In this document: positions 1-64,000 of the stretch, piece by piece
How positions within the stretch are numbered: the stretch's first letter is position 1
Layout of the letters: each line of letters starts with the position of its first letter
The notes under the pieces: generated by a model
The model's input: only the letters and a program-made list of their open reading frames with translations
The model's database searches: none
Told to the model about the DNA's origin: nothing
Origin: Cyclobacteriaceae bacterium
GTDB lineage: Bacteria; Bacteroidota; Bacteroidia; Cytophagales; Cyclobacteriaceae
Direction: 5' to 3'
Length of the DNA stretch: 64,000 bases
Assembly: GCA_013141055.1 (NCBI GenBank)
Contig: JABFRS010000002.1
Span: 186,001 to 250,000, forward strand
Translations under genes and position numbers: made by a program

Positions 1-207
1 CTTTCCAAAGATCACAGTATCCAGATATTGATCGAGGCTTATTTTTCCAATCTCGTAGATGTTAAAAATAAATGAATGAAGTTTATCCATTGCGATGATA
101 TCCAGCTCAAAATGCTTTGCTGCTTTCTCACGCGCGGGATAGTCCCATCCATTCGTTAGTAACACTCCTCCTATATCCAGAAATATTGTTTTAGATCCTT
201 TTGACAC
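1..207 (-). CDS. HAD-superfamily hydrolase, N-terminal part (runs off window)
   Basis: The first 69 codons of a minus-strand gene are present and the rest lies beyond the left edge. The start I chose is GTG at 207. Residues 8-16 read IFLDIGGVL, the HAD motif I region. The usual DxD appears as D-I-G, so the second aspartate is glycine; this variant is common in the COG1011-like branch of the family, and the nucleophile Asp is kept. HAD enzymes hydrolyse phosphate esters or, more rarely, C-halogen bonds; the substrate cannot be read from this fragment. It lies 8 nt after rpiB and is probably the last gene of the same transcript, so a sugar phosphate is a reasonable but unproven substrate. Confidence 0.75.
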   Translation of the reverse strand, partial: MSKGSKTIFLDIGGVLLTNGWDYPAREKAAKHFELDIIAMDKLHSFIFNIYEIGKISLDQYLDTVIFGK

Positions 208-215
208 GATAATTT

Positions 216-665
216 TTATTTACCGGTCTCAAGTTTCAAAACCTTATCAAGTCTCCTCTGATACCTTCCACCACCAATGTACTTTGCATTGATGAACGCA
301 GAAATAAATTCCTCTGCTGCTTTCGTCCCCAACACTCTTCCACCCAGACAGATCAGATTCATATCATCATCTTCTACTCCCTGGTGCGCAGAGAAATTCT
401 CATGGATCAAGGCAGCTCTCACCCCTGCAACTTTATTCGCTGCCACCGAAGCCCCTACACCACTTCCGCAAATTGCAATGCCGCGCTCCACTTCCTTTGA
501 TGATACTGCTTTTGCGAGCGGCACCACGAAATCAGGATAGTCATCCGTTGAAACCAGTTCATGAGCACCAAAGTCCCTGACATCATGGCCCTGTGAAGTA
601 AGCCACGCCTTGATATCTGTCTTCAACAAAAAACCTCCGTGGTCTGCCGCTATTCCAATCCTCAT
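216..665 (-). CDS. rpiB: Ribose-5-phosphate isomerase B
   Basis: Interconverts ribose 5-phosphate and ribulose 5-phosphate in the non-oxidative pentose phosphate pathway, in the cytoplasm. The 149-residue length is normal for RpiB/LacAB. The protein opens with MRIGIAADHGG, the phosphate and substrate loop with Asp8 and His9, and carries the catalytic-cysteine segment ICGSGVGASVAANK (Cys66) with the anion-hole glycines. The gene starts 8 nt after the transketolase stop, so the two consecutive pentose phosphate enzymes are almost certainly co-transcribed. RpiB can also act on allose 6-phosphate in some bacteria, but the pairing with transketolase favours the ribose role. Confidence 0.95.
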   Translation of the reverse strand: MRIGIAADHGGFLLKTDIKAWLTSQGHDVRDFGAHELVSTDDYPDFVVPLAKAVSSKEVERGIAICGSGVGASVAANKVAGVRAALIHENFSAHQGVEDDDMNLICLGGRVLGTKAAEEFISAFINAKYIGGGRYQRRLDKVLKLETGK

Positions 666-673
666 CGCAATGA

Positions 674-2686
674 CTATTTACCCAGCAACGCTTTTGCTTT
701 TGTCACCACATTATCTACAGTGAATCCAAAGAACTTCATCAGATCATTGATGGCGCCGGATTCTCCAAATGAATTCATGGTAATCATATCACCTTCATCA
801 GTAACATATTTATGCCATCCCATTGGAGATCCTGTCTCAACAGCAAGTCTCTTACGGATCGAAGGTGGAAACACTTTTTCCTTATAAGCCTTATCCTGTT
901 TCTCAAACAATTCCCACGATGGCATGCTTACAACGCGTGCAGGAATTCCCTGCTCTTTCAATTTAGCCTGAGCTTCCATGATCAATGAAACCTCAGAACC
1001 GGTGGCAATCAGAATGACCTTAGGTGTTTCTTCAGAATCTGATAGGATGTAAGCACCCTTCTCAAGCTCTGTTGCTTTACCATACTTTGCCTGATCAATC
1101 ACAGGTAATCCCTGGCGGGTCAATGCGATGATGACAGGACCTGTTGTATGCTCAATCGCCACTCTCCAGGCCTGTGCTGTTTCATTAGCATCCGCCGGAC
1201 GAATCACGACAATATTAGGTATCGATCTTAGGGAAGCCAATTGTTCGATCGGCTGGTGAGTAGTTCCATCCTCACCTAATCCAATGCTATCATGTGTGTA
1301 AACATAGATCGCTCTTACTTTCATGATCGCTGACAGACGGATTGGAGGTCGCATGTATTCAGAGAAGATCAGGAAGGTTGCGCCATAAGGAATAATTCCT
1401 TTTGTCAACACCATTCCATTAAGTATAGAGCCCATTGCATGTTCGCGGATTCCAAAATGGAAATTACGTCCACCGTAATTGGCAGGCGTAAACGCTTCGT
1501 ATTTCTTTAACCATGTTTCAGTAGACGGAGCAAGATCGGCAGCGCCCCCTATCAGGTTTGGAAGCACATCAGCAATTGCATTCAATACTTTTCCGGATGC
1601 CTGGCGGGTAGCAAGTTTTCCATCTTCAGCTTTGAATGAAGGAATTTTATCTTTCCATCCTTGCGGCAATTGACCGCTGCTAAGCAATTCATACTCTTTT
1701 GCTAATTCCGGATGTGCTTTCTTGTAAGATTGGAATAATTCATTCCACTTCTGTTCTTTGGCAATACCTTTCTTGCCACATTCACTATAGAAGTTGGATA
1801 CTTCATCCGAAACAAAGAATGATTGCTCAGGATCAAAGCCAAGATTCTGCTTGGTAAGTTTTAATTCTGCTTCACCAAGCGGTGAACCGTGTGCATGTGC
1901 GGTGTCAACTTTATTAGGACTTCCGAAAGCAATGTGTGTTCTGATCTTGATAATGGATGGCTTATCGGTAACTGCTTTTGCTTTCTTAATAGCATCGGCA
2001 ATTGCTTTCACATCATTTCCATCTGCAACAACCTGAACATGCCAGTCGTATGCTTCAAAACGTTTTCCAACATCCTCTGTAAATGTAAGATTGGTATCTC
2101 CTTCAATGGAGATGTGGTTATCATCGTATAAGTAGATAATGTTACCAAGCTTCAGGTGTCCTGCGAGAGAAGCTGCTTCGGCGCTCACACCTTCATTCAA
2201 ATCACCATCTCCGCAGATAGAGTAGATATGATAATCAAAAAGTTCAAAGCCAGGCTTGTTATAGCGTGCAGCGAGATACTTCTGTGCAATGGCAAAGCCT
2301 ACGCCATTGGCAAAACCCTGTCCTAATGGACCGGTAGTGACTTCAATGCCTTCCAATAATCCATACTCCGGGTGGCCCGCTGTTTTACTATGCAGCTGAC
2401 GGAATTTCTTGAGATCCTCCATTGTGCAATTGTATCCTGTGAGATGCAGCAGGCTATACTGGAACATGCAGCCGTGACCAGCCGATAATATAAAGCGATC
2501 GCGATTTGCCCAGGAAGCATTTTGAGGATTGTAATTCATAACCTCTGACCAAAGTACATAGCCCATCGGTGCAGCACCCATTGGCATGCCCGGATGTCCT
2601 GAGTTTGCTTTTTGTACACCGTCAGCAGCGAGTAATCTTACTGTGTTTATGGCAGCTTGAACGAGGTCTTTTTCTTTAGTTTGCAT
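674..2686 (-). CDS. tkt: Transketolase
   Basis: Full-length 670-residue thiamine diphosphate enzyme that moves two-carbon ketol units between sugar phosphates, linking the pentose phosphate pathway to glycolysis. Visible landmarks are the N-terminal NSGHPGMPMG segment with the catalytic His (residue 31), the TPP motif GDGDLNEG at about 159-166, the FGIREHAMGSILNG segment with the cofactor-activating Glu in the Pyr domain, and the C-terminal domain from about residue 540. Unlike many Gram-positive and archaeal versions, the two halves are not split into separate genes. It lies between a ROK sugar kinase upstream and rpiB downstream, making a small sugar-phosphate operon. Confidence 0.97.
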   Translation of the reverse strand: MQTKEKDLVQAAINTVRLLAADGVQKANSGHPGMPMGAAPMGYVLWSEVMNYNPQNASWANRDRFILSAGHGCMFQYSLLHLTGYNCTMEDLKKFRQLHSKTAGHPEYGLLEGIEVTTGPLGQGFANGVGFAIAQKYLAARYNKPGFELFDYHIYSICGDGDLNEGVSAEAASLAGHLKLGNIIYLYDDNHISIEGDTNLTFTEDVGKRFEAYDWHVQVVADGNDVKAIADAIKKAKAVTDKPSIIKIRTHIAFGSPNKVDTAHAHGSPLGEAELKLTKQNLGFDPEQSFFVSDEVSNFYSECGKKGIAKEQKWNELFQSYKKAHPELAKEYELLSSGQLPQGWKDKIPSFKAEDGKLATRQASGKVLNAIADVLPNLIGGAADLAPSTETWLKKYEAFTPANYGGRNFHFGIREHAMGSILNGMVLTKGIIPYGATFLIFSEYMRPPIRLSAIMKVRAIYVYTHDSIGLGEDGTTHQPIEQLASLRSIPNIVVIRPADANETAQAWRVAIEHTTGPVIIALTRQGLPVIDQAKYGKATELEKGAYILSDSEETPKVILIATGSEVSLIMEAQAKLKEQGIPARVVSMPSWELFEKQDKAYKEKVFPPSIRKRLAVETGSPMGWHKYVTDEGDMITMNSFGESGAINDLMKFFGFTVDNVVTKAKALLGK

Positions 2687-2730
2687 AATGACTTTGTTAT
2701 GTTGAGTAGGTTAACTAAGGTGAGTCGAAT

Positions 2731-3459
2731 TTAAACGTTATAATAATTTTCCTTTTGCCAGAGCTTGGCTCCTCCTTTGATTCCATCAATGTTTGAAACC
2801 AGTTTGATGTTATCGTCGATCTTAAAAGTTATCTTCTTGGAATTTCCGCCACTGATATAAAGACGATCATAGTTGACCACAGTCTTCATGATTTCTATCA
2901 CCTTTTTCATACGCTTGTTCCAGCGTTCGCTACCCACTTCCTGGAATGCCTTCTCTCCCACATATTCATCGTAATCTCTTTCTTTGGAAACAGGGTGATG
3001 AGCAATCTCAAGGTGAGGCAGCAGATTTCCATCGATCAGCAAAGCGGTTCCAAATCCAGTCCCAAGGGTAACCACCATTTCGAGTCCTTTGCCACTGGCA
3101 ATACCGAGACCCTGCATATCTGCATCATTGAGAATTCGAACAGGTTGCTTAAGGATGGCTGACAATCGATTCTTTAAGTCCACCCCATTCCATAACGGAG
3201 TGCTTAGGTTAGGTGCAGTAAATACAATTCCGTTTCTGACATATCCCGGAAAACCTACTGAAACCTTTGAATAAGGTTCAAAATTTTTGGTTAGCTCAAC
3301 GATCGCATCCATTACGCTTTCCGGACTTGCAGTGGTAGGAGTTTTTATCCTGACGTACTCACGGAGCATCTTGCCATCTACGTCCAGAATTGTTCCTTTA
3401 ATCCGGGAACCACCAATATCAATTGAAAGGATTTTCTCATCAGGGCTAAGGCTCTTCAT
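2731..3459 (-). CDS. ROK-family sugar kinase, polyphosphate-glucokinase-like
   Basis: A 242-residue actin-fold sugar kinase. The phosphate-1 loop reads LSIDIGGSRIKG (Asp14) and a second phosphate loop reads TLGTGFGTALLIDG. The body resembles the PpgK branch of ROK enzymes, which phosphorylate glucose using polyphosphate and/or ATP. The CxCGxxGCxE zinc motif of classical ROK glucokinases and repressors is absent, and so is any N-terminal helix-turn-helix, so this is a kinase and not a regulator. It lies 44 nt upstream of tkt in the same direction, consistent with feeding glucose 6-phosphate into the pathway. Phosphoryl donor and exact sugar are inferred. Confidence 0.8.
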   Translation of the reverse strand: MKSLSPDEKILSIDIGGSRIKGTILDVDGKMLREYVRIKTPTTASPESVMDAIVELTKNFEPYSKVSVGFPGYVRNGIVFTAPNLSTPLWNGVDLKNRLSAILKQPVRILNDADMQGLGIASGKGLEMVVTLGTGFGTALLIDGNLLPHLEIAHHPVSKERDYDEYVGEKAFQEVGSERWNKRMKKVIEIMKTVVNYDRLYISGGNSKKITFKIDDNIKLVSNIDGIKGGAKLWQKENYYNV

Positions 3460-3565
3460 ACTGGCTAACTAAGGCTAAGATTCAGTGGTTATAGGTGGGG
3501 TAAATTTAGCAGAAATATGGAAAGACTGGTGATATTTTAATGCTGGATGGCAGAAGTGTGGACAA

Positions 3566-3606
3566 ATAAAAAGACCCTAAACCGGATGCCGGAATAGGGT
3601 CTTTGA
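3566..3606 (-). terminator. Rho-independent terminator of rpoD
   Basis: AAAGACCCTA (3570-3579) pairs perfectly with TAGGGTCTTT (3595-3604), and an inner CCGG/CCGG stem extends the hairpin. Read on the minus strand it is followed by TTTATTTG. It sits about 20 nt after the rpoD stop and separates rpoD from the ROK kinase gene. Confidence 0.88.
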
Positions 3607-3623
3607 CTGTTTTTTGGTAAAGC

Positions 3624-4487
3624 TTAGCCCAAATATGATTTAAGAGCTTTGCTGCGAGAGTTATGTCTCAGGCGGCGGGTAGCTTTTTCCTTGATCTGAC
3701 GAACGCGTTCACGAGTCAGGTTAAACTTAGCGCCAATCTCTTCGAGTGTCATTGACTGCTCACCATTAAGTCCGAAATAGGATGCAATAACATCTGATTC
3801 GCGAACAGTTAATGTTGAAAGAGCGCGCTGAACTTCACGACGAAGTGAATCCATGATCAAACCTGAATCAGGAGTTTCTTCGCTGTCGTTTTCAAGAACG
3901 TCAAGAAGACCGTTTTCTTCACCCTGAACAAAGGGAGCATTCATGGACACATGACGGCCACCGATCTTCAATGTGTCTACAACTTCTTCTGTTGTTACTT
4001 CCAATACATCCGCTAATTCTTCCGGTGAAGGCTCACGCTGGAATTTTTGCTCAAGTTCAGAGAAAGTCTTTGTGATCTTATTAAGTGAACCTACCCGGTT
4101 TAGAGGAAGGCGTACAATACGTGATTGCTCTGCAAGAGCCTGCATGATTGACTGACGGATCCACCATACTGCGTATGAAATGAATTTGAATCCACGCTTC
4201 TCATCAAATCTCTTTGCTGCTTTGATCAATCCTACGTTACCTTCATTGATAAGGTCACCCAGGGTTAATCCATTATTCTGATACTGCTTGGCTACTGAAA
4301 CAACGAAACGCAAGTTTGCCTTGGTCAATTTTTCCAACGCCATCTGATCTCCCTCTCTTATTCTCTGTGCAAGCTTTACTTCTTCATCAGATGTAATAAG
4401 ATCCACTTTCCCAATTTCCTGTAAATACTTGTCGAGAGACTGACTCTCCCGGTTCGTGATCTGCTTAACAATCTTTAGTTGTCTCAT
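3624..4487 (-). CDS. rpoD: Primary sigma factor (Bacteroidota RpoD/SigA)
   Basis: A 287-residue housekeeping sigma factor. It has the phylum-typical short form: it begins MRQLKIVKQ, goes straight into region 1.2 ([10 protein letters not shown]), and lacks region 1.1 and the large non-conserved insert of proteobacterial sigma-70. Region 2 contains [20 protein letters not shown] and the region 2.3/2.4 segment [12 protein letters not shown], which melts and reads the -7 element. Region 4.2 has the helix-turn-helix [21 protein letters not shown], which reads the -33 element. This protein would recognise the TTTG/TAnnTTTG promoters found elsewhere in the window. Monocistronic: own promoter-like box upstream and a strong terminator downstream. 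Confidence 0.97.
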
Positions 4488-4602
4488 GTGTGGTAAAACA
4501 GTTTTATATAAAAATAGTTCAAAAAAAGGCCTTCAGAATCTACTTACGGGCAAAACGACTTAATGTTCTGGTCTATTGCCTTAGTGGTAATTAAAAGACC
4601 TG

Positions 4603-4610
4603 CAAAGATA
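4603..4610 (-). promoter_or_regulatory. Predicted -7 box upstream of rpoD
   Basis: On the minus strand this reads TATCTTTG, matching the Bacteroidota -7 consensus TAnnTTTG. It would place transcription start near 4596 and leave a leader of about 110 nt. A TTTG about 20 nt upstream is not present, although TTTG occurs closer in, so the -33 half is weak. Confidence 0.45.
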
Positions 4611-4714
4611 GTCAAAATCGGGCAAACTTTGATATTCCCTTCCTCAAAACTTCTCAAAATTCAGCATTTCTGAAGGCTTTAGAGAGTTTTAAAAGGGGTG
4701 AAATCAAGGCAGGA

Positions 4715-5143
4715 TTACTGGTGAATGTAGGATTCCAGGTGCTCAATAATTGCTTTCTGATCCTGGATGATCTGCTTGACCACATCTCCAATAGAGATCA
4801 CTCCGGTCAGCTTCTCACCCTCTACAACAGGCAAGTGCCGGATGTGTTTTTCAGTCATAAGCTTCATGCAATCCTCAATCGTACTGTCGGAAGTTACGGT
4901 GAAAGGATTTTTAGTCATCAGTTCACTGATAGGTGTATCCTTTGAGGATTTCCCTTTGAGGATGAGCTTTCTGGCGTAATCACGTTCTGTAAAAATTCCT
5001 ACGAGCCTGTCATTTTCAGTAATCAGAAGACCACCAATATTTCTCTCACACATCTGTTCGATCGCTTTGTAGACCATCATACCTGGGTCAACCGCGAAAA
5101 CAGCACCACCCTTGAATTTCAAAATGTCTCTTACTTTTCCCAT
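4715..5143 (-). CDS. CBS-domain pair protein
   Basis: A 142-residue cytoplasmic protein made of two tandem CBS repeats (about residues 10-65 and 75-130) and nothing else. Each repeat carries the usual pattern in which GLLITENDRLVGIFTERD and HLPVVEGEKLTGVISIGD end in the ribose-contacting Thr/Ser-x-x-Asp segment. Stand-alone CBS pairs bind adenine nucleotides and act as energy sensors for partner proteins. The partner is not evident here; the gene lies alone between rpoD and the end of the nuo operon, same strand. No transmembrane or DNA-binding segment is visible. Confidence 0.9.
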   Translation of the reverse strand: MGKVRDILKFKGGAVFAVDPGMMVYKAIEQMCERNIGGLLITENDRLVGIFTERDYARKLILKGKSSKDTPISELMTKNPFTVTSDSTIEDCMKLMTEKHIRHLPVVEGEKLTGVISIGDVVKQIIQDQKAIIEHLESYIHQ

Positions 5144-5263
5144 GACTGTGAGTTTAAATTCATTTCAATCGAATGAAGGTAAAATTCAGGAACCGAAAAA
5201 GCAAGGTGTATTTTGCCGCCGAGATTAGTTTTTCGTTAGCCCGGGAGACTGTTCCTGTTGTGG

Positions 5264-6634
5264 CTAGGCAGCCATCAGCATGGTTAGAAAATCAGGGAAC
5301 AATCCTATGCCGATGATAAGAGCTAACAATATGATCATCAGTAATTTGGATGAGAATGAATCATTCACAACTGAAGCATCTCCCGAATCCTGAAACATGG
5401 AGATCAGCACTCTGAAATAATAGAAAACCCCGGTCAGCGAAGTGATGATAGCGATGATCACCAGTCCGGAGTGATCAGCCTCCAGTGCCTGTACAAATAC
5501 CAGGTACTTTGCCAGAAAGCCAGCCAAAGGAGGAATACCTGCAAGCGAAAGCAGAGCGACTGTCATCAACAGAGCCATTAGTGGATTTCTTTTGAAGAGT
5601 CCCTTGAAAGTACCATTGCCGGATTTTTCAATTTTATACAAGACTGTAAATGCTGCAATTGAAGCGAGTGAATATGCTGTGAGATAATAGAAGACTACTT
5701 CACCCCTGTTGCCGCCGCTAATGAAAGCCAGCAATATATAACCTACGTTACCTACACTTGAATACGCCAGCAACCTCTTGACATTGGTCTGGAATACAGC
5801 AGTGACATTCGGAACAATAAGCGTAAGCACCGTTATCGCCTGGAGTATAATACCCAATGGCCTCCATGATGTTTCTGGTACCTGATAGAATATAGTAAAC
5901 AACTTATAGAATGCTGCGATGGCTGCAATCTTGACGACGGTAGACATGAAAGCCGTAATGGTGATGGGAGAACCTTCATAAACATCCGGTGCCCAGAAAT
6001 GAAAAGGAACCGCCGATATTTTAAAAGCCATACCCACCAGCATCAGAATAATTCCTACATAAAAGAATCCTGGCAGTGCAGGCTGCTCCATTACACTGAC
6101 TGCAATCTTTTGAATATTGAAAGAACCTGTTGCTCCATAGATCAGGGCAATACCCATCAATAAAAATCCAGTAGCAAATGAACCCATGAGGAAGTACTTG
6201 AACGACGCCTCATTGGAAAGCAGACTGTTCTTATTGCTTCCTGCTAATACATATAATGAAATTGAGAGCACTTCTATTCCTAAAAACAGCATGGCCATGT
6301 TACTAAATGACACCATGATCAGAGCACCTGACAATGAAAACAGAATCAGAGCGGAACGATCGGTTTGATGCGGTTGATCTGAAAAATAATCTCCTGCCAT
6401 CCAGAACCAGAAGATGCTGATCACAAGAATTAAAGCAGTAAATGAGATAGCTGCATTATCGAATGTCACCATCTCATTGTAGAAACTCTGATTTGTGTTC
6501 CAGTCCATGCCTATTAAAACAACGGCCGCCAGGATGCCGATGATAATAGCGATGGTTAATCCTTTTTTAAGATTAACGATCTCTGCAATCAGTGAAAGAA
6601 ATCCCAAACCAAAAATTACGTACAATGCGTTCAT
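5264..6634 (-). CDS. nuoN: NADH-quinone oxidoreductase subunit N
   Basis: One of three antiporter-like proton-pumping membrane subunits of respiratory complex I. The protein has 456 residues with about 13-14 predicted membrane helices and the Proton_antipo_M core, including the conserved lysine-bearing region around VGMAFKISAVPFHFWAPDVY and VKRLLAYSSVGNVGY. It is the last gene of the nuo operon and starts 1 nt after nuoM. No hairpin with a T-run is visible after its stop, so where the operon transcript ends is unclear. Confidence 0.95.
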   Translation of the reverse strand: MNALYVIFGLGFLSLIAEIVNLKKGLTIAIIIGILAAVVLIGMDWNTNQSFYNEMVTFDNAAISFTALILVISIFWFWMAGDYFSDQPHQTDRSALILFSLSGALIMVSFSNMAMLFLGIEVLSISLYVLAGSNKNSLLSNEASFKYFLMGSFATGFLLMGIALIYGATGSFNIQKIAVSVMEQPALPGFFYVGIILMLVGMAFKISAVPFHFWAPDVYEGSPITITAFMSTVVKIAAIAAFYKLFTIFYQVPETSWRPLGIILQAITVLTLIVPNVTAVFQTNVKRLLAYSSVGNVGYILLAFISGGNRGEVVFYYLTAYSLASIAAFTVLYKIEKSGNGTFKGLFKRNPLMALLMTVALLSLAGIPPLAGFLAKYLVFVQALEADHSGLVIIAIITSLTGVFYYFRVLISMFQDSGDASVVNDSFSSKLLMIILLALIIGIGLFPDFLTMLMAA

Positions 6635-6635
6635 G

Positions 6636-8114
6636 CTATTTTGCTGAAGCTGATAAATCCGAAACTATAACTAAAATATTATCTACTGCCGCTTCTGAAA
6701 TTTCCAATAGTGGTGTAGGGTAAATTCCTATGGCCAGGATCATGATCACCATTGGATAAAGTACCACCTTTTCCTGGGTAGTCAGATCCAAAAATCCTTT
6801 TGTCGCCGCGTTGGTCTCCCCTGACATTGCTTTCTGAAAAGTACGAAGCATGTAAATTGCGCCAAGGATGATGGTAAGTCCGGCAACTGTTCCAATAACG
6901 ATTTGATATTGAACCAGAGAATTGATCAACAGAAATTCACCAACGAAACCACTTGTCAATGGCAGCGCAACACTTCCCAGCATTACCACAATAAATACAG
7001 AGCTGAGAACTGGTGCTTCATTCCTGATTCCACCCAACTGTGAAAGAGATCGTGTTTTTGTGCGATCAAAGATGATCTCAACAATATAGAATAATGCAAA
7101 CACCACAATACCATGACTTAGCATCTGAATGATAGCTCCCTGCATTCCTATTTTACTCAATGTAAATAAGCCGGCCGATATAAGACCTACGTGGGCAATC
7201 GATGAGTATGCAATTAGTCGTTTGAAGTCGTTCTGAATGATGGCTATGCAGGAAGCATAGATGATTCCAATAACGGAAAGAATGATGGCTACATTTCCCC
7301 ACTCACTCACTCCCATCGGAACCACCGGGATAAGCCAGCGGATCACTCCATAAATTCCCATCTTGAGCATGATAGCTGATAACAACATGGTGCCCTGAAC
7401 CGGTGCCACTGAATAAGTATCCGGCTGCCAGGTATGAAATGGAAATACCGGCATCTTAATAGCAAAGGCCACGAACATTGCCCAGAAGATCACACTTTGT
7501 ATTTCTACCGGTAATGATCTTCCAGCGGCATATAGTGCTGTAATATCAAATGAATGTTCATTGGGAGTCTGGAGATAGAGATACACAAGACCTACCAGCA
7601 TGAATAAACTTCCGGCCAGTGTATAAATGAAAAACTTCAATGTGATCTTATTCCGATCGGTTCCGCCCCAGATCAGGCAAATGAAATAGATCGGTATGAG
7701 AGCAACTTCCCAGAAGATGTAAAACAAAAATCCGTCTCTCGCTGTGAAGACTCCAATGAGCGCCATCTGCATCATCAGGATAAGTCCATAGAATGATGAA
7801 GGCTTCGATTCAGAGCCTGAAAAAGATGAAAGAATGATAAATGGAACGAGGACCGTTGTCAGTAGAACAAGAAGAAGACTGATGCCATCAACTGCTACAT
7901 TAAAATTCACCTTCACACCCATAGATGTGATCCATGGAATATTGACAGCAAACTGTGGCTCGGCGGTATTTGAAAATTGCGACACCATGACGAGCGATGC
8001 AATAAGTTCAATCACTGCAGCACCGAGAGCAAGTTCTTTTGCATTCTTCAAACGACTTATCAGTATCACTACTGATATAAATAACGGCCAGAATATGATG
8101 AAGGAAAGGATCAT
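6636..8114 (-). CDS. nuoM: NADH-quinone oxidoreductase subunit M
   Basis: Antiporter-like proton-pumping subunit of complex I, 492 residues, about 14 membrane helices. Recognisable segments are FAIKMPVFPFHTWQPDTY, with the conserved lysine and the helix-breaking proline, and FKRLIAYSSIAHVGL. The membrane glutamate (FYIFWEVALIPIYF) needed for proton transfer is present. It lies 18 nt after nuoL and 1 nt before nuoN, in the standard L-M-N order. Confidence 0.96.
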   Translation of the reverse strand: MILSFIIFWPLFISVVILISRLKNAKELALGAAVIELIASLVMVSQFSNTAEPQFAVNIPWITSMGVKVNFNVAVDGISLLLVLLTTVLVPFIILSSFSGSESKPSSFYGLILMMQMALIGVFTARDGFLFYIFWEVALIPIYFICLIWGGTDRNKITLKFFIYTLAGSLFMLVGLVYLYLQTPNEHSFDITALYAAGRSLPVEIQSVIFWAMFVAFAIKMPVFPFHTWQPDTYSVAPVQGTMLLSAIMLKMGIYGVIRWLIPVVPMGVSEWGNVAIILSVIGIIYASCIAIIQNDFKRLIAYSSIAHVGLISAGLFTLSKIGMQGAIIQMLSHGIVVFALFYIVEIIFDRTKTRSLSQLGGIRNEAPVLSSVFIVVMLGSVALPLTSGFVGEFLLINSLVQYQIVIGTVAGLTIILGAIYMLRTFQKAMSGETNAATKGFLDLTTQEKVVLYPMVIMILAIGIYPTPLLEISEAAVDNILVIVSDLSASAK

Positions 8115-8132
8115 AGTTTCTTTATCTGCCGT

Positions 8133-10043
8133 TTAATAAATGAAGGATAGTGAAAGCATCAATACAATACCTATAACCATCATGAAAATGTAAAATCCGA
8201 TCGTGCCGCTTTGAAATAGTCTGAATACCTTACTCCATTGGACCACTGAATCGCCGGCTGAGTTTACAAAACCGTCAATCGCGAGTTTTTCAACAATCTG
8301 GTCAAATTTAGAAGAGAGCCAATAGAGCGGCTTTACTACAATCGTGTCATAGATCTCGTCAACGTAATACTTATTATAAGAGAGTTTTTGCAGAGTCCCG
8401 ATGTCAGAACCTTCTGCAACTGGAACACTTGCCTTCTTAACATACATAGACCAGGCAACACCGATAACTGCTAATGTTAAAGCAATGACTGTTCCCATTA
8501 ATCCATACTCCGTTGCATGTGATAATGTATGCTCAGCCATAAGTTCTTTCGATTGAGCAAATACAGGCGACAGGTATTCTGATAATTGTGAAGAACCAAA
8601 TAGTGCTTCTGGAACATTCATAAAACCTCCCACAAGAGATAATACCGCTAATGCGATCAAAGGAATTGCCATGCTCTTTGGTGATTCATGAATGTGATGC
8701 ATCGTTTCATGGCTCGCTCTTTCAGATCCAAAGAATGTCAGGAAGAACAAACGGAACATATAGAATACTGTCAGCAGTGATGCCAGTAATGCAACCGCCC
8801 ACACCATTGGATTATTTGCAAAGGCCTCGGCAAGAATCTCATCCTTGGAAAAGAAACCAGCGAATGGTGGAATTCCTGAAATGGCAAGTGTTCCCACCAG
8901 AAAAGTCAGATAGGTAATGGGCAAATACTTTTTCAATCCACCCATCTTCCTCAGATCTTGCTCGCCTCCCAAAGCATGGATGACACTTCCTGCTCCCAGG
9001 AAAAGCAACGCTTTAAAGAATGCATGTGTTGCCATGTGGAAGATTCCACTTGAAAAAGCACCAAGACCAAGTGCCACGAACATCAGGCCCAGCTGACTTA
9101 CAGTAGAATATGCAAGCACTTTCTTAATGTCGTTCTGTGTGAGGGCGATCGTTGCTGCAAAGAGTGCAGTGGCAAGTCCAATGATAAGAATAAGGTTGAG
9201 GGCCACAGGTGACAAAGCATACAAAAGATTGTTACGACACACCATGTAAACTCCTGCCGTTACCATGGTAGCAGCATGGATCAAAGCAGATACCGGTGTT
9301 GGGCCAGCCATTGCATCAGGAAGCCATGTATAAAGAGGTATTTGAGCGCTCTTTCCCATAGCACCGACAAAAAGCAAGACTGTAATAAGCGTTATGGTAG
9401 ATGAATCTAAGGAAGAAACTTTTGTGAACACTTCTGTATAATCCAGGCTCCCGCAATTCATGAAGATCAGGATCATCCCAACAAGAAGTCCAAGGTCACC
9501 AATGCGATTCATGATAAATGCCTTGTTAGCAGCATCATTATAGTTGTTATTCTTAAACCAGAATCCAATGAGCAGGTATGAGCAAAGTCCTACACCCTCC
9601 CACCCGACAAACATCACGACATAATTTGAACCCATCACCAGCATGAGCATGAAGAAGACGAAGAGATTCAGATAAGAAAAGAATTTATTGAAGCCTGCAT
9701 CATCATGCATATAGCCCACTGAATAGAGATGGATAAGAAATCCAACCCCGGTTATGATCATCAGGAATATGGAAGACAACGGGTCGATGAGGAAACTGAA
9801 ATTGAGTGAGAGATTTCCGGTGGCAATCCAGTTAAGAACCGTTACCTGAATGCTTCTTTGCTCAACAGGAAGAGAAAGCAGATGAGCGAAGAGCTCTATG
9901 GAGATCAGGAAGGAAATAAATACTACTCCGCAAGCGATGATGGAAGACGCGCTGTGTGAAAGTCTCTTATAGTTCAGACTGATGATCAGGAAACCGATCA
10001 GTGGCAATAAAGGAACCAGTGCTATCAATGTACTTCCTACCAT
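8133..10043 (-). CDS. nuoL: NADH-quinone oxidoreductase subunit L
   Basis: Largest antiporter-like subunit of complex I, 636 residues. The Proton_antipo_N domain comes first, then the Proton_antipo_M core with [49 protein letters not shown] and [14 protein letters not shown] motifs spread along it. The C-terminal part (from about 520) is the region that forms the lateral amphipathic helix and final membrane helix spanning the other pumps. Its start overlaps the nuoK end by 7 nt, so translation is coupled. Confidence 0.96.
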
Positions 10044-10339
10044 TTTAGTCGATTCAATACGTTAATATCTGTCGTGCGGGTATTGCGATACATCATCATA
10101 AGGATTGCCAGTCCAACTGCAACTTCTGCTGCTGCTACTGCCATGATAAAGAATACAAAAACCTGCCCGGCAGGATCATTCAAATAATTTGAGAAAGCTA
10201 CCATCACCAGATTAACAGCATTCAGCATAAGCTCAACACACATAAAAATGATAATCGCATTTCTTCTATAGAGCACGCCTAACACTCCAATCGTAAACAA
10301 AGCCGCACTCAGCCAGAGATAATAGTCTATCGGTATCAT
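10037..10339 (-). CDS. nuoK: NADH-quinone oxidoreductase subunit K
   Basis: Small membrane subunit of complex I, 100 residues with three predicted helices. It carries the two buried glutamates of the proton path: one in [11 protein letters not shown] and one in [11 protein letters not shown]. Length and sequence fit the MrpC/NuoK family. It overlaps nuoJ by 4 nt at its start and nuoL by 7 nt at its end, typical of this operon. Confidence 0.96.
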
Positions 10340-10851
10340 GGCTTTTTGTCGGTTTGAGGTTTCTCATTTTTTGCGATCATAACGGCTCCGACCATTGCGG
10401 CCAGGAGAAGTATGGATGCCACTTCAAATGGAAGCAGGAAATCTGTGAATAAAACGTGTCCAAGGTTCTTAACCGATCCTATCATGCTTGGGCTTGGTGA
10501 ATTAGTTTCCATTCCGCCTGCGCCTTTCAATGATGCAACCAGGATAATCAGCAGCATGGATGCACAGATCGTTGCTGCGAATTTCAACAAGTTGCTTTTG
10601 TGTGGTTCGGTTTCATGGTTCAGGTTCAGGAACATGATAACATAAAGGAACAGAACCATGATAGCTCCAGCATAAACGATCAGGTGAACGATCGCCAGGA
10701 ACTGAGAACTCAACAATATATAATGACAAAAGATAGAGACAAAAGTCAATACAAGATAGAGGACACTATACACCGGGTTCTTCGAAAAGACTACCAGCAG
10801 TGCAGTGAACACCGAGACAAACGACAGAAAGTAGAAAAGATTAAGGGTCAA
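10336..10851 (-). CDS. nuoJ: NADH-quinone oxidoreductase subunit J
   Basis: Membrane subunit of complex I, 171 residues, five predicted helices. The third-helix segment [20 protein letters not shown] contains the conserved Tyr and pi-bulge region of NuoJ/ND6. The C-terminal tail is short and charged. It sits between nuoI (7 nt) and nuoK (4-nt overlap). Confidence 0.95.
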
Positions 10852-10858
10852 GGCTACG

Positions 10859-11422
10859 TTATTTGTTATGGCTTAATTTCTTGTGTGTTTTAAATTCCAG
10901 TACTGCAGGCGTTTGACGTTTTGTTACGTCAATGCGCGCATTTACCGGTTCCACCAGTTTATCCTTCCCAAAAACAAAGCTCTCCCGTCCGTAATCTGTT
11001 GGTATAATCCGATCGGTAAGAAAAATTGCCTCCTTTGGACATGCTTCTTCACAGAGTCCGCAGAAAATGCAACGTAGCATGTTGATCTCATACGTTGATG
11101 CATATTTTTCTTCACGATATAAATTCTCTTCACCTTTATTGCGTTCTGCCGCAACCATTGTAATCGCTTCCGCAGGACATGCTACCGCGCAAAGGCCACA
11201 AGCAGTACATCGTTCTGCACCTTTCTCATCTCTCTTTAGCACGTGCTGACCTCTCCAGATGTCACTGATCTCACGTTCCTTTTCAGGATACCTGATCGTA
11301 GCGCTCTTTCTGAATAAATGCTTGATTGTAATCACCACACCTCCAAGAATAGCAGGCAGATACATTCTCTCCATGAATGTCATTTCCTTCTTTACTACCT
11401 GCTTAGATCTGTTCGTTAACAT
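10859..11422 (-). CDS. nuoI: NADH-quinone oxidoreductase subunit I (two 4Fe-4S)
   Basis: Ferredoxin-like peripheral-arm subunit, 187 residues, that carries clusters N6a and N6b passing electrons to NuoB. Two complete CxxCxxCxxxCP motifs are visible: cysteines 72, 75, 78, 82 and 118, 121, 124, 128. The N-terminal amphipathic segment (about residues 15-45) anchors it to the membrane arm. It lies 19 nt after nuoH and 7 nt before nuoJ. Confidence 0.96.
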   Translation of the reverse strand: MLTNRSKQVVKKEMTFMERMYLPAILGGVVITIKHLFRKSATIRYPEKEREISDIWRGQHVLKRDEKGAERCTACGLCAVACPAEAITMVAAERNKGEENLYREEKYASTYEINMLRCIFCGLCEEACPKEAIFLTDRIIPTDYGRESFVFGKDKLVEPVNARIDVTKRQTPAVLEFKTHKKLSHNK

Positions 11423-11441
11423 TCGCGGTGCTCCTTAATTT

Positions 11442-12473
11442 TTATTTTGTCAAAATCATTACCAGACCAGTGGCAAATATGTTCGCTACTGACAATGGTA
11501 TTAATATCTTCCAGCCAAGATTCATCAATTGATCATAGCGAAAACGTGGAACAGTCCAGCGGATCCACATGAAGAAGAAAATAAAGAAGAAAATCTTCCC
11601 AAAGAGAATCAATGATCCTATGATCGTAATTGTGTTATGATCAAGGCCAAGGTTATTCATAAATGGGAAATTATATCCACCAAAGTAAAGCGTTGCAATT
11701 ACTGCAGATGAAATGAACATATTGATATATTCTGCAAAGAGGTAGAAACCAAGTTTCATACTGCTGTATTCGGTGTGATATCCGCCCACCAGCTCTGTCT
11801 CACACTCCGGTAAATCGAACGGTGTGCGATTACATTCCGCGAAAGCGCAGATAAGGAAGATAATGAACCCAACAGGCTGATACAGTACGTTCCAAAAATT
11901 CCAATCTCCACCCATCCCGCCTGCCTGCTGCGCGCTGATCTCACCCAGGCTTAACGTTCCAGTCATCATGATCATCGCGATGATGGAGAAACCCATTGCA
12001 ATTTCATAACTGATCATTTGCGCTGACGCACGGATAGCACCCAGCAGCGAAAATTTGTTGTTGGATGACCAGCCGCCAATCATGATGCCATACACACCAA
12101 TTGACACAATACCGAATACATAAAGAATCCCAATGTTGAGATCTGCGATCTGGAGGGAATAGATAACTCCATCATATTCTAAAGTGCCGCCCCATGGAAT
12201 AACTACACCTGCCATCAATGCAGTGAGCATGGCAATGCATGGACCAGCTATGAACAGGAACTTATTAGATACGTTTGGAATGATCTCTTCTTTCATGAAG
12301 AATTTCAATCCATCAGCAAGTGGCTGCAAAATACCAAAAGGACCCGCCCGATCAGGACCTATACGATCCTGAAGAAATGCAGCAACCTTACGCTCAGCAT
12401 ATGTTGAATATGCCGCAATCGTCAGAGTAATGGTGAATATTCCACCGCAAAGGATTGTGTAATACAACATCAA
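11442..12473 (-). CDS. nuoH: NADH-quinone oxidoreductase subunit H
   Basis: Membrane subunit of complex I, 343 residues with eight predicted helices, forming most of the quinone-binding chamber at the junction of the two arms. Conserved parts include AERKVAAFLQDRIGPDRAGP near the N-terminus, the acidic loop AECNRTPFDLPECETELVGG and RFRYDQLMNLGWK near the C-terminus. Its start overlaps the nuoG end by 4 nt. Confidence 0.96.
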   Translation of the reverse strand: MMLYYTILCGGIFTITLTIAAYSTYAERKVAAFLQDRIGPDRAGPFGILQPLADGLKFFMKEEIIPNVSNKFLFIAGPCIAMLTALMAGVVIPWGGTLEYDGVIYSLQIADLNIGILYVFGIVSIGVYGIMIGGWSSNNKFSLLGAIRASAQMISYEIAMGFSIIAMIMMTGTLSLGEISAQQAGGMGGDWNFWNVLYQPVGFIIFLICAFAECNRTPFDLPECETELVGGYHTEYSSMKLGFYLFAEYINMFISSAVIATLYFGGYNFPFMNNLGLDHNTITIIGSLILFGKIFFFIFFFMWIRWTVPRFRYDQLMNLGWKILIPLSVANIFATGLVMILTK

Positions 12474-13480
12474 TTGGTCAGTTTAGGACTAGGTTCCGGG
12501 GGCAACTCTGCTCCTCTTTCAAATTCAATCTGACGTTCTATTTCTTTTTTCAATTTCAACAGATCAGTTCTCTCATAATGATTCTGTGAGATCACTGAAT
12601 TATGCTCAATGTGACGCGGGCCATCCACGGTCCAGTCTGACATCTTCTTATGCTCAAATCGGCATTCGTTACAGATGTATTCTGTTACCTCGCCATATTT
12701 GTCTTTGCGTGCAGAAACTCTTAACACATCATCTCCCTTCGTCCACAGGATCACCTTGCCGGAACATTTAGGGCAATCACGATGAGCATCCAATGGGTTG
12801 GTGAACCAGACCCTGCTTTTAAAGCGGAAAGTCTTATCAGTCAATGCTCCTACCGGGCAAACGTCAATCATGTTGCCTGAGAAGTCATTATCAATTGATT
12901 CTTTTATGTAGGTGCTGATCTCGGATTTATCTCCGCGACTCATAACACCATGAACTCTGTTATTGGTAAGCTGATCCGCTACAAATGTGCAACGGTAGCA
13001 AAGGATGCACCGTGTCATGTGAAGCTTGATCTTGTCTCCTATGTCAATCTTTTCAAAGGTTCTCCTGTCTTCTTCATAACGCGTTGCTGCAGCTCCATGC
13101 TCATAGGCAAGGTTCTGGAGATCGCACTCTCCTGCCTGATCACAGATCGGACAATCAAGTGGATGATTGATCAATAAAAATTCAACGACTGCTTTCCTTG
13201 CTTCCAGAACTTCCGGTGATGATTTACTTTGAACTACCATCCCATCCATCACTGGCGTACGGCAGGAGGCTACAAGCTTTGGCATCGGACGAGGATCTTT
13301 CGTGGATCCTTGCGCTACTTTAACAAGACACACACGACACTTACCACCACTATCCTTCAGATTGGTGTAATAACACATTGCTGGGGGAACCAACTCCCCT
13401 CCGATTTTACGTGCAGCATTCAGTATCGTAGTTCCATCCGGAACTTCTACTTCAATGCCATCGATCGTTACTTTAGCCAT
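12470..13480 (-). CDS. nuoG: NADH-quinone oxidoreductase subunit G, short form
   Basis: A 336-residue form of the large Fe-S subunit. Seen: a 2Fe-2S set (Cys36, 48, 51, 73), the His/Cys N5-type cluster (His106, Cys110, 113, 119), the N4-type cluster (Cys158, 161, 164, 208), and a last C-x2-C...C-x2-C group (236, 239, 270, 273) where the molybdopterin-type domain would begin. The protein then ends, whereas the classical subunit continues for several hundred residues. Because its stop overlaps the start of nuoH by 4 nt, the short length is the native form and not a frameshift. Many Bacteroidota carry this version. It passes electrons from NuoE/F to NuoI. Confidence 0.9.
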   Translation of the reverse strand: MAKVTIDGIEVEVPDGTTILNAARKIGGELVPPAMCYYTNLKDSGGKCRVCLVKVAQGSTKDPRPMPKLVASCRTPVMDGMVVQSKSSPEVLEARKAVVEFLLINHPLDCPICDQAGECDLQNLAYEHGAAATRYEEDRRTFEKIDIGDKIKLHMTRCILCYRCTFVADQLTNNRVHGVMSRGDKSEISTYIKESIDNDFSGNMIDVCPVGALTDKTFRFKSRVWFTNPLDAHRDCPKCSGKVILWTKGDDVLRVSARKDKYGEVTEYICNECRFEHKKMSDWTVDGPRHIEHNSVISQNHYERTDLLKLKKEIERQIEFERGAELPPEPSPKLTN

Positions 13481-13526
13481 CTAAGCGTTATTCATTAAAA
13501 GTTAATCGCTATTCTTTATTCTTTAA

Positions 13527-14885
13527 TTAACCATTGACCAGCATTCCTTCACTCACAAACGGCTCCTTCTCAAAATGCTTTGGGTCTTTCACTTTTTCCG
13601 GATACTTAACATGATATTCAAACTCTTCACGGAAGTGACGGATCGCACTGGCAACCGGCCACGCCGCTGCATCTCCCAAAGGACAAATTGTATTTCCTTC
13701 AATCTTCTTGGCAACACTCACCAGCAGATCGATATCTTCCATATGTCCATGACCATGCTCAATACGATGCAAGACTTTTTCCATCCAACCCGTACCTTCA
13801 CGACAAGGACTGCATTGTCCGCATGATTCATGATGATAGAATCGCGCAAAGGTCCATAGATTCCGAACGATACAGGCAGTTTCATCCATCACTATAAAGC
13901 CACCGGAACCAAGCATTGTTCCGCTAACGAATCCTCCATCGGCCAGTGACTCATAGGTCATCAGACGTGGTTCACCTTTAGCCGTTTTTAATATAAGATT
14001 GGCAGGTAAGATTGGCACAGAAGATCCACCGGCAACAACAGCCTTAAGCTTTCTTCCTTTCCATATGCCACCACAGTATTCATCAGAGTAAATAAATTCT
14101 TCTACCGGAAGGCCTAGTTCAATTTCGTAGATGCCTGGTTTATTAATATGACCACTCGCCGATATGAGTTTTGTACCCGAGCTCTTGCCAATACCGACAT
14201 CATTATACTTGTCTGCAGTGATATTGATGATCGTTGGAACCGCTGCAATGGATTCAACATTGTTTACAACTGTTGGGCATGCATATAAACCTGCAATCGC
14301 CGGAAAGGGTGGTTTCAATCTTGGATTGCCGCGCTTCCCTTCCAATGATTCCAGCAAGGCAGTTTCTTCACCACAGATATACGCTCCTGCTCCAGGATGC
14401 ACATACAGATCAAGAGAAAAGTCGGTTCCTAAAATATTCTTGCCAAGGAGTCCGGCCTGATATGCTTCGTCAATTGCCTTCTCAAGAATGCGAACGATGT
14501 ACATGTACTCACCACGGATATAGATGTATCCTGACTTTGCACCTAATGCAAAACAGGAGACAATCATTCCCTCTATCAATAAGTGAGGGAGCTTCTCCAT
14601 GAGATAACGATCCTTGAAAGTTCCCGGCTCGCTTTCATCAGCGTTCACTACAAGATATCTTGGCTTATCGGACTTGCGATCCATAAAACTCCATTTCAAC
14701 CCTGTTGGAAACCCAGCGCCACCTCTTCCGCGGAGATCAGAAAACTTTACTTCTTCTATGAGTTGATCAGGCGTCATAGTCTTCAACGCCTTCTCTACTG
14801 ACGCATAGCCGCCTTTGGACTGATACACCGGGAGTGTTTCAATGCCTGGTACGTTTACGTGCTCTAGTAGAAATTTCTTACCCAT
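13527..14885 (-). CDS. nuoF: NADH-quinone oxidoreductase subunit F
   Basis: The 452-residue NADH-oxidising subunit of complex I. Seen: the FMN/NADH Rossmann-like glycine motif GRGGAGFPTGLKW at about 53-65, YICGEETALLESLEGKRG in the middle, and the 4Fe-4S N3 ligands in SCGQCSPCREGT plus the distant Cys of NTICPLGDA near the C-terminus. It works as the tip module together with NuoE and NuoG. It is 23 nt after nuoE and 46 nt before nuoG, the widest gap inside this operon. Confidence 0.97.
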   Translation of the reverse strand: MGKKFLLEHVNVPGIETLPVYQSKGGYASVEKALKTMTPDQLIEEVKFSDLRGRGGAGFPTGLKWSFMDRKSDKPRYLVVNADESEPGTFKDRYLMEKLPHLLIEGMIVSCFALGAKSGYIYIRGEYMYIVRILEKAIDEAYQAGLLGKNILGTDFSLDLYVHPGAGAYICGEETALLESLEGKRGNPRLKPPFPAIAGLYACPTVVNNVESIAAVPTIINITADKYNDVGIGKSSGTKLISASGHINKPGIYEIELGLPVEEFIYSDEYCGGIWKGRKLKAVVAGGSSVPILPANLILKTAKGEPRLMTYESLADGGFVSGTMLGSGGFIVMDETACIVRNLWTFARFYHHESCGQCSPCREGTGWMEKVLHRIEHGHGHMEDIDLLVSVAKKIEGNTICPLGDAAAWPVASAIRHFREEFEYHVKYPEKVKDPKHFEKEPFVSEGMLVNG

Positions 14886-14908
14886 TTATTAATCTTTTTA
14901 TCAATAGT

Positions 14909-15433
14909 TCATCTCATGTAGGAACTGCGCTTATTCTCTGAGCGCATCTTTTCCAGAATGTCATCCACTTTTTCATTTGTCAGATCCTCATGATACTTTG
15001 CCCCAATCTGAAGCATGGGTGCTGTTCCACAGGAACCTAAACATTCAACAGTCTTTAATGTGAACATGCCATCACTGGTTGTCTCACCAACATTAATGTT
15101 TAATCTGTTCTTCAAATGTTCAACGATATCATCCGCTCCTCTCAACCAGCATGGTCCTGTCTGACAAACTTCAATAAGGCAGGTACCAACCGGCTTCAGG
15201 TTATACATTGAATAGAAAGATGCCACTTCATAAACTTCGACAGGCTTGATGCTGAGCAACGACGCAACATAATCCATCACGGGTGCGCTCAGCCAGCCAT
15301 TGAATTCAGCCTGAGCCAAATGAAGAACAGGCAGCAATGCAGACTTTTGTTTTCCTTCAGGATATCGTTTGATGATCCTGTTCACCAATGCGAGCGTCTG
15401 TTCCGAAAATTTTATCTGTTCCATCTGTTTCAA
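14909..15433 (-). CDS. nuoE: NADH-quinone oxidoreductase subunit E (2Fe-2S)
   Basis: Thioredoxin-fold 2Fe-2S subunit, 174 residues, holding cluster N1a. The four ligands are visible as Cys90 and Cys95 (CQTGPCWLRG) and Cys131 and Cys135 (CLGSCGTAP). The N-terminal helical part (LPVLHLAQAEFNGWLS) is typical of the family. The gene follows nuoD with no intervening base and is completed by nuoF 23 nt later. Confidence 0.96.
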   Translation of the reverse strand: MKQMEQIKFSEQTLALVNRIIKRYPEGKQKSALLPVLHLAQAEFNGWLSAPVMDYVASLLSIKPVEVYEVASFYSMYNLKPVGTCLIEVCQTGPCWLRGADDIVEHLKNRLNINVGETTSDGMFTLKTVECLGSCGTAPMLQIGAKYHEDLTNEKVDDILEKMRSENKRSSYMR

Positions 15434-16645
15434 TCAAGCATCAAGTTCTCCCGCAATAACATTCATGCTACTCATCGTCAGGATCGCATCCGACAACATA
15501 GAGCCTTTCACCATTTCAGGAAATGCCTGGTAATAAATAAAGCATGGCCTTCTGAAATGAAGACGGAAAGGAGTTCTTCCGCCATCGCTGATCAGATAGA
15601 ATCCAAGCTCACCGTTTCCACCTTCCACACAATGATATACCTCACCTTTTGGAACATCGGTCTCTCCCATCACGATTTTGAAATGGTAGATAAGCGCTTC
15701 CATCTTGTCATAAACTTCTTCCTTTGGAGGCAGATAGAATTCAGGAACATTAGCATGGAATGGTCCTTCCGGTAATTTTGCCATCGCCTGTTTGATGATG
15801 CTTAAGCTCTGCCACATTTCCTCCTGACGAACCATGAACCTATCATAGGTATCGCCATTCTGCCCTACTGGGATCTGAAAATCAAAATCCTGATAGGAAG
15901 AATAAGGCATGGCAACACGCACATCGTAATCAACACCGGCAGCACGAAGATTCGGGCCGGTAAAACTATAGCTCAAAGCTTTCTCTCCAGTGATAGGACC
16001 ACAACCAATGGTACGATCCATGAAAATCCTGTTACGATTGAGAAGATTCTCAAACTCTTTTAATACGGTTGGAAACTCTTTCAGGAATTTATTGATCTTC
16101 TCCCATGTCTTGGGAGTAAAGTCTCTTTCAAAGCCGCCGATGCGCCCAAGATTGGATGTCAGTCGCGCGCCGCAGATCTCTTCATAAATTTCATAAACAG
16201 ATTCACGCTGCTGAAACATATAAACAAAGCCCGTTAACGCCCCTGTATCCACACCAATTACTGCATTGCAAATAACGTGGTCGGCAATGCGTGCTAATTC
16301 CATGACAATGACACGCAGGTATTGCACACGCTTCGGAACTTCAATTCCAAGAAGCTTTTCAACAGTCATGTGCCAACCAATATTATTAATAGGCGCTGAA
16401 CAATAGTTCATGCGATCTGTAATCGGTGGTATCTGATAAAAAGGTCTTCTCTCGGCAAGCTTTTCAAATGCACGGTGAATGTATCCAATCGTAGAGGTAG
16501 CCTCTTCTATAATTTCACCATCCATTTTCAGGACGTTCTGGAATATTCCATGCGTCGCCGGATGTGTAGGGCCAAGATTGAGGTAAGAATATTGCTTCTC
16601 CTCTGGCTTATAAATATGATCGGTTGCTGTTTGATTTACATCCAT
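15434..16645 (-). CDS. nuoD: NADH-quinone oxidoreductase subunit D
   Basis: The 403-residue 49-kDa-type subunit that forms the quinone pocket with NuoB. Family segments include [13 protein letters not shown] at the N-terminus, with the quinone-contacting histidine, [14 protein letters not shown], and the C-terminal CxxC-less remnant of the hydrogenase large-subunit fold. It is a stand-alone protein, not the NuoCD fusion found in some proteobacteria. It lies 3 nt after nuoC and abuts nuoE. Confidence 0.96.
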
Positions 16646-16648
16646 AGC

Positions 16649-17158
16649 TTATCTTCCGAACATTGAGTCATTTTTATCAACACGAACCTGATCTTCGAGA
16701 GGATACTCCTTCCGCAATGGGAATATGATCATCTCATCCACATTTAAAATACGTTTCAGGTTAGGATGACCTTCGAATTTCACACCATAAAAATCATAGG
16801 TCTCACGCTCCATCCAGTTTGCTCCTGGAAAAACTGAAGTAAGAGATTGAACGACCGGATTTTCAACCGGCAGATAAATCTTAAGCCTTACTCGCTGGTT
16901 ACTCACCATATTATGGAGCTGATACATCACAGCGATCTGATTTACTTCAGCGTAGTGAATTCCACATAGTGTTGTCAGGAACTGAAATTTTGTTTCAGCA
17001 TGATCTCGCAAGTGTTTAATAACATCAACGATCTTATCCTGCTTCAGCGAAATGACTGGGAAATCGTATAACATTTCAGCATGCAGGATCTCCCCATCAT
17101 ACTTCTCCTTTATAACAGATACAATTTTTTCCAGATCGGTGCCTTCCACGTTACTCAA
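16649..17158 (-). CDS. nuoC: NADH-quinone oxidoreductase subunit C
   Basis: The 169-residue 30-kDa-type peripheral subunit. The signature [21 protein letters not shown] is present at about 120-142, followed by [13 protein letters not shown] near the C-terminus. It supports NuoD and NuoB and carries no cofactor. Its start overlaps the nuoB end by 8 nt. Confidence 0.95.
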
Positions 17159-17705
17159 TTCCGTAAGTATTTAACATGGCCTTATACTCCTTTGAATCTC
17201 TTCTTCTGAGGGACTCAGATTCAACAAGCGCCTGAATCTTCATAACACCATCAATGATCTGCTCAGGGCGCGGCGGGCATCCCGGGACATACACATCCAC
17301 TGGTATAATCCGGTCTATTCCCTGAAGTACGCTGTAGGTATCAAATATGCCACCACTTGAAGCACACGCTCCAACGGATAGCACCCAGCGAGGCTCCGCC
17401 ATTTGTTCATAAACCTGCTTCAAAACCGGTCCCATTTTCTTGGCAATGGTTCCCATAACCATCAGTAAATCAGCTTGTCGCGGTGAAAAGCTTAATCTTT
17501 CAGATCCGAACCTGGCGAGGTCATAGTGAGCACCCATGGTTGCCATAAATTCAATCCCGCAGCAGGATGTGGCAAATGGTAATGGCCAAATGGAGTTCTT
17601 ACGTGCAAGGCCAACGACCTGCTCAAGTCTTGTCGCAAAAAAGCCAGTACCTTCAAGGCCTTCCGGCTTCTGCCCTACATTAATATTGTCTGCTACTGTA
17701 CTCAT
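17151..17705 (-). CDS. nuoB: NADH-quinone oxidoreductase subunit B (4Fe-4S N2)
   Basis: The subunit that carries the terminal cluster N2 and hands electrons to quinone. Seen: CCGIEFMA with the tandem cysteines, the ACASSGG segment and GCPPRPE, which together give the four ligands. I chose the ATG at 17705 (MSTVADN); an in-frame ATG at 17720 would add five residues and lies 1 nt from the nuoA stop, so either is possible. About 184 residues, normal for the family. Confidence 0.95.
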
Positions 17706-17721
17706 AAATATGTCTCTCAAC

Positions 17722-18093
17722 CTAGTCTTCCCAGGTCAATGCACCTTTCTTAAGAATGTAAAAGAATCCGATCAGCATGGAAGAAATAAAGAGGATCATT
17801 TCCACAAATCCTGTCACACCTAAGTCATTGAAATTCACCGCCCAGGGGTACATGAATATAACTTCTACATCAAATAGCACGAAGAGGATAGCCACCAGGA
17901 AATACTTGATGCTAAATGGGATTCTGGCGTTTCCTTTTGCTTCAATTCCACATTCGAAAGCTTCCAGTTTGATCTTGGTATTTCTCTTTGGACCCAGTAA
18001 GTGGGTGGCAACCATTGTAACACCGACAAAGCCGGCGGCGAATAAGAACATCAGAGCAATGGGTGCGTATTGAATAAGTCCTGTGTCTTCCAT
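17722..18093 (-). CDS. nuoA: NADH-quinone oxidoreductase subunit A
   Basis: First gene of the nuo operon, a 123-residue membrane subunit with three helices. The conserved loop reads [24 protein letters not shown] in part, with the key Cys and Glu, followed by [16 protein letters not shown] chose the ATG at 18093 ([11 protein letters not shown]) because the family begins shortly before the first helix; a longer frame opens at 18150 but its extra 19 residues look non-native. The fourteen nuo genes follow in the canonical order with overlaps or very short gaps. Confidence 0.93.
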
Positions 18094-18455
18094 ATAAGTA
18101 ATGGATAAAAATATCTCTTTCTGTGGTACTATAATAATTAAGAGCATCAAATAATTCAGTTGTTCTGGTACTTAAACCGGGTTTAATGCCCGAAAACGTT
18201 TGATGTTTCATCCCATCGATTTGTATGGATCAACGCATTGAAAAAATCTGCAACATTCTGGCATCAGTGAAAATCCCAATTTTGACTTAAAATGTGATGT
18301 ATTAAATATCTACAAATCAGATAATTACGATTTATTGAATTCTTTGATTTCCTGAAGAAAGTTCGTCCGATCACGCATAAATTCTTAAAGATGACGTTCT
18401 CCTATTTTGTCCTTATTTTTGCCGCGTTGAATGAATATAAATTAGACAACCTGCT
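18094..18455. other. Divergent intergenic region, nuo operon / LamG lipoprotein
   Basis: About 360 nt without a gene. It must hold the promoter of the nuo operon (leftward) and of the LamG lipoprotein gene (rightward). I find TATTTTTG at 18414-18421 on the plus strand, matching TAnnTTTG, but no TTTG at the expected distance. No clear -7 box was found for nuoA. No hairpin or repeat stands out. Confidence 0.5.
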
Positions 18456-19547
18456 GTGAACTTCCCTTTGAATGATGTGTGTGTAAAAAGAGTTGCCTCC
18501 AGGACACTGCTGGCTCTTACTCTTATTGTGGTGACTTTTGGTTTTAATGGTTGCTCAGATAGTGAGTTTGTTCCTGCCCCATCGGTAACCGAACTTTCAA
18601 AGCGTATTACCGCTGGCATTAAGCTCGTGACTTCAACTTACGAAGGAGCGGCTACCGGCAATTTCCCGAAAGGATCCAGGAAGATTCTGATAGACTCAAT
18701 TGACTCGGCTCAAAAGATCTATGTAAAAACAAATATTACTCAGGCACTCCTTACCCAGTCTCTTAATAATCTCAATACTGCTATTGACACTTACATGAGC
18801 AAAAAAGTGATCACCGTCGATCCGACAAACCTCGTAGGGCAATGGACGTTTGATGAACTTGACATACTTGAAGAAGGTATCCTCTTAAAAGACTATTCCG
18901 GTAAGGGAAACAACGCTATTCTAAAGCGAGGCCACGAGTACTGGGGTCGTGGATTACCAACACGTGGCACTGATAGAAATGGAAATGTCTCCAGAACTCT
19001 TCACTTCGATCACGGTGCAAACATTGAGATTCCCTACACTCCGGAATTTAATCAGGGACAAATCTCTATCTCACTATGGGTTAAGCTTGATACGCTAAGA
19101 CCATTTCTGGCAAATCAATCCCTTGCATCGCTTAACAGGAAAAATGGATATCAGCTATTTACAGATAACATCGGCAGAGCAGTCTTCACCGTTAATCCTG
19201 CCGCGACACCCGGCACCAACATCACCGATGACAATGCTACCGTCCTATTCCCAGGAAACTGGTATCACATCGCAGTAACATTCGGCAATGGTCACATGGT
19301 GTTTTACCGCAATGGTGTTGTGCTTAAAGATCACATCCATGCAGGAACAACACTTACAACCAATCCTGGTGTCAACTTTGTATTTGGACAAGATCTTCCT
19401 ACCGACAAATATTCTCTCAATCCTTTAGATCCCAATGCTGTTGATCAGGGAGGATTTTTGAGAGGATACCTTGATGAGCTGAGAGTTTACAAATCCGTTC
19501 TTACAGTAGAACAGGTTGCAAGTATTTACGCCGCTGAGAAACCTTAA
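18456..19547 (+). CDS. LamG (concanavalin-like) domain lipoprotein
   Basis: A 363-residue predicted lipoprotein. The signal peptide ends in FGFNGC, giving a lipidated Cys33. Residues 40-115 form a small helical domain resembling FIVAR/DUF4972-type spacers. Residues 125-360 are a LamG/concanavalin-like jelly roll with GQWTFDE, KDYSGKGNNA, FNQGQISISLWVK, GNWYHIAVTF and a final YLDELRVYKSVL strand. Such domains bind polysaccharide or act as an adhesin; no glycosidase residues could be recognised. The start is chosen to give the positively charged n-region before the hydrophobic helix. Ligand unknown. Confidence 0.8.
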   Translation: MNFPLNDVCVKRVASRTLLALTLIVVTFGFNGCSDSEFVPAPSVTELSKRITAGIKLVTSTYEGAATGNFPKGSRKILIDSIDSAQKIYVKTNITQALLTQSLNNLNTAIDTYMSKKVITVDPTNLVGQWTFDELDILEEGILLKDYSGKGNNAILKRGHEYWGRGLPTRGTDRNGNVSRTLHFDHGANIEIPYTPEFNQGQISISLWVKLDTLRPFLANQSLASLNRKNGYQLFTDNIGRAVFTVNPAATPGTNITDDNATVLFPGNWYHIAVTFGNGHMVFYRNGVVLKDHIHAGTTLTTNPGVNFVFGQDLPTDKYSLNPLDPNAVDQGGFLRGYLDELRVYKSVLTVEQVASIYAAEKP

Positions 19548-19561
19548 GCTTAGAACAACCT

Positions 19562-20074
19562 ATGAACCTGAAACTAAAAAGCTCTGAGAAGAAAGATGTC
19601 TTTGCTGAAGTTGAACACTTTCTGAATGGATGCAATCTCAAGATTGACACTAAAGATACTCAACGTCCATGGGGTGGTTTTTTTGTAATGGATGAAAGTG
19701 AGGCTGCAGAATTTGGTAAGCTCTTCTTTCCTGAAATTGATCTCTCCACCCTTCGTATCAGTGGAAAGCTAAGTCCAAAGATACTGGTAGTAGCTCCTGA
19801 GAAACGTCTTTCGTGGCAATATCATCATCGTCGTGCTGAAATATGGAGAGTCATCTCCGGCAAAGTCGGCGTGGTAACAAGTCTTACGGATGTAGAAGGT
19901 GAAAAGAAAGAACTAAAAGAAGGTGAACTGATTCGCCTTATGCAAGGACAGCGCCACCGTCTGATCGGTTTAAGCGATTGGGGTGTTGTAGCAGAAATCT
20001 GGCAGCATACAGACCTTCATCAGCCTTCCAATGAAGATGACATCATACGTCTTCAGGATGACTTCGGCAGATGA
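19562..20074 (+). CDS. Cupin, mannose-6-phosphate isomerase type II-like
   Basis: A 170-residue single-domain cupin. It carries RPWGGFF at about 36-42, the metal-binding first cupin motif WQYHHRRAEIWRVISG and the second motif around GELIRLMQGQRHRL. This matches the isolated C-terminal isomerase domain of bifunctional GDP-mannose pyrophosphorylase/phosphomannose isomerases. Stand-alone versions of this domain in Bacteroidota are usually uncharacterised, so a sugar-phosphate isomerase activity is inferred. It starts 14 nt after the LamG gene and is probably co-transcribed with it. Confidence 0.75.
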   Translation: MNLKLKSSEKKDVFAEVEHFLNGCNLKIDTKDTQRPWGGFFVMDESEAAEFGKLFFPEIDLSTLRISGKLSPKILVVAPEKRLSWQYHHRRAEIWRVISGKVGVVTSLTDVEGEKKELKEGELIRLMQGQRHRLIGLSDWGVVAEIWQHTDLHQPSNEDDIIRLQDDFGR

Positions 20075-20100
20075 AAAAGTAAACGTCAAGAGGCAAGCCA

Positions 20101-21129
20101 ATGGATTCCATTACGCATATCGTCCTTGGAGCTTGCATCGGCGAAGCAGTCGCTGGTAAGGAACTGGGAAAGAGGGCAATGCTGCTAGGTGCAATTGCTC
20201 AGAGTATTCCGGACATCGACTTCCTTCTTTCCATCTGGCTTCGTCCTGTTGACAATCTCCTTGCCCACCGCGGCTTTACCCATTCAATCTTCTTTGGTCT
20301 TATTATCTGCACATTGGCAGGGTGGATTGCCTCACGGTATAGTAAAGGCAATGGCATTACTTTTAGCCGATGGGTTTTCTTCTTCTCCCTTGAATTCGGA
20401 ATTCATCTTCTTCTGGACGGATGCAACAACTATGGAGTAGGATGGTTTGAGCCATTCAGTCATCAACGAATTGCATTCAACATTCTTTATGTAGCTGATC
20501 CGTTCTTTTCAGTGTGGCTGGGCATTGGTTTCGCTGGCCTTCTCCTCTTACGCAGCGATTCAGCTAACCGGATTAAGTGTGTCTGGTTCGCGCTGATCAT
20601 AAGCTCGGCTTATCTTCTCTATTCTTTTTACAACAAGATATCGATTGAATCCGATGTGAGATCCTCATTGTCCCGTCAGCAAGTGACTCCTGGCAGAATA
20701 CTGACCACCCCCACTCCTCTCAATAACTGGCTCTGGTTCATCGCTGCGGAGGTTCCGACCGGATATTACATTGGATACCAGTCTGTCTTTGATCAAAATG
20801 ATTCTATCGATCTTGTATTTTTTCCAAAACAGGAATCCCTGCTTAATGAATTGAAGGATAAGGAAGATCTCAATAAGCTCATTCGCTTTTCACAGGGATA
20901 CTATACCGTTGAGAAACGTGGCGATGGACTTTTATTCAACGACCTGAGATTTGGGCAGATTGCAGGATGGAGTGATCCTCATGCCATGTTTGCATTTCAT
21001 TATGACCTCTATCATCCTGATGCTAATTTGTTTGTTGTTCAGCAGGGAAGATTCTCTAACTGGAACCGTGGCACGGTGGAGATACTGATAAAAAGAATTT
21101 CCGGCGATCGGTCCGCCAGCAAACCCTGA
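20101..21129 (+). CDS. YdjM/DUF457-family membrane protein (metal-dependent hydrolase type)
   Basis: A 342-residue integral membrane protein. The N-terminus MDSITHIVLGACIGEA with His6, the SIPDIDF aspartates at about 38-40 and the HRGFTHS histidines (56 and 61) form the metal-binding pattern of the YdjM/DUF457 family. A later HLLLDGCNNYG segment supplies more ligands. About five to six helices occupy residues 1-190; the remaining 150 residues look soluble and extend beyond the E. coli YdjM length. The true substrate of the family is unknown; LexA control known for E. coli ydjM cannot be shown here. It lies 26 nt after the cupin gene. Confidence 0.8.
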   Translation: MDSITHIVLGACIGEAVAGKELGKRAMLLGAIAQSIPDIDFLLSIWLRPVDNLLAHRGFTHSIFFGLIICTLAGWIASRYSKGNGITFSRWVFFFSLEFGIHLLLDGCNNYGVGWFEPFSHQRIAFNILYVADPFFSVWLGIGFAGLLLLRSDSANRIKCVWFALIISSAYLLYSFYNKISIESDVRSSLSRQQVTPGRILTTPTPLNNWLWFIAAEVPTGYYIGYQSVFDQNDSIDLVFFPKQESLLNELKDKEDLNKLIRFSQGYYTVEKRGDGLLFNDLRFGQIAGWSDPHAMFAFHYDLYHPDANLFVVQQGRFSNWNRGTVEILIKRISGDRSASKP

Positions 21130-21132
21130 TCT

Positions 21133-22305
21133 CTATTCTCTTTTCTTGATGACGATGAATGCAGCCAGTCTCAAAAGATTATAGGCCAGCTTCTGCATTA
21201 CTCTCGCCAGCCATCCTGTGGTGCGATGATATTTTTCTTCTGTAATCTCTTCACAGTGATTGTCCATGATCTCTGTCAGACAATTCTCGGTGTTCAAAGC
21301 CATGGTTGGATTCTTTACATCAATGTTCAGTTCAACACTGGCGTAAGCACTGAGATTATTCAGATTGTAGGAACCTATGGTCATCCATTTGCTATCGCAG
21401 ACGGCGATCTTTCCATGAAGTACAGTCTTATTGTATTCAAATATCCGGACTTTGTTCATGAACAGCCATCGGTACAAATAACGCTCGGCATACTTGCTGG
21501 TACCAATATCTGAAACACCCGCCAGGATTACCTTGATGGAAACTCCACGTTTTGCTGCACGCTTGATGCTGTTTCTGAACATCTGGCCTGGCAGAAAGTA
21601 GGGAGACATTATAATGATCCGGTCTGCCGCGTTATTGAACATTTCAACATAGCTGCGTGATATCTCTCTTCTTCTCCCGATCCAGTCATTTCTTCTTGGG
21701 CGCACCTCACAATTCTTCACGATGCCACTCACAGGCAGGTGCGTCGGTTTTACTGTTTCTATAGCAGAAAGTCTGGAAGTTTTAAACCTGCGAATACAAA
21801 TTCCCGCCAGGCTGGTGCCGATAGTGCCTTCAGAATATAATGCCCAGTCGAGCCATGCTGCACCCTTTTCAGTATCGTTGTATTTGTCGCTGATGTTGAG
21901 ACCACCCACAAGACAATTGAAGCTGTCGATGACGATCACCTTGTGATGAAGTCTTCTTCCAAGGTAGAATTTCTTTCCCTTGAGAATAGGTGCAAACCAG
22001 TGGAAACGAATTCCGGAATCTTTCAGATCCTGGATAAATGCTTTTGATAAATTCTTGGAAGCGTAGGCATCCAGCATCAGGAATATGCGGACGCCACGAC
22101 GGCTGGCATCTTTTAAGGCTGTTGCAATTCTCTGACCGGTTGCGTCATTGTCAAAGATGTACATCTGAAAGTGAATGATGTGCTTTGCAGAGGAGATCAT
22201 TTTCTCCAGGAGGTCAAAGTATTCGATTCCGCCCCGGATGAGCTTCACGGAAGTGCCAGCAATGTAGGGTGCATCTTTGGCAGATGTCCTGAATCTTTCA
22301 AACAT
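21133..22305 (-). CDS. Phospholipase D-family protein, cardiolipin-synthase-like
   Basis: A 390-residue PLD superfamily enzyme with two complete HKD motifs: His120-x-Lys122-x4-Asp127 (HHKVIVID, then GGLNISD) and His297-x-Lys299-x4-Asp304 (HGKIAVCD, then GSYNLN). The two catalytic halves meet to form one active site. The family closest by eye is cardiolipin synthase, which condenses two phosphatidylglycerol molecules, but the two N-terminal membrane helices of ClsA are missing, so it resembles ClsB/ClsC. A short hydrophobic stretch is at the C-terminus (NLLRLAAFIVI). It is convergent with the YdjM-like gene, 3 nt apart. Confidence 0.85.
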   Translation of the reverse strand: MFERFRTSAKDAPYIAGTSVKLIRGGIEYFDLLEKMISSAKHIIHFQMYIFDNDATGQRIATALKDASRRGVRIFLMLDAYASKNLSKAFIQDLKDSGIRFHWFAPILKGKKFYLGRRLHHKVIVIDSFNCLVGGLNISDKYNDTEKGAAWLDWALYSEGTIGTSLAGICIRRFKTSRLSAIETVKPTHLPVSGIVKNCEVRPRRNDWIGRRREISRSYVEMFNNAADRIIIMSPYFLPGQMFRNSIKRAAKRGVSIKVILAGVSDIGTSKYAERYLYRWLFMNKVRIFEYNKTVLHGKIAVCDSKWMTIGSYNLNNLSAYASVELNIDVKNPTMALNTENCLTEIMDNHCEEITEEKYHRTTGWLARVMQKLAYNLLRLAAFIVIKKRE

Positions 22306-22350
22306 GCTTCAAGGTATGAAACGCTATATAAATACAGAATGGGCTTAAAA

Positions 22351-22376
22351 GCAAAAACCACCCGAAGGTGGTTTCT
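22351..22376 (-). terminator. Terminator of the cold-shock gene
   Basis: AAACCACC (22355-22362) pairs with GGTGGTTT (22367-22374) around a stable four-base loop. On the minus strand the stem runs into TTTTTGCTTTT. It sits about 30 nt after the csp stop. Confidence 0.85.
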
Positions 22377-22404
22377 ACATCAGTATTAAGAATTAAAGTT
22401 GTTG

Positions 22405-22596
22405 TTAGTTAACAACCTTAACTTTAACGGCATTCATACCTTTTTTGCCTCTTTCAGCTTCGTATTCAACCTGATCGTTTTCACGAATCTGGTCGATAAG
22501 ACCTGAAGAGTGTACAAAAATGTCTTCACCTGAATCAGATGGCTTGATGAAACCAAATCCTTTGGCATCATTGAAAAATTTAACTGTTCCTTGCAT
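22405..22596 (-). CDS. Cold-shock protein, CspA family
   Basis: A 63-residue OB-fold nucleic-acid chaperone. It has both RNA-binding motifs, RNP1 KGFGFIK and RNP2 DIFVHSS, and the usual start MQGTVKFFNDAKG. Such proteins melt RNA secondary structure and often accumulate on cold shock or in growth transitions. The gene is monocistronic, with a consensus promoter about 170 nt upstream (22767-22798), a leader of about 160 nt with small hairpins, and a terminator after it; a long leader is a common feature of cold-shock mRNAs. Confidence 0.95.
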   Translation of the reverse strand: MQGTVKFFNDAKGFGFIKPSDSGEDIFVHSSGLIDQIRENDQVEYEAERGKKGMNAVKVKVVN

Positions 22597-23006
22597 TGTT
22601 TATTAATTAATTGAGAAAACTCACTGTTTGTTGCATCAACAAGGACTCAAATAAGATTCCCTTTTCAGGAATATTGCATTGAATTGATTGTCTTAATTAA
22701 GGAAGGTGGAACTCAAGAGAAAGCCGAAAGGCACTATTGGAACGCACTATTACTTAAAATGCGATGCAAATATATTAGTAATAATTGATTTTATCAAATT
22801 CTGAGTGAAAACAGGCATCAGAATGCTGATTGTGGATTAATTTCCACGTGTTGCATGTGGGAATCTTTCTACCCACTCTCATAAACTGTCACAAAAGCTG
22901 ATTTCCCGTCGCTAAACGATCATTCCGGCTCTTTAACTCCGGATTTTGCCTGATATCACAGTGCGGCCTGAATTTTTCAACAAGGCTTAAAAAACTAAAC
23001 ATAACT
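22597..23006. other. Divergent intergenic region (csp leader and unassigned remainder)
   Basis: The left half is the predicted csp leader and promoter. The right half, about 22800-23006, should hold the promoter of the coiled-coil lipoprotein gene, but I see no clear TAnnTTTG box. No open frame of interest was found here. Confidence 0.5.
22767..22798 (-). promoter_or_regulatory. Consensus Bacteroidota promoter of the cold-shock gene
   Basis: On the minus strand TTTG (22798-22795) is followed after exactly 20 nt by TATATTTG (22774-22767), matching the -33 TTTG and -7 TAnnTTTG elements. Transcription would start near 22760, leaving an untranslated leader of about 160 nt before the csp ATG. The leader contains TTGTTG-ATG-CAACAA and ATTCC-tgaaaa-GGGAAT mini-hairpins. 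Confidence 0.75.
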
Positions 23007-23756
23007 ATGAAAAATTTAAGAAACGGGTTTTTGGCTTTTGGCGTCGTTATAGCTACCCTGCTATCGAGCTGCGATTCAAAAGAGAAAGCTCAACTCCATA
23101 ACAAAGTTGATTCACTTACAGTAGAACTGAATCAGCGTAAGGAAGTTGAGAAAACAATGACTGAAGTAGGCTCACTACTTGATTCAATCGATGCTAACCG
23201 TCATGCATTGCGCACTAAAATGATTGAAGGAACTTCATACGCTGAATATGTAAGCCGTTTGAAAGACATCAACAATCACATTAGCGCAACTCAGAAGAAG
23301 ATCGATGAGCTTCAGAAGACAGCCGATAAGAATCGTGTTACTGCAGGAACGATCAAGAGATTGAAAGCTGACCTGGCATCACGTTCTGAGGAAATCACTG
23401 CTTTGCAACTTGAGATCGTAACCATGCGTGATCAGAATGCAAATCTTTGGGCTAAGGTTAACAGTAAGGATTCATTGCTTTCTATCAAGGATGAAGTGAT
23501 CAAGGTGAAAGAATCTGATGTTGCTTCACTTGAAGGTCTTGTAACTGATATCAACGAGCAAAACAGAAATAAGGTAGCCAGCATGTACTATGCACAAGCT
23601 CAGGCTCTTGAAACAGCCGCTGAACGTACCAAATTCGCTCCTCGCAAGAAGAAAGAAACACGCCGTGAAGCACTTGAATTATATCGCTTGTCACTTTCAA
23701 TGGGTAACACTGAAGCACAAGCAAGAATTGACGCACTTGAAAAAGAATTGAGCTAA
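23007..23756 (+). CDS. Coiled-coil lipoprotein of unknown function
   Basis: A 249-residue predicted lipoprotein: signal peptide with lipobox LLSSC (Cys22), then a long, almost uninterrupted helical heptad region from about 25 to 190, and a basic C-terminal segment (about 205-245) containing APRKKKETRREALELY that resembles a single TPR/Sel1-like hairpin. No enzymatic motif. Likely an envelope structural or scaffolding protein facing the periplasm. Own terminator follows. I do not recognise a named family. Confidence 0.7.
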   Translation: MKNLRNGFLAFGVVIATLLSSCDSKEKAQLHNKVDSLTVELNQRKEVEKTMTEVGSLLDSIDANRHALRTKMIEGTSYAEYVSRLKDINNHISATQKKIDELQKTADKNRVTAGTIKRLKADLASRSEEITALQLEIVTMRDQNANLWAKVNSKDSLLSIKDEVIKVKESDVASLEGLVTDINEQNRNKVASMYYAQAQALETAAERTKFAPRKKKETRREALELYRLSLSMGNTEAQARIDALEKELS

Positions 23757-23777
23757 TCTCTCATTCAATATAATGAA

Positions 23778-23808
23778 GGCCACAGGGTTCGCGCTCTGTG
23801 GCTTTTTT
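23778..23808 (+). terminator. Terminator after the coiled-coil lipoprotein gene
   Basis: GCCACAG (23779-23785) pairs with CTGTGGC (23796-23802), followed by TTTTTT on the plus strand. It is 22 nt after the stop codon. Confidence 0.88.
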
Positions 23809-23987
23809 ATTTACCTTAATGGCATGAAGTGCTTCCTTCCATTTTCTCAGAATCCATCCCCCGCCTACCCTGCCTCCCAATCTCCTGATGGTACCTCGCT
23901 AAAAGCCCGGTTTGAAAAAACCACAATGCTGATTTACTACGTACACATATCCGGGACTTTGCTCATTCTTAACTCCGCCGGTCATTA

Positions 23988-24452
23988 ATGTCGAAATTGC
24001 CCCAATCGTCAGTCAGGGAAAAGCTCTACAATCTTTGCATTGATTACGTCAGGCAAAGAATGGATGAGGCAGAAGATGCTATACGGGTTATTCAGCGATC
24101 TGCAAACGAAGAGACTAAAAGCAGTGCCGGCGACAAGTATGAGACGGGCAGAGCGATGGCCCAGATAGAAATTGAAAAGAGTATGGTCCAGCTGGCTGAG
24201 GCAAAAAAGCTAAACCAGGTGCTGATTCAAATAAAGCCAGGAGCTTATGAAACAGTGCAACTGGGAAGTGTTGCGATCACCACGCAGGGTAATTTCTATC
24301 TAACCATCAGCGCAGGAAAATTGAGTGTCGACAATGAAACATTCTTCGCGATCTCCCCTGCTTCTCCTATTGGAATGAAGTTATCAGGAAAGGCAAAAGG
24401 TGAATCATTTAATTTCAATGGGAAAGAGTTTGTTGTGAAAGAAGTGCTATAG
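23988..24452 (+). CDS. GreA/GreB C-terminal-domain-like protein
   Basis: A 154-residue protein. The last 35 residues, including SPASPIGMKLSGKAKG and FNFNGKEFVVKEVL, match the C-terminal FKBP-like domain of transcript cleavage factors GreA/GreB, which binds RNA polymerase near the secondary channel. The N-terminal half is helical (with SSAGDKYETGRAMAQIE) but it is shorter than, and lacks the acidic tip pair of, the GreA coiled coil, so cleavage stimulation is doubtful. Similar Bacteroidota proteins are often mislabelled 3-oxoacyl-ACP synthase, although nothing of a ketosynthase is present. Probable role: binding RNA polymerase. Monocistronic; its promoter is not clear. Confidence 0.65.
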   Translation: MSKLPQSSVREKLYNLCIDYVRQRMDEAEDAIRVIQRSANEETKSSAGDKYETGRAMAQIEIEKSMVQLAEAKKLNQVLIQIKPGAYETVQLGSVAITTQGNFYLTISAGKLSVDNETFFAISPASPIGMKLSGKAKGESFNFNGKEFVVKEVL

Positions 24453-24520
24453 ACCGTCTGTCATTAAATTCATTCAAATGTACATGGCTTTAATATTTTT
24501 ACCTGTATTCCAATTCTAAA

Positions 24521-25468
24521 GTGGTAGCTGAAAAGAAAGTGAATGTTTTAAGGGATCGGTTTCTTCTGGGGGTCAGCAGTGAGAGCTGGAAATCTGAAAT
24601 GGATAACGTCTCATCGCGGTATCACTTCATAGGAGCCTGGGTTGCCATCATCTTCGATCCGTTATTCGCCATTACAGATTACTTCAATATTCAACATGGT
24701 TGGTTATCCCTCCTGTTTATCCGGTTGGGTATCTCAGCCATTACCATCGGAATGCTCTTAATGAGGAAGAAATTCAGTTTCCCATCCTACTATCTTGTTC
24801 TGGTTCCATTCCTGCTCATTTCGCTTCAAAATGCCTATACCTACGACCTTATCACCAGCGAACATTTAATTGGTCACAACCTGAATTATATCGCATTGCT
24901 GATCGGAGCATCCATGTTTATGATGTGGGAATTGAGGTACTCACTGCTTGCTTTACTGTTATCAGCACTCGCTACCATCATCTTTGTAGCCTTGAATCCT
25001 GCAATCAAGCTGGATGAGTTTTTGATCAAAGGTGGACTGCTGCTGGGAGTCTCCGGAATATTTATGGTAATTCTGATCAATACCCGATACAACCTTACGG
25101 TAAAAGAGATAAAGGCAAGACTGGCCCTTCAGCTAAGTAATGCAGAGATCCAGCAACAGTTCATTGAACTGGAGCGGCAAAAGAATTTTATCAATGAGAT
25201 CAATGAAAATCTTGAATCGCTGGTAAAAGATCGCACACGGGTGCTGGAGAAAAAGAACAAGGCGTTGGAAGAGTACGCGTTTATCAATGCCCACAAGCTA
25301 CGGGCACCTCTGGCAAGTATACTAGGTCTGATCAATCTCATGAATAATACCGATCACAATGAAGAGTCCAAGAAAGTGATGGACCACCTGCAGCTCTCTG
25401 CCGTAAAGCTCGACGAGGTTGTTAATTCCATCACTCAGGCTATTGAGCGGGGTGAACAGGAGAATTAA
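24521..25468 (+). CDS. Histidine-kinase-like membrane protein lacking the ATPase domain
   Basis: A 315-residue protein starting at GTG. Six predicted helices (about residues 35-55, 61-80, 88-110, 118-136, 139-159, 170-187) are followed by a coiled coil (about 193-250) and a HisKA-type dimerisation segment with EYAFINAHKLRAPLASILG, the phosphoacceptor being His258. The gene stops at residue 315, before any N, G1, F or G2 box. The next 100 nt contain no continuation in another frame, so this is not a recent frameshift. It could be a phosphotransfer partner for another kinase or a dimeric membrane sensor; the function is inferred. The nearest genes give no clue. Confidence 0.7.
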   Translation: MVAEKKVNVLRDRFLLGVSSESWKSEMDNVSSRYHFIGAWVAIIFDPLFAITDYFNIQHGWLSLLFIRLGISAITIGMLLMRKKFSFPSYYLVLVPFLLISLQNAYTYDLITSEHLIGHNLNYIALLIGASMFMMWELRYSLLALLLSALATIIFVALNPAIKLDEFLIKGGLLLGVSGIFMVILINTRYNLTVKEIKARLALQLSNAEIQQQFIELERQKNFINEINENLESLVKDRTRVLEKKNKALEEYAFINAHKLRAPLASILGLINLMNNTDHNEESKKVMDHLQLSAVKLDEVVNSITQAIERGEQEN

Positions 25469-25598
25469 GGATTGTTCATCGCCGTACAATGATGTGTACA
25501 AAAGTGGATAATCAGTCAGAATTCAATATTTCAACTATTTGATTTACAGGTAGTTACAAGCTGGATTGCTCTTTGCAACCAGGTTCTCAAAATTCGCT

Positions 25599-25799
25599 AT
25601 GAGAACATTCATTGGTCTGGTTTTGTGGTGCTTCCTGTTAGTAACCTGCTGGCCGTTGGCGCTGGTGCTGATCCTTCTCTTTCCGATTCTCTGGTTGATT
25701 CTTCTCCCCTTCAGGATCGTGGGATTGTCGATCGACCTGGTCTTTAAATTTATAACGGCAGTGCTCCTGTTTCCTTTTCGGATATTAAAATCCTCCTAA
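25599..25799 (+). CDS. Small membrane protein, unknown function
   Basis: A 66-residue, extremely hydrophobic protein with two or three predicted helices (LVLWCFLLVTCWPLALVLIL and a second from about residue 38). The PFRI motif occurs twice, once after each hydrophobic block (LLPFRIVG and LFPFRILK). I chose the ATG at 25599 because the longer frame from 25566 adds a polar, unrelated N-terminus. I recall similar small proteins in Bacteroidota but know of no function. Followed directly by a terminator. Confidence 0.6.
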   Translation: MRTFIGLVLWCFLLVTCWPLALVLILLFPILWLILLPFRIVGLSIDLVFKFITAVLLFPFRILKSS

Positions 25800-25801
25800 A
25801 C

Positions 25802-25832
25802 AAAAAAGCACTTCCCGAAGGAAGTGCCTTTT
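25802..25832. terminator. Bidirectional terminator between convergent genes
   Basis: GCACTTCC (25808-25815) pairs with GGAAGTGC (25820-25827) around CGAA. A-tract on the left and TTTT on the right let it serve both the small membrane protein gene (plus) and the DUF4382 gene (minus). Confidence 0.88.
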
Positions 25833-25851
25833 CAGATTTATAAGAAAGAGA

Positions 25852-26817
25852 TTAGTTAATAGCAGTAACCGATGTTGTTACATTCATATTAACGCCTCCC
25901 TGGATTGTTACAATGTTAGGTGAAGAAGCTCCAAGAGTAATCGTTGAAGTAAGCAGCGCCTGTAAATTTACGTCGTCGTTGCTATCCACATCGTATGATG
26001 CAAAGTGCAATTCATACTCACCAGCTTCAACAAAAGCGAGCTTGTAAGTTTTAGCATTCAAAGTGCCTTTTACTTCAGCGCTGGTTACTGCATTCTTGAA
26101 CAGGATCTTATCATCTCCCTGAGGCTGACCTTCCACTCCTGCATCAAATGTTCCCTTCTTGTAAGCATATACAAAAAGCTTGTCTGCGTTTGTGTTAACT
26201 TGTTCAGTGTAATTTCCATTAATAGTAGCCGCATCACTTTGGCTTACCACGCGAACAGAAGCTTTAAGATTATCATTGCTGACAAAATTGTAGCGAACGG
26301 CAGCATTATCAACTTTACGGATGGCTTTGCGAATGTCAAAATCAAGGATGATGGTAGATTTTGTATTAGCTGAAACTTTCCATGTATTGTTCAAAGTGAT
26401 GTCGATTGTACCGCTGTCGCGAAGCTTATACTTAACATTATCGTTTGTTAATACATAGCTTCCAGGAGCAGTTCCGGATGCATCAAAATCACTATCAATT
26501 ACCAATGTCAGGTTACTGTAGCTTTTAGCAGCAAGATTGGATGTTGCCAATAACTTAGTAGTACCTTCTGAATAAGCCTTTAAATCGATAGTTTGTTTTG
26601 TAAAGCCAGAAACAGAAACTCCGTCTACCTTCACATCTGTTACTGTTACAAATACTCCCTTTACATCTGCATCATCTGTAGGTGCATCTGTGATCTGAAA
26701 TTCAGCTTCACCGTTTCCAACTCCTGACTTGTTATCAGAATCAGAGCATGATTGCGTAAGTATAAGAGCGCTCACTAAAGCCAATGACGCTCCCAATTTT
26801 AAAAATGTTGTTTTCAT
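25852..26817 (-). CDS. DUF4382-domain lipoprotein
   Basis: A 321-residue predicted lipoprotein, lipobox LTQSC (Cys24). Residues about 35-190 match the DUF4382 beta-sandwich pattern: GEAEFQITDAPTDD, VFVTVTDVKVDG, and SNLTLVIDSD strands. Residues 200-321 look like a second beta-sandwich (DUF4382-associated or carboxypeptidase-regulatory-like). These proteins are exported and surface-attached in Bacteroidota, function unknown. Monocistronic, convergent with the small membrane protein. Confidence 0.8.
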   Translation of the reverse strand: MKTTFLKLGASLALVSALILTQSCSDSDNKSGVGNGEAEFQITDAPTDDADVKGVFVTVTDVKVDGVSVSGFTKQTIDLKAYSEGTTKLLATSNLAAKSYSNLTLVIDSDFDASGTAPGSYVLTNDNVKYKLRDSGTIDITLNNTWKVSANTKSTIILDFDIRKAIRKVDNAAVRYNFVSNDNLKASVRVVSQSDAATINGNYTEQVNTNADKLFVYAYKKGTFDAGVEGQPQGDDKILFKNAVTSAEVKGTLNAKTYKLAFVEAGEYELHFASYDVDSNDDVNLQALLTSTITLGASSPNIVTIQGGVNMNVTTSVTAIN

Positions 26818-26943
26818 AAATAGTTTAAAGTTTGGTGTTTTGTTTTTTCAACACCTCTTAAAAAAACTGTTCCATCGGTTTTCTACACTCCTTGCTGGAG
26901 GGCACTTTTTGGCGGTTGGCATGATATTTTGCTCATACCCGAT

Positions 26944-27396
26944 ATGAAACAAATCGCGCTAATTTTGCTGTTTTCGATGGTTTTGATCACTGCCCCCAAT
27001 GCAGGATCATCCGTTAACACAATAGCCGGAAACGTTACTCCAACGGTGGAAAATTTCTACATTCTTGAAACACTTACTGTATATAATCCTACACATAATC
27101 AATGTGACAGAAGTCCATTGATCACAGCAAGCAATGCAAGAATTGATACACTGAAATTAGGGAAACAACAATTGCGTTGGATGGCGTTGTCAAGAAATTT
27201 ACTGAAACGCTGGAACGGAGTATTCAATTATGGTGATACTGTAAATATATATGCAGGAGATCCGCAGATTGATGGATCATGGATCATTCAGGATAATCTG
27301 AACAAGCGATACAAGGACAGAGGCGATCTTCTGTTTGATAGTAGAGTAAGAACTCTTGGTAAGTGGAAGAATGTTAAGATTTCAAAGGCTTCTTAA
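26944..27396 (+). CDS. Secreted 3D-domain (double-psi beta-barrel) protein
   Basis: A 150-residue exported protein; signal peptide about residues 1-20 (MKQIALILLFSMVLITAPNA). I chose the ATG at 26944 because it puts the signal peptide at the N-terminus. The C-terminal half carries the pattern of the 3D domain: VYNPTHNQCDRSPLIT, WMALSRNLLKRW, FNYGDTVNIYAGD, GSWIIQDNLNKRY and RGDLLFDSR. 3D domains resemble MltA-type lytic transglycosylase cores, and the family is linked to peptidoglycan. Whether it cleaves glycan strands cannot be decided; the aspartates expected for the fold are present. Confidence 0.65.
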   Translation: MKQIALILLFSMVLITAPNAGSSVNTIAGNVTPTVENFYILETLTVYNPTHNQCDRSPLITASNARIDTLKLGKQQLRWMALSRNLLKRWNGVFNYGDTVNIYAGDPQIDGSWIIQDNLNKRYKDRGDLLFDSRVRTLGKWKNVKISKAS

Positions 27397-27473
27397 AGGC
27401 TGTGGCCTTAATTCCACAGAATATATCTGATGGCATACATTTAGTTACTGTTTAAATTAAACTTATAAAGATC

Positions 27474-27701
27474 ATGGCAACTACAAAAAATGATACTCAT
27501 GGAGCAAGTCCTCTTCCAAAAGGAAAGAGCAAACCTGGTGCACCATTATTCAAAAAGCCAAAAACCAAACATGAAGAGAAGTCAGAGCGCGACATGACGG
27601 GCCAGACTGATACTTCATTGAAAGACATGAAGAAAAGATTGGCAGAAGTTCCTAAGAAATCTTCCGGTAGCAAGCACGACAAAAAAGCTTACGAAGATTA
27701 A
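27474..27701 (+). CDS. Small basic, probably disordered protein
   Basis: A 75-residue protein of low complexity: rich in Lys, Pro, Gly, Ser, Asp and Glu, no hydrophobic segment and no Cys. It begins MATTKNDTHGASPLPKG. I do not recognise a named family. Its coding reading is supported by an ATG preceded by an A/T-rich stretch and by distance from neighbours, not by homology. The 11-bp repeat array lies about 170 nt downstream. Confidence 0.55.
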   Translation: MATTKNDTHGASPLPKGKSKPGAPLFKKPKTKHEEKSERDMTGQTDTSLKDMKKRLAEVPKKSSGSKHDKKAYED

Positions 27702-27873
27702 TGTAAGTTGAAAACTTCTGTATTAAGAAGTTAAATTGAACCAACTTTTTTACTTTCACTTTCGTTATCGCAGATGAAACTCAGGATACTTTATCCATGT
27801 TTTGTCTGCTTCTTTTTTACAACCTACAAAGCAGCATTCCTGGCGTTGAAGATGCACAAAATGACCTACGACC

Positions 27874-28005
27874 CTAGGTTCAGACTAGGTTCAGGCTAGG
27901 TTCTACCTAGGTTCAGGCTAGGTTCTACCTAGGTTCAGGCTAGGTTCAAGCTAGGTTCAGCCTAGGTTCAGGCTAGGTTCAGCCTAGGTTCAGGCCAAGT
28001 TCTCC
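27874..28005. repeat. 11-bp tandem repeat array, 11 units plus one degenerate unit
   Basis: Consensus unit CTAGGTTCAGG. Eleven units run without gaps from 27874 to 27994 (121 nt). CTAGGTT is invariant; only the last four positions vary (CAGA, CAGG, CTAC, CAAG, CAGC), in a pattern that alternates near the middle. A twelfth, degenerate unit (CCAAGTTCTCC) covers 27995-28005. Where a unit ends in C the junction forms the palindrome CCTAGG. The 11-bp period places each copy on nearly the same face of the helix. It lies in a 530-nt gene-free stretch upstream of the secreted protein gene at 28232. Confidence 0.95.
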
Positions 28006-28231
28006 TTACCCTCTTCCCCATCTCAATTCGGTTGATTACCTGATTAGTATCGGATTAGCATCCCATTTCCGCTTTTCTCAGTTCACCTGAGGATTTTCTA
28101 TAAGTCCGGTGCATGAAGGCATCACGCGTGGAAAAAAATCCACGGCGATAGGGATCAGATTATTGATGTGCTGATCCCCTTTATGGCACAGTTATTTTGA
28201 CTTACCTGACAAAACCAACAAATCAATAATT

Positions 28232-28636
28232 ATGAAAACTCAAGTAAAATTTATCTATTTCTTTGCCTTTGCTATCATGCTTGGAAGCAGTCTGTTTGTT
28301 CAGGCGCAAAACACGATGACATGGGATAAGCTCGGAACAAAAGTGGTTGATTTCACTCTTGACCGTGACGTGGTAACAGCATCCACCAAAGAAGCATACA
28401 CTGCATTAAAAGTTAAGGTGAACAATGGTACCATCAATATCCACAAGGTTACTGTACACTTTGCAAACGGTGATACTCAGGATGTTAAGCTTCCTGCAGA
28501 AATGTCCAAGAACAATGATGGCCAGTTGATCGATCTTAAGGGAAACCAGAGATTGATTGAAAAGGTTACATTCTGGTACGACACTGTTAACAAGGATAAG
28601 GATAAGGCAGTTGTAGAAGTTTGGGCTAAGAAATAA
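28232..28636 (+). CDS. Small secreted protein, DUF2541-like
   Basis: A 134-residue exported protein: signal peptide of about 24 residues ending LFVQAQ, then a compact beta-rich domain with WDKLGTKVVDFTLDRD, TALKVKVNNGTINIHKVTVHF, KGNQRLIEKVTFWYDT. The pattern (a conserved start with WxxLGxxxVDF and paired beta hairpins) is like DUF2541 proteins such as E. coli YaaX-type periplasmic proteins; I am unsure of the exact family. No catalytic residues. Own terminator. Upstream sits the 11-bp repeat array, which may influence its promoter. Confidence 0.6.
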   Translation: MKTQVKFIYFFAFAIMLGSSLFVQAQNTMTWDKLGTKVVDFTLDRDVVTASTKEAYTALKVKVNNGTINIHKVTVHFANGDTQDVKLPAEMSKNNDGQLIDLKGNQRLIEKVTFWYDTVNKDKDKAVVEVWAKK

Positions 28637-28658
28637 TCTGCTCCGCTTCTAAAAACGA

Positions 28659-28685
28659 GGGAGAAGACCAGTCTTCTCCCTTTCG
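28659..28685 (+). terminator. Terminator after the DUF2541-like gene
   Basis: GGGAGAAGAC (28659-28668) pairs perfectly with GTCTTCTCCC (28671-28680), followed by TTTCGTTG on the plus strand. Confidence 0.85.
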
Positions 28686-28733
28686 TTGTTTAAAAGAGTG
28701 CTCTATTGGTATGATTTTTTGAATAATCAGCAT

Positions 28734-29906
28734 ATGAGCCAATCAAAACCACGTCGCCCGCTAAGAAAAGGGACTAAAATACTGATCATCATCCTTGCTG
28801 TATTGCTGGTGATCCGATTGATACTTCCCTCCGTTGTGTTGCACTATGCAAACAAGACCCTTGCCAACATGAAGGGATACTACGGTCACATCAATGACAT
28901 TGACATCTGGCTGATCCGTGGGGCTTACAAGATCGATAGCATCTATCTCAACAAGCTGGATTCAAATACAAATAAACAGACACCATTTTTTGCATCGAAA
29001 AGCATTGACCTTTCGGTTGAATGGAAAGCAATTTTTCATGGCTCAATCGTCGGTGAGCTCGTCTTTGAAGAACCTACCCTACGCTTTACAAAGGACAAGG
29101 TGGAACCCTCCAATCTGAAAAAGGACTCTACCAGCTTTAAAGATCTCTTGCATGGATTCATGCCATTGAAAGTAAACCGATTCGAAGTGAACAATGGCCG
29201 CATAAAGTATGTCGATGAAACTTCGAAGCCGAAAGTCGACATTGAAATGACCAATACATACATCCTCGCTCAAAATCTGAGGAACAGTTATGATTCGACA
29301 GTATTGCTTCCTGCTAAAGTCAGGGCATCCGCGGATGTTTATGATGGAACGCTAACCTTTAATCTGAAATTAAATCCCCTTGCGGATCAACCGACATTTG
29401 ATGTAAATGCTGAAGTAAAGAATACTAATCTCGTTAAGCTAAACGAGTTCTTCCAGGCATATGCCAAGGTCGATGTGAACAAGGGAACCTTTGGACTCTA
29501 CACAGAAGTTGCTGCCAAAAATGGCAAGTTTGATGGGTATGTAAAGCCGGTGATCAAAGATCTGGATATCCTTGGCAAGGAAGATCGCAAAGACAATATC
29601 TTTCAGAAAATGTGGGAAGCTATTGTAGGAACGGTAGCCGATGTGTTCACCAACCAGCCTAAGGATCAGTTTGCCACAAAGATCCCGTTTAAGGGAGATG
29701 TCAAAGATCCGGATGCCAACATCTGGTACGCGATCCTTACGGTAATAAGAAATGCATTTATTCAGGCGCTCCAGCCTTCGATAGATAATGAGATCAACAT
29801 AGCATCGGTTGACAAGCCCAAAGAGGAGAAGAAAACATTCCTTCAAAAGGTCTTTGGAAAGAAGGACGACAAGAAGAAAGAAGAAGAGAAAGAGAAAAAG
29901 AAATGA
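28734..29906 (+). CDS. AsmA/DUF748-like membrane-anchored protein
   Basis: A 390-residue protein with one N-terminal helix (about residues 15-35, LIIILAVLLVIRLILPS) and a long beta-rich region that follows the DUF748/AsmA pattern, including LPSVVLHYANKTLANM, a DIDIWLIRGAYKIDSI segment and GELVFEEPTLRF. The C-terminus is a lysine/glutamate-rich tail of about 40 residues. AsmA-type proteins span the periplasm and are implicated in lipid transport to the outer membrane. I chose the ATG at 28734 over the in-frame 28686 because the latter adds an unrelated hydrophobic stretch and overlaps the terminator. Confidence 0.7.
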   Translation: MSQSKPRRPLRKGTKILIIILAVLLVIRLILPSVVLHYANKTLANMKGYYGHINDIDIWLIRGAYKIDSIYLNKLDSNTNKQTPFFASKSIDLSVEWKAIFHGSIVGELVFEEPTLRFTKDKVEPSNLKKDSTSFKDLLHGFMPLKVNRFEVNNGRIKYVDETSKPKVDIEMTNTYILAQNLRNSYDSTVLLPAKVRASADVYDGTLTFNLKLNPLADQPTFDVNAEVKNTNLVKLNEFFQAYAKVDVNKGTFGLYTEVAAKNGKFDGYVKPVIKDLDILGKEDRKDNIFQKMWEAIVGTVADVFTNQPKDQFATKIPFKGDVKDPDANIWYAILTVIRNAFIQALQPSIDNEINIASVDKPKEEKKTFLQKVFGKKDDKKKEEEKEKKK

Positions 29907-29909
29907 CGA

Positions 29910-30716
29910 CTACACCAGTATCCAGTCGGTAATAGCATTCTGAAGGATGGGTGAAAAGTTCGCTCTCGGTGGAATATCAAGATAAGGATATATTACTTTT
30001 GAAAGGTATAAACCCTGCGGATATGCCGGTTCGATAAGCTTAGGTGTTTCTTTCGTTATCAGATAGCTTTCAAATTCTTCAACACTTAATTCTCCCCTTC
30101 CGATATCAAGAAATTTCGTCATGATGATCCTGATCATTCTCGCCAGGAATCTGTTAGCTGAAATCTGAAATCGTATCCGATCCCCGGAAGGGTCAGCATA
30201 CAATGCTGCGGTCGTAACATTGCATATCGTTGTGCGATAGCCTAACGGTGATTTGCAGAGTGCCGCATAATCATTGTATTTGACGAGAAGAGAAACAGCC
30301 TGCTTCATCCTGTCGAGATTGAGATTTCTTTCCAGATAGAGAGAGCTGAGATCATTCAGGAAAGGATCTTTATAGGTATGGATAAAGTAATCGTATGTTC
30401 GCTGAGTTGCGTCAAATCTTGCATGTCGTGAGTCATCTACAGGAATGATCTCGAAGATGGCAATATCATCCGGGAGCATTTTATTCAAACGAAAGATCAG
30501 ATCATAATCCCACTCTCTTTCAATGTCAGCATGAAAAAAGAACTGTGATGCATGGACCATGGCATCCGTTCTGCCGCAACCGATGATAGTGACATCAGTC
30601 TTCAGAATCTGACCAAGGGTGGTTTCAATTACCTCCTGGATATTCACAGCTTTAGCTTGTCGCTGCCATCCCCGGTAGCGGATCCCATTATAGCCTATGT
30701 GAAAGAAATATCTCAT
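29910..30716 (-). CDS. truA: tRNA pseudouridine synthase A
   Basis: Modifies U38-U40 in the tRNA anticodon stem-loop. The 268 residues contain the catalytic segment IIGCGRTDAMVHASQF with catalytic Asp51 (the common form reads GRTDxGVHA, so GV is MV here), the N-terminal YNGIRYRGWQRQ, and the later RFLARMIRIIM segment. It is convergent with the DUF748-like gene, with a 3-nt gap. A candidate -7 box is at 30752-30759. Confidence 0.93.
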   Translation of the reverse strand: MRYFFHIGYNGIRYRGWQRQAKAVNIQEVIETTLGQILKTDVTIIGCGRTDAMVHASQFFFHADIEREWDYDLIFRLNKMLPDDIAIFEIIPVDDSRHARFDATQRTYDYFIHTYKDPFLNDLSSLYLERNLNLDRMKQAVSLLVKYNDYAALCKSPLGYRTTICNVTTAALYADPSGDRIRFQISANRFLARMIRIIMTKFLDIGRGELSVEEFESYLITKETPKLIEPAYPQGLYLSKVIYPYLDIPPRANFSPILQNAITDWILV

Positions 30717-30751
30717 GGATTGAACGTGTAATTTATTCCACGCACAGGCTT

Positions 30752-30759
30752 CAAAGGTA
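30752..30759 (-). promoter_or_regulatory. Predicted -7 box of truA
   Basis: On the minus strand the sequence is TACCTTTG, matching TAnnTTTG. Start of transcription would be near 30745, about 29 nt before the truA ATG. No TTTG at the expected -33 distance. Confidence 0.45.
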
Positions 30760-30872
30760 GTGGTTTGTTCATATCAGAGGCAGATTATCTTCAATTTAAT
30801 ATGGATGAGTTCAACACCATAAATGCCTTTCGCTGGAATAGAAATTGAAGCATACTTCCTAAAAAGAAACCA

Positions 30873-31391
30873 ATGAACAACGATCATAATAACGAAGACC
30901 TCAGTCGCGAAGATGCGATTGATAAGTTAAAGGAGCTTGTGAAGCACAATTCCATGTGCATGTTTACAACAAAGCTTGAAGAGTTGCCTCTGCATTCACG
31001 TCCCATGAGCGTGGCAAAAGTTTGCGATCAGGGAAATTTATGGTTCCTGAGTCCCGGAGACAGCAATAAGAACATGAATATCTCAGAAGATTCACGTGTT
31101 CAATTGTTTTCAACAAATGCTTCCGATTCAGAATTTCTTACCGTCTATGGTAACGCTACCATCTCACGCGATAAGAAAAAGATAGAAGAACTCTGGTCTC
31201 CTCTTGCGAAGGCCTGGTTTACACAAGGAAAAGACGATCCAAGAATAACCGTTATCAAAGTAACTCCTGAAGATGCTCATTACTGGGATACAAAGAATGG
31301 AAAGATGGTATCGCTTGTGAAGATTGTAGCGGCAGCAGCCATTGGACATACTATGGATGGAGGAGTTGAAGGAAGTCTTTCTGTGAGATAG
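30873..31391 (+). CDS. Pyridoxamine 5'-phosphate oxidase-like protein (general stress protein 26 type)
   Basis: A 172-residue FMN-binding split-barrel protein. Features: an N-terminal helix (DAIDKLKELVKHNSMCMFTT), the SRPMSVAKV segment which contacts flavin, and the SRVQLFSTNASDSEFLTVYGNATI strand pair, then LWSPLAKAWFTQG and PEDAHYWDTKNG. This is the subfamily called general stress protein 26, proposed to reduce or bind flavins. The substrate is unknown; it is not the PdxH enzyme itself. A hairpin terminator follows at 31421. Confidence 0.85.
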   Translation: MNNDHNNEDLSREDAIDKLKELVKHNSMCMFTTKLEELPLHSRPMSVAKVCDQGNLWFLSPGDSNKNMNISEDSRVQLFSTNASDSEFLTVYGNATISRDKKKIEELWSPLAKAWFTQGKDDPRITVIKVTPEDAHYWDTKNGKMVSLVKIVAAAAIGHTMDGGVEGSLSVR

Positions 31392-31420
31392 AAGATATTT
31401 TACCCGACAAGTAAAAACTA

Positions 31421-31457
31421 CTGCAGCCTGATCTATGGATCGGGCTGCAGTTTCATT
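31421..31457 (+). terminator. Terminator after the PNPOx-like gene
   Basis: CTGCAGCCTGATC (31421-31433) pairs with GATCGGGCTGCAG (31438-31450) with one G-T wobble around TATG, followed by TTTCATTT. Confidence 0.8.
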
Positions 31458-31490
31458 TAAACCTCAGATTTTTATTATCTTTAGTTTATT

Positions 31491-31637
31491 ATGAAAAAAT
31501 CATTCTTTAAAGTCCTTGCAAGGCTCAACAAATTGGTTCTGCCTTCAGTCAGCAAGCTGGACATGAATAGACTTTCAAAAGCAAACAAGGCATTGATTGC
31601 TTATAAGTACTGGGTTACACTGCACGTCCTTGATTGA
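31491..31637 (+). CDS. Conserved Bacteroidota microprotein (often labelled SsrA-binding protein)
   Basis: A 48-residue ORF too short for usual gene callers. It begins MKKSFFKVLARLNK and ends YKYWVTLHVLD. The pattern of a basic amphipathic N-terminus, LVLPSVSKLD and AYKYWVT is one I recognise from short Bacteroidota proteins that are commonly annotated as SsrA-binding protein, though they do not resemble SmpB. Probably membrane-peripheral; function unknown. It has an upstream T-rich stretch (TTTATTATCTTTAG) and lies in its own slot between a terminator and a convergent gene. Confidence 0.7.
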   Translation: MKKSFFKVLARLNKLVLPSVSKLDMNRLSKANKALIAYKYWVTLHVLD

Positions 31638-31659
31638 TCAGGAATTCTTTCCTGAGATC

Positions 31660-32469
31660 TTATAACAATTCAGTTGGCAAAGCCTTCTCGCTCACCTGTC
31701 CTTCCACAACATCCACATAGTACGACTTGCTTTCTTTGTTGAGAGCGACAGACTTTACAAACTGTTCATTCTCAAAATAGATTCCTGCATTGTTATCACA
31801 GGCATATCCCGGAGGCAGTTCACCTTTCTTGATCAGATCCTGGTAGAGTGGTCTTCTTTGAACTTCAGCATCATAATGAGGGCAATGAGATCCTTTGATC
31901 CATCCAAGGCAATCAACCTTACTCAGCTTGATCGGCCTTGAATCGGTAGTTCCGCTTTGAAACCAGCAAAGCGATCCTGCACTTCCACCGGACATTACAA
32001 TGCCCGACTCATATGCTTTACGCAATGCCAGATCTATACCCTGGGCTTTCCAGATAGCAATCATGTTGAGCGTGTTTCCACCACCCACAAAAATGATATC
32101 CATGCCCATGATAGTCTCTTCAAAGGTTTTTTTGGTATCGTAGGAACCAATAAAAGTCTTCAGCACAAATGGCTTTACCGGAAGGTCCTCACAGGAAGCA
32201 TACCAATTGCTGATGGTATTCACGCTGTCACCCGTAGCCGTGGGAACATAACACACCTTTGGATTCTCCTTTTTTGTAAGTCCCATAATGAACTTTGAAA
32301 AACTTTTGAATCCGCCCCCTCCTGTTATGAATATTTTTCTTTTAACATCCTGTTTCATGTCGGTATTATTATCGTTTGGATTTGCTGAGGTATTCAATGG
32401 CAGACCAGACAGCCCCATGCCTACGGCCGTTGTAGAAACTGTCTGAATAAAGTGCCTGCGTTTCATCAC
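31660..32469 (-). CDS. Exported S51-family peptidase (dipeptidase E / cyanophycinase type)
   Basis: A 269-residue serine peptidase of family S51. The nucleophile lies in SGGSAGSLCWF (Ser163), with the supporting GGGNTLNM (129-136) and a downstream His in KGSHCPHYD. The N-terminus MMKRRHFIQT followed by a hydrophobic stretch looks like a Tat signal peptide, unusual because peptidase E itself is cytoplasmic. Substrates in this family are Asp-Xaa dipeptides or cyanophycin; here an extracytoplasmic peptide is inferred. It lies 24 nt after the M20 peptidase gene and is likely co-transcribed, giving two peptidases in one unit. Confidence 0.82.
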   Translation of the reverse strand: MMKRRHFIQTVSTTAVGMGLSGLPLNTSANPNDNNTDMKQDVKRKIFITGGGGFKSFSKFIMGLTKKENPKVCYVPTATGDSVNTISNWYASCEDLPVKPFVLKTFIGSYDTKKTFEETIMGMDIIFVGGGNTLNMIAIWKAQGIDLALRKAYESGIVMSGGSAGSLCWFQSGTTDSRPIKLSKVDCLGWIKGSHCPHYDAEVQRRPLYQDLIKKGELPPGYACDNNAGIYFENEQFVKSVALNKESKSYYVDVVEGQVSEKALPTELL

Positions 32470-32493
32470 AAAATATTTATTGAATTTATAAAA

Positions 32494-33813
32494 TTACCTC
32501 GGCTTTTCAGCCGAAAGTTTATCCTGTGTCAATCTGTAAAAAAGAATAGATGCCCGCTTTGCCTGCAGGGAAATAGATCGTGGATCTGCCGTTTCATCGA
32601 TCGTATGTCCGCCGGTTGAACGCAAACCAAGACCATCAATAGCCATGTCTACATACGCTGCTGTGAATGATATGTCTGCCGCACCTGCTTTACGTGGATT
32701 CACAGCCACTACCGTTCCTGCTCCTATATCCTTACTGACCTGATTCAGATAGCTCAGTAGCTTATAATTTCCTTCTGTCGGTGCTAATGGAGGGTATCCA
32801 TCATAGAATGTGATTTCGGCCTTTGTCAATGGGCGATGACGTGATACGATTGCCATCATCGTTTCCTGCGTCTTCTTTAGTTGCTCCGGTGAAATGGTAC
32901 GGATGTCTCCTGACACAATTGTCTGCTTCGAAACGATATTCGCTTTTCCATAAGCTGAACCTCCGTCCATTGCCTTATCATGTTCAACAGAAGATCCGCC
33001 GATGATCATTCCAGGGTTGAAAGTAAGATACTCCTCTCCTGCCAGCGCTTCATAAAATTCATTTAATATTCTGGAGGCCTCATAGATTGCACCGGCTCCA
33101 ACGGCTTCGGTAAATATCTGTGATGAGTGTGCTGGAATTCCTGTAACCGTCAACTCCCAGTTGGATGAACTTCTCCTTGCCACCACGGCAGTCTTTGGGT
33201 CACCGGCACCATCTTCAGATCCAATAGCAATGTCGGCGGCTTTTGCTGCTTCGATGAGATCATACCGTGCAAGATTCAATGGCTTTCCGCTAAGCTCTTC
33301 ATCACCGGTCATCACCACAATGATGTTCATATCCTTTAAGAGTCCATTGTCTTTCAAGGCTTGCAACGATTGGATAATAACAACGTCGCCTCCTTTCATA
33401 TCTCCCACACCTGGTCCGGTGATCGTGGAATCGTTGACCATTTTGAATTGCTGAAAAGGACTGGCCAGTTCAAAAACAGTATCGAGATGACCGATCAGTA
33501 AGAGGGTCTTTCCTTTTCCTTTGTGTTCGGCGACGAGGTGCCCGGCTCTTCCAAATGGTTTCCCGTCAACCCATTTCGTCTGAAAGCCAAGAGCATCCAG
33601 CTTCGCCCTGAATATCTGTCCTACCTTCCTGACGCCATCGAAATTCATAGAGCCACTATTGATGTTCACCACCTCTTCCAGAAGTTTTAAGCCTTCATTG
33701 TAATGAGCATCCACATGGGCCGTGAGTTTCTTTTCAACTTTGGACAGCTGAGCATGTGTAAGTAATGGCACAAAGAGTACAGCGGCGATAGTAAATGCTT
33801 TACAGAATTTCAT
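32494..33813 (-). CDS. Exported M20-family peptidase, glutamate carboxypeptidase type
   Basis: A 439-residue protein with a signal peptide (about 1-22, ending LTHAQ) and the di-zinc M20 signature: His109-x-Asp111 (IGHLDTV), Asp138 (GPGVGDMKGG), and the catalytic pair Glu172-Glu173 (TGDEELSG). The dimerisation lid domain (about 205-320) is present. Closest by eye to carboxypeptidase G2-like enzymes, which remove C-terminal glutamate from folate or peptides. Zinc binding and exported location are well supported; the precise substrate is not. Confidence 0.85.
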   Translation of the reverse strand: MKFCKAFTIAAVLFVPLLTHAQLSKVEKKLTAHVDAHYNEGLKLLEEVVNINSGSMNFDGVRKVGQIFRAKLDALGFQTKWVDGKPFGRAGHLVAEHKGKGKTLLLIGHLDTVFELASPFQQFKMVNDSTITGPGVGDMKGGDVVIIQSLQALKDNGLLKDMNIIVVMTGDEELSGKPLNLARYDLIEAAKAADIAIGSEDGAGDPKTAVVARRSSSNWELTVTGIPAHSSQIFTEAVGAGAIYEASRILNEFYEALAGEEYLTFNPGMIIGGSSVEHDKAMDGGSAYGKANIVSKQTIVSGDIRTISPEQLKKTQETMMAIVSRHRPLTKAEITFYDGYPPLAPTEGNYKLLSYLNQVSKDIGAGTVVAVNPRKAGAADISFTAAYVDMAIDGLGLRSTGGHTIDETADPRSISLQAKRASILFYRLTQDKLSAEKPR

Positions 33814-33857
33814 AGGATCAGAATATTTGACTTCAAAGTAATCAATGCTTCACGGTT

Positions 33858-34304
33858 TCAGGAAAAATAATAGATCAAAAAGCTGGCGGTGCCGATGAAA
33901 AGGCACAGAGGTGAATAATACTTAGAATCATTGATCCCAAATGGAGTGCCTTTGATCTTTTTAAAGAATCCTACATAACTGAAATTACCGACGGCACGAA
34001 GGAGAAAGATAAAGCCTATGATCATTGTGACAATCTTAACGAAACGTTGCGCGATAGCTGAAATTTCATTCGTTGTATGCAAGTCGATCCAGCCAAGATT
34101 CATGAAGGTGACGGTGGCAAAGAACAATAATCCGAATGCGACTACCAACGTTGATACGATACCGGGTTTAAAGAAAAGTGTTCCATCTGGTTTGGAAGGC
34201 AGACTTGTAAGTTCACCCCAGGTGCCGCCAAAGGCCCAGTAGAAATGGAGACCCGACAGGAATAAGAAAATGGAAACATTGAGGAAGACCAGTACAACGA
34301 TCAT
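33858..34304 (-). CDS. DUF3995-family membrane protein
   Basis: A 148-residue integral membrane protein with four predicted helices (about 3-24, 46-66, 86-108 and 128-147). SGLHFYWAFGGTWG near the N-terminus and FLLRAVGNFSYVGFFK in the third helix match DUF3995. No function known for the family. It lies 44 nt before the M20 gene and 17 nt after the DUF5916 gene, all minus strand, so co-transcription is possible. Confidence 0.8.
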   Translation of the reverse strand: MIVVLVFLNVSIFLFLSGLHFYWAFGGTWGELTSLPSKPDGTLFFKPGIVSTLVVAFGLLFFATVTFMNLGWIDLHTTNEISAIAQRFVKIVTMIIGFIFLLRAVGNFSYVGFFKKIKGTPFGINDSKYYSPLCLFIGTASFLIYYFS

Positions 34305-34321
34305 TCTACGAATGTAGAAAA

Positions 34322-36979
34322 CTAAAGGACAAACCTGTAGGTGTATTTGATCAAAAATATGTTGTGTGCCTGAGTGTTGAAATCAAAAGAATAACGATCC
34401 CACTCAGAGCCTTTGCGATCATAAAACGCTCCATTCATTTCCTGTGTCCAGACGAGAAACAATGTAGAACCAGGAATATATTCCCAACGCATGACCATAT
34501 TGGATCGGAACTGACCAAAATTAAAGTCAGGCTTATCAAATGAATAATCAGATGCACCCCGGTTATATTGATCAACATGATAACTGTCTCCAATAGGATT
34601 GATCTGAGATGGAGCAAGGAGTGCAAAACGATTTCCATACTCTGCAGCCCGTGAATCAGTAACCTGCTTGAAATTAGAATAGGTACCCGCCGTTCCGAAA
34701 GGCTGTCCCCAGTATTGAATAGACAGATTCGGCGTAAGCATATACGTCATACGCAACGAAACTCTGAAAGTAGCCTGTTCAATCTCGCCAAGTACATAAC
34801 GATCTTCTCCGTCCACAGAACCAGTAGCCACGTACTGCAAATGATTTCTGCTATGGCTGAAAGAAGGATTGACAGAAAAATTCAATGCATTGGAAGGCCG
34901 GTAAGTGAATTCAAGATCAAGATCATTGGTCCTCAGGTAATCATTGTCGCCAACAAACCAGCTTGGACCAACTCCTACCTGGAGCTTCTTGCGGCGATCG
35001 GTGCTGAGATAGAACCAATAGGATGAACTGCCGGGATACTGAATAGCAGGTCCACCTCTCAGATCAGCATTGGAAATACTCTGACCACTCAACGTAATTC
35101 CTCCAGCCATAAACCAGAAATTCTTTAGTTCCACAAAGGCATCTGTTGAATATGTTCTTGAGGTGGTACGCCCATCGAAATCCATTCCCAGGTTTTCATA
35201 CACGCCATACCGTTGGGATCTTGCAATACCTTTTGGATTTGGTATTCTGTATTGAACCCATGACCATTGATTGATCTTATCGGTCTGAAGGAGAAAGCCA
35301 ACATCATTAAGCTCAAGCTGAGGCGAAAGCCAGCTACCACCCAGATCAAAAGTTATTCTTCCACTGCGTTTACCAATTACGAATTGACCACCAGAACCTG
35401 TCAACGACTTTAAGGTTGAATCCACTTCCGCATGGTTATTATCCGGTCGCTGGAAGAATCTCTCAGATGCCCGTTGCGATGTGATCATGGATTCCGCACT
35501 TCCGCTTATATGACTCATGAATACCTTACCGGCGAAATAATACTTACGCTCATGCCAGTTGTGAGTAAAGTCTACACCACCCGAATAAGCATTGTCAGGC
35601 AGCCAGGTCAGTCGCTGATCCACGATCTTTCTATTGGTCGCTGTAAACATTGCGCCGATCAGCGTATTTCCTTTATGAATATCCTGTTGTGCTCTTGCCA
35701 CAAAATAATTCGTCAGCGGCTCTATGGTCTGATAGCTGCGTTCGCCAAGGCTATCAAGCGTAGCCTTTTCGGGATTGGTAACGGATTCAAGTATTCCCCA
35801 TGAAAATCCTTTCTTGTTCTTTCCGGTAAGCTTGGCTGCTCCCAGGATGGTAGTTCTGCTCTTGGATGTTGAAAAAACATTCGGCCCAACGATATCGGGT
35901 TCTCCCTGTGGCCGTCTTCCAATGCGCCTGGAGTAGAAAAGGTTATCACTTGACATGTCTGAGATCGGGAAGTTCAGCGTATGACTTCCTTCAATGAAGA
36001 ATGGTCTGCGTTCCTGAAAGAATAATTCAAAAGCAGTAAGGTTTACACGGGAAGGATCTGCTTCGACCTGACCGAAATCAGGATTGACGGTAAGATCCAA
36101 CGTGATATCGCTGGTGATACCGATCTTTGCATCCAGACCTACATCAACTGATGACGACGCACCTGTTGCAAATGGATTGTTCTCTTCTTTCTGAAATGTT
36201 TCTGTCTTGGCTACTATATAAGGCTGGATCTCGAGTTGTTTTTGAGGCCTGATACCTTTGATCCCATGAAGTTCAGGAAACCTGTGAACCCATCCATTGC
36301 TGGTGGGTGGTATAAACTGCCAGTTGGACATCTCCTGTTTTCTGAAAAGCAACCGCTGTACCTGAAATCCCCAGACATGTTCAGGTTTATCCGGGAAGCG
36401 CAATTGACTAAGTGGTATTCTTAGCTCGGCCATCCAGCCTTCGCTGTTGATGCTGGTCTTGAGATACCAGATAGGATCCCAGCTTGCGTCCCATACTTCG
36501 CCGTTATTGGAAACATACTCGTCGCCCTTTACTCCTGAAACAGAAGAAGTAAATGAAAAGGCCGTGCGCTTGTCGGCATAACTGTCGATGTTTACTTCAA
36601 CCCAATCTCCTTCAAACCCATCACGTCGCGACATCCGGCTAACGATCTTAGATGGTTCGGGATCAAGGCAGCGGAAGAGGATGTAGAGATTCTTTGCATC
36701 ATACAGCACCTTGAAGTACGTCTCAACGGATGCTACTGCACCGGCATCCGGCATTTTCTGACGAAAGCCACCACCACCCCATGTCACCTGCTCCCATGCA
36801 GGATCATTTCCAAGTCCATCAATTTTGGGTGCTTCACCTTTAAGCTCTGCAGTCGTATAAGTTTTGATAGGGTCGATCCGGGCTTTGATTGAATCAAGCT
36901 TTGCCTTTATGGAATCAGTCTGACCATAGAGAGAATATCCTGTAACGAGAATAATGAGTATGAGAACCCGGGATATCAT
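34322..36979 (-). CDS. DUF5916 outer-membrane protein with CBM9-like domain
   Basis: An 885-residue exported protein. After a signal peptide (about 1-18) comes a carbohydrate-binding family 9-like domain (about 45-220; APKIDGLGNDPAWEQ, ETYFKVLYDAKNLYILFRC, DWVEVNIDSY), then the DUF5916 domain (from about 230; PQKQLEIQPYIVAKTE, DVGLDAKIGITSDITLDLTVNPDFGQVEADPSRVNL, of which the parts are adjacent), rich in beta strands likely forming an outer-membrane barrel and ending in an aromatic residue (YTYRFVL). In Bacteroidota these proteins are thought to sit in the outer membrane; no enzymatic activity is proven. Confidence 0.85.
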   Translation of the reverse strand: MISRVLILIILVTGYSLYGQTDSIKAKLDSIKARIDPIKTYTTAELKGEAPKIDGLGNDPAWEQVTWGGGGFRQKMPDAGAVASVETYFKVLYDAKNLYILFRCLDPEPSKIVSRMSRRDGFEGDWVEVNIDSYADKRTAFSFTSSVSGVKGDEYVSNNGEVWDASWDPIWYLKTSINSEGWMAELRIPLSQLRFPDKPEHVWGFQVQRLLFRKQEMSNWQFIPPTSNGWVHRFPELHGIKGIRPQKQLEIQPYIVAKTETFQKEENNPFATGASSSVDVGLDAKIGITSDITLDLTVNPDFGQVEADPSRVNLTAFELFFQERRPFFIEGSHTLNFPISDMSSDNLFYSRRIGRRPQGEPDIVGPNVFSTSKSRTTILGAAKLTGKNKKGFSWGILESVTNPEKATLDSLGERSYQTIEPLTNYFVARAQQDIHKGNTLIGAMFTATNRKIVDQRLTWLPDNAYSGGVDFTHNWHERKYYFAGKVFMSHISGSAESMITSQRASERFFQRPDNNHAEVDSTLKSLTGSGGQFVIGKRSGRITFDLGGSWLSPQLELNDVGFLLQTDKINQWSWVQYRIPNPKGIARSQRYGVYENLGMDFDGRTTSRTYSTDAFVELKNFWFMAGGITLSGQSISNADLRGGPAIQYPGSSSYWFYLSTDRRKKLQVGVGPSWFVGDNDYLRTNDLDLEFTYRPSNALNFSVNPSFSHSRNHLQYVATGSVDGEDRYVLGEIEQATFRVSLRMTYMLTPNLSIQYWGQPFGTAGTYSNFKQVTDSRAAEYGNRFALLAPSQINPIGDSYHVDQYNRGASDYSFDKPDFNFGQFRSNMVMRWEYIPGSTLFLVWTQEMNGAFYDRKGSEWDRYSFDFNTQAHNIFLIKYTYRFVL

Positions 36980-37249
36980 GCAGGATTTACGATTACAAAT
37001 CCTCTTAGATGCAATGGAGACATATCTTGGCTTGAGAAAAATTGCCCAACATCACTAATGCTCCGGAGGTCAGATTCTCATTTCCGACCGGCGCACTCTT
37101 AACGGAGGCGGGTGAAGTCTATTGTACGAATTGCGGGATCAGGAAAGCCAAAACCTATCCAGCCTCAATCTCCATTATATATAATAGAGTGTAGTTTACT
37201 AGGATTCAATTACTTAAGTAAAGAATCCTTTAAAAAAACAACCATTTGA
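36980..37249. other. Intergenic region between ATP-grasp/SET operon and DUF5916 gene
   Basis: Both neighbours are on the minus strand. It contains the stem-loop at 37201-37229 and an unassigned open frame of 50 codons on the plus strand (37042-37194, TTG start) that carries YCTNCG; I do not call it a gene. The promoter of the DUF5916 gene must lie here, but no TAnnTTTG box was recognised. Confidence 0.4.
37201..37229 (-). terminator. Stem-loop at the end of the ATP-grasp/SET operon
   Basis: AGGATTC (37201-37207) pairs with GAATCCT (37223-37229) and encloses the palindrome TTACTTAAGTAA. It sits 20 nt after the stop of the fusion gene. No T-run follows on the minus strand, so it is either a weak terminator or a 3'-end stabilising structure. 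Confidence 0.45.
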
Positions 37250-38755
37250 TTACTTAGGTCGAACTGCTCGTTTTACCAGTCTTTCAGGGACTGGAACGGG
37301 GACCAGGATATCCTGTCTTTTAGGAGCACGGGCTTTCAGATGGCTTGCTCCGGTAATGACATTTTCCTTGGTTCCGGAAATAATCTCCCTGCAGTTTGGA
37401 CTTCCGCACTGGCAAACAAATGGATCCAGTGTTTCGTCCAGGAATAATGCATAGTCAAGCGTGAGTTCCTCTCCAATGGAGATATCTCTTGTTGCTACCA
37501 CATTAAGACCCTGATAAGCAGTGTTTGGACTACAGCTATGGTTTTGAGGAGCCCAGTTGATAGGGTTTTCATCCCAAAGAATATAGACCTCTTTGCTGAT
37601 AGGATATGCATAGTGGCGGAAATCGTTCTTTTGCTTTTGGTTCCAGTTGGCTTCAACAAAGCTCTTGGAAACAATGCGTTGTGACATCTCTTCGCCCATG
37701 AAGATCACCTCGTTCTTGCGGATGCGGCGGCTTGCGGCGATACCGTAACCAGCAACAGAATTACCCTTCAGCACATACTTCTTCTGCTTGGCTTTATGAC
37801 GGGCAATACCTTCGCCGATAATGTGCTTTAGGAATCCGCTCTTTCCGGCAGGGTCATAGTTCAAGATATGATCTGCAGAACCCTGATAGCTGTCAACGTA
37901 GAATGCAGAGCATGTAAAGTTGATCTCGAGGAAGTAGATCTGGCCGTTGGCATCCATGCGGAAATCAAGTCTTGCATACCCAACTCCACCAAATGCAGTG
38001 AAAATCTGTTGTGTGGCAGTCTTTAATGCTCTTTCAAGCTTAAAGTCATGGCAAGGAACGTTTGATTCAGGATGAAGCTCGGATGTTTTGAGCGCATAGG
38101 TCTTGAAGTGGCGTCCTTTCGGGAATATGTATTCGACAGGCTTATAAACAGTGCAAGACTTAGCATCCTTATTAGCGGCTACTAGTACAGTAAACTCGCG
38201 GCCTGCGATGTATTCTTCTACTAAAATCTCAGGATATTCATCCAGAATGGCAGTGATCTTGGCACGAAGCTCTGATTCAGTGTTCACTAAGGATAGCTCA
38301 TCAACGCCGAGACTGTCTCCTGCTTTGGCTGGCTTGATGAACATCGGGAAGGTAAGCTTGTCCAATACGTCATCGATATCCTCCAGTGACATCACGTCTA
38401 CCGATGCTGGAGTCTTCACTCCTGCTCCATAGGCAACATATTTCATTAAAGGCTTCGGGGGATCGTATAATACCGGATTTGGACCGGTGTAGGGCAAGTT
38501 GAGTAGCTCGAGTGTGTGGATCACATCGATGGAAGGAACTTCCCATTCGAGGTAGCCCTCACATAAATTGACATAGATGTCATAACCTTTCTTGCTGGCT
38601 TCTTTCAACTGACGATAGGTCGTGAGTTTGTTTAAGAAGACATGATCAACAACATCATCTTCAGGAAGTAAGCTTGTTAAATCCCGAGCTGGATCGTAGT
38701 TCTTATAGTCTACGTCAGTTGTTGAATAATCTGGTTGAAGTACACAAACTTTCAT
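37250..38755 (-). CDS. Ddl-like ATP-grasp ligase fused to a SET methyltransferase domain
   Basis: A 501-residue two-enzyme fusion. Residues 1-320 are a D-Ala-D-Ala-ligase-like ATP-grasp: NLCEGY (63-68), nucleotide lysine in PMFIKPAKAGDSLG (Lys141), EEYIAGREFTVLV, and the metal-binding end motif RLDFRMDANGQIYFLEIN (Glu277, Asn279), then a Cys at 282. Residues about 325-460 are a complete SET domain: SVAGYGIAASRRIRKNEVI, NHSCSPN (405-411), GEELTLDY (428-435) and a post-SET zinc cluster CxC...C (448, 450, 455). The remaining 45 residues are basic. ATP-grasp enzymes join a carboxylate to an amine with ATP; SET domains methylate lysine with SAM. It abuts the preceding ligase gene (stop and start adjacent). 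Substrate unknown. Confidence 0.9.
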   Translation of the reverse strand: MKVCVLQPDYSTTDVDYKNYDPARDLTSLLPEDDVVDHVFLNKLTTYRQLKEASKKGYDIYVNLCEGYLEWEVPSIDVIHTLELLNLPYTGPNPVLYDPPKPLMKYVAYGAGVKTPASVDVMSLEDIDDVLDKLTFPMFIKPAKAGDSLGVDELSLVNTESELRAKITAILDEYPEILVEEYIAGREFTVLVAANKDAKSCTVYKPVEYIFPKGRHFKTYALKTSELHPESNVPCHDFKLERALKTATQQIFTAFGGVGYARLDFRMDANGQIYFLEINFTCSAFYVDSYQGSADHILNYDPAGKSGFLKHIIGEGIARHKAKQKKYVLKGNSVAGYGIAASRRIRKNEVIFMGEEMSQRIVSKSFVEANWNQKQKNDFRHYAYPISKEVYILWDENPINWAPQNHSCSPNTAYQGLNVVATRDISIGEELTLDYALFLDETLDPFVCQCGSPNCREIISGTKENVITGASHLKARAPKRQDILVPVPVPERLVKRAVRPK

Positions 38756-39907
38756 CTATTGTATTGCTTTATGTTTTGCCCCATAACGCGACAATGCGTC
38801 TTCGATAATCTGAATTATTAAATAAGTAAAAGATTTTTTTCCAAATCGCAAAATTGCACCGATGGAAGTATAGTCTTCGTCTTCGCTCAAACCACATTGA
38901 GCGTTGATCTCTAGTACGTAAAGCTTGCCAGTTTGTTTATCCATTCGGATATCCAGGCGTCCATATCCCATACCTCCTACTGACTTGAACGCTTGAAGGC
39001 TTACTTGCTTTAATGCAGGTATAAGTTCAGCTTCAGCTTCACGATAATCATAAAGTACTCCCTTATCAGGCAGTGGAGTCTCGTTATCATATGTTTCCCA
39101 AAGCCGGTCAAATGATAAGAATTGTTCCTTTTCGGGCAGTGACGCATGGAATACACGTTCCACTGCAGGGTAAAAATGAATATCATCAGGATTGGTAGAG
39201 GACCCAACTACAAAAGTTGTGAACTCACGTCCGCTGATGAACTGCTCAACGAATATGCCACCAGTATCCAGCTTCCAGCCATGATATCCGTTTTGCATTT
39301 GATTGAGGATTGAATTGAACTCTGTCTCATTGCTGACAACGTTCTTGATGCTGAGTCCCAGACTTCCGGCAGAGACAGCAGGCTTCACGATCATGACATC
39401 GCCTACCTCACTGAATAGAGTTGCCGGGTTGACTTTTAAAGGATCTACTACTTTCCATGCTGGTGTGGGTACCGAATGAAGGTCAAAAGCTTCCTTCATG
39501 GGGATCTTAGAGGTCGTAATGACATAGAAGAGGTCATCAGAACCAGTATAGATCATATCGTACTTATTGAGGGTATGGATGACAGAAACCCCTGGAATTC
39601 CATTCATTTCATCACCATCGCACAAATTGATGACGATATTGACCTTTGAAGAAGGATAATTTCTTATCCGGAGGATAACTTCTTCGATATTATCGAGCCT
39701 TACGTTCTCCCATTTCCACTCAACGCCTACTTCATTGAAGACTTTTGTGTACTCAGCAATACTCTGGGTGTAGTCGTAATAGTACTTAAGATTGGGATCA
39801 TCGGTAACGAGGAAGGGTGCCAGTATCCAGACGAGATAGTCGTCTTTGCTTTCCTGAAAGCTTACTTTATTCTTTAAGTTACTGGTAAAGTCTCTGGCTG
39901 TAATCAC
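38756..39907 (-). CDS. Ddl-like ATP-grasp ligase
   Basis: A 383-residue ATP-grasp protein, start GTG at 39907 (no alternative ATG before residue 101; an in-frame stop lies upstream). Motifs parallel those in its fused neighbour: NLCDGDE (94-100), Lys175 in MIVKPAVSAGSLGL, EQFISGREFTTFVVG (221-235) and RLDIRMDKQTGKLYVLEIN with Glu333/Asn335 then Cys338. It resembles Ddl rather than RimK or glutathione synthetase. Chemistry: ATP-dependent peptide or amide bond formation. The gene follows a 41-codon small ORF by 2 nt and directly abuts the ATP-grasp/SET gene, so the three are one transcript. Whether the two ligases act in series or as a heterodimer is not known. Confidence 0.85.
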   Translation of the reverse strand: MITARDFTSNLKNKVSFQESKDDYLVWILAPFLVTDDPNLKYYYDYTQSIAEYTKVFNEVGVEWKWENVRLDNIEEVILRIRNYPSSKVNIVINLCDGDEMNGIPGVSVIHTLNKYDMIYTGSDDLFYVITTSKIPMKEAFDLHSVPTPAWKVVDPLKVNPATLFSEVGDVMIVKPAVSAGSLGLSIKNVVSNETEFNSILNQMQNGYHGWKLDTGGIFVEQFISGREFTTFVVGSSTNPDDIHFYPAVERVFHASLPEKEQFLSFDRLWETYDNETPLPDKGVLYDYREAEAELIPALKQVSLQAFKSVGGMGYGRLDIRMDKQTGKLYVLEINAQCGLSEDEDYTSIGAILRFGKKSFTYLIIQIIEDALSRYGAKHKAIQ

Positions 39908-39909
39908 TT

Positions 39910-40035
39910 TTATATCAATAAGTTGATAAATAAGCGACCTGGGAAGAGAAGGGAGTCGGAGGCGCCGGTCAGGTTATTGAACCTTTCGATTTTTATTAAC
40001 GATGTAGATGAACCGTACGCTTTAACTATTGACAT
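39910..40035 (-). CDS. Candidate precursor peptide or leader ORF, 41 residues
   Basis: A short ORF (start ATG 40035, stop TAA 39910) not normally called. It begins MSIVKAYGSS and has a middle FNNLTGASDS and a hydrophobic end. Reasons to take it seriously: a consensus -7 box lies 30 nt upstream (40065-40072), it is the first frame after that box, and its stop is 2 nt before the GTG of the first ligase, the spacing of translationally coupled genes. It holds Ser, Thr, Lys, Asp and Glu side chains usable by an ATP-grasp ligase, and Lys usable by a SET domain. It may instead be a leader with no protein function. Confidence 0.4.
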   Translation of the reverse strand: MSIVKAYGSSTSLIKIERFNNLTGASDSLLFPGRLFINLLI

Positions 40036-40064
40036 GTTATTGACTTAAGTGTCATAACCTTGGT

Positions 40065-40072
40065 CAAATATA
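40065..40072 (-). promoter_or_regulatory. Predicted -7 box of the ATP-grasp operon
   Basis: On the minus strand this is TATATTTG, an exact TAnnTTTG. Transcription would start near 40058, about 23 nt before the small ORF. The -33 position reads TGTTATG, not a clean TTTG, so the other half of the promoter is weak. It makes the two ligase genes independent of the stand-alone SET gene. Confidence 0.55.
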
Positions 40073-40218
40073 AATACTTTTATTTATATCATAACATTCT
40101 TAACCAATTGATGCAGACTTTACTGGGTACTTCGACCTTAAAAGTCATACACTTTGGGTGTTCATACGTCTGATTCTTATAGACTTTTATGTTTTATGCC
40201 ATGACCTGACATAAAAAC

Positions 40219-40279
40219 AACCGGTATCTGCGAGTTACTTGAAGCAATACTTCAAGTAGGTGCGATACCGGTTGACTTA
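40219..40279 (-). terminator. Long stem-loop terminator after the stand-alone SET gene
   Basis: AACCGGTATC (40219-40228) pairs with GATACCGGTT (40264-40273), and an inner TACTTGAAG (40236-40244) pairs with CTTCAAGTA (40250-40258). The two perfect stems are separated by a small internal loop. On the minus strand the stem is followed by GTTTTTATG. It lies 26 nt after the SET stop. Confidence 0.78.
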
Positions 40280-40298
40280 CGGGTGTAAGATGAGTGAC

Positions 40299-40793
40299 TT
40301 ACTTAGCCTTTGAAGCCAATTTACCTTTGATGAAATCGGTAAAGCGGTAAAAGCTCAACACGTTTTCAGGTAAGTACTTTGCTCCCTTGATCATTCCGAT
40401 GCAGTTCTTGCTTCCACACTGGCATTGGAACGGTTGATCCATGTCCCACTCTGCTGAAGGATAGAAAAAAGTGAACTGTTCACCCTTTTCGATAGACTTT
40501 ACAGCGATCAATTGCTTGCGAGTCGTATCAAAAAATGCATTCGGATCACAGCTGTGGTTAATGCATTCAAGGTATTCCGGACGGAGCAGGATATGCTCAT
40601 GTTCGCTGATCTGAACCGTCAGGTACGTTGGCGTAGGATAGATATTATCCCAGTAGAAATCGGCAATAACGTCCTCTTTGCTAAAGTTCTCTTTAGAAAA
40701 CAATGAACGATGGCCGTGGGTAGCATCCGTTCTCTTTTCAGCAACTTCTGATTGAGAATCTACTACCATTGAGTTCGATTCATTAAAAATCAT
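40299..40793 (-). CDS. Stand-alone SET-domain methyltransferase
   Basis: A 164-residue protein that is almost entirely SET domain. Present: GHRSLFSKENFSKEDVI as the N-terminal SET strand, NHSCDPN (79-85, the SAM-binding NHSCxPN), GEQFTFFY (104-111, where the typical catalytic tyrosine is in the form FY), and the post-SET cluster PFQCQCGSKNCIGMIKG with cysteines 124, 126 and 131. Compared with the fused SET domain the NHSC and cysteine motifs are shared, while DY is FY. Predicted lysine N-methyltransferase, cytoplasmic. It lies upstream of the ATP-grasp genes on the same strand, with its own terminator. Its substrate could be the same product the ligases make, or a chromosomal or ribosomal protein; this is not known. 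Confidence 0.85.
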   Translation of the reverse strand: MIFNESNSMVVDSQSEVAEKRTDATHGHRSLFSKENFSKEDVIADFYWDNIYPTPTYLTVQISEHEHILLRPEYLECINHSCDPNAFFDTTRKQLIAVKSIEKGEQFTFFYPSAEWDMDQPFQCQCGSKNCIGMIKGAKYLPENVLSFYRFTDFIKGKLASKAK

Positions 40794-41346
40794 AATGTTA
40801 AAATTTGTAGTGGTTGTTTATCGAAAATCAAAAATGGCTTAATCAGGTGATTAAAAAAAATTTTTGATAACGTAATTGCTTAATGATCACCTGCCAACCA
40901 ACTGTTAGCATATCATAAAAACTTCATTTTGTTGCGCATATCTTCATTGATTCAATGCAGTTTTTCAAACCTATTGCTGCCCTCAAGTGGTTGGATTTTC
41001 AGTCTCTCACCTATCAATGCACATGGCCTTATATCTGATTGACTGTCTCCATGTATTGTGAGTTCCATAGACAGATCAGTCTATCCGCCAGGTAATGCAC
41101 CATCCATCTCGGGGTTTACCCCGAGGCCTTACGAAAATCACTCAGGGTAATAATCTTTGGAATACATCAAAGGTTTGATTCTATGCTCCATTCGTTGAAA
41201 TCTTTCTCTATTCCCTGATTTTTATCAAATAATACATCCCCTGATTCATTAGGTAATGATAGAGAGCACATTTGTATTGTCGAGCAAATAAAAAGCGAGA
41301 CGATAACCGGCGGACGAGTTGTAATAAAACCTAAACGCAATTTAAA
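40794..41346. other. 553-nt divergent intergenic region upstream of the SET gene
   Basis: It lies between the SET gene (leftward) and the 96-residue gene (rightward). It holds a compact hairpin CTCGGGG-TTTA-CCCCGAG at 41108-41125 with no T-run. A minus-strand frame of 34 codons at 41167-41271 has an acidic, serine-rich product (MCSLSLPNES...) and is listed as an alternative precursor; a plus-strand frame at 40955-41038 looks random. No consensus -7 box was found for the SET gene. Confidence 0.45.
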
Positions 41347-41637
41347 ATGAGCTTTCTTCAGGCAATTGTCAGAATCAAAAAGAGTTTCTTTTGCAAGAAC
41401 TACAAGGCTGCTAAAAAGAAGCAACAGTTCATTAAGGATATCACCACCACTCAGGCGTTTGCCAGAATGAGTACACAGGATAAGATCACATCCCTGGCGA
41501 AACTGATATTCCTATTTCAATGTGATCATGGATACTCCCCCATAGAACTTGAGCAAAAGCTCATCCGACTCAACAGTGACCTGAAATCAAAGGTTATCAA
41601 GGACTGGAGTGGTATCTACTCTGAAAAGTGTATGTAA
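41347..41637 (+). CDS. Hypothetical small helical protein
   Basis: A 96-residue basic protein. I do not recognise it. It is predicted mostly helical: a Lys-rich N-terminal half (RIKKSFFCKNYKAAKKK) and a C-terminal half with SPIELEQKLIRLNSDLKSK. Three Cys residues (16, 59, 95) are spaced widely. No membrane segment or signal peptide. It is divergent from the SET gene and followed by a strong terminator, so it is an independent transcript; a role in the SET/ATP-grasp system is only suggested by position. Confidence 0.55.
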   Translation: MSFLQAIVRIKKSFFCKNYKAAKKKQQFIKDITTTQAFARMSTQDKITSLAKLIFLFQCDHGYSPIELEQKLIRLNSDLKSKVIKDWSGIYSEKCM

Positions 41638-41673
41638 TTTCTTCAATAGGGTTAAATAAATACAGGCGACATT

Positions 41674-41706
41674 AGCTCCGTTATGGAATCATAACGGAGC
41701 TTTTTG
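41674..41706 (+). terminator. Terminator after the 96-residue gene
   Basis: AGCTCCGTTATG (41674-41685) pairs perfectly over 12 bp with CATAACGGAGCT (41690-41701), loop GAAT, followed by TTTTTG. It could serve weakly for tex from the other side. Confidence 0.9.
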
Positions 41707-41727
41707 TTTTAATTCATTCAGCAATAA

Positions 41728-44046
41728 CTACTTCTTGAACTTTTCCCGAAGCATGGCAAGCTTGTCTTCCATAGTTTCTTCTTTCAAAGGGGTAGCAGAT
41801 GACCTGCTAACAGAATTTTCTTTGGTCTTTGAAGATGGCTTAACTACTGAAGGCTTTGACCTTGATGATTTATCTGATTCCTGAGGCTTGGAAGTACCAC
41901 CACCGAACGGATCGCTCTTCATGGATAACGCAATGCGCTTCCTCGCAACATCCACCTCCATGACCGTGACTTTTACTTTCTGTGCCACTGAGGTCACCGC
42001 ATTGGGATCCTTAACGAATTTATCACTGAGGTGACTGATGTGTACTAGACCATCCTGGTGAACACCGATATCCACAAACGCACCAAAGTTTGTCACGTTG
42101 GTTACAATACCTGGCAGCACCATACCAATCTTCAGGTCTTTGATCTCGTGAATACCGTCTTCAAAAGAGAACAGTTCAAATTTCTGACGTGGATCTCTTC
42201 CTGGCTTCTCCAATTCAGCAAGGATGTCAGTTAATGTCGGCAGACCAACCTTGTCGGATATATATTTTTTGATATCAAGCTTCTTACGAAGTTCGGCGCT
42301 GGTCATAAGATCACTGATAGAACAACCGAGGTCTTTGGCAAACTTTTCAACCAGTGGATAGCTTTCCGGATGAACTCCACTCCTGTCCAGTGGATTTTTA
42401 GAGTCACGTATGCGAAGGAAGCCGGCGCATTGCTCAAAGGCTTTGTCTCCTAACCTTGGCACCTTATGCAAAGCGCTTCGGTCTTTGAATGCACCATGCT
42501 CATTACGATATTCAACAATGCTTTTCGCCAGTTGTGGCCCTAAGCCTGAAACATAAGACAATAACTCCTTACTGGCAGTATTTACCTCAACGCCTACCTG
42601 ATTTACACAGCTCATTACAACATCGTCAAGGCCAGCTTTAAGCTTCGATTGATCTACATCATGCTGATACTGTCCGACGCCAATAGACTTCGGATCGATC
42701 TTCACGAGCTCTGCCAACGGGTCTGTCAGGCGGCGACCAATTGAAACTGCTCCCCTTACGGTGATATCATGATCTGGAAATTCCTCACGCGCTACTTCCG
42801 ATGCTGAATAGACAGAGGCACCGCTTTCATTGACCATGGCTACCATGATCTCCTTTGGCAAGCCCAATGCCTTCACAAACGATTCTGTCTCACGACTTGC
42901 TGTTCCATTACCAATGGCGATAGCTTCGATTTTGAACTTATCACAAAGTCCCATGACGATGGTTCCGGACTTGACTTTTTCCTTTTGAGGTTCGTTTGGA
43001 TAGATGACGGTATTGAATAAAAGATCACCCTGCTCACCGAGGCAAACCAGTTTAGTTCCGGTACGAAAGCCTGGATCCAATGCCAGCACACGTTTCTGGC
43101 CAAGTGGTGAAGCAAGAAGGAGTTCCTTAAGATTAGATGCAAATACTTTTATCGCTTCGGCGTCCGCCATCAACTTCGATTCGACACGGACTTCACTTTC
43201 CAATGAAGGTTTCAAAAGACGTTTATAACTGTCTTTGACTGCCAGCTTTACCTGTTCGGCAACCGGCTTTGATGTTTTAACAAACTGATGCTCGAGTGAT
43301 TGAATGGCTGAGTCCTCATTGGGAGAAATGTCCAATGAGATGATGCTTTCATTTTCTGCCCGACGCATGGCTAGCACCCGATGAGAAGGAGCTTTCTTGA
43401 TAGGCTCTTTCCATTCAAAGTAATCTTTGAACTTCTGTGCTTCCTCACTTTCTGCTTTTGATTTTAATACTTTGGATTCGATGACACCTTCTTTCCAGAA
43501 GAGTTCACGAACCGTTTTACGTGCTTCCTGATTTTCACTCACCCATTCAGCCATGATGTCCCTGGCACCCTGCAACGCTTCTTCTTCTGTAGCCACTCCT
43601 TTTTCAAGGTTAATGAATGAGGCAGCCAATGCTGCGACATCAATATTGCCTTGCTGTTCGAAGATGCTTAGCGCCAATGGCTCAAGACCTTTTTCACGCG
43701 CAGCGGTTGCTCTTGTTTTGCGTTTAGGCTTGTAAGGAAGATAGATGTCTTCAAGTTCAGCAAGAGTAGTGGCTGCTTCAATGGCTTTCTTTAACTGAGG
43801 AGTAAGCTTTTCCTGCTTCTCAATTGATTTCAGTATTGCTTCTCTCCTTTTCTCCAGCTCCACCAGTTCTTCATGGCGATCGCGAATGGATGCGAGAACT
43901 ACTTCGTCAAGGCTATCTGTGAGTTCCTTACGATATCGGGCGATGAAGGGAATAGTAGCACCTTCCTCTAAAAGTCCGACAACAATGTTTACCTGTTTTT
44001 CCTTTAAGCTGAGTTCGGCAGCAATCTGAGCAATGATATTTTCCAT
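41728..44046 (-). CDS. tex: Tex-family RNA-binding transcription accessory protein
   Basis: A 772-residue protein with the full Tex architecture: N-terminal helical region (about 1-190), the YqgF/RuvC-like domain (about 320-450, VLALDPGFRTGTKLVCL and GNGTASRETE), the helix-hairpin-helix region (SGLGPQLAKSIVEYRNEHGAFKDR) and the C-terminal S1 RNA-binding domain (GMVLPGIVTNVTNFGAFVDIG, VHISHLSDKF). It is followed by a Lys/Ser-rich tail of about 60 residues. Tex binds nucleic acid and affects transcription under stress; enzymatic activity is not established. Monocistronic. Confidence 0.94.
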   Translation of the reverse strand: MENIIAQIAAELSLKEKQVNIVVGLLEEGATIPFIARYRKELTDSLDEVVLASIRDRHEELVELEKRREAILKSIEKQEKLTPQLKKAIEAATTLAELEDIYLPYKPKRKTRATAAREKGLEPLALSIFEQQGNIDVAALAASFINLEKGVATEEEALQGARDIMAEWVSENQEARKTVRELFWKEGVIESKVLKSKAESEEAQKFKDYFEWKEPIKKAPSHRVLAMRRAENESIISLDISPNEDSAIQSLEHQFVKTSKPVAEQVKLAVKDSYKRLLKPSLESEVRVESKLMADAEAIKVFASNLKELLLASPLGQKRVLALDPGFRTGTKLVCLGEQGDLLFNTVIYPNEPQKEKVKSGTIVMGLCDKFKIEAIAIGNGTASRETESFVKALGLPKEIMVAMVNESGASVYSASEVAREEFPDHDITVRGAVSIGRRLTDPLAELVKIDPKSIGVGQYQHDVDQSKLKAGLDDVVMSCVNQVGVEVNTASKELLSYVSGLGPQLAKSIVEYRNEHGAFKDRSALHKVPRLGDKAFEQCAGFLRIRDSKNPLDRSGVHPESYPLVEKFAKDLGCSISDLMTSAELRKKLDIKKYISDKVGLPTLTDILAELEKPGRDPRQKFELFSFEDGIHEIKDLKIGMVLPGIVTNVTNFGAFVDIGVHQDGLVHISHLSDKFVKDPNAVTSVAQKVKVTVMEVDVARKRIALSMKSDPFGGGTSKPQESDKSSRSKPSVVKPSSKTKENSVSRSSATPLKEETMEDKLAMLREKFKK

Positions 44047-44441
44047 GAGAAGTTAAAAAAATAGTGTTTTAAAAGAGTGGCAAAAATAGGATTAGGAATG
44101 AAGGCACAAAGTTATGTGGATAGTTTTTTGAGGAAATATTTTCAAAGTAGTAAAGCAGTGGAAATTTTGAAGTGTAGTGTCAGGAGATAGTTTTGCCAGG
44201 CATTCCTTTGCCAATTACTGCTGCTATGAATTCAATTTTTGCATTTAAAAAAAGGAGATTTCCTAAGATTTCAGGGTATAAATATTTATCTTAAAAGCTG
44301 GTTTCCCACCTACACCCAACTGTATATAATTTCGTATTTACCATACTTCAATGTAGCATCTCAACATTCGTTGCGGTTTTCCAGGCCTTTCACGGCTCTT
44401 TGTATTAACAACCAATTTCCTCTTACTATAAACAACCCTAT
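44047..44441. other. Divergent intergenic region tex / microprotein-SPFH
   Basis: About 395 nt, A/T-rich. I see no clear TAnnTTTG, no hairpin with T-run and no convincing ORF here. The promoters of tex (leftward) and of the microprotein-SPFH pair (rightward) should lie in it. Confidence 0.4.
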
Positions 44442-44585
44442 ATGATTAGACTAGCGCTTGCGGTCGGATTCCTGGCCGTATTTGGTTTTGCAGCATACGC
44501 CATTGTTTTGCTGCTCACCAATTATTTTTCAAATCAAAATAAGAAAGAACAAAACAATCAAAACAACCCCAATCAAAACCCCTAA
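44442..44585 (+). CDS. Single-helix microprotein upstream of SPFH gene
   Basis: A 47-residue ORF. It begins MIRLALAVGFLAVFGFAAYA, one transmembrane helix with an N-terminal Arg, and ends with an Asn/Gln/Pro-rich tail. Its stop is 5 nt before the ATG of the SPFH gene, so the two are probably co-translated. Small one-helix proteins next to SPFH proteins may form part of the membrane complex; this is inferred. Not recognisable by name. Confidence 0.6.
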   Translation: MIRLALAVGFLAVFGFAAYAIVLLLTNYFSNQNKKEQNNQNNPNQNP

Positions 44586-44590
44586 ATGCT

Positions 44591-45841
44591 ATGGACCCAA
44601 TTATCAACAAAGTACCTTTTAACAGACGCTCAATATTTGCTGGCGTAATAGCCGTAATTGCGTTTATCTTATTCCTCATCATCAATCCATTCTCATGGAA
44701 TGATGCCGGCAACAGAACCGTTGTTGAAAGAACAACCGGACAGCAGATCGTTCAATTTGCGCCCGGAATATTCTATGCAGGTTTCTTCGCAAAAGAAAAA
44801 GAATGGCCTAATCAGATATCCGTTACCTATCAGGCAGAAGCTGCCAATGCAGATCTGGAAGACAACGGCATTGAGGTGGGTCAGATCATGATCCGTTTCA
44901 GTGATGCGACAACAGCCAATGTAAAAGGGATTACCCAATTCATCCTTCCATCCGATGAAAAGGAGATGATCCTCATTCACAACACCCATCGTACACCTCA
45001 ATCACTGGTGAGCAAAAGACTTGCTCCTTATACAAAGGAGTGTCTTCAATCTTCAGCACAGTTGATGAGCAGTGAGAAACACTATGGTGGCGGTCGTGCA
45101 CAGATGGCCCAGGATTTCATGGACCAGCTTAAAGAAGGAGTCTATCTTCTGATCACAGAAGAGAATCTTGTTTACGATTCATTGGAAAAGGAGAAGAAGC
45201 GTGTTTATCAGACCTCCATTCAGTATGACAAAAAGAGTGCATTGCCAAAACGCAAGCTTTCTTCCATTAAGGAATATGGTATTACGGTAGCCGATGCTGC
45301 CATCACAGATGTTGATTATGAAGATAAAGTGGATCAGAAGCTTGTGAAGATCATCGATGCTGTGACCAAGTCATCCATTTCAAAACAAGAGTTGATGACA
45401 GCTCAGCAGCAAACACTTACTGCCAAAGCCAAAGGTGAGCAGGCTCTTGTTGAAATTGAATATCAGCAGAAGCAGGAACAAACCAAGCAGGTGGTAGAAG
45501 CCGAAACAAAGGTTAAAGTTGCTGAGCAAGACAAGCTTCAGCAGAAAATCGCTTATGAAGGTGCTATTCTGGAAGCAAAGAAGATCAAAGAAATGGCCGA
45601 TGCTCAGGCCTATGCACGTTCACGCATCATGCAGGCGGATGGTGCCCTTGAGATGAAGTTGAATGCACAGGTTGAAGTTCAAAAGGCATGGGCCGATGCG
45701 TTCAGTAAATATACGGGTGCCATTGTTCCTCAATTCCAGACTGGTGGCGGACCGACGACCAATGGTGCGATCAGCTTTATGGATATCATGACTGCCAAGA
45801 CTGCAAGAGATTTTGCAGTAGATATGAAGACAAAGAACTAA
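44591..45841 (+). CDS. SPFH/Band-7 domain membrane protein
   Basis: A 416-residue protein with one N-terminal helix (about 15-35, AGVIAVIAFILFLII) and an SPFH domain (about 40-270), followed by a long Gln/Glu/Lys-rich coiled coil (about 265-370) and a short C-terminal domain. This is the prohibitin/flotillin arrangement. Such proteins form large membrane-associated rings that organise membrane microdomains or control membrane proteases. The Bacteroidota branch is uncharacterised. It follows the single-helix microprotein by 5 nt and is ended by a strong terminator. Confidence 0.85.
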   Translation: MDPIINKVPFNRRSIFAGVIAVIAFILFLIINPFSWNDAGNRTVVERTTGQQIVQFAPGIFYAGFFAKEKEWPNQISVTYQAEAANADLEDNGIEVGQIMIRFSDATTANVKGITQFILPSDEKEMILIHNTHRTPQSLVSKRLAPYTKECLQSSAQLMSSEKHYGGGRAQMAQDFMDQLKEGVYLLITEENLVYDSLEKEKKRVYQTSIQYDKKSALPKRKLSSIKEYGITVADAAITDVDYEDKVDQKLVKIIDAVTKSSISKQELMTAQQQTLTAKAKGEQALVEIEYQQKQEQTKQVVEAETKVKVAEQDKLQQKIAYEGAILEAKKIKEMADAQAYARSRIMQADGALEMKLNAQVEVQKAWADAFSKYTGAIVPQFQTGGGPTTNGAISFMDIMTAKTARDFAVDMKTKN

Positions 45842-45862
45842 TTAGAAATAATTCCTAGAATG

Positions 45863-45893
45863 AAAAGAGCGGATGTCATTCCGCTCTTTTTTT
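45863..45893 (+). terminator. Terminator after the SPFH gene
   Basis: AAAAGAGCGGA (45863-45873) pairs with TCCGCTCTTTT (45880-45890) and continues into TTT. Stop codon 21 nt upstream. Confidence 0.9.
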
Positions 45894-45928
45894 GTGCAGA
45901 AAATCCTACTTTTAATCAAACTTGAATT

Positions 45929-46405
45929 ATGAGAGTATCTCTTTTGATATTGATGGCCGGTATTGTGTTCGTTTCATGTACTTCAAAAACGGAAACAGCA
46001 GAGGATACCGGGAAACTCCCTGACACGCGACCATTGGATCTTGTACTCAAGATGAGGGAAGATGGTGGAATGATGAATCACCAAACGAATCTTTATATCT
46101 CTGCTGATAGTTCCTTTTTTAAGGTTTCTGATCATAATATAGATAGCATTACATTCTTCAAGCTGACAGATGTTCAAATGGACAGTCTTTACTTGGTATT
46201 GAAGACTAATCAGTTTGATGAAATAAAATACCTAATGGACACTGCTGTCCTTGATCGCGGAGGACTTTCCGTAGATGTCTTCTGGAATAACAATCAGAAT
46301 ATCATTTCCGTGGATGACTCCGGTCAGGCTTTTGTCGATGAGCGTTGGCACAAGCAATGGGGAGCTGTGTTGCAATACCTGGATCAGTATATTGATAAGA
46401 GATGA
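45929..46405 (+). CDS. Small lipoprotein, unknown function
   Basis: A 158-residue predicted lipoprotein: short signal peptide with lipobox IVFVSC (Cys17), then a beta-rich domain of about 130 residues (RPLDLVLKMREDGG, HQTNLYISADSSFFKV, DERWHKQWGAVLQYLDQ). No motif that I recognise. The two ends (DLVLKM...GG and the C-terminal helix) suggest a small cystatin-like or lipocalin-like fold, but that is a guess. Ends 6 nt before the convergent TspO-like gene, with no separate terminator visible. Confidence 0.6.
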   Translation: MRVSLLILMAGIVFVSCTSKTETAEDTGKLPDTRPLDLVLKMREDGGMMNHQTNLYISADSSFFKVSDHNIDSITFFKLTDVQMDSLYLVLKTNQFDEIKYLMDTAVLDRGGLSVDVFWNNNQNIISVDDSGQAFVDERWHKQWGAVLQYLDQYIDKR

Positions 46406-46410
46406 AGGGA

Positions 46411-47196
46411 TCACTTATGATTTACGATCCCTCCTTCTGTTTGAAAGAACCGCACCAGGGCATGGCACATGACAAAAAGAAGAATGAAGATTGATGAAAC
46501 CAGTGCGATCATTCCGATGTTTGGATGATCAAGTTGTCTTTGATCCCAGATACCAATAGATGCCCACACGATCACGAGAGGATAGATAAAATTATTATAA
46601 CGGCTCTCTACAACAATCGCGAGTGCTCCGGCAACAATAACCATTGCGATGGTCCATTGCTCGGCAGTCAGAGATGCTCCATCCCATTTCAGATCAATTA
46701 GTGTGACAGCAGCGCACGCAATTGTGGCGACCGATATCCATCCGCAGAACAAACTAAAAGGAACCCAAAGCCAGCGATTGAAATTTCTGTCTTCGATCGC
46801 ACGCGTGGATCTGGTTAGCATCACAATGCTGATAACAAGGGTAATGATCAGAATAATTAGACTTAGAAGAATGTACCGATGAGTAAAGGCAAGTATCCAG
46901 GCTGAGCCCAGAATGTTGGCTGCAATCAGGTAGGGTGACAGTTGATCATAAATCTTAACATTGCGTTGGGAAGGCAACAACTGAACGATTGCATAGATAA
47001 CGAATGACAAATAGATAAGGCCCCAAATACTAAAGACATATCCGGCCGGCGTAAAGAGGTCATTGTAGCTCCTGCTTATTTCTGCAATGTCCGGGGTATT
47101 GAAAATTCTGGTGTACAATCCATTAAAGGCGATGTTCAACAAAACTGCCAGAAGCGTAAGCCATCGCAATGCAATGTTGGAAGCTGTATTTTTCAT
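46411..47196 (-). CDS. TspO/MBR-related tryptophan-rich sensory protein
   Basis: A 261-residue integral membrane protein with about seven predicted helices. The motif FTPAGYVFSIWGLIY (residues about 49-63), repeated Trp residues and the FNRWLWVPFSLFCGWISVATIA segment match the extended TspO-like family. TspO binds tetrapyrroles and has roles in stress. This extended version is common in Bacteroidota and is not the canonical five-helix protein; function not proven. Convergent with the small lipoprotein gene. Confidence 0.8.
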   Translation of the reverse strand: MKNTASNIALRWLTLLAVLLNIAFNGLYTRIFNTPDIAEISRSYNDLFTPAGYVFSIWGLIYLSFVIYAIVQLLPSQRNVKIYDQLSPYLIAANILGSAWILAFTHRYILLSLIILIITLVISIVMLTRSTRAIEDRNFNRWLWVPFSLFCGWISVATIACAAVTLIDLKWDGASLTAEQWTIAMVIVAGALAIVVESRYNNFIYPLVIVWASIGIWDQRQLDHPNIGMIALVSSIFILLFVMCHALVRFFQTEGGIVNHK

Positions 47197-47329
47197 GCAT
47201 TACAGGTTGCAATTTGCATACCTGAAGGATTTCATTTCAGCAGTATTCGCATGATGAATTTGTGTATAAAATTTTCCACAAAATCTCTTCCGACTCTTCT
47301 GACACGAGCCTCATTGGCACATATGTTTA

Positions 47330-47337
47330 TATTTGTA
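47330..47337 (+). promoter_or_regulatory. Predicted -7 box of the rhomboid gene
   Basis: TATATTTG near 47330 matches TAnnTTTG. An upstream ATTGG is at roughly the distance expected for a -33 element but is only a partial match. It lies about 20 nt before the TTG start at 47356. Confidence 0.5.
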
Positions 47338-47355
47338 AGGATTTAACCCTTCTCT

Positions 47356-47988
47356 TTGGAATTTTCATTCACTCTTCTGATCGTTATCGTTACTGTGGCC
47401 ATCAGCTTCTTCGTTTTCAGTCGTCCGGGTTTGATGAACCGACTGATGATGAATCCCTATAACATCAATAGAAAGAATCAGTTTGAGCGATTTATAACCT
47501 CTGGGTTTATCCATAAAGATTACACTCACCTGGGTCTAAACATGTTCTCATTATATTTTCTTGGTCTGGCTGTAGAGCATGATTTTATTGTACTGTTTGG
47601 AACGACGGGGATTTACTACTACCTGATGCTTTACCTTCTGGCAATTGCCGTGTCTGACCTGCCTACTTATTTCAAGGAGAAGAACAATCCCAATTACAAT
47701 TCTTTGGGTGCATCAGGGGGTGTGGCTGCTGTTGTCTTTGCTTTCATCATTCTTGAACCCATGCGTTACCTATGTCTGTTCTTTGCTCTCTGCATGCCAG
47801 GATTCATTCTGGGATCATTGTATCTGGTCTATTCATACTTTCAGAGCAAGAGAGCTAAAGACAATATCAATCACGATGCTCATTTGTATGGTTCTCTGTT
47901 TGGATTGATCTTCTGTGTCATCGTTTATCCCAGATCCATTATAAGTTTCTACGAACAGGTCAGCGGTTGGCTTGAGCGAATACTTTAA
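47356..47988 (+). CDS. Rhomboid-family intramembrane serine protease
   Basis: A 210-residue membrane protease starting at TTG (47356). Catalytic Ser120 in SLGASGGVAA and His176 in HDAHLYGSLFG form the dyad; the HxxxN segment THLGLNMFS (58-62) is also present. Six predicted helices. The TTG start is preferred because the downstream ATG (residue 27) would remove the first helix and the upstream frame is closed by stop codons. It cleaves single-pass membrane proteins within the bilayer; the substrate is unknown. Its stop lies inside the N-terminal region of the next gene's longer frame, but 16 nt before the chosen start there. Confidence 0.85.
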   Translation: MEFSFTLLIVIVTVAISFFVFSRPGLMNRLMMNPYNINRKNQFERFITSGFIHKDYTHLGLNMFSLYFLGLAVEHDFIVLFGTTGIYYYLMLYLLAIAVSDLPTYFKEKNNPNYNSLGASGGVAAVVFAFIILEPMRYLCLFFALCMPGFILGSLYLVYSYFQSKRAKDNINHDAHLYGSLFGLIFCVIVYPRSIISFYEQVSGWLERIL

Positions 47989-48004
47989 TAGTTACCTTTG
48001 CGGG

Positions 48005-49330
48005 ATGGAACACTCTCTGAACACCCGATACGCCGAATTTCTCAAGAATCTTAGTATCCCTTCATTTACTGAAATGCAGGAAGAGGTTATAGAAAAGTCA
48101 GGTTCCGGCGACAATCTGTTGGTGCTTGCCCCCACAGGATCTGGCAAGACCTTATCATTTTTGATTCCTTTGATTAATAAGCTGAACAGTCAATCAAAGG
48201 AAGTCCAGGCATTGATCGTAGCTCCGTCACGGGAATTATCATTGCAGATCGAACAGGTTCTTCGTTCCATGAAGACTTCCTATAAAGTAAGTTGTGTGTA
48301 TGGCGGCCATTCTGTAAAGATTGAACAAAACAGCTTAAGTGAGGCACCTGCGATTGTCATCGGAACACCAGGCCGCCTGGCAGATCATATCAGGAGGAAA
48401 TCATTTGATCCATCTTACATCCGCATGGTAGTTCTGGATGAATTTGATAAATCCCTGCAGATGGGCTTTCAGGAAGAGCTTAAAGTTGTTTTCAATGCAC
48501 TAAGCGGGAGGCAACAATACATTCTGACTTCTGCCACACGGCTTGATCCATTACCAGACTTTACACCTTTTAAGAAATTCGAAACGCTCAATTATCTGAA
48601 GGGTGAAGTTGAATCAAAATTAAAGTTAAAGCTGATCCACACCCGCAGTGTGGACAAGATCGAAACATTGCTGAAGCTTGTTTCAAGATTTAACCAGGAG
48701 GTTTGTATCGTTTTTTGTAATCACCGTGATGCAGTTGATAGAATCAGTGCTCTCTTCACCAACTACAAATTTGAGCATGGTATTCTTCATGGTGCTATGG
48801 AACAGATCGATCGGGAAAAAAATCTTATAAAATTCAGAGGCGGGGCTCATAATGTTTTGATTGCTACTGACCTTGCTTCACGCGGACTTGATGTTCCTGA
48901 GATCCGACATATTGTACACTATCAACTCCCTCTTCAGCAGGAAGCCTTTGTTCATCGTAACGGACGAACGGCCCGCATGCATGCAGAGGGTGATGCCTAT
49001 TTAATTATTGCAGAAGATGAAACTCTTCCGGAATACATCGACAAATCTGTTTCAGAATTGAAATTATCCGGAAAGATCGAACTTCCTCCCCCTCCTGCGT
49101 TCTCTTGCCTTTACATCAGCGCAGGCAAGAAAGATAAGATCAGCAAAGGTGATATAGTAGGATTGTTAACCAAGAAAGGTGAATTGCTGGCAGATGAAAT
49201 AGGGTTAATCACAACACTGGATCATGCTTCGTATGTTTCTATCAAACGTTCCAAGCTTATGAAAACCCTCGCCAATATTAAGAACGAAAAATTAAAGGGT
49301 TCTAAGGTGAAGATTGAAGTGGCTAACTAG
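48005..49330 (+). CDS. DEAD-box RNA helicase, DbpA-like
   Basis: A 441-residue helicase; start ATG at 48005. Motifs: Q-motif segment FTEMQEEVI, Walker A APTGSGKT (about 42-49), motif Ib GTPGRL, motif II DEFD (145-148, where canonical DEAD has Ala), motif III SAT, motif V ATDLASRGLD, motif VI HRNGRTAR (canonical HRxGRxGR, G to A in the last repeat). The C-terminal domain from about 360 resembles the RNA-binding domain of DbpA, which targets 23S rRNA, with KGDIVGLLTKKG and ASYVSIKRSK. Likely role in ribosome assembly or cold-dependent RNA unwinding. DEFD is a conservative departure whose effect is not known. Confidence 0.85.
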   Translation: MEHSLNTRYAEFLKNLSIPSFTEMQEEVIEKSGSGDNLLVLAPTGSGKTLSFLIPLINKLNSQSKEVQALIVAPSRELSLQIEQVLRSMKTSYKVSCVYGGHSVKIEQNSLSEAPAIVIGTPGRLADHIRRKSFDPSYIRMVVLDEFDKSLQMGFQEELKVVFNALSGRQQYILTSATRLDPLPDFTPFKKFETLNYLKGEVESKLKLKLIHTRSVDKIETLLKLVSRFNQEVCIVFCNHRDAVDRISALFTNYKFEHGILHGAMEQIDREKNLIKFRGGAHNVLIATDLASRGLDVPEIRHIVHYQLPLQQEAFVHRNGRTARMHAEGDAYLIIAEDETLPEYIDKSVSELKLSGKIELPPPPAFSCLYISAGKKDKISKGDIVGLLTKKGELLADEIGLITTLDHASYVSIKRSKLMKTLANIKNEKLKGSKVKIEVAN

Positions 49331-49349
49331 CAAAAATATCTTTGTGCTT

Positions 49350-51005
49350 TTATTCTGATTGCCTTAGCGGAAGGTAAATATCAAATTCTGCCCCCTCTCC
49401 TGGGATTCCCCTTGCGGTAATGAACCCATCATGACTATCCACGATCTTCTTACAGATCGACAATCCAATGCCTGTACCCGAGTAGTTATCCTTTGAATGA
49501 AGTCGCTGGAATAATTCAAATATTTTATCTGCATATTTCTGCTCAAACCCGATTCCATTGTCTGAAATGGACAGCTTAAAATAGTTTTCATAATCTTTAA
49601 TACCCGGGACATCAATTTGATTTGCAGCCACCCTCTCCACATCAATCCGGATCATCGGCTGGACACCTTCCTTGCTATACTTGATGGAATTGGAAATCAG
49701 GTTAATAAGAAGTTGCCGGAATTGAAATGGAATAATATTCAATACAGGAAGTCTGGCAGCATGAATTCTCACATTTTTTTCCTTTATCATTTCTGCAAGA
49801 TCATTTTTAACATCTTCCAGCAATGCAGAAAGGTCGACCGGCTCAAATATCTTGGGTGAGGCAACCGTTCTGGAAAAAGATAAGAAGTCGTCAATAAGTT
49901 TCTGCATGCGACCTGCCGCCTGATGCATTTTCTCAGCATAACCTCTGGTTGTTGGCGGCAATGTCAATCCATCGGAAGCATTCAGCATTCGGTCTCCGAA
50001 GATTCTTATCTTCCTTAGAGGTTCCTGCAGATCGTGACTGGCTACAAAATTAAAGGACTCGAGTTCTTTATTCGTGCGTTGTAATTCTGCATTGGTGTGC
50101 TCCAGGGATTCATTAAGGGAAGCTAGTTGCTGTGTCTTAGCACTACGTTCTGTAATATCCATTACAGTTCCCACTACTTTAACAGGCTTTGTGCCATCGT
50201 ATAGTACTTTGCCACGCGTCCAAAGCACCTTGTCTGTCTTCCTCTTATAACGATACTCGCAATCAAAGTGTCCAACTTCAAATCCTTTCGTCATCGCTTT
50301 TGAAAGCTTTTCCCGATCGTCAGGATAAACATCATTCATAAACGACTCCATACTCTCTGGACGATCAAATTCAAAAATCTTATAAACCTGAGGAGTATAA
50401 ATTGAATTCTTACCTGCAAGATCCCATTCAAAGCTTCCGATCTGTCCTATTTCCTGTGCTTCCAGCAATTCCTGTTCACGTCTTTGCAATGCCGCGTGAG
50501 TATCATTGATTTTCTCCTGTTGCAGGCGTATAAAAACGTTAAACATCGTAGTGTCCTGGATCATCGTCCAACGATCCACTTCTTCCATCACCTGAGTGAA
50601 ATGAAGTATATCCTTTGCATATCCGATCAGCAGATCACGCAATACCTTACGACGCATAAAACTCACGAGTACAATATCTTCCGTTACGATCTGATCCCGC
50701 TGAATCATTGGAAGCTGATTCGTAATCCAGTTTTTAGTGGTTGTCTCAATAATTTCCGACGCCCTGTTTTCCACCAGCAATTGCATGGTCTCACGATTGC
50801 GTTCCATGCTCATCCCGATAAGCTGTTCTTCTGAAAAGTTTGAGAAATACCGAAGCAATGGAATATCAAGTTCCCTTGAGATTTTAAGAGAAAGATGCGC
50901 GTACTCGCTTAATTTATTGTCAAGAATATATTGAGCATAGCCCGGCAAGTGCACAAAGTTCAGTCTGGAATTTAATTCTGGGGGTATGTGAAGCCTGGAT
51001 TCCAT
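49350..51005 (-). CDS. Soluble hybrid sensor: N-terminal helical domain, PAS, histidine kinase
   Basis: A 551-residue protein. Residues about 1-165 are an all-helical domain I cannot name (it resembles RsbR-N/globin-sensor type). Residues about 185-290 are a PAS domain (GQIGSFEWDLAGKNSIYTPQ...TVMDITER), followed by a HisKA domain with FNFVASHDLQEPLRKI (His324), and HATPase_c with the N-box FRQLLINLISNSIKYS, DNGIGFE and GTGIGLSICKKIV. No membrane helix, so it is cytoplasmic. It is 8 nt after a response regulator gene, the likely partner. Confidence 0.9.
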   Translation of the reverse strand: MESRLHIPPELNSRLNFVHLPGYAQYILDNKLSEYAHLSLKISRELDIPLLRYFSNFSEEQLIGMSMERNRETMQLLVENRASEIIETTTKNWITNQLPMIQRDQIVTEDIVLVSFMRRKVLRDLLIGYAKDILHFTQVMEEVDRWTMIQDTTMFNVFIRLQQEKINDTHAALQRREQELLEAQEIGQIGSFEWDLAGKNSIYTPQVYKIFEFDRPESMESFMNDVYPDDREKLSKAMTKGFEVGHFDCEYRYKRKTDKVLWTRGKVLYDGTKPVKVVGTVMDITERSAKTQQLASLNESLEHTNAELQRTNKELESFNFVASHDLQEPLRKIRIFGDRMLNASDGLTLPPTTRGYAEKMHQAAGRMQKLIDDFLSFSRTVASPKIFEPVDLSALLEDVKNDLAEMIKEKNVRIHAARLPVLNIIPFQFRQLLINLISNSIKYSKEGVQPMIRIDVERVAANQIDVPGIKDYENYFKLSISDNGIGFEQKYADKIFELFQRLHSKDNYSGTGIGLSICKKIVDSHDGFITARGIPGEGAEFDIYLPLRQSE

Positions 51006-51013
51006 TCGTTCTC

Positions 51014-51451
51014 TCAGAAACTAAGGATAAAGTTTTCGCGCGGCTGGTGGGCAAATGTGCTCAGGTCCATATTAATCATCCTTGATATGATTTCTTTTAG
51101 CTTTTGATAGGAATCCGGCTTCCTGACAAAACAAAGGGCACCCAGGCTCCACGCTTTTTCAACTTCGGAAGGGCTGATGGATGTTGAGTAGATAAGAATT
51201 GGAACTTTGCCAAAGACGGGATTTTGCTTGATCTCAGCCAGACACTCGAGTCCATTCTTCAACGGCATATTCAGATCCAAAAAGATCAACTGAGGGAGAT
51301 TGGTCATTCCTGCCAGGTCTCTCATCAGCATATCTCCATTTAAGACGGCGGTAACTTTCACAGAAGGATCCACCTCAGACATTGCCCTGAAAAAAAGCTC
51401 ACGATCATCTTCGTCATCATCTGCCAGCAAAACCCTTAAAATCTTGGTCAT
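51014..51451 (-). CDS. Single-domain response regulator
   Basis: A 145-residue CheY-like receiver. Acidic pocket DDD at 11-13, phosphoacceptor Asp59 in FLDLNMP, Ser/Thr in the YSTS segment around 89-91 and Lys111 in RKPDSY. No DNA-binding output domain is attached, so it signals through protein contacts. It is the first gene of a two-gene unit with the downstream histidine kinase (8 nt gap), so the two should form a phosphorelay. The subfamily resembles Rcp1-type regulators that pair with phytochrome-like kinases. Confidence 0.9.
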   Translation of the reverse strand: MTKILRVLLADDDEDDRELFFRAMSEVDPSVKVTAVLNGDMLMRDLAGMTNLPQLIFLDLNMPLKNGLECLAEIKQNPVFGKVPILIYSTSISPSEVEKAWSLGALCFVRKPDSYQKLKEIISRMINMDLSTFAHQPRENFILSF

Positions 51452-51588
51452 ATTATATAATCCGAAAAATTATTTAAACCATAGATACAAAACAACAATT
51501 ACCCCTAGATGTTCTCAATTATTGGTTTACCCATATTTAGAAGAGTTCTTGACATCATCCTGCGCAAATTTGCCCTTTAAGAAAGATT

Positions 51589-51816
51589 ATGGAAAAAGTA
51601 AAGCTTACTGTAAATAGTAATGGATCTATAAAAATCGAGGGAGATTTTGAGATTGTTGACGCTGGTGGAAATGCCTATGGCCTTCAGGGCCGGACTGTAG
51701 TTTCTGTTTGTCGCTGTGGCCGGTCAGCCAACAAGCCATTTTGTGATGGTTCCCACAAAGGACATTTTGAACACGAGGCAAAAGCATTTGAACTTCCCCC
51801 TAAGAAAGTTATCTAG
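51589..51816 (+). CDS. CDGSH iron-sulfur domain protein
   Basis: A 75-residue protein with the CDGSH (MitoNEET) signature: Cys41, Cys43, Cys52 and His56 in CRCGRSANKPFCDGSH, which ligate a 2Fe-2S cluster through three Cys and one His. The N-terminal 30 residues form the extra beta strands of the bacterial type. Such proteins are electron carriers or Fe-S donors. The stop overlaps the convergent dinB stop by 4 nt. Confidence 0.92.
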   Translation: MEKVKLTVNSNGSIKIEGDFEIVDAGGNAYGLQGRTVVSVCRCGRSANKPFCDGSHKGHFEHEAKAFELPPKKVI

Positions 51817-52919
51817 AATAATTTGAGCTGATCCGTTGGCTCCTCGTCCTTTTGACGGATAATAGGATCGCCGAAATTGGAAAGGGATATTCCCAGCAGG
51901 CGAATTTTTTTGTCTTCAGAATCTGAAGCAGAGAGTAATTGCTTTGCCGTGCCAGAAATGCTCTCATAATCATTCACCGCTTCTGTGAATGATTGGCTGC
52001 GCGTGGCGAGTTTAAAGTCATGATATTTGATCTTGAGGGTGATGGTTCTTCCTTTCAGACCATTTCGCTTCAGGCGTTCATACAAGACTTCAGCAATCTT
52101 TTCCAGTTCTTCGTTCATTTCACTTAATGTCGTAAGGTCATATGGAAAGGTATCCTCTGCTCCTACTGATTTTGTTTCACGATGAGGTTGAACTTCTCTT
52201 GGATCAATTCCGCGGACGATCTTATAAAAGAACTTTCCAGCCTTTCCAAAGTGCCGAATCAATTCTGCTTCGGTTAATTTTTTAAGATCTGCCCCATTAT
52301 GAAGTCCCAGATTTTTCATTCGGGTCGCAGTCACTTTCCCCACCCCGAAGAATTTTTCCACTGGTAGTGACTCCATGAATGCTTCAATCTTTGAAGGACC
52401 GATAAAAGTAAATCCATCGGGTTTGTTCATGTCTGACGCGATCTTAGCGACAAACTTATTTATTGAAACTCCGGCGGAAGCAGTAAGGTTCAGTTCCTCA
52501 CGAATGGCCTTCCGTATCATCTGAGCAATTTCGATTGCGGATCCAATGTTTTGCTTGTCTTCTGTAACATCGAGAAATGCTTCGTCCAACGAAAGTGGTT
52601 CAATAAGATCTGTATAGCGATGGAATATCTCCCGGATCTTCCTCGATGCTTCTTTATAAGCTTCAAATCTTGGCCTTACAAAAATCACATGGGGGCAAAG
52701 CTGGAGAGCCTTTTTCGAAGACATAGCCGAACGAATTCCAAACTTGCGGGCTTCATAGCTGGCAGTTGCCACCACTCCGCCACGACCCTGCGGTGAGCCA
52801 CCAACAACGATAGGCTTTCCACGATACTCAGGATGATCACGCTGCTCTATCGAAGCATAGAATGCATCCATGTCAACATGAATGATCTTTCGGCGAGGTG
52901 TTTGCGTTTGGTTTTCCAT
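51813..52919 (-). CDS. dinB: DNA polymerase IV
   Basis: A 368-residue Y-family translesion polymerase. Present: HVDMDAFYASIEQRDHPEY with the first catalytic Asp, the SLDEAFLDVT segment with the Asp-Glu pair, the thumb HhH region (FFGVGKVTATRMKNLG) and the little-finger domain. The C-terminus ends in TDQLKLF, a QxxLF-type sliding-clamp binding motif, adjoining a normal length for DinB. It copies past bulky lesions at low fidelity. Control by SOS cannot be shown; I see no LexA box. Confidence 0.93.
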   Translation of the reverse strand: MENQTQTPRRKIIHVDMDAFYASIEQRDHPEYRGKPIVVGGSPQGRGGVVATASYEARKFGIRSAMSSKKALQLCPHVIFVRPRFEAYKEASRKIREIFHRYTDLIEPLSLDEAFLDVTEDKQNIGSAIEIAQMIRKAIREELNLTASAGVSINKFVAKIASDMNKPDGFTFIGPSKIEAFMESLPVEKFFGVGKVTATRMKNLGLHNGADLKKLTEAELIRHFGKAGKFFYKIVRGIDPREVQPHRETKSVGAEDTFPYDLTTLSEMNEELEKIAEVLYERLKRNGLKGRTITLKIKYHDFKLATRSQSFTEAVNDYESISGTAKQLLSASDSEDKKIRLLGISLSNFGDPIIRQKDEEPTDQLKLF

Positions 52920-53009
52920 TTCGGAAACACAAAGTAAAGAGTTTAACGAATCAAAAATAGCCTGATTCTGTTGATGGGCTGAAGCGATTCACTACCTTCA
53001 CGGACGATC

Positions 53010-53591
53010 ATGGATACCAATTCAATCATTAGTTCTATCACACGACACGTCAATCTTGATCCTGCGGAAGAGATGTACTTTAAATCTCTTTTGTTGCCAA
53101 TCAAAGTCCGTCAAGGTGATTTCCCTGAACGTGCCCATGAAATATCGAAGGGAATGCTTTATGTAAATTCCGGATGCCTGATGTCCTACTTTACCGATAA
53201 GCAAGGGACTGATAGAGTTATTCAATTTGCCACTGCAGGCTGGTGGACCGGTGATCTTCACAGTTTTACAAAGCAAATTCCTTCCATCTATACCACGAAG
53301 GCTTTAGCGGACAGCGAAGTGTTCCTGCTTCCTAAAACCGATATGGATGCTGCATTGGAAAGACTTCCAAAGCTTGAACGTTACTTTCGCATGCTGTTCC
53401 AGAATTCATTGGTGGCACATCAGCATCGGCTTGTGCTTGCCTTTTCTGCAACAGCAGAAGAACGTTATCAGGAGTTTGAGCAGAAGTATTCTTCCCTGGA
53501 GCAATATGTTCCACTGAAATACATTGCTTCCTACCTTGGAATTACTCCTGAATTCCTTAGCAAAATCCGTCGGAGAAGGATGGAAAAGTAG
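53010..53591 (+). CDS. Crp/Fnr-family transcription regulator
   Basis: A 193-residue regulator: N-terminal cyclic-nucleotide-binding-type beta roll (about 30-115, GWWTGDLHSFTKQIPSIY) and a C-terminal winged helix-turn-helix (about 150-190, YVPLKYIASYLGITPEFLSKIRRRRM). No cysteine cluster for Fe-S is evident, so it is not Fnr-like; the cNMP pocket arginine cannot be confirmed. It sits immediately upstream of a duplicated operator-like element and of the YceI gene on the same strand, so it likely controls that gene. Confidence 0.85.
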   Translation: MDTNSIISSITRHVNLDPAEEMYFKSLLLPIKVRQGDFPERAHEISKGMLYVNSGCLMSYFTDKQGTDRVIQFATAGWWTGDLHSFTKQIPSIYTTKALADSEVFLLPKTDMDAALERLPKLERYFRMLFQNSLVAHQHRLVLAFSATAEERYQEFEQKYSSLEQYVPLKYIASYLGITPEFLSKIRRRRMEK

Positions 53592-53643
53592 TTTTCTTAA
53601 TCTAGTTCAAGTCCCCCCTCCTGTTTTCTTAACCTGGTTCAAG
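53591..53643 (+). promoter_or_regulatory. Duplicated operator-like element between Crp/Fnr gene and YceI gene
   Basis: GTTTTCTTAATCTAGTTCAAG (21 nt in total, 53591-53611) recurs as GTTTTCTTAACCTGGTTCAAG (53623-53643), 19 of 21 positions identical, exactly 32 nt apart (three helical turns). CTTAACC and GGTTCAAG form an imperfect inverted repeat in the second copy. The second copy ends 22 nt before the -7 box TACCTTTG and occupies the -33 region. Confidence 0.7.
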
Positions 53644-53665
53644 GACCGAGGGCTGTATAGCACCC

Positions 53666-53673
53666 TACCTTTG
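53666..53673 (+). promoter_or_regulatory. Predicted -7 box of the YceI gene
   Basis: TACCTTTG matches TAnnTTTG. Transcription would start near 53680, about 40 nt before the YceI ATG at 53722. Instead of TTTG at -33 there is the second operator-like copy, which is what an activator-dependent promoter would look like. Confidence 0.6.
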
Positions 53674-53721
53674 GTGTATCAAAAGCAGAAAAAAAGTATT
53701 CACAACAAAATCAAATAAAAA

Positions 53722-54264
53722 ATGGAAACTGCAGTAGCAACAAAGACAAAATGGGGAATTGATCCAACACACACAGAAGTTCAATTCAAAGTAAAGCACC
53801 TGGTGATTTCAACGGTAACAGGATTTTTCAAGAAGTTCAGCGGAAGTGTTGAAACTGATAGCAAAGATTTTGATGGCGCAGAAGTTACCTTCAGTATTGA
53901 CACTAACAGCATTGAAACCAATCAAGCTGACAGAGATGGTCATTTGAAGTCGGCTGATTTCTTTGCATCAGAACAATACCCTACCATGAATTTCAAGGGT
54001 GAATTGAAAAAAGTGAGCGGATCCGATTACAAATTGGTTGGACCTCTTACCATCCGTGAGACAACAAAAACTGTTGAATTAGCCGTCGAATTTGGTGGCA
54101 TCATGGTTGATCCATGGGGTAACACAAAAGCAGGCTTTGAAATCAATGGAAAGATCAACCGCAAGGATTTTGGATTGAGCTGGAATGCTCTTACAGAAGC
54201 CGGTGGAATGGTTGTCAGTGAAGAAGTAAAACTTCATCTCAACGTTGAACTAGCAAAAGCATAA
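53722..54264 (+). CDS. YceI-family lipid-binding protein
   Basis: A 180-residue lipocalin-like protein with the YceI pattern: KWGIDPTHTEVQFKVKHLVIS, GFFKKFSGSV, FSIDTNSIETNQADRDGHLKS, FFASEQYPTMNFKG, and LTIRETTKTVELAVEFGG. The family binds long polyisoprenoid or amide lipids. No signal peptide is visible, so it is cytoplasmic here. Transcription probably depends on the preceding Crp/Fnr-family regulator through the duplicated element. A perfect 17-bp terminator stem follows. Confidence 0.9.
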   Translation: METAVATKTKWGIDPTHTEVQFKVKHLVISTVTGFFKKFSGSVETDSKDFDGAEVTFSIDTNSIETNQADRDGHLKSADFFASEQYPTMNFKGELKKVSGSDYKLVGPLTIRETTKTVELAVEFGGIMVDPWGNTKAGFEINGKINRKDFGLSWNALTEAGGMVVSEEVKLHLNVELAKA

Positions 54265-54281
54265 TTCTGCTAATCAAAAAT

Positions 54282-54328
54282 AATGGTGTTAGTTGTTCAT
54301 CGAATTCGAACAACTAACACCATTTTAT
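54282..54328. terminator. Bidirectional terminator, YceI / M16 gene
   Basis: A 17-bp perfect stem: 54282-54298 pairs with 54308-54324, loop ATCGAATTC. It is followed by TTTAT on the plus strand and, read on the minus strand, by ATTTTTG. It separates the convergent YceI and M16 genes. Confidence 0.92.
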
Positions 54329-54336
54329 AATTTATA

Positions 54337-55719
54337 CTACTTTGATTTCTTTGAGTCTTTATGAGCTTTGATCTGCTTGTCCAGCAGCTTCTTATCACCC
54401 ACTACTACCAGCGTCATTTTTTCATAGTCAAAATAATCCTTGGTCATCTGTGACACTTTCTCAGGAGTTACCGCATAGATTCTGGTAACCTTATTCTTGA
54501 GATAGTCATCGCTCAAACCATTCTGATCAAGAAAGTTTAATTGATTGACAATACCTGAAGGAGTAGAATTCTGCAGGACAAAAACTCCGGCTTCATATCT
54601 CTTAATGCCATCCAGCTCTTCAGCTTTAGGTGGTTCTGTTGACAATATCTTTATCTCTTTTGCAATTTCCTGTAAAGATGCACCTGTGTGCTCGCTTGTA
54701 ACATCAGCCGATTCAAACCATACCGCAGAATTCTTGCGCAGCTGAATTGAACTGCTTGGAGAATAAGTATAACCCTTGTCCTCACGAATGTTGCTGGTGA
54801 TGCGTGATCCAAAAGAGCCTCCTAAAAGAAGATTGGTAGTAAGCAACGCCTGATAATCAGGACTTGCCGGATTTAATGTTGGAAGTCCAATGATGATCGT
54901 TGATTGCGGTGCGTCAGGCCGGTCGATGATATCGATATTGCTTGACTGGGAAGCTACCGCCGGTGGATAGGTCACCTCCGGGCCTTCTCTCCAGCTTCCA
55001 AAGGTTGCGTCAATGGATTTATTGACAGCACCCTCATCAAATTTTCCTACCACGTAGATCACAGATCTTTTGGCACCGAAGTTCTGATCATAGAAGTTCT
55101 TTACCATTGGCATCGTGTAGCTTGTAATCATTGCTTCCGTCGGAAAATATCTTCCGTATGCATGATCCTTATACACTGACGCAAAGAATCTCTCACGCGC
55201 CATGGATTGAGGAACTGAACGTTGGACACTAAGCTGACGTTTCAAATCTGCCTTTAATCGTTCGATCTCACTTTCAGAGAAAGCCGGATTCATAGCTATG
55301 TCGCCAATCACTTTGATCAGCTCAGGAGCAAATTCAGAAAGCACAGAGCCGCTGATATTAACCTGATCAACACCAGCATTAATATTGATGTTTCCACCCA
55401 TGCTTGCCACTTTCTTTGAGATCGCTTTAAAGTCCATGGTCTTCGTTCCCTCATTCATGATATTGACGGTCAGATCTGCAAGCCAGACCTGATCGGCAGC
55501 TTCATGAACATTTCCCGTCTTGATAATAAGGTCAATGTTAACCTTTGGAAGAGCTCCATAAGACACAAGAGTAGAACGTAAACCATTCTTCAACTGCGCT
55601 TGTTTCTTTTCAGGGATTTTAAAATCCTTTGGTGTACCACCTGCTGGTGGCAATTGTTTTTGCGCGATGGCTCCAAAAGAAATGAAAGCCAGTACGATCA
55701 CCGATATTATATTTTTCAT
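54337..55719 (-). CDS. Exported M16-family protein without the zinc motif (non-catalytic partner)
   Basis: A 460-residue exported protein with a signal peptide (about 1-19, ending FGAIAQ). It has two M16 domains (conserved NGLRSTLVSYGALPKVNIDLIIKTG, and the second-domain YSPSSSIQLRKNSAVWFESADV). Where the zinc-binding HxxEH would be, it reads VWLADLTVNIMNEG, so the catalytic residues are missing. Non-catalytic M16 partners form heterodimers with an active subunit. Here the active one is the next gene, whose end overlaps this start by 4 nt. Confidence 0.85.
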   Translation of the reverse strand: MKNIISVIVLAFISFGAIAQKQLPPAGGTPKDFKIPEKKQAQLKNGLRSTLVSYGALPKVNIDLIIKTGNVHEAADQVWLADLTVNIMNEGTKTMDFKAISKKVASMGGNININAGVDQVNISGSVLSEFAPELIKVIGDIAMNPAFSESEIERLKADLKRQLSVQRSVPQSMARERFFASVYKDHAYGRYFPTEAMITSYTMPMVKNFYDQNFGAKRSVIYVVGKFDEGAVNKSIDATFGSWREGPEVTYPPAVASQSSNIDIIDRPDAPQSTIIIGLPTLNPASPDYQALLTTNLLLGGSFGSRITSNIREDKGYTYSPSSSIQLRKNSAVWFESADVTSEHTGASLQEIAKEIKILSTEPPKAEELDGIKRYEAGVFVLQNSTPSGIVNQLNFLDQNGLSDDYLKNKVTRIYAVTPEKVSQMTKDYFDYEKMTLVVVGDKKLLDKQIKAHKDSKKSK

Positions 55720-57104
55720 TGTGGAGTCGATTTAACAGGTTCTGAAATAAGAATCGTGCGGTTAGTTGCTCTCAGATATTCTTTCACCGTCTTTTGAATT
55801 AATTCAGGAGTTACTTTTTTGAATTCTCCTTCTAGTGTATTGATCCTGGATGGATCGTCGTCGAATAGTGCAAAACTTGCCAGCAAATCTGCTCTTCCGA
55901 TTCCGAAAAATTGTCCCATGTCATCATAAAGCTGTGAACGGATCTTTACGATTGCCAGATCAAGCTCTTCTTTTGTTACTCCTTTTTCAAGTTCAGCGAC
56001 TGCCTTGTCAACAACCTTGATGATAGAATCCGATGGTATGTTTGAATCATGTATCAGATCCGCCATCCAGATCATGGGTCCCTGATAGTTGTACATGTTT
56101 CCAAGGTAATTGATTCCACCGCTGACATTGTCGGTATAACCTTTTTCCTGTACGAGTGCAAAATTCAATTTACTGTCTTGTCCCTGAAGTAACATCTGAT
56201 CAATCAATCCCATAGCGTAGTATTCAGGAGTATTACGGTCAGGCATTTTATAAGCAATTGCAATGGCCGGCTTTGTTGCAAGCTTATCCTGTTTGGTGAA
56301 TCTCTTTTCCTTTTCCTGTTTTGGTTCAGAAATATCAGGCTTTGGAGGAAGTTGTGATGAAGGAATACTTCCAAAGTATTGTTCGATCCACTTCTTTGCA
56401 TCTTCAATTTCAAAATCTCCTACGACTGCGAGTGCGGCATTGTTGGGAGCATAATAAGTTTTAAAGAAGCTGTCAACGTCTTCAAGTTTTGCTGAGTCAA
56501 GGTCAGCAAGGTCACCATAAAAGTTATGGGCATTATACCAATTTTCGTTGGCATACTGCGGCATGTCCAGCCATGGAAAACCACCATAAGGCTGATTGAG
56601 GACATTAACCTTCACTTCATTTTTCACAACACCCTGCTGATTGGTTAGATTATCCTGATTGATTGCCAGTCCTTTCATACGATCCGCTTCAGCCCAGAGT
56701 GCAGTTTCAAATTTATGAGCGGGCATTACTTCAAAGTAATTCGTAAAGTCAAAGCGTGTAGACCCGTTTAAAATTCCACCGTTAGCCTGCACCAGCTTGA
56801 TAAATTCCATTTTGCCAAGATTCTCAGAACCCTGAAACATCATATGTTCAAACAAGTGCGCAAAACCGGTACGGTCACGAGGTTCAATACGGAAACCAAT
56901 GTTGTAATAAACAGCTACTGCAACTGTTGGTGCAGTTTTATCCTGAGAGAGTGCCACCTTAAGACCATTCTTAAGTTTGTAGTATTCAACAGGAACCTTA
57001 AAGGATGTGTCGCTTTGTTCATCGCCCTTTTTGGGAGAGCATGAAGCCAGCACCATGGCCAGCATCAGAGAACAACTGATCGCTAAATGCAATTTTTTAT
57101 TCAT
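55716..57104 (-). CDS. M16-family zinc peptidase, lipoprotein, catalytic partner
   Basis: A 462-residue predicted lipoprotein (lipobox LASC, Cys22) with the inverted zinc motif His83-x-x-Glu86-His87 (HLFEHMMFQGS). The downstream Glu ligand about 75 residues later fits with NQQGVVKNEVKV. Two M16 domains in the usual size. It is expected to degrade short peptides in the envelope, as a heterodimer with the following non-catalytic subunit. Its end overlaps the start of that gene by 4 nt. Confidence 0.9.
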   Translation of the reverse strand: MNKKLHLAISCSLMLAMVLASCSPKKGDEQSDTSFKVPVEYYKLKNGLKVALSQDKTAPTVAVAVYYNIGFRIEPRDRTGFAHLFEHMMFQGSENLGKMEFIKLVQANGGILNGSTRFDFTNYFEVMPAHKFETALWAEADRMKGLAINQDNLTNQQGVVKNEVKVNVLNQPYGGFPWLDMPQYANENWYNAHNFYGDLADLDSAKLEDVDSFFKTYYAPNNAALAVVGDFEIEDAKKWIEQYFGSIPSSQLPPKPDISEPKQEKEKRFTKQDKLATKPAIAIAYKMPDRNTPEYYAMGLIDQMLLQGQDSKLNFALVQEKGYTDNVSGGINYLGNMYNYQGPMIWMADLIHDSNIPSDSIIKVVDKAVAELEKGVTKEELDLAIVKIRSQLYDDMGQFFGIGRADLLASFALFDDDPSRINTLEGEFKKVTPELIQKTVKEYLRATNRTILISEPVKSTPQ

Positions 57105-57295
57105 TTAAGTGTGGGTAGGTTAATTGATTTGGAGAGGATTTAAATTGGATTACAATAATACAAACCCTCCCTCTAAAAGGCCACGCGATTTTCGCTAATT
57201 TGACAGACGGGCAAAATAATCCTCAGAATTGGTCAGGGAATAAAGGAATTGAAAAAACGCATACCTTTGAATGTAAATTCTCACTACTCCCATTG

Positions 57296-58171
57296 ATGCA
57301 GGCCTTCTTCTTTTACATCGCCTACCCCATTATTTACCTTATTGCTTCCCTCCCTTTTTGGGCACTTTACAAACTTTCCGACTTTTTCTATCTGCTGTTT
57401 AAGATCAGCGGATACAGGAGAGACGTGGTTGTGCAAAATCTTAAAAATTCTTTTCGGGATAAATCAGAGAAAGAGATTAACGCACTGGCGGATGCTTACT
57501 ACAGATATCTATGCGATCTTATTCTAGAAACACTCAAGACACTCCGGACTACCGAAAAAGAAGCTCGTGAGCGATGCACGTTTCACAAACAAGAGTGGCT
57601 GACAAAACTTTGTGAAGAGAACAGAAGCATCATTTTGGTTATGGGACATTACGGTAACTGGGAATGGGCCGGTCCAAGCTTTACACTCAACACGGGTTAT
57701 CAATTGGTGGTGATCTATCGTCCCTTGTCAAATAAATACTTTGACAATATGATGGTGGGCATGCGAACAAAATTTGGAACACGGATTACGCCTGTTAATC
57801 AAACCCTCAGAGACATGGTGGCCAGCAGGAAGCAACTAACGGCAACTGCCTTCATTGCCGACCAAAGCGCTTCACATGATAATGCTCATTGGATGAATTT
57901 TCTTGGTCAGGACACAGCAGTTTTTATGGGTCCGGAAAAGCTCAGTACTAAATTCAATTATCCTGTCGTTTACATTAAGATTTCCAGACCCAAACGGGGA
58001 TACTACGAGGTGACACCCGAATTGTTGTTTGAGAATCCCAAGCAGACAACTGATAATGAAATATCTGAGGCTTTCATGAACCGATTGGAGAAAGACATTA
58101 TTTCTGACCCCACTATCTGGCTTTGGTCACACCGCCGGTGGAAACATCAGCGGCCAGCAAAGGATGAGTAG
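57296..58171 (+). CDS. LpxL/HtrB-type acyltransferase
   Basis: A 291-residue membrane-associated acyltransferase. It opens with a hydrophobic helix (MQAFFFYIAYPIIYLIASL) and carries the catalytic HYGNWEW (His118 and Glu123, the H-x4-E motif), then VIYRPLSNKYFDNMM and ADQSASHDNAHWMNFLGQ. LpxL-type enzymes add acyl chains to lipid A from acyl-ACP. I chose the ATG at 57296 as the start, since the longer frame from 57200 uses TTG and adds an unrelated polar segment. It is followed at 49 nt by the desaturase gene. Confidence 0.85.
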   Translation: MQAFFFYIAYPIIYLIASLPFWALYKLSDFFYLLFKISGYRRDVVVQNLKNSFRDKSEKEINALADAYYRYLCDLILETLKTLRTTEKEARERCTFHKQEWLTKLCEENRSIILVMGHYGNWEWAGPSFTLNTGYQLVVIYRPLSNKYFDNMMVGMRTKFGTRITPVNQTLRDMVASRKQLTATAFIADQSASHDNAHWMNFLGQDTAVFMGPEKLSTKFNYPVVYIKISRPKRGYYEVTPELLFENPKQTTDNEISEAFMNRLEKDIISDPTIWLWSHRRWKHQRPAKDE

Positions 58172-58219
58172 ATATCGTATATACGGAATTACCCTTGATT
58201 TTTCTTAACTTTGTGATCC

Positions 58220-59215
58220 ATGCACGAATACCAAAATATGCGTACCGGAAAGGAATTAATAGCCGCCAGCAAGGAATTTGCCTGTGAAAACAGGTTGAGA
58301 AGCTGGGCTGAGGTCCTTTTCACAATTGTGCTGGCAGGTGTATTCCTGGTTGCTACCGCGTTGACCTTTATTCCCAGCTGGGGTCATATTATAATGAGTA
58401 TTGCTGCCGGCCTTACCTACATGAGGATTTTTGTTATCTATCACGATTACCAGCACCGGGCAATTTTACAGCGCTCTCAGGTTGCTGAATGGCTCATGAA
58501 ACTTGTAGGCATATATATGCTCGCGCCCGAAACCATCTGGAAGCGTACCCACGAACATCATCATAATAACAATTCAAAACTCACCATTTCCGGCATTGGT
58601 TCTTATCCAACGGTAAGCAAGGAAAGGTTCAAAAGCCTTACTAAAAGTGAGCGAAGAATATATCTTATCAATCGCCATCCCCTTACAATACTTCTGGGAT
58701 ACTTTACTTTGTTTACATACTGGTTAAATCTGAAGTCATTCGTTCAGAGTCCTTCCAAGCATATGGATTCCCTTGCCTCACTTTTACTTCATTGGGGAAT
58801 GGGTTTTGCGACTTACTACTATTTAGGGTTTGAAGCTTTTATTCTTGTATGGTGGCTCCCTTTCTTTATTGCTTTCAGCATGGGATCATATCTGTTTTAC
58901 AGTCAGCATAATTTTCCAGGCGCGAAGTTTCGTGAAAACAAGGATTGGTCTTACGACAATGCTGCACTGGCATCAACCAGTTTCATGAAAATGAATCCAA
59001 TCATGCATTGGTTTACTGCCGATATCGCATATCATCATGTTCATCATCTCAATTCAAGAATTCCTTTCTACCGTCTGAGAGAAGCGATGAAGAGCATGCC
59101 CGAACTTAAGAATGTTGCCAAAACATCTCTTAGCCCGGTTGACATGTGGAAGTGTTTCCGTCTCAAGGTTTGGGATCCTGAGAAAGAGGAGATGATCACT
59201 CTTCGTCAGATGTAA
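58220..59215 (+). CDS. Membrane fatty acid desaturase
   Basis: A 331-residue membrane di-iron enzyme. Three histidine clusters are present: HDYQH (75-79), HEHHH (111-115) and YHHVHH (271-276), giving the eight-histidine pattern of the desaturase/hydroxylase superfamily. Four predicted helices. The closest family by eye is the omega-6/acyl-lipid desaturase type; position and substrate of the double bond cannot be told. Paired with the acyltransferase upstream in membrane lipid remodelling. Confidence 0.85.
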   Translation: MHEYQNMRTGKELIAASKEFACENRLRSWAEVLFTIVLAGVFLVATALTFIPSWGHIIMSIAAGLTYMRIFVIYHDYQHRAILQRSQVAEWLMKLVGIYMLAPETIWKRTHEHHHNNNSKLTISGIGSYPTVSKERFKSLTKSERRIYLINRHPLTILLGYFTLFTYWLNLKSFVQSPSKHMDSLASLLLHWGMGFATYYYLGFEAFILVWWLPFFIAFSMGSYLFYSQHNFPGAKFRENKDWSYDNAALASTSFMKMNPIMHWFTADIAYHHVHHLNSRIPFYRLREAMKSMPELKNVAKTSLSPVDMWKCFRLKVWDPEKEEMITLRQM

Positions 59216-59270
59216 GTCTCAGTCAAGACTTCATAATCATTATAAATAACAATTATATTTCTTTGCTCTC

Positions 59271-59302
59271 TTTGAAATCAGAAGAGAACTCATTTACCTT
59301 TG
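59271..59302 (+). promoter_or_regulatory. Consensus promoter of a predicted short transcript
   Basis: TTTG (59271-59274) is followed after exactly 20 nt by TACCTTTG (59295-59302), an ideal match with the phylum's -33 and -7 elements and the same spacing seen at the csp gene. Transcription would start at about 59308-59310, right at an ATG. Confidence 0.7.
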
Positions 59303-59308
59303 TTCCAT

Positions 59309-59438
59309 CATGCTGAGAGAAATAGCAAAATATCGTTTCAATTCAACACCGCATAGTGGTTTTGGATGCGTGTGCCGGATTTTCAGTTGATCATAACCTG
59401 ATCAATCACTGTAAACCCGGCATCAACCGGGTTTTTTT
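59309..59438 (+). ncRNA. Predicted ~130-nt transcript: small RNA or leaderless micro-ORF
   Basis: The consensus promoter above and the terminator below bracket about 130 nt. A 26-codon ORF (59310-59390, MLREIAKYRFNS and a Cys pair CVC near the end) starts at the predicted first nucleotide. Either it is a leaderless peptide gene or, more likely, an intergenic small RNA. I do not recognise a known RNA family. Confidence 0.45.
59413..59438 (+). terminator. Terminator upstream of rtcB
   Basis: AAACCCGG (59413-59420) pairs with CCGGGTTT (59427-59434) and runs into TTTT. It lies 198 nt after the desaturase stop and 125 nt before rtcB, so it could end either the short transcript or the desaturase message. 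Confidence 0.88.
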
Positions 59439-59563
59439 ATTATAGACCCATTCGATTTGAAAAAATGAAAGCCTTAAATGGTAAGAGAATCATTTTGTCA
59501 AAAATGAAAGTAATAATGTGTTGTTAAGAATTTCTCCTCATGAGAAAATTAAAGAGTTGAGTT

Positions 59564-60973
59564 ATGAAAAGGAAAATGTTAAGTGGGAATGATCTGATCA
59601 AATTAGGTTACCCTGAAGGAAAGGCGATTGGACTCGCCATCAATACTGTAGTAAGATTCTATCGCAGAAGTGATAAGGAGGAAATCTATGCGGTTTTGAA
59701 AGCTGTTCTGGCAAATCCAAAAGACTATGTCGAAGATTCTTTATGGAGCAAGGTGGCGTTGGCATTGTTACCATCAGAAAAGAAAAACAGGTCGCACGAA
59801 CTATTAAAGAACAGAATTGAATATCCGATCTACGGTTCCGAAAATATTGAAGAAGGAGCCCGGAATCAGATGGAGATCGCAATGAAGCTGCCGGTAACAG
59901 TGGCGGGTGCTTTAATGCCTGATGCTCATCAGGGATATGGATTGCCCATTGGCGGAGTTTTGGCAACACGTAATGCAGTGATTCCATATGCTGTCGGAGT
60001 TGATATCGGATGTCGCATGTGTTTAACCGTATATCCATTGGATGATGTTTATCTGGAAAGACACAGAAGCGACCTGAAGAATATACTACTGGACACTACA
60101 TGCTTTGGAAGCGAAGCATTTAAGAAGCCCAAGGAGCATGAAGTATTGGAGAGCAAACTGTTTAGCGAAATTCCGATTCTCCGAAATCTGAAAGGAAGGG
60201 CGGCAACACAGATAGGTTCTTCAGGAAGTGGGAATCACTTTGTTGAGTTTGGATGGATTGAGTTGAATGCCAACAATGAATGGAAACTGAATTCCGGAAG
60301 GTATCTGGCAGCACTATCTCATTCAGGTTCGAGAGGTCTTGGAGCAGAAGTTGCAAGACACTATACCCGACTGGCAAAAGAGCTATGCCACTTGCCTGGA
60401 GAAGCATCTCATCTTGCATGGCTGGATCTTGATTCAGAAGCAGGACAAGAGTACTGGCTGGGGATGAATCTTGCGGGTGATTATGCTTCCGCAAATCATC
60501 AGCAGATCCATCAGAGAATTGCATCAGCCTTAGGTGAACAATCTCTATTTACGGTAGAGAACCATCACAACTTCGCCTGGAAGGAAAAGCTGATGGATGG
60601 AAGTGAAGTAATTGTTCATCGCAAAGGCGCGACCCCTGCAGGCAAGGGTGTTCTTGGAATTATTCCAGGATCGATGACTGCGCCTGGGTATGTTGTGAAG
60701 GGCAAAGGCAATCAGCAATCATTGAACTCTGCATCTCACGGAGCAGGTCGATTGATGTCTAGAAGTGCAGCCAAGAACAGTATTACCAAAAAAATGGTAA
60801 GACAGGAATTGGAGAAATCGGGAGTGGATCTGATCGGTGGCGGTCTGGATGAAGCACCGATGGCCTACAAGGACATCCGGAAAGTGATGAGCTATCAGGA
60901 TGAATTAGTGGAAGTGCTCGGAGAATTTTCTCCGAAGATTGTGAGGATGGCTGGAGGAGAAGATGAAGATTAA
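59564..60973 (+). CDS. rtcB: RtcB-family RNA ligase
   Basis: A 469-residue RtcB-type ligase. Metal and guanylate sites are visible: DAHQGYGLPIG (120-130), VDIGCRMC with Asp147 and Cys150, GSSGSGNHFVE (218-228), NHHNFAW, and the guanylated His392 in SASHGAGRLMSR. RtcB joins RNA 2',3'-cyclic phosphate or 3'-phosphate ends to 5'-OH ends with GTP. No archease (the usual activator) and no RtcA gene lie next to it in this window. Bacteroidota RtcB can act in RNA repair; the substrate is not known. The N-terminal extension of about 85 residues before DAHQG is longer than in E. coli RtcB. Confidence 0.9.
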   Translation: MKRKMLSGNDLIKLGYPEGKAIGLAINTVVRFYRRSDKEEIYAVLKAVLANPKDYVEDSLWSKVALALLPSEKKNRSHELLKNRIEYPIYGSENIEEGARNQMEIAMKLPVTVAGALMPDAHQGYGLPIGGVLATRNAVIPYAVGVDIGCRMCLTVYPLDDVYLERHRSDLKNILLDTTCFGSEAFKKPKEHEVLESKLFSEIPILRNLKGRAATQIGSSGSGNHFVEFGWIELNANNEWKLNSGRYLAALSHSGSRGLGAEVARHYTRLAKELCHLPGEASHLAWLDLDSEAGQEYWLGMNLAGDYASANHQQIHQRIASALGEQSLFTVENHHNFAWKEKLMDGSEVIVHRKGATPAGKGVLGIIPGSMTAPGYVVKGKGNQQSLNSASHGAGRLMSRSAAKNSITKKMVRQELEKSGVDLIGGGLDEAPMAYKDIRKVMSYQDELVEVLGEFSPKIVRMAGGEDED

Positions 60974-61078
60974 AGATCAAAATTTAATCTCTCCAAATGC
61001 CTGAGAAATTAATTTACTAAGGTGAAATTTTATCAATACCAGATTAAGCCTTCGCCTTTGATCTTTAACTTTTTAATT

Positions 61079-61579
61079 ATGAGAATTGAATGGATTGAAA
61101 AATACATGAAGGACGCCGAAGGAATGATTTATGAGAATCAAATTGAGGCAGGACTAAACGTGCTGAATGGTCTTCTTTATGAAGAGCCAGGGTATGGAAG
61201 TCTTCACAATCACATCGGATGGGCTTACATGTACTATACTGCGGATGCCGCAAAGGCTGAGCAGCACTTACAGTGGGCGATCAGGTTTGAAGCAGAATTT
61301 CCTGCTCCTTACCTGCACCTTGGTGCATTGTACATCCGTCAGTGGCGTTATGACGAGGCATTGTCTGTTCTTCAAAAGGGATTGACAAAGCCAGGAGCTA
61401 ACAGACTGGCTCTTTATGAGAACATTGGTCAGGTGTATGAATTGAAAAAGGAATACACGAAAGCTGTGCGCGCTTATAAAGAAGGTCTCGCTTCTACCGC
61501 TGGAGGTGACACCTATCAGATGACGGAAGGTATCAAAAGATGCCGGAAGAAGAGATGGGTGATGATGTTTACTTTTTAG
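61079..61579 (+). CDS. TPR-repeat protein
   Basis: A 166-residue cytoplasmic protein with about four tetratricopeptide repeats (from about residue 15 to 155; LNVLNGLLYEEPGYGSLHNHIGWAY, AEQHLQWAIRFEAEFPAPYLHLGALY, ALSVLQKGL, LYENIGQVYELKKEYTKAVRAYKEGL in sequence, all separate repeats). TPR arrays bind partner proteins. I chose the ATG at 61079 because the frame from 61022 uses GTG and adds an unrelated segment. It lies 105 nt after rtcB, possibly in the same transcript, and ends in a terminator. Confidence 0.8.
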   Translation: MRIEWIEKYMKDAEGMIYENQIEAGLNVLNGLLYEEPGYGSLHNHIGWAYMYYTADAAKAEQHLQWAIRFEAEFPAPYLHLGALYIRQWRYDEALSVLQKGLTKPGANRLALYENIGQVYELKKEYTKAVRAYKEGLASTAGGDTYQMTEGIKRCRKKRWVMMFTF

Positions 61580-61608
61580 GAGTGATCCATTCAGGTCACT
61601 CCTTTTTT
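61579..61608 (+). terminator. Terminator after the TPR gene
   Basis: GGAGTGA (61579-61585) pairs with TCACTCC (61596-61602), followed by TTTTTT. It begins at the last base of the stop codon. Confidence 0.88.
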
Positions 61609-61639
61609 CTGATCTTGCGGCAGAAATAAAACTGACCTC

Positions 61640-63052
61640 CTAAAACTTAAAGTAGGTTTTTACATTGTTGTAACAGATATCCTCAATCATCTTTCCAATG
61701 CGAGGTATATCATTCGGCAATTCTCCATTTTCAACATCCTTTCCAACAAGATTACAAAGCGTTCTACGGAAATACTCGTGACGAGGAAATGAAAGGAAAC
61801 TCCTTGAATCTGTTACCATTCCAACGAAGCGTGACAATAACCCCATATTGGACAGCGTATTCATCTGCCTTTCCATGCCATCCTTCTGATCTAGGAACCA
61901 CCAGCCAGAGCCGAATTGCATTTTACCCGGCATCGATCCATCATTGAAGTTCCCCACCATCGTCGCAAAAACTTCGTTGTCTGAAGGGTTCAAATTATAG
62001 ATGACAGTTTTGGCGAGTTGATTGCTCGTATCGAGATAATCTAAAAATCTTGAAAGATGCTGAGCCTGACTAAAATCACCTACAGAATCAAAACCGGTAT
62101 CAGGTCCTAATTGCTTTATCATTCTCGCTGAATTATTACGCAGTGCTCCCAAATGAAGCTGCTGCGCCCAACCAATAGAATGATATTCCTTACAAAGATG
62201 AATCAGAATTGCACATCTCAACTGAAGACGTTCTTCCGTCGAAAGCTCTTTTCCGCCTCTCACCTTCTTAAATAATTCAGGGGACTTTGACAAAGCATTT
62301 GCATCAAAGTGTATAAACTCCAGACCATGATCTGAAGCACGACAGCCCAGTGAATTAAAAAACTTAATTCTGTTTACAAGTGCTGAGATCAGATCATCGA
62401 AACTGTTGATAGATGTATTTGAAGCACCTGCCAACTTCTCCAGATATTCATTGTATGCCACTGGATTCTCAGTTGCATACGCCTTATCAGGACGAAACGA
62501 AGGATACATTTTCAATGCTGTTCCCTGTTTTGCAAATTGCTGATGATACTCCAGAGAATCAATTGGATCATCGGTTGTGCAGACCACCTGAACATTCATT
62601 TTTGCTAATAGTCCCTGCACCCTAAAATCTTCCTGCTGAAGCATTGCTGAGCTTTGATCATAGATATCTCTTGCGGAAGATTCATCCAGTATCTTAGTAA
62701 TTCCAAAATAACTCTTCAGTTCGAGGTGAGTCCAGTGGTACAATGGATTCCGCATGGTGTAAGGAACTGTCTTAGCCCATTCATTGAACTTATCAAAAGG
62801 AGATGCATTGCCGGTGCAGTATTTTTCTGCAACACCATTGGTACGCATGGCCCGCCATTTATAATGATCGCCAGCAAGCCAAGGTTCTGTAATATTATTG
62901 AACTTCCTGTTCTCCGCTATCTCTTTTGGCGAAAGATGATTGTGATAATCGATGATAGGCATTGAAGCAGCATATTGTTCGTAGAGCTGAACGGCTGCAT
63001 CATTGGTCAATAAAAAATCTTTGTTCAGAAATGGCTTAAATGACTTTGTCAT
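61640..63052 (-). CDS. uxaC: Glucuronate isomerase
   Basis: A 470-residue amidohydrolase-fold enzyme that isomerises D-glucuronate to D-fructuronate and D-galacturonate to D-tagaturonate. Metal motif DYHNHLSPKEIAENR near the N-terminus (His and Asp ligands), CTTDDPIDSLEYH, and FGSGWWFLDQKDGM near the C-terminus are all characteristic. It is the second gene of a unit after the SDR oxidoreductase (30 nt gap), so hexuronate use starts here. The transporter and the mannonate dehydratase are not in this window. Confidence 0.95.
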   Translation of the reverse strand: MTKSFKPFLNKDFLLTNDAAVQLYEQYAASMPIIDYHNHLSPKEIAENRKFNNITEPWLAGDHYKWRAMRTNGVAEKYCTGNASPFDKFNEWAKTVPYTMRNPLYHWTHLELKSYFGITKILDESSARDIYDQSSAMLQQEDFRVQGLLAKMNVQVVCTTDDPIDSLEYHQQFAKQGTALKMYPSFRPDKAYATENPVAYNEYLEKLAGASNTSINSFDDLISALVNRIKFFNSLGCRASDHGLEFIHFDANALSKSPELFKKVRGGKELSTEERLQLRCAILIHLCKEYHSIGWAQQLHLGALRNNSARMIKQLGPDTGFDSVGDFSQAQHLSRFLDYLDTSNQLAKTVIYNLNPSDNEVFATMVGNFNDGSMPGKMQFGSGWWFLDQKDGMERQMNTLSNMGLLSRFVGMVTDSRSFLSFPRHEYFRRTLCNLVGKDVENGELPNDIPRIGKMIEDICYNNVKTYFKF

Positions 63053-63082
63053 ATTATAAAATAAACAATACGATGTTAAAAA

Positions 63083-63907
63083 CTATACGCCACAGAATAC
63101 ATTAAAGCCACCGTCTACCGGAACATTGACACCGGTTACAAATGCAGAAGCATCCGAGCACAGCCATACCAATGTTCCAATCAGTTCTTCTGGTTTTCCA
63201 AACCGTGCAAAAGGAGTTTGATTGATTGCTGATTGGCCACGAGCCGTATACGTTCCATCAGGATTTGACAGCAATGCTCTGTTTTGTTCGGTCAGAAAGA
63301 ATCCAGGAGAGATCGCATTAACACGAATACCTTCTCCAAATTTCTTTGCCATTTCAACTGCAAGCCATTCTGTAAAATTTCCAACAGCCGCTTTGGCTGC
63401 TGAATATCCGACTACTCTTGTAATCGGTCGGAAGGTAGCCATTGACGCAATATTGATGATCACTCCTTTCTTCCGCTTGGCCATGTCTTCTGAAAAGACC
63501 TGGGTAGGCATTACCGTTCCCATGAGATTGAGGTCAACCACTTTTTGAAAATCAGCCAGATTGAGATCAAAGAAATTCTTATCCGGAGCTATGATTGCAC
63601 CAGGCATATTGCCACCGGCAGCATTCACAAGGATATCAATGGACCCAAACTCTCGAATGATTTCGGTGCGGGCTTCCTCTAATTGATGACGATCTAAAAC
63701 ATCAGCTTTTACCGCCAATGCTTTTCCACCTGATGCCTTGATCTCCTTAACGAGATCTTCTGCCGCTTCCTTCCTCCTGCCAAGAATAGCTACTGATGCT
63801 CCCGCAGCCGATAATCCCTTTACCATGGATTGTCCAAGAACACCGGTTCCCCCGGTTATAACTGCGATTTTATTGTCGAGTGAGAATAGAGATTTTGGGG
63901 TGCTCAT
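63083..63907 (-). CDS. SDR-family D-mannonate oxidoreductase (fructuronate reductase type)
   Basis: A 274-residue short-chain dehydrogenase. The cofactor loop TGGTGVLG (18-25), NAAG (95-98) and the catalytic Ser155, Tyr168, Lys172 (in SMATF...GYSAAKAA) are all seen, with the C-terminal FVTGVNVPVDGG of the family. Co-location with uxaC makes fructuronate reductase (giving D-mannonate) the likely activity; this SDR type replaces the long-chain UxuB in Bacteroidota. No promoter box was recognised in the last 93 nt of the window. Confidence 0.85.
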   Translation of the reverse strand: MSTPKSLFSLDNKIAVITGGTGVLGQSMVKGLSAAGASVAILGRRKEAAEDLVKEIKASGGKALAVKADVLDRHQLEEARTEIIREFGSIDILVNAAGGNMPGAIIAPDKNFFDLNLADFQKVVDLNLMGTVMPTQVFSEDMAKRKKGVIINIASMATFRPITRVVGYSAAKAAVGNFTEWLAVEMAKKFGEGIRVNAISPGFFLTEQNRALLSNPDGTYTARGQSAINQTPFARFGKPEELIGTLVWLCSDASAFVTGVNVPVDGGFNVFCGV

Positions 63908-64000
63908 TAAAAATGTGTGGATTATTTAACGGAACGAAATTAAGTCAAAAAATTTAAGTCGTAGCTACTAAAATGTGTGCAACTTAAATTCAACAATGCA

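Follow-up and report, generated by a model that had tools for sequence, protein, structure and literature searches.

Paired Ddl-like ATP-grasp ligases and SET-domain methyltransferases form a conserved system in Bacteroidota that may make a short methylated peptide

Two Ddl-like ATP-grasp ligases and the SET-domain proteins encoded beside them form one real system, which is conserved in many Bacteroidota. In our reading, to which we give a probability of about 0.5, it is a small biosynthetic pathway whose product is a short methylated peptide, exported in many of its carriers. The locus was analysed in a window of 64,000 nucleotides, the whole stretch of DNA under study, from a Cyclobacteriaceae bacterium. 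Three intact genes lie on its minus strand, as the original prediction had stated, and the ORF list gives products of 164, 383 and 501 aa. The stand-alone SET-domain methyltransferase SETa (164 aa; 40299..40793) was assigned from the ORF list, Pfam, its match to BurB and an AlphaFold model. The Ddl-like ligase LigB (383 aa; 38756..39907), assigned from its ORF, Pfam and conserved residues, has a GTG start, and its stop codon directly abuts the ATG of the fusion gene LigA::SETb (501 aa; 37250..38755; ORF list and Pfam). Within the fusion, Pfam and the model place the Ddl-like ATP-grasp domain LigA, which carries Cys282, at about residues 1-323 (37787..38755), and the C-terminal SETb with its post-SET cysteines at about residues 327-465 (37361..37777).

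The spacing between SETa and LigB was at most 63 nt in 51 of 52 measured loci, and the window locus, with 391 nt, is the exception. RNA folding placed a terminator-like hairpin inside this gap on the minus strand (40218..40274), directly downstream of SETa and followed by a T tract. The fold of 40190-40300 reached -43.2 kcal/mol (z -8.68), which was matched by 0 of 200 shuffles. Since this gap and hairpin separate the two genes, SETa is probably its own transcript in the window genome. The hairpin was not reported by the consensus terminator scan, which has a loop limit of 8 bases, and the promoter and terminator consensus matches were no more numerous than in shuffles.

In the Pfam search, LigA::SETb matched Dala_Dala_lig_C (E 2.7e-23) and SET (3.2e-11, profile positions 1-104 of 105), LigB matched Dala_Dala_lig_C (8.1e-12), and SETa matched SET (1.1e-7) at profile positions 63-104 of 105 only. 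The AlphaFold pLDDT was 88.1 for the fusion and 93.7 for SETa. Because the confident SETa model aligns with a solved SET enzyme across 150 columns, SETa appears complete for a small SET protein despite the partial Pfam match. The catalytic residues of the ATP-grasp fold are present in LigA (K105, K141, E187, R262, D264, E277, N279) and LigB (K138, K175, E228, R317, D319, E333, N335), and in the LigA numbering they are kept in 31 of 31 LigA/LigB rows. The features of a SET-domain methyltransferase, namely the NHSC motif, the catalytic Tyr and the SET fold, were also found: SETb has NHSC at 405-408 and DY at 434-435, SETa has NHSC at 79-82 and FY at 110-111, and both have the post-SET cysteines. 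Judged by these residues and their conservation in relatives, all four modules appear intact, as had been proposed. The catalytic residues, whose absence the original prediction had named as evidence against one system, are conserved.

The genes were then counted in two genome samples. Among 194 genomes of one family, LigA::SETb occurred in 58, LigB in 59 and SETa in 58, with all three in 56; LigB was found in 58/58 LigA::SETb genomes. In the phylum sample of 296 genomes, LigB was found in 6, all of which had LigA::SETb, and 15 had LigA::SETb at E below 1e-100. At the cut-offs used, none of the 296 + 194 genomes had LigB with neither SETa nor LigA::SETb. The claim that the ligases and SET proteins belong together thus held, and the pattern named as evidence against it, ligases mostly without SET genes, was not seen in these genomes. 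The co-occurrence excludes a chance origin of the pairing, with p-values that count related genomes as independent. Moreover, SETa was distant from the ligases and still kept in 5 of the 56 genomes with all three genes, on another contig in G404, G379, G453 and G341 and 1.7 Mb away on the same contig in G292; seven further genomes had SETa without a ligase gene inside about 1.5 kb. SETa may be dispensable, since of 20 genomes that lack it at the locus and were tested for a copy elsewhere, 9 gave no match at E 1e-15. The six-frame recount of loci counts SETa from 120 bits, which excludes the 96-bit match of L130, and L037/L092 and L040/L124 are probably the same loci counted twice.

A stand-alone ABC-type membrane protein (ABC_membrane_3) occurred 25 of 25 times with the system and never without it. 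This fourth common gene is missing from 34 of 58 LigA::SETb genomes and from the window locus, and it had no match in the window genome at E 0.001, so the gene set there is incomplete. The cultured carriers Sediminibacterium goheungense (L093) and Lacibacter cauensis (L089) have all four genes in a row. Outside the family, an ABC exporter gene lies beside LigA::SETb in all 6 fully read loci of green sulfur bacteria, which also have SETa and a further SET protein (SETc). We assigned this genome set (f17) by the FMO protein, present in 8/8 genomes, which we take to be a marker of green sulfur bacteria; another set (f5) appears to be Chitinophagaceae-like. MAG contigs labelled Gemmatimonadota, Verrucomicrobia and Deltaproteobacteria, which could be misbinned, also carry the system. 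The original prediction had not mentioned the partner that resembles a transporter, the separate SETa unit, the Cys signature of the ligases described below, or the occurrence in green sulfur bacteria and in MAGs of other phyla. A phage or plasmid origin was rejected: searches of phages and plasmids gave no relative that spans 80% of the fusion, and 0 PADLOC and PHROGs families matched at E 0.01. In viral contigs the ligase had four matches, all of them distant and partial. The ATP-grasp genes of rhizobial plasmids, at about 30-33% identity, had no SET neighbour in the incomplete gene tables of 5 of the 463 matched records.

The ligases have the fold and catalytic residues of D-Ala-D-Ala ligase (Ddl), and they differ from it in several respects. 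On NCBIfam TIGR01205 (cut-off 245.65), the two ligases scored 90.6 and 65.0 bits, whereas a separate true Ddl of the window genome scored 335 bits. In the acceptor loop after the final Glu-x-Asn, the last position of the motif N-x-x-[C/P] was Cys in 31/31 LigA/LigB rows (Cys282 in LigA) and Pro in 56/56 SET-free relatives; by alignment the true Ddl 5d8d also has Pro there. In a tree without a true Ddl outgroup, LigA and LigB formed one clade (100/100) as sister groups, and therefore the system has two duplicated ligases. One row of this tree, intended as the Ddl of the window genome, was an incorrect ORF; its branch was very long, and it was left out of the later residue alignment.

Among solved proteins, SETa is closest to BurB of Burkholderia thailandensis, both by sequence (profile E 1.5e-22, compared with 2e-10 for the next match) and by fold (Foldseek TM 0.68-0.72). 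BurB was also the best SET match of SETb, over residues 406-464 (59 residues) only (E 4.4e-10), and the best of SETc, with a narrow lead (2.2e-10, next 9.9e-10). Another SET protein of the window genome had no BurB match at E 0.01. BurB (PDB 9L4T, 9L4V) is likewise a small stand-alone SET protein with post-SET cysteines, and its His93 and Tyr124 align with His80 and Tyr111 of SETa. In contrast, the window SETa has Gln120 and Gln125 where BurB has the SAM-holding side chains Arg133 and His138, and Asn79, an Asn as in canonical SET proteins, in place of Leu92. BurB S-methylates free methionine, and no ligase partner is described for it in the available parts of PMC12542666 and PMC7496086. By analogy with this nearest solved relative, SETa may use a free amino acid or a peptide as its substrate, which need not be lysine. 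The kinship does not give the substrate, because Arg133 and His138 are replaced and none of the BurB pathway partners is among the annotated neighbours of the system.

From the co-conservation, the residues, the predicted fold and this kinship we infer the product, step order, methylation site and export as follows. Both LigB and LigA would use ATP to convert a carboxylate into an acyl phosphate that is then coupled to an amine, and the two together would yield a di- or tripeptide. With SAM as the methyl donor, SETa and SETb would act either on the new peptide or, in the manner of BurB, on a free amino acid that serves as a building block, and the fusion of SETb to LigA would serve to channel the substrate. 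The methyl acceptor is most likely an amino-acid side chain, either a Met-like sulfur or a lysine amine. In carriers that have one, the ABC-type membrane protein or the ABC exporter would take the product out of the cell. This reading is favoured because the co-occurrence is near-perfect, SETa is kept even when apart, SETa is related to BurB and the transporter-like gene is found only with the system, with an exporter gene beside the fusion in the fully read loci of green sulfur bacteria; the ligases are also duplicated, Ddl-type enzymes act on free amino acids, the KamA-linked loci discussed below offer a parallel and no conserved small precursor ORF was found beside the operons. Against it stand the absence of the transporter gene from the window genome and over half of the LigA::SETb genomes, the replaced SAM-holding residues in SETa, the lack of BurB pathway partners among the annotated neighbours, the narrow SETc lead, the short SETb match, the distance of the KamA-linked relatives discussed below, the possible dispensability of SETa, and the neighbours of one fusion (G211), which also fit modification of a protein tail.

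A narrower form of the peptide reading, whose probability lies inside that given above and does not add to it, has SETa, and perhaps SETb, make S-methylmethionine or a related sulfonium that the ligases join to an amino acid. All three SET proteins score BurB best among solved SETs, and the fold agrees for SETa. We nevertheless think it improbable, given the replaced SAM-holding residues, the Asn in place of Leu92, the narrow SETc lead and the lack of linked methionine genes among those seen; BurB is possibly just the nearest bacterial SET of such shape in the PDB. It is unlikely, if slightly less so, that the system modifies proteins, an option that the original prediction had raised. The ligases would then extend a protein at its terminus or a side chain by at least one amino acid, and the SET domains would methylate a lysine of this tag or of the target. 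Protein lysines are the substrates of most SET enzymes that have been characterised, and RimK and TTL, which belong to other ATP-grasp subfamilies, attach tags to proteins. The G211 fusion lies near genes for FGase, MATCAP (a family named after tubulin tyrosine carboxypeptidases) and a GSH-synthetase-like protein. However, MATCAP was seen at this one fusion locus only, the nearest gene there (FGase) is 441 nt off, and no conserved target-protein gene stands beside the system at the loci read. Ddl-type ligases also use free amino acids as substrates, and the nearest SET relative methylates free Met. Human TTLL12, which joins SET-like and TTL domains, would be a precedent, but according to PMC3520985 it is reversed in order, lacks critical residues and was reported inactive in vitro.

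A RiPP pathway, in which the enzymes would modify a genetically encoded precursor peptide, is very improbable. ATP-grasp enzymes with an ABC exporter are typical of graspetide pathways, but the ligases here are Ddl-like in sequence and fold. A comparison of the 615 small ORFs found up to 2 kb from the operons gave just two groups common to at least 4 loci (6 and 5 loci), and these lie upstream of the operons in mutual overlap on opposite strands. A RiPP precursor adjoining the operons was rejected on this comparison, which would miss one that is shorter than 20 aa or encoded at a distance. Synthesis of modified D-amino-acid peptides for peptidoglycan, which the Ddl fold and family would fit, is most improbable: the presence of the system is patchy, and no cell-wall gene was found among the window neighbours scanned. 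The separate true Ddl and the change of the acceptor loop from Asn-x-x-Pro to Asn-x-x-Cys led us to reject a cell-wall Ddl identity, in agreement with the doubt that the original prediction had expressed.

We put forward tentatively, at somewhat less than even odds, that these genes represent a widespread class of non-ribosomal peptides in several phyla, built by paired Ddl-type ligases and SET-fold (class V) methylation, with the first fusion known to us of an active SET domain and a peptide ligase. Bacteria would then use SET domains, whose main known role is histone modification, as tools for making peptides. Before BurB, methyltransferases that modify natural products were found exclusively in classes I and III, according to PMC7496086 (2020). 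A small-molecule product would be a second, much more widespread metabolic use of SET enzymes, and would advise caution with the label 'protein-lysine N-methyltransferase', which distant SETa relatives carry in 7 of 8 plasmid records. LigA::SETb offers a fused ligase-methyltransferase that is open to direct assay.

No description of a bacterial ligase-SET pairing was present among the literature matches listed. TTLL12 shares with the fusion the presence of both domain types in one protein, and differs in having the opposite domain order and TTL in place of Ddl (PMC3520985). Also comparable are SET-free relative loci from other genomes of the phylum, of which we compared 47, taken from the top of the match list rather than at random and including some genomes twice. 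A gene of the lysine-2,3-aminomutase family (KamA) was present in 22 of the 47, and 11 of these 22 were arranged as two ligases, a GNAT gene and KamA. Their ligases are distant relatives (a branch of 2.13 to LigA/LigB in the tree without a true Ddl outgroup), fall in separate clades, and have Pro rather than Cys. These loci nevertheless show the same pairing of two adjacent ligases with tailoring enzymes, and thus two Ddl-like ligases with amino-acid-tailoring enzymes recur.

The three intact minus-strand genes of the original prediction were recovered as open reading frames: SETa (40299-40793, 164 aa), a stand-alone SET protein; LigB (38756-39907, 383 aa), a Ddl-like ATP-grasp protein; and LigA::SETb (37250-38755, 501 aa). 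The domain search also confirmed the claimed ATP-grasp domains and, in the fusion, a complete second SET domain behind the Ddl-like one. The stop codon of LigB is followed at once by the ATG of the fusion, so that these genes abut, while SETa lies 391 nt upstream of LigB, with a strong terminator-like hairpin (z -8.68, RNA folding) at its 3' side. Structure prediction, as proposed earlier, gave confident AlphaFold models; all 50 fold matches listed for the fusion were Ddl-type ligases, and the top three for SETa were chains of BurB, a solved SET enzyme of Burkholderia thailandensis. The system is flanked upstream by tex and downstream by DUF5916/CBM9, DUF3995, M20 peptidase and S51 peptidase genes. 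The two peptidase genes (31660-33813, same strand) recurred in fewer than three other loci, and no other window gene between 30000 and 50000 recurred in three or more of the compared loci. Three further stand-alone SET genes were seen in the genome beyond the window (C1:2919880, C1:863449 and C2:96367).

The ligase and SET genes form one system, as had been proposed. Of 296 genomes sampled from the phylum, 15 carried LigA::SETb (E below 1e-100), and LigB (E to 1e-60) turned up in 6 of these 15. SETa (E to 1e-15) was likewise present in 15, 14 of which had the fusion. The exceptions were G259, which had a weak SETa match (2e-28) without the fusion, and G211, which had the fusion without SETa. 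In 194 genomes of the family to which G115 belongs, by inference Chitinophagaceae-like, the fusion, LigB and SETa were present in 58, 59 and 58, respectively, and all three in 56. As for the exceptions there, G419 had no fusion and its LigB was cut by a contig end, G425 and G441 were without SETa and their LigB started at most 100 bases from a contig end, and SETa alone in G421 was unexplained. The search across Bacteroidota thus bore out the co-occurrence, but the system is patchy within the window's own family, because the fusion was absent from the sole other genome of the genus in the sample (G146) and from six other family members, of which G049, G076, G111, G186 and G194 gave no match at all and G273 a distant ligase match only.

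SETa and the ligases were on separate contigs in G404, G379, G453 and G341. For G379, G453 and G341, the ligase contig extends 16 kb or more 5' of LigB, so SETa was not merely cut off in these three. In G292, SETa was about 1.7 Mb from the ligases on the same contig. Twenty genomes without SETa at the locus in the ORF scan were searched again, and 11 gave matches: in G486 (locus L106) SETa was linked to the ligases after all, in G498 it adjoined LigB away from the fusion locus L066, which has neither, in eight including G292 it was found (E below 1e-60), the surrounding 1.5 kb or so being free of ligase genes, and in G496 the match was weak (4e-26). No SETa was detected at E 1e-15 in the other nine, some of which are small or incomplete. 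The retention of SETa without linkage argues for a joint function with the ligases.

A six-frame recount found the fusion's ligase domain in 94 of 94 compared loci, at least two of which were counted twice. Within about 4.5 kb, LigB was present in 71 and SETa in 56 of the 82 loci with at least 2.6 kb upstream; the 11 without LigB were seven green-sulfur-bacterial loci, L045 (G211), L066 (G498) and L040/L124 (G212, where LigB and SETa sit together on another contig, L049). The ORF-based median spacing was 6 nt between SETa and LigB (n = 52) and 10 nt between LigB and LigA (n = 79). The window's 391 nt is the maximum among the SETa-LigB spacings. In G498 (L212 and L066) and G212 (L049 and L040), LigB and SETa share one locus and LigA::SETb occupies a second, so the set can persist as two separate units. 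A gene for a protein of some 300 aa lay at most 218 nt downstream in 36 of 82 loci with enough sequence (36 of 84 in the ORF-based count). The one member scanned matched the ABC transmembrane families PF13748 (9.9e-45) and, weakly, PF00664, with no ATPase domain. The ABC-type membrane protein occurred in 25 of the 194 genomes (E to 1e-30), all system-positive (24 with the fusion, one with LigB and SETa), and had no match in the window's genome.

The FMO protein, which we take to mark green sulfur bacteria, was present in 8/8 genomes of one group, in which a search at E 1e-60 did not detect LigB. Six loci seen in full there (L041-L044, L046 and L047) carried SETa, LigA::SETb, an ABC exporter and a third SET protein, with domains called by Pfam for L041 and by homology to L041 for the others. 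This SETc (L041:11727-12089, L042:12756-13112; 118-120 aa) follows the exporter and is shorter than SETa. A contig end falls inside the fusion at L048, and two SET matches flanking the fusion were seen in G260. There were at least 80 matching loci, and the named carriers among those listed include Sediminibacterium goheungense, Lacibacter cauensis, L. luteus and Ferruginibacter paludis, all of them in culture, as well as MAGs labelled Emticicia, Gemmatimonadota, Verrucomicrobia and Deltaproteobacteria.

An 88-row tree placed LigA (18) and LigB (13) in one group each and both groups in a joint clade (100/100), indicating that they are duplicates within the system. The predicted intact ATP-grasp motifs were upheld, with catalytic residues conserved in 31/31 LigA/LigB rows and alike in true Ddl, a separate copy of which the window's genome encodes. 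The loop after Glu-x-Asn was Asn-x-x-Cys in all 31 and Asn-x-x-Pro in 56/56 sampled SET-free rows. By homology, this loop sits where the Ddl site receives its acceptor, so LigA and LigB probably use a substrate other than D-Ala. Among 47 SET-free loci from the top of the fusion-search match list in the phylum (L157, with a SETa-like gene and no ligase, set aside), a gene of the KamA (lysine 2,3-aminomutase) family lay near the ligase in 22 and was absent in 25, and 11 had the order two ligases, GNAT, KamA. This second recurrent two-ligase row was seen at L156, L158, L159, L160, L169 and L177, and also at L188, L191, L198, L199 and L202; no description of it was among the literature matches listed. 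These rows likewise have two Ddl-like ligases, but lack SET and carry the loop Pro instead of Cys. KamA hints at lysine-like amino acids as substrates in this wider group; NCBIfam models of lysine, glutamate and arginine aminomutases were not told apart for two members, and the branch to LigA/LigB is long.

Among solved proteins, SETa matched BurB best by single sequence (9.1e-13, next 6.7e-6), by profile (1.5e-22, next 2e-10) and by fold (4.5e-9, first other protein 3.6e-7). BurB was also the best SET match of SETb, across 59 residues, and of SETc by a narrow lead (2.2e-10 vs 9.9e-10). As a control, one of the three other stand-alone SET genes of the window's genome (L050) was compared and found to match other solved proteins and not BurB, a comparison in which post-SET cysteines, where L050 may differ from SETa, favour BurB-type matches. 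BurB S-methylates free methionine and was inactive on two related acids (PMC12542666, PMC7496086). It holds Met by main-chain atoms (PMC12542666), so Met binding is not readable from sequence. At the positions of Arg133 and His138, through which BurB contacts SAM, SETa has Gln, whereas the canonical Asn is present in SETa and absent in BurB. Judged from kinship to BurB, a small-molecule substrate appears more likely for the SET enzymes than the family name suggests.

The best reading is that the ligases would make a peptide, that the SET enzymes would methylate its building blocks or the peptide itself, and that the product would be exported in many carriers; the gene set, residues, predicted fold and co-occurrence are observed here, and each chemical step is inferred. 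Tagging of a protein by the ligases and SET is also possible and would fit G211 (L045:5041-13099), where the fusion lies on one strand between a gamma-glutamyltranspeptidase gene (501 nt off) and a row of FGase, MATCAP (QEGLA) and glutathione-synthetase-like genes (441 nt off). Separately, in G259 (L157:6237-8520) a gamma-glutamyltranspeptidase gene was observed 118 nt from the SETa-like gene (E 2e-28) and in the same orientation; no LigA/LigB-type ligase adjoins the latter.

No bacterial pairing of SET with ATP-grasp or Ddl was described among the literature matches listed in the open library; a paper on human TTLL12, which has both domains, was among them (PMC3520985). A review of bacterial SET proteins links Chlorobium SET genes to ancient gene transfer and refers neither to ATP-grasp nor to operons (PMC3980110). 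The system of ligases and SET enzymes is real, widespread and uncharacterised. Peptide pathways that combine a ligase with a methyltransferase are already known, and the new element here is the SET component.
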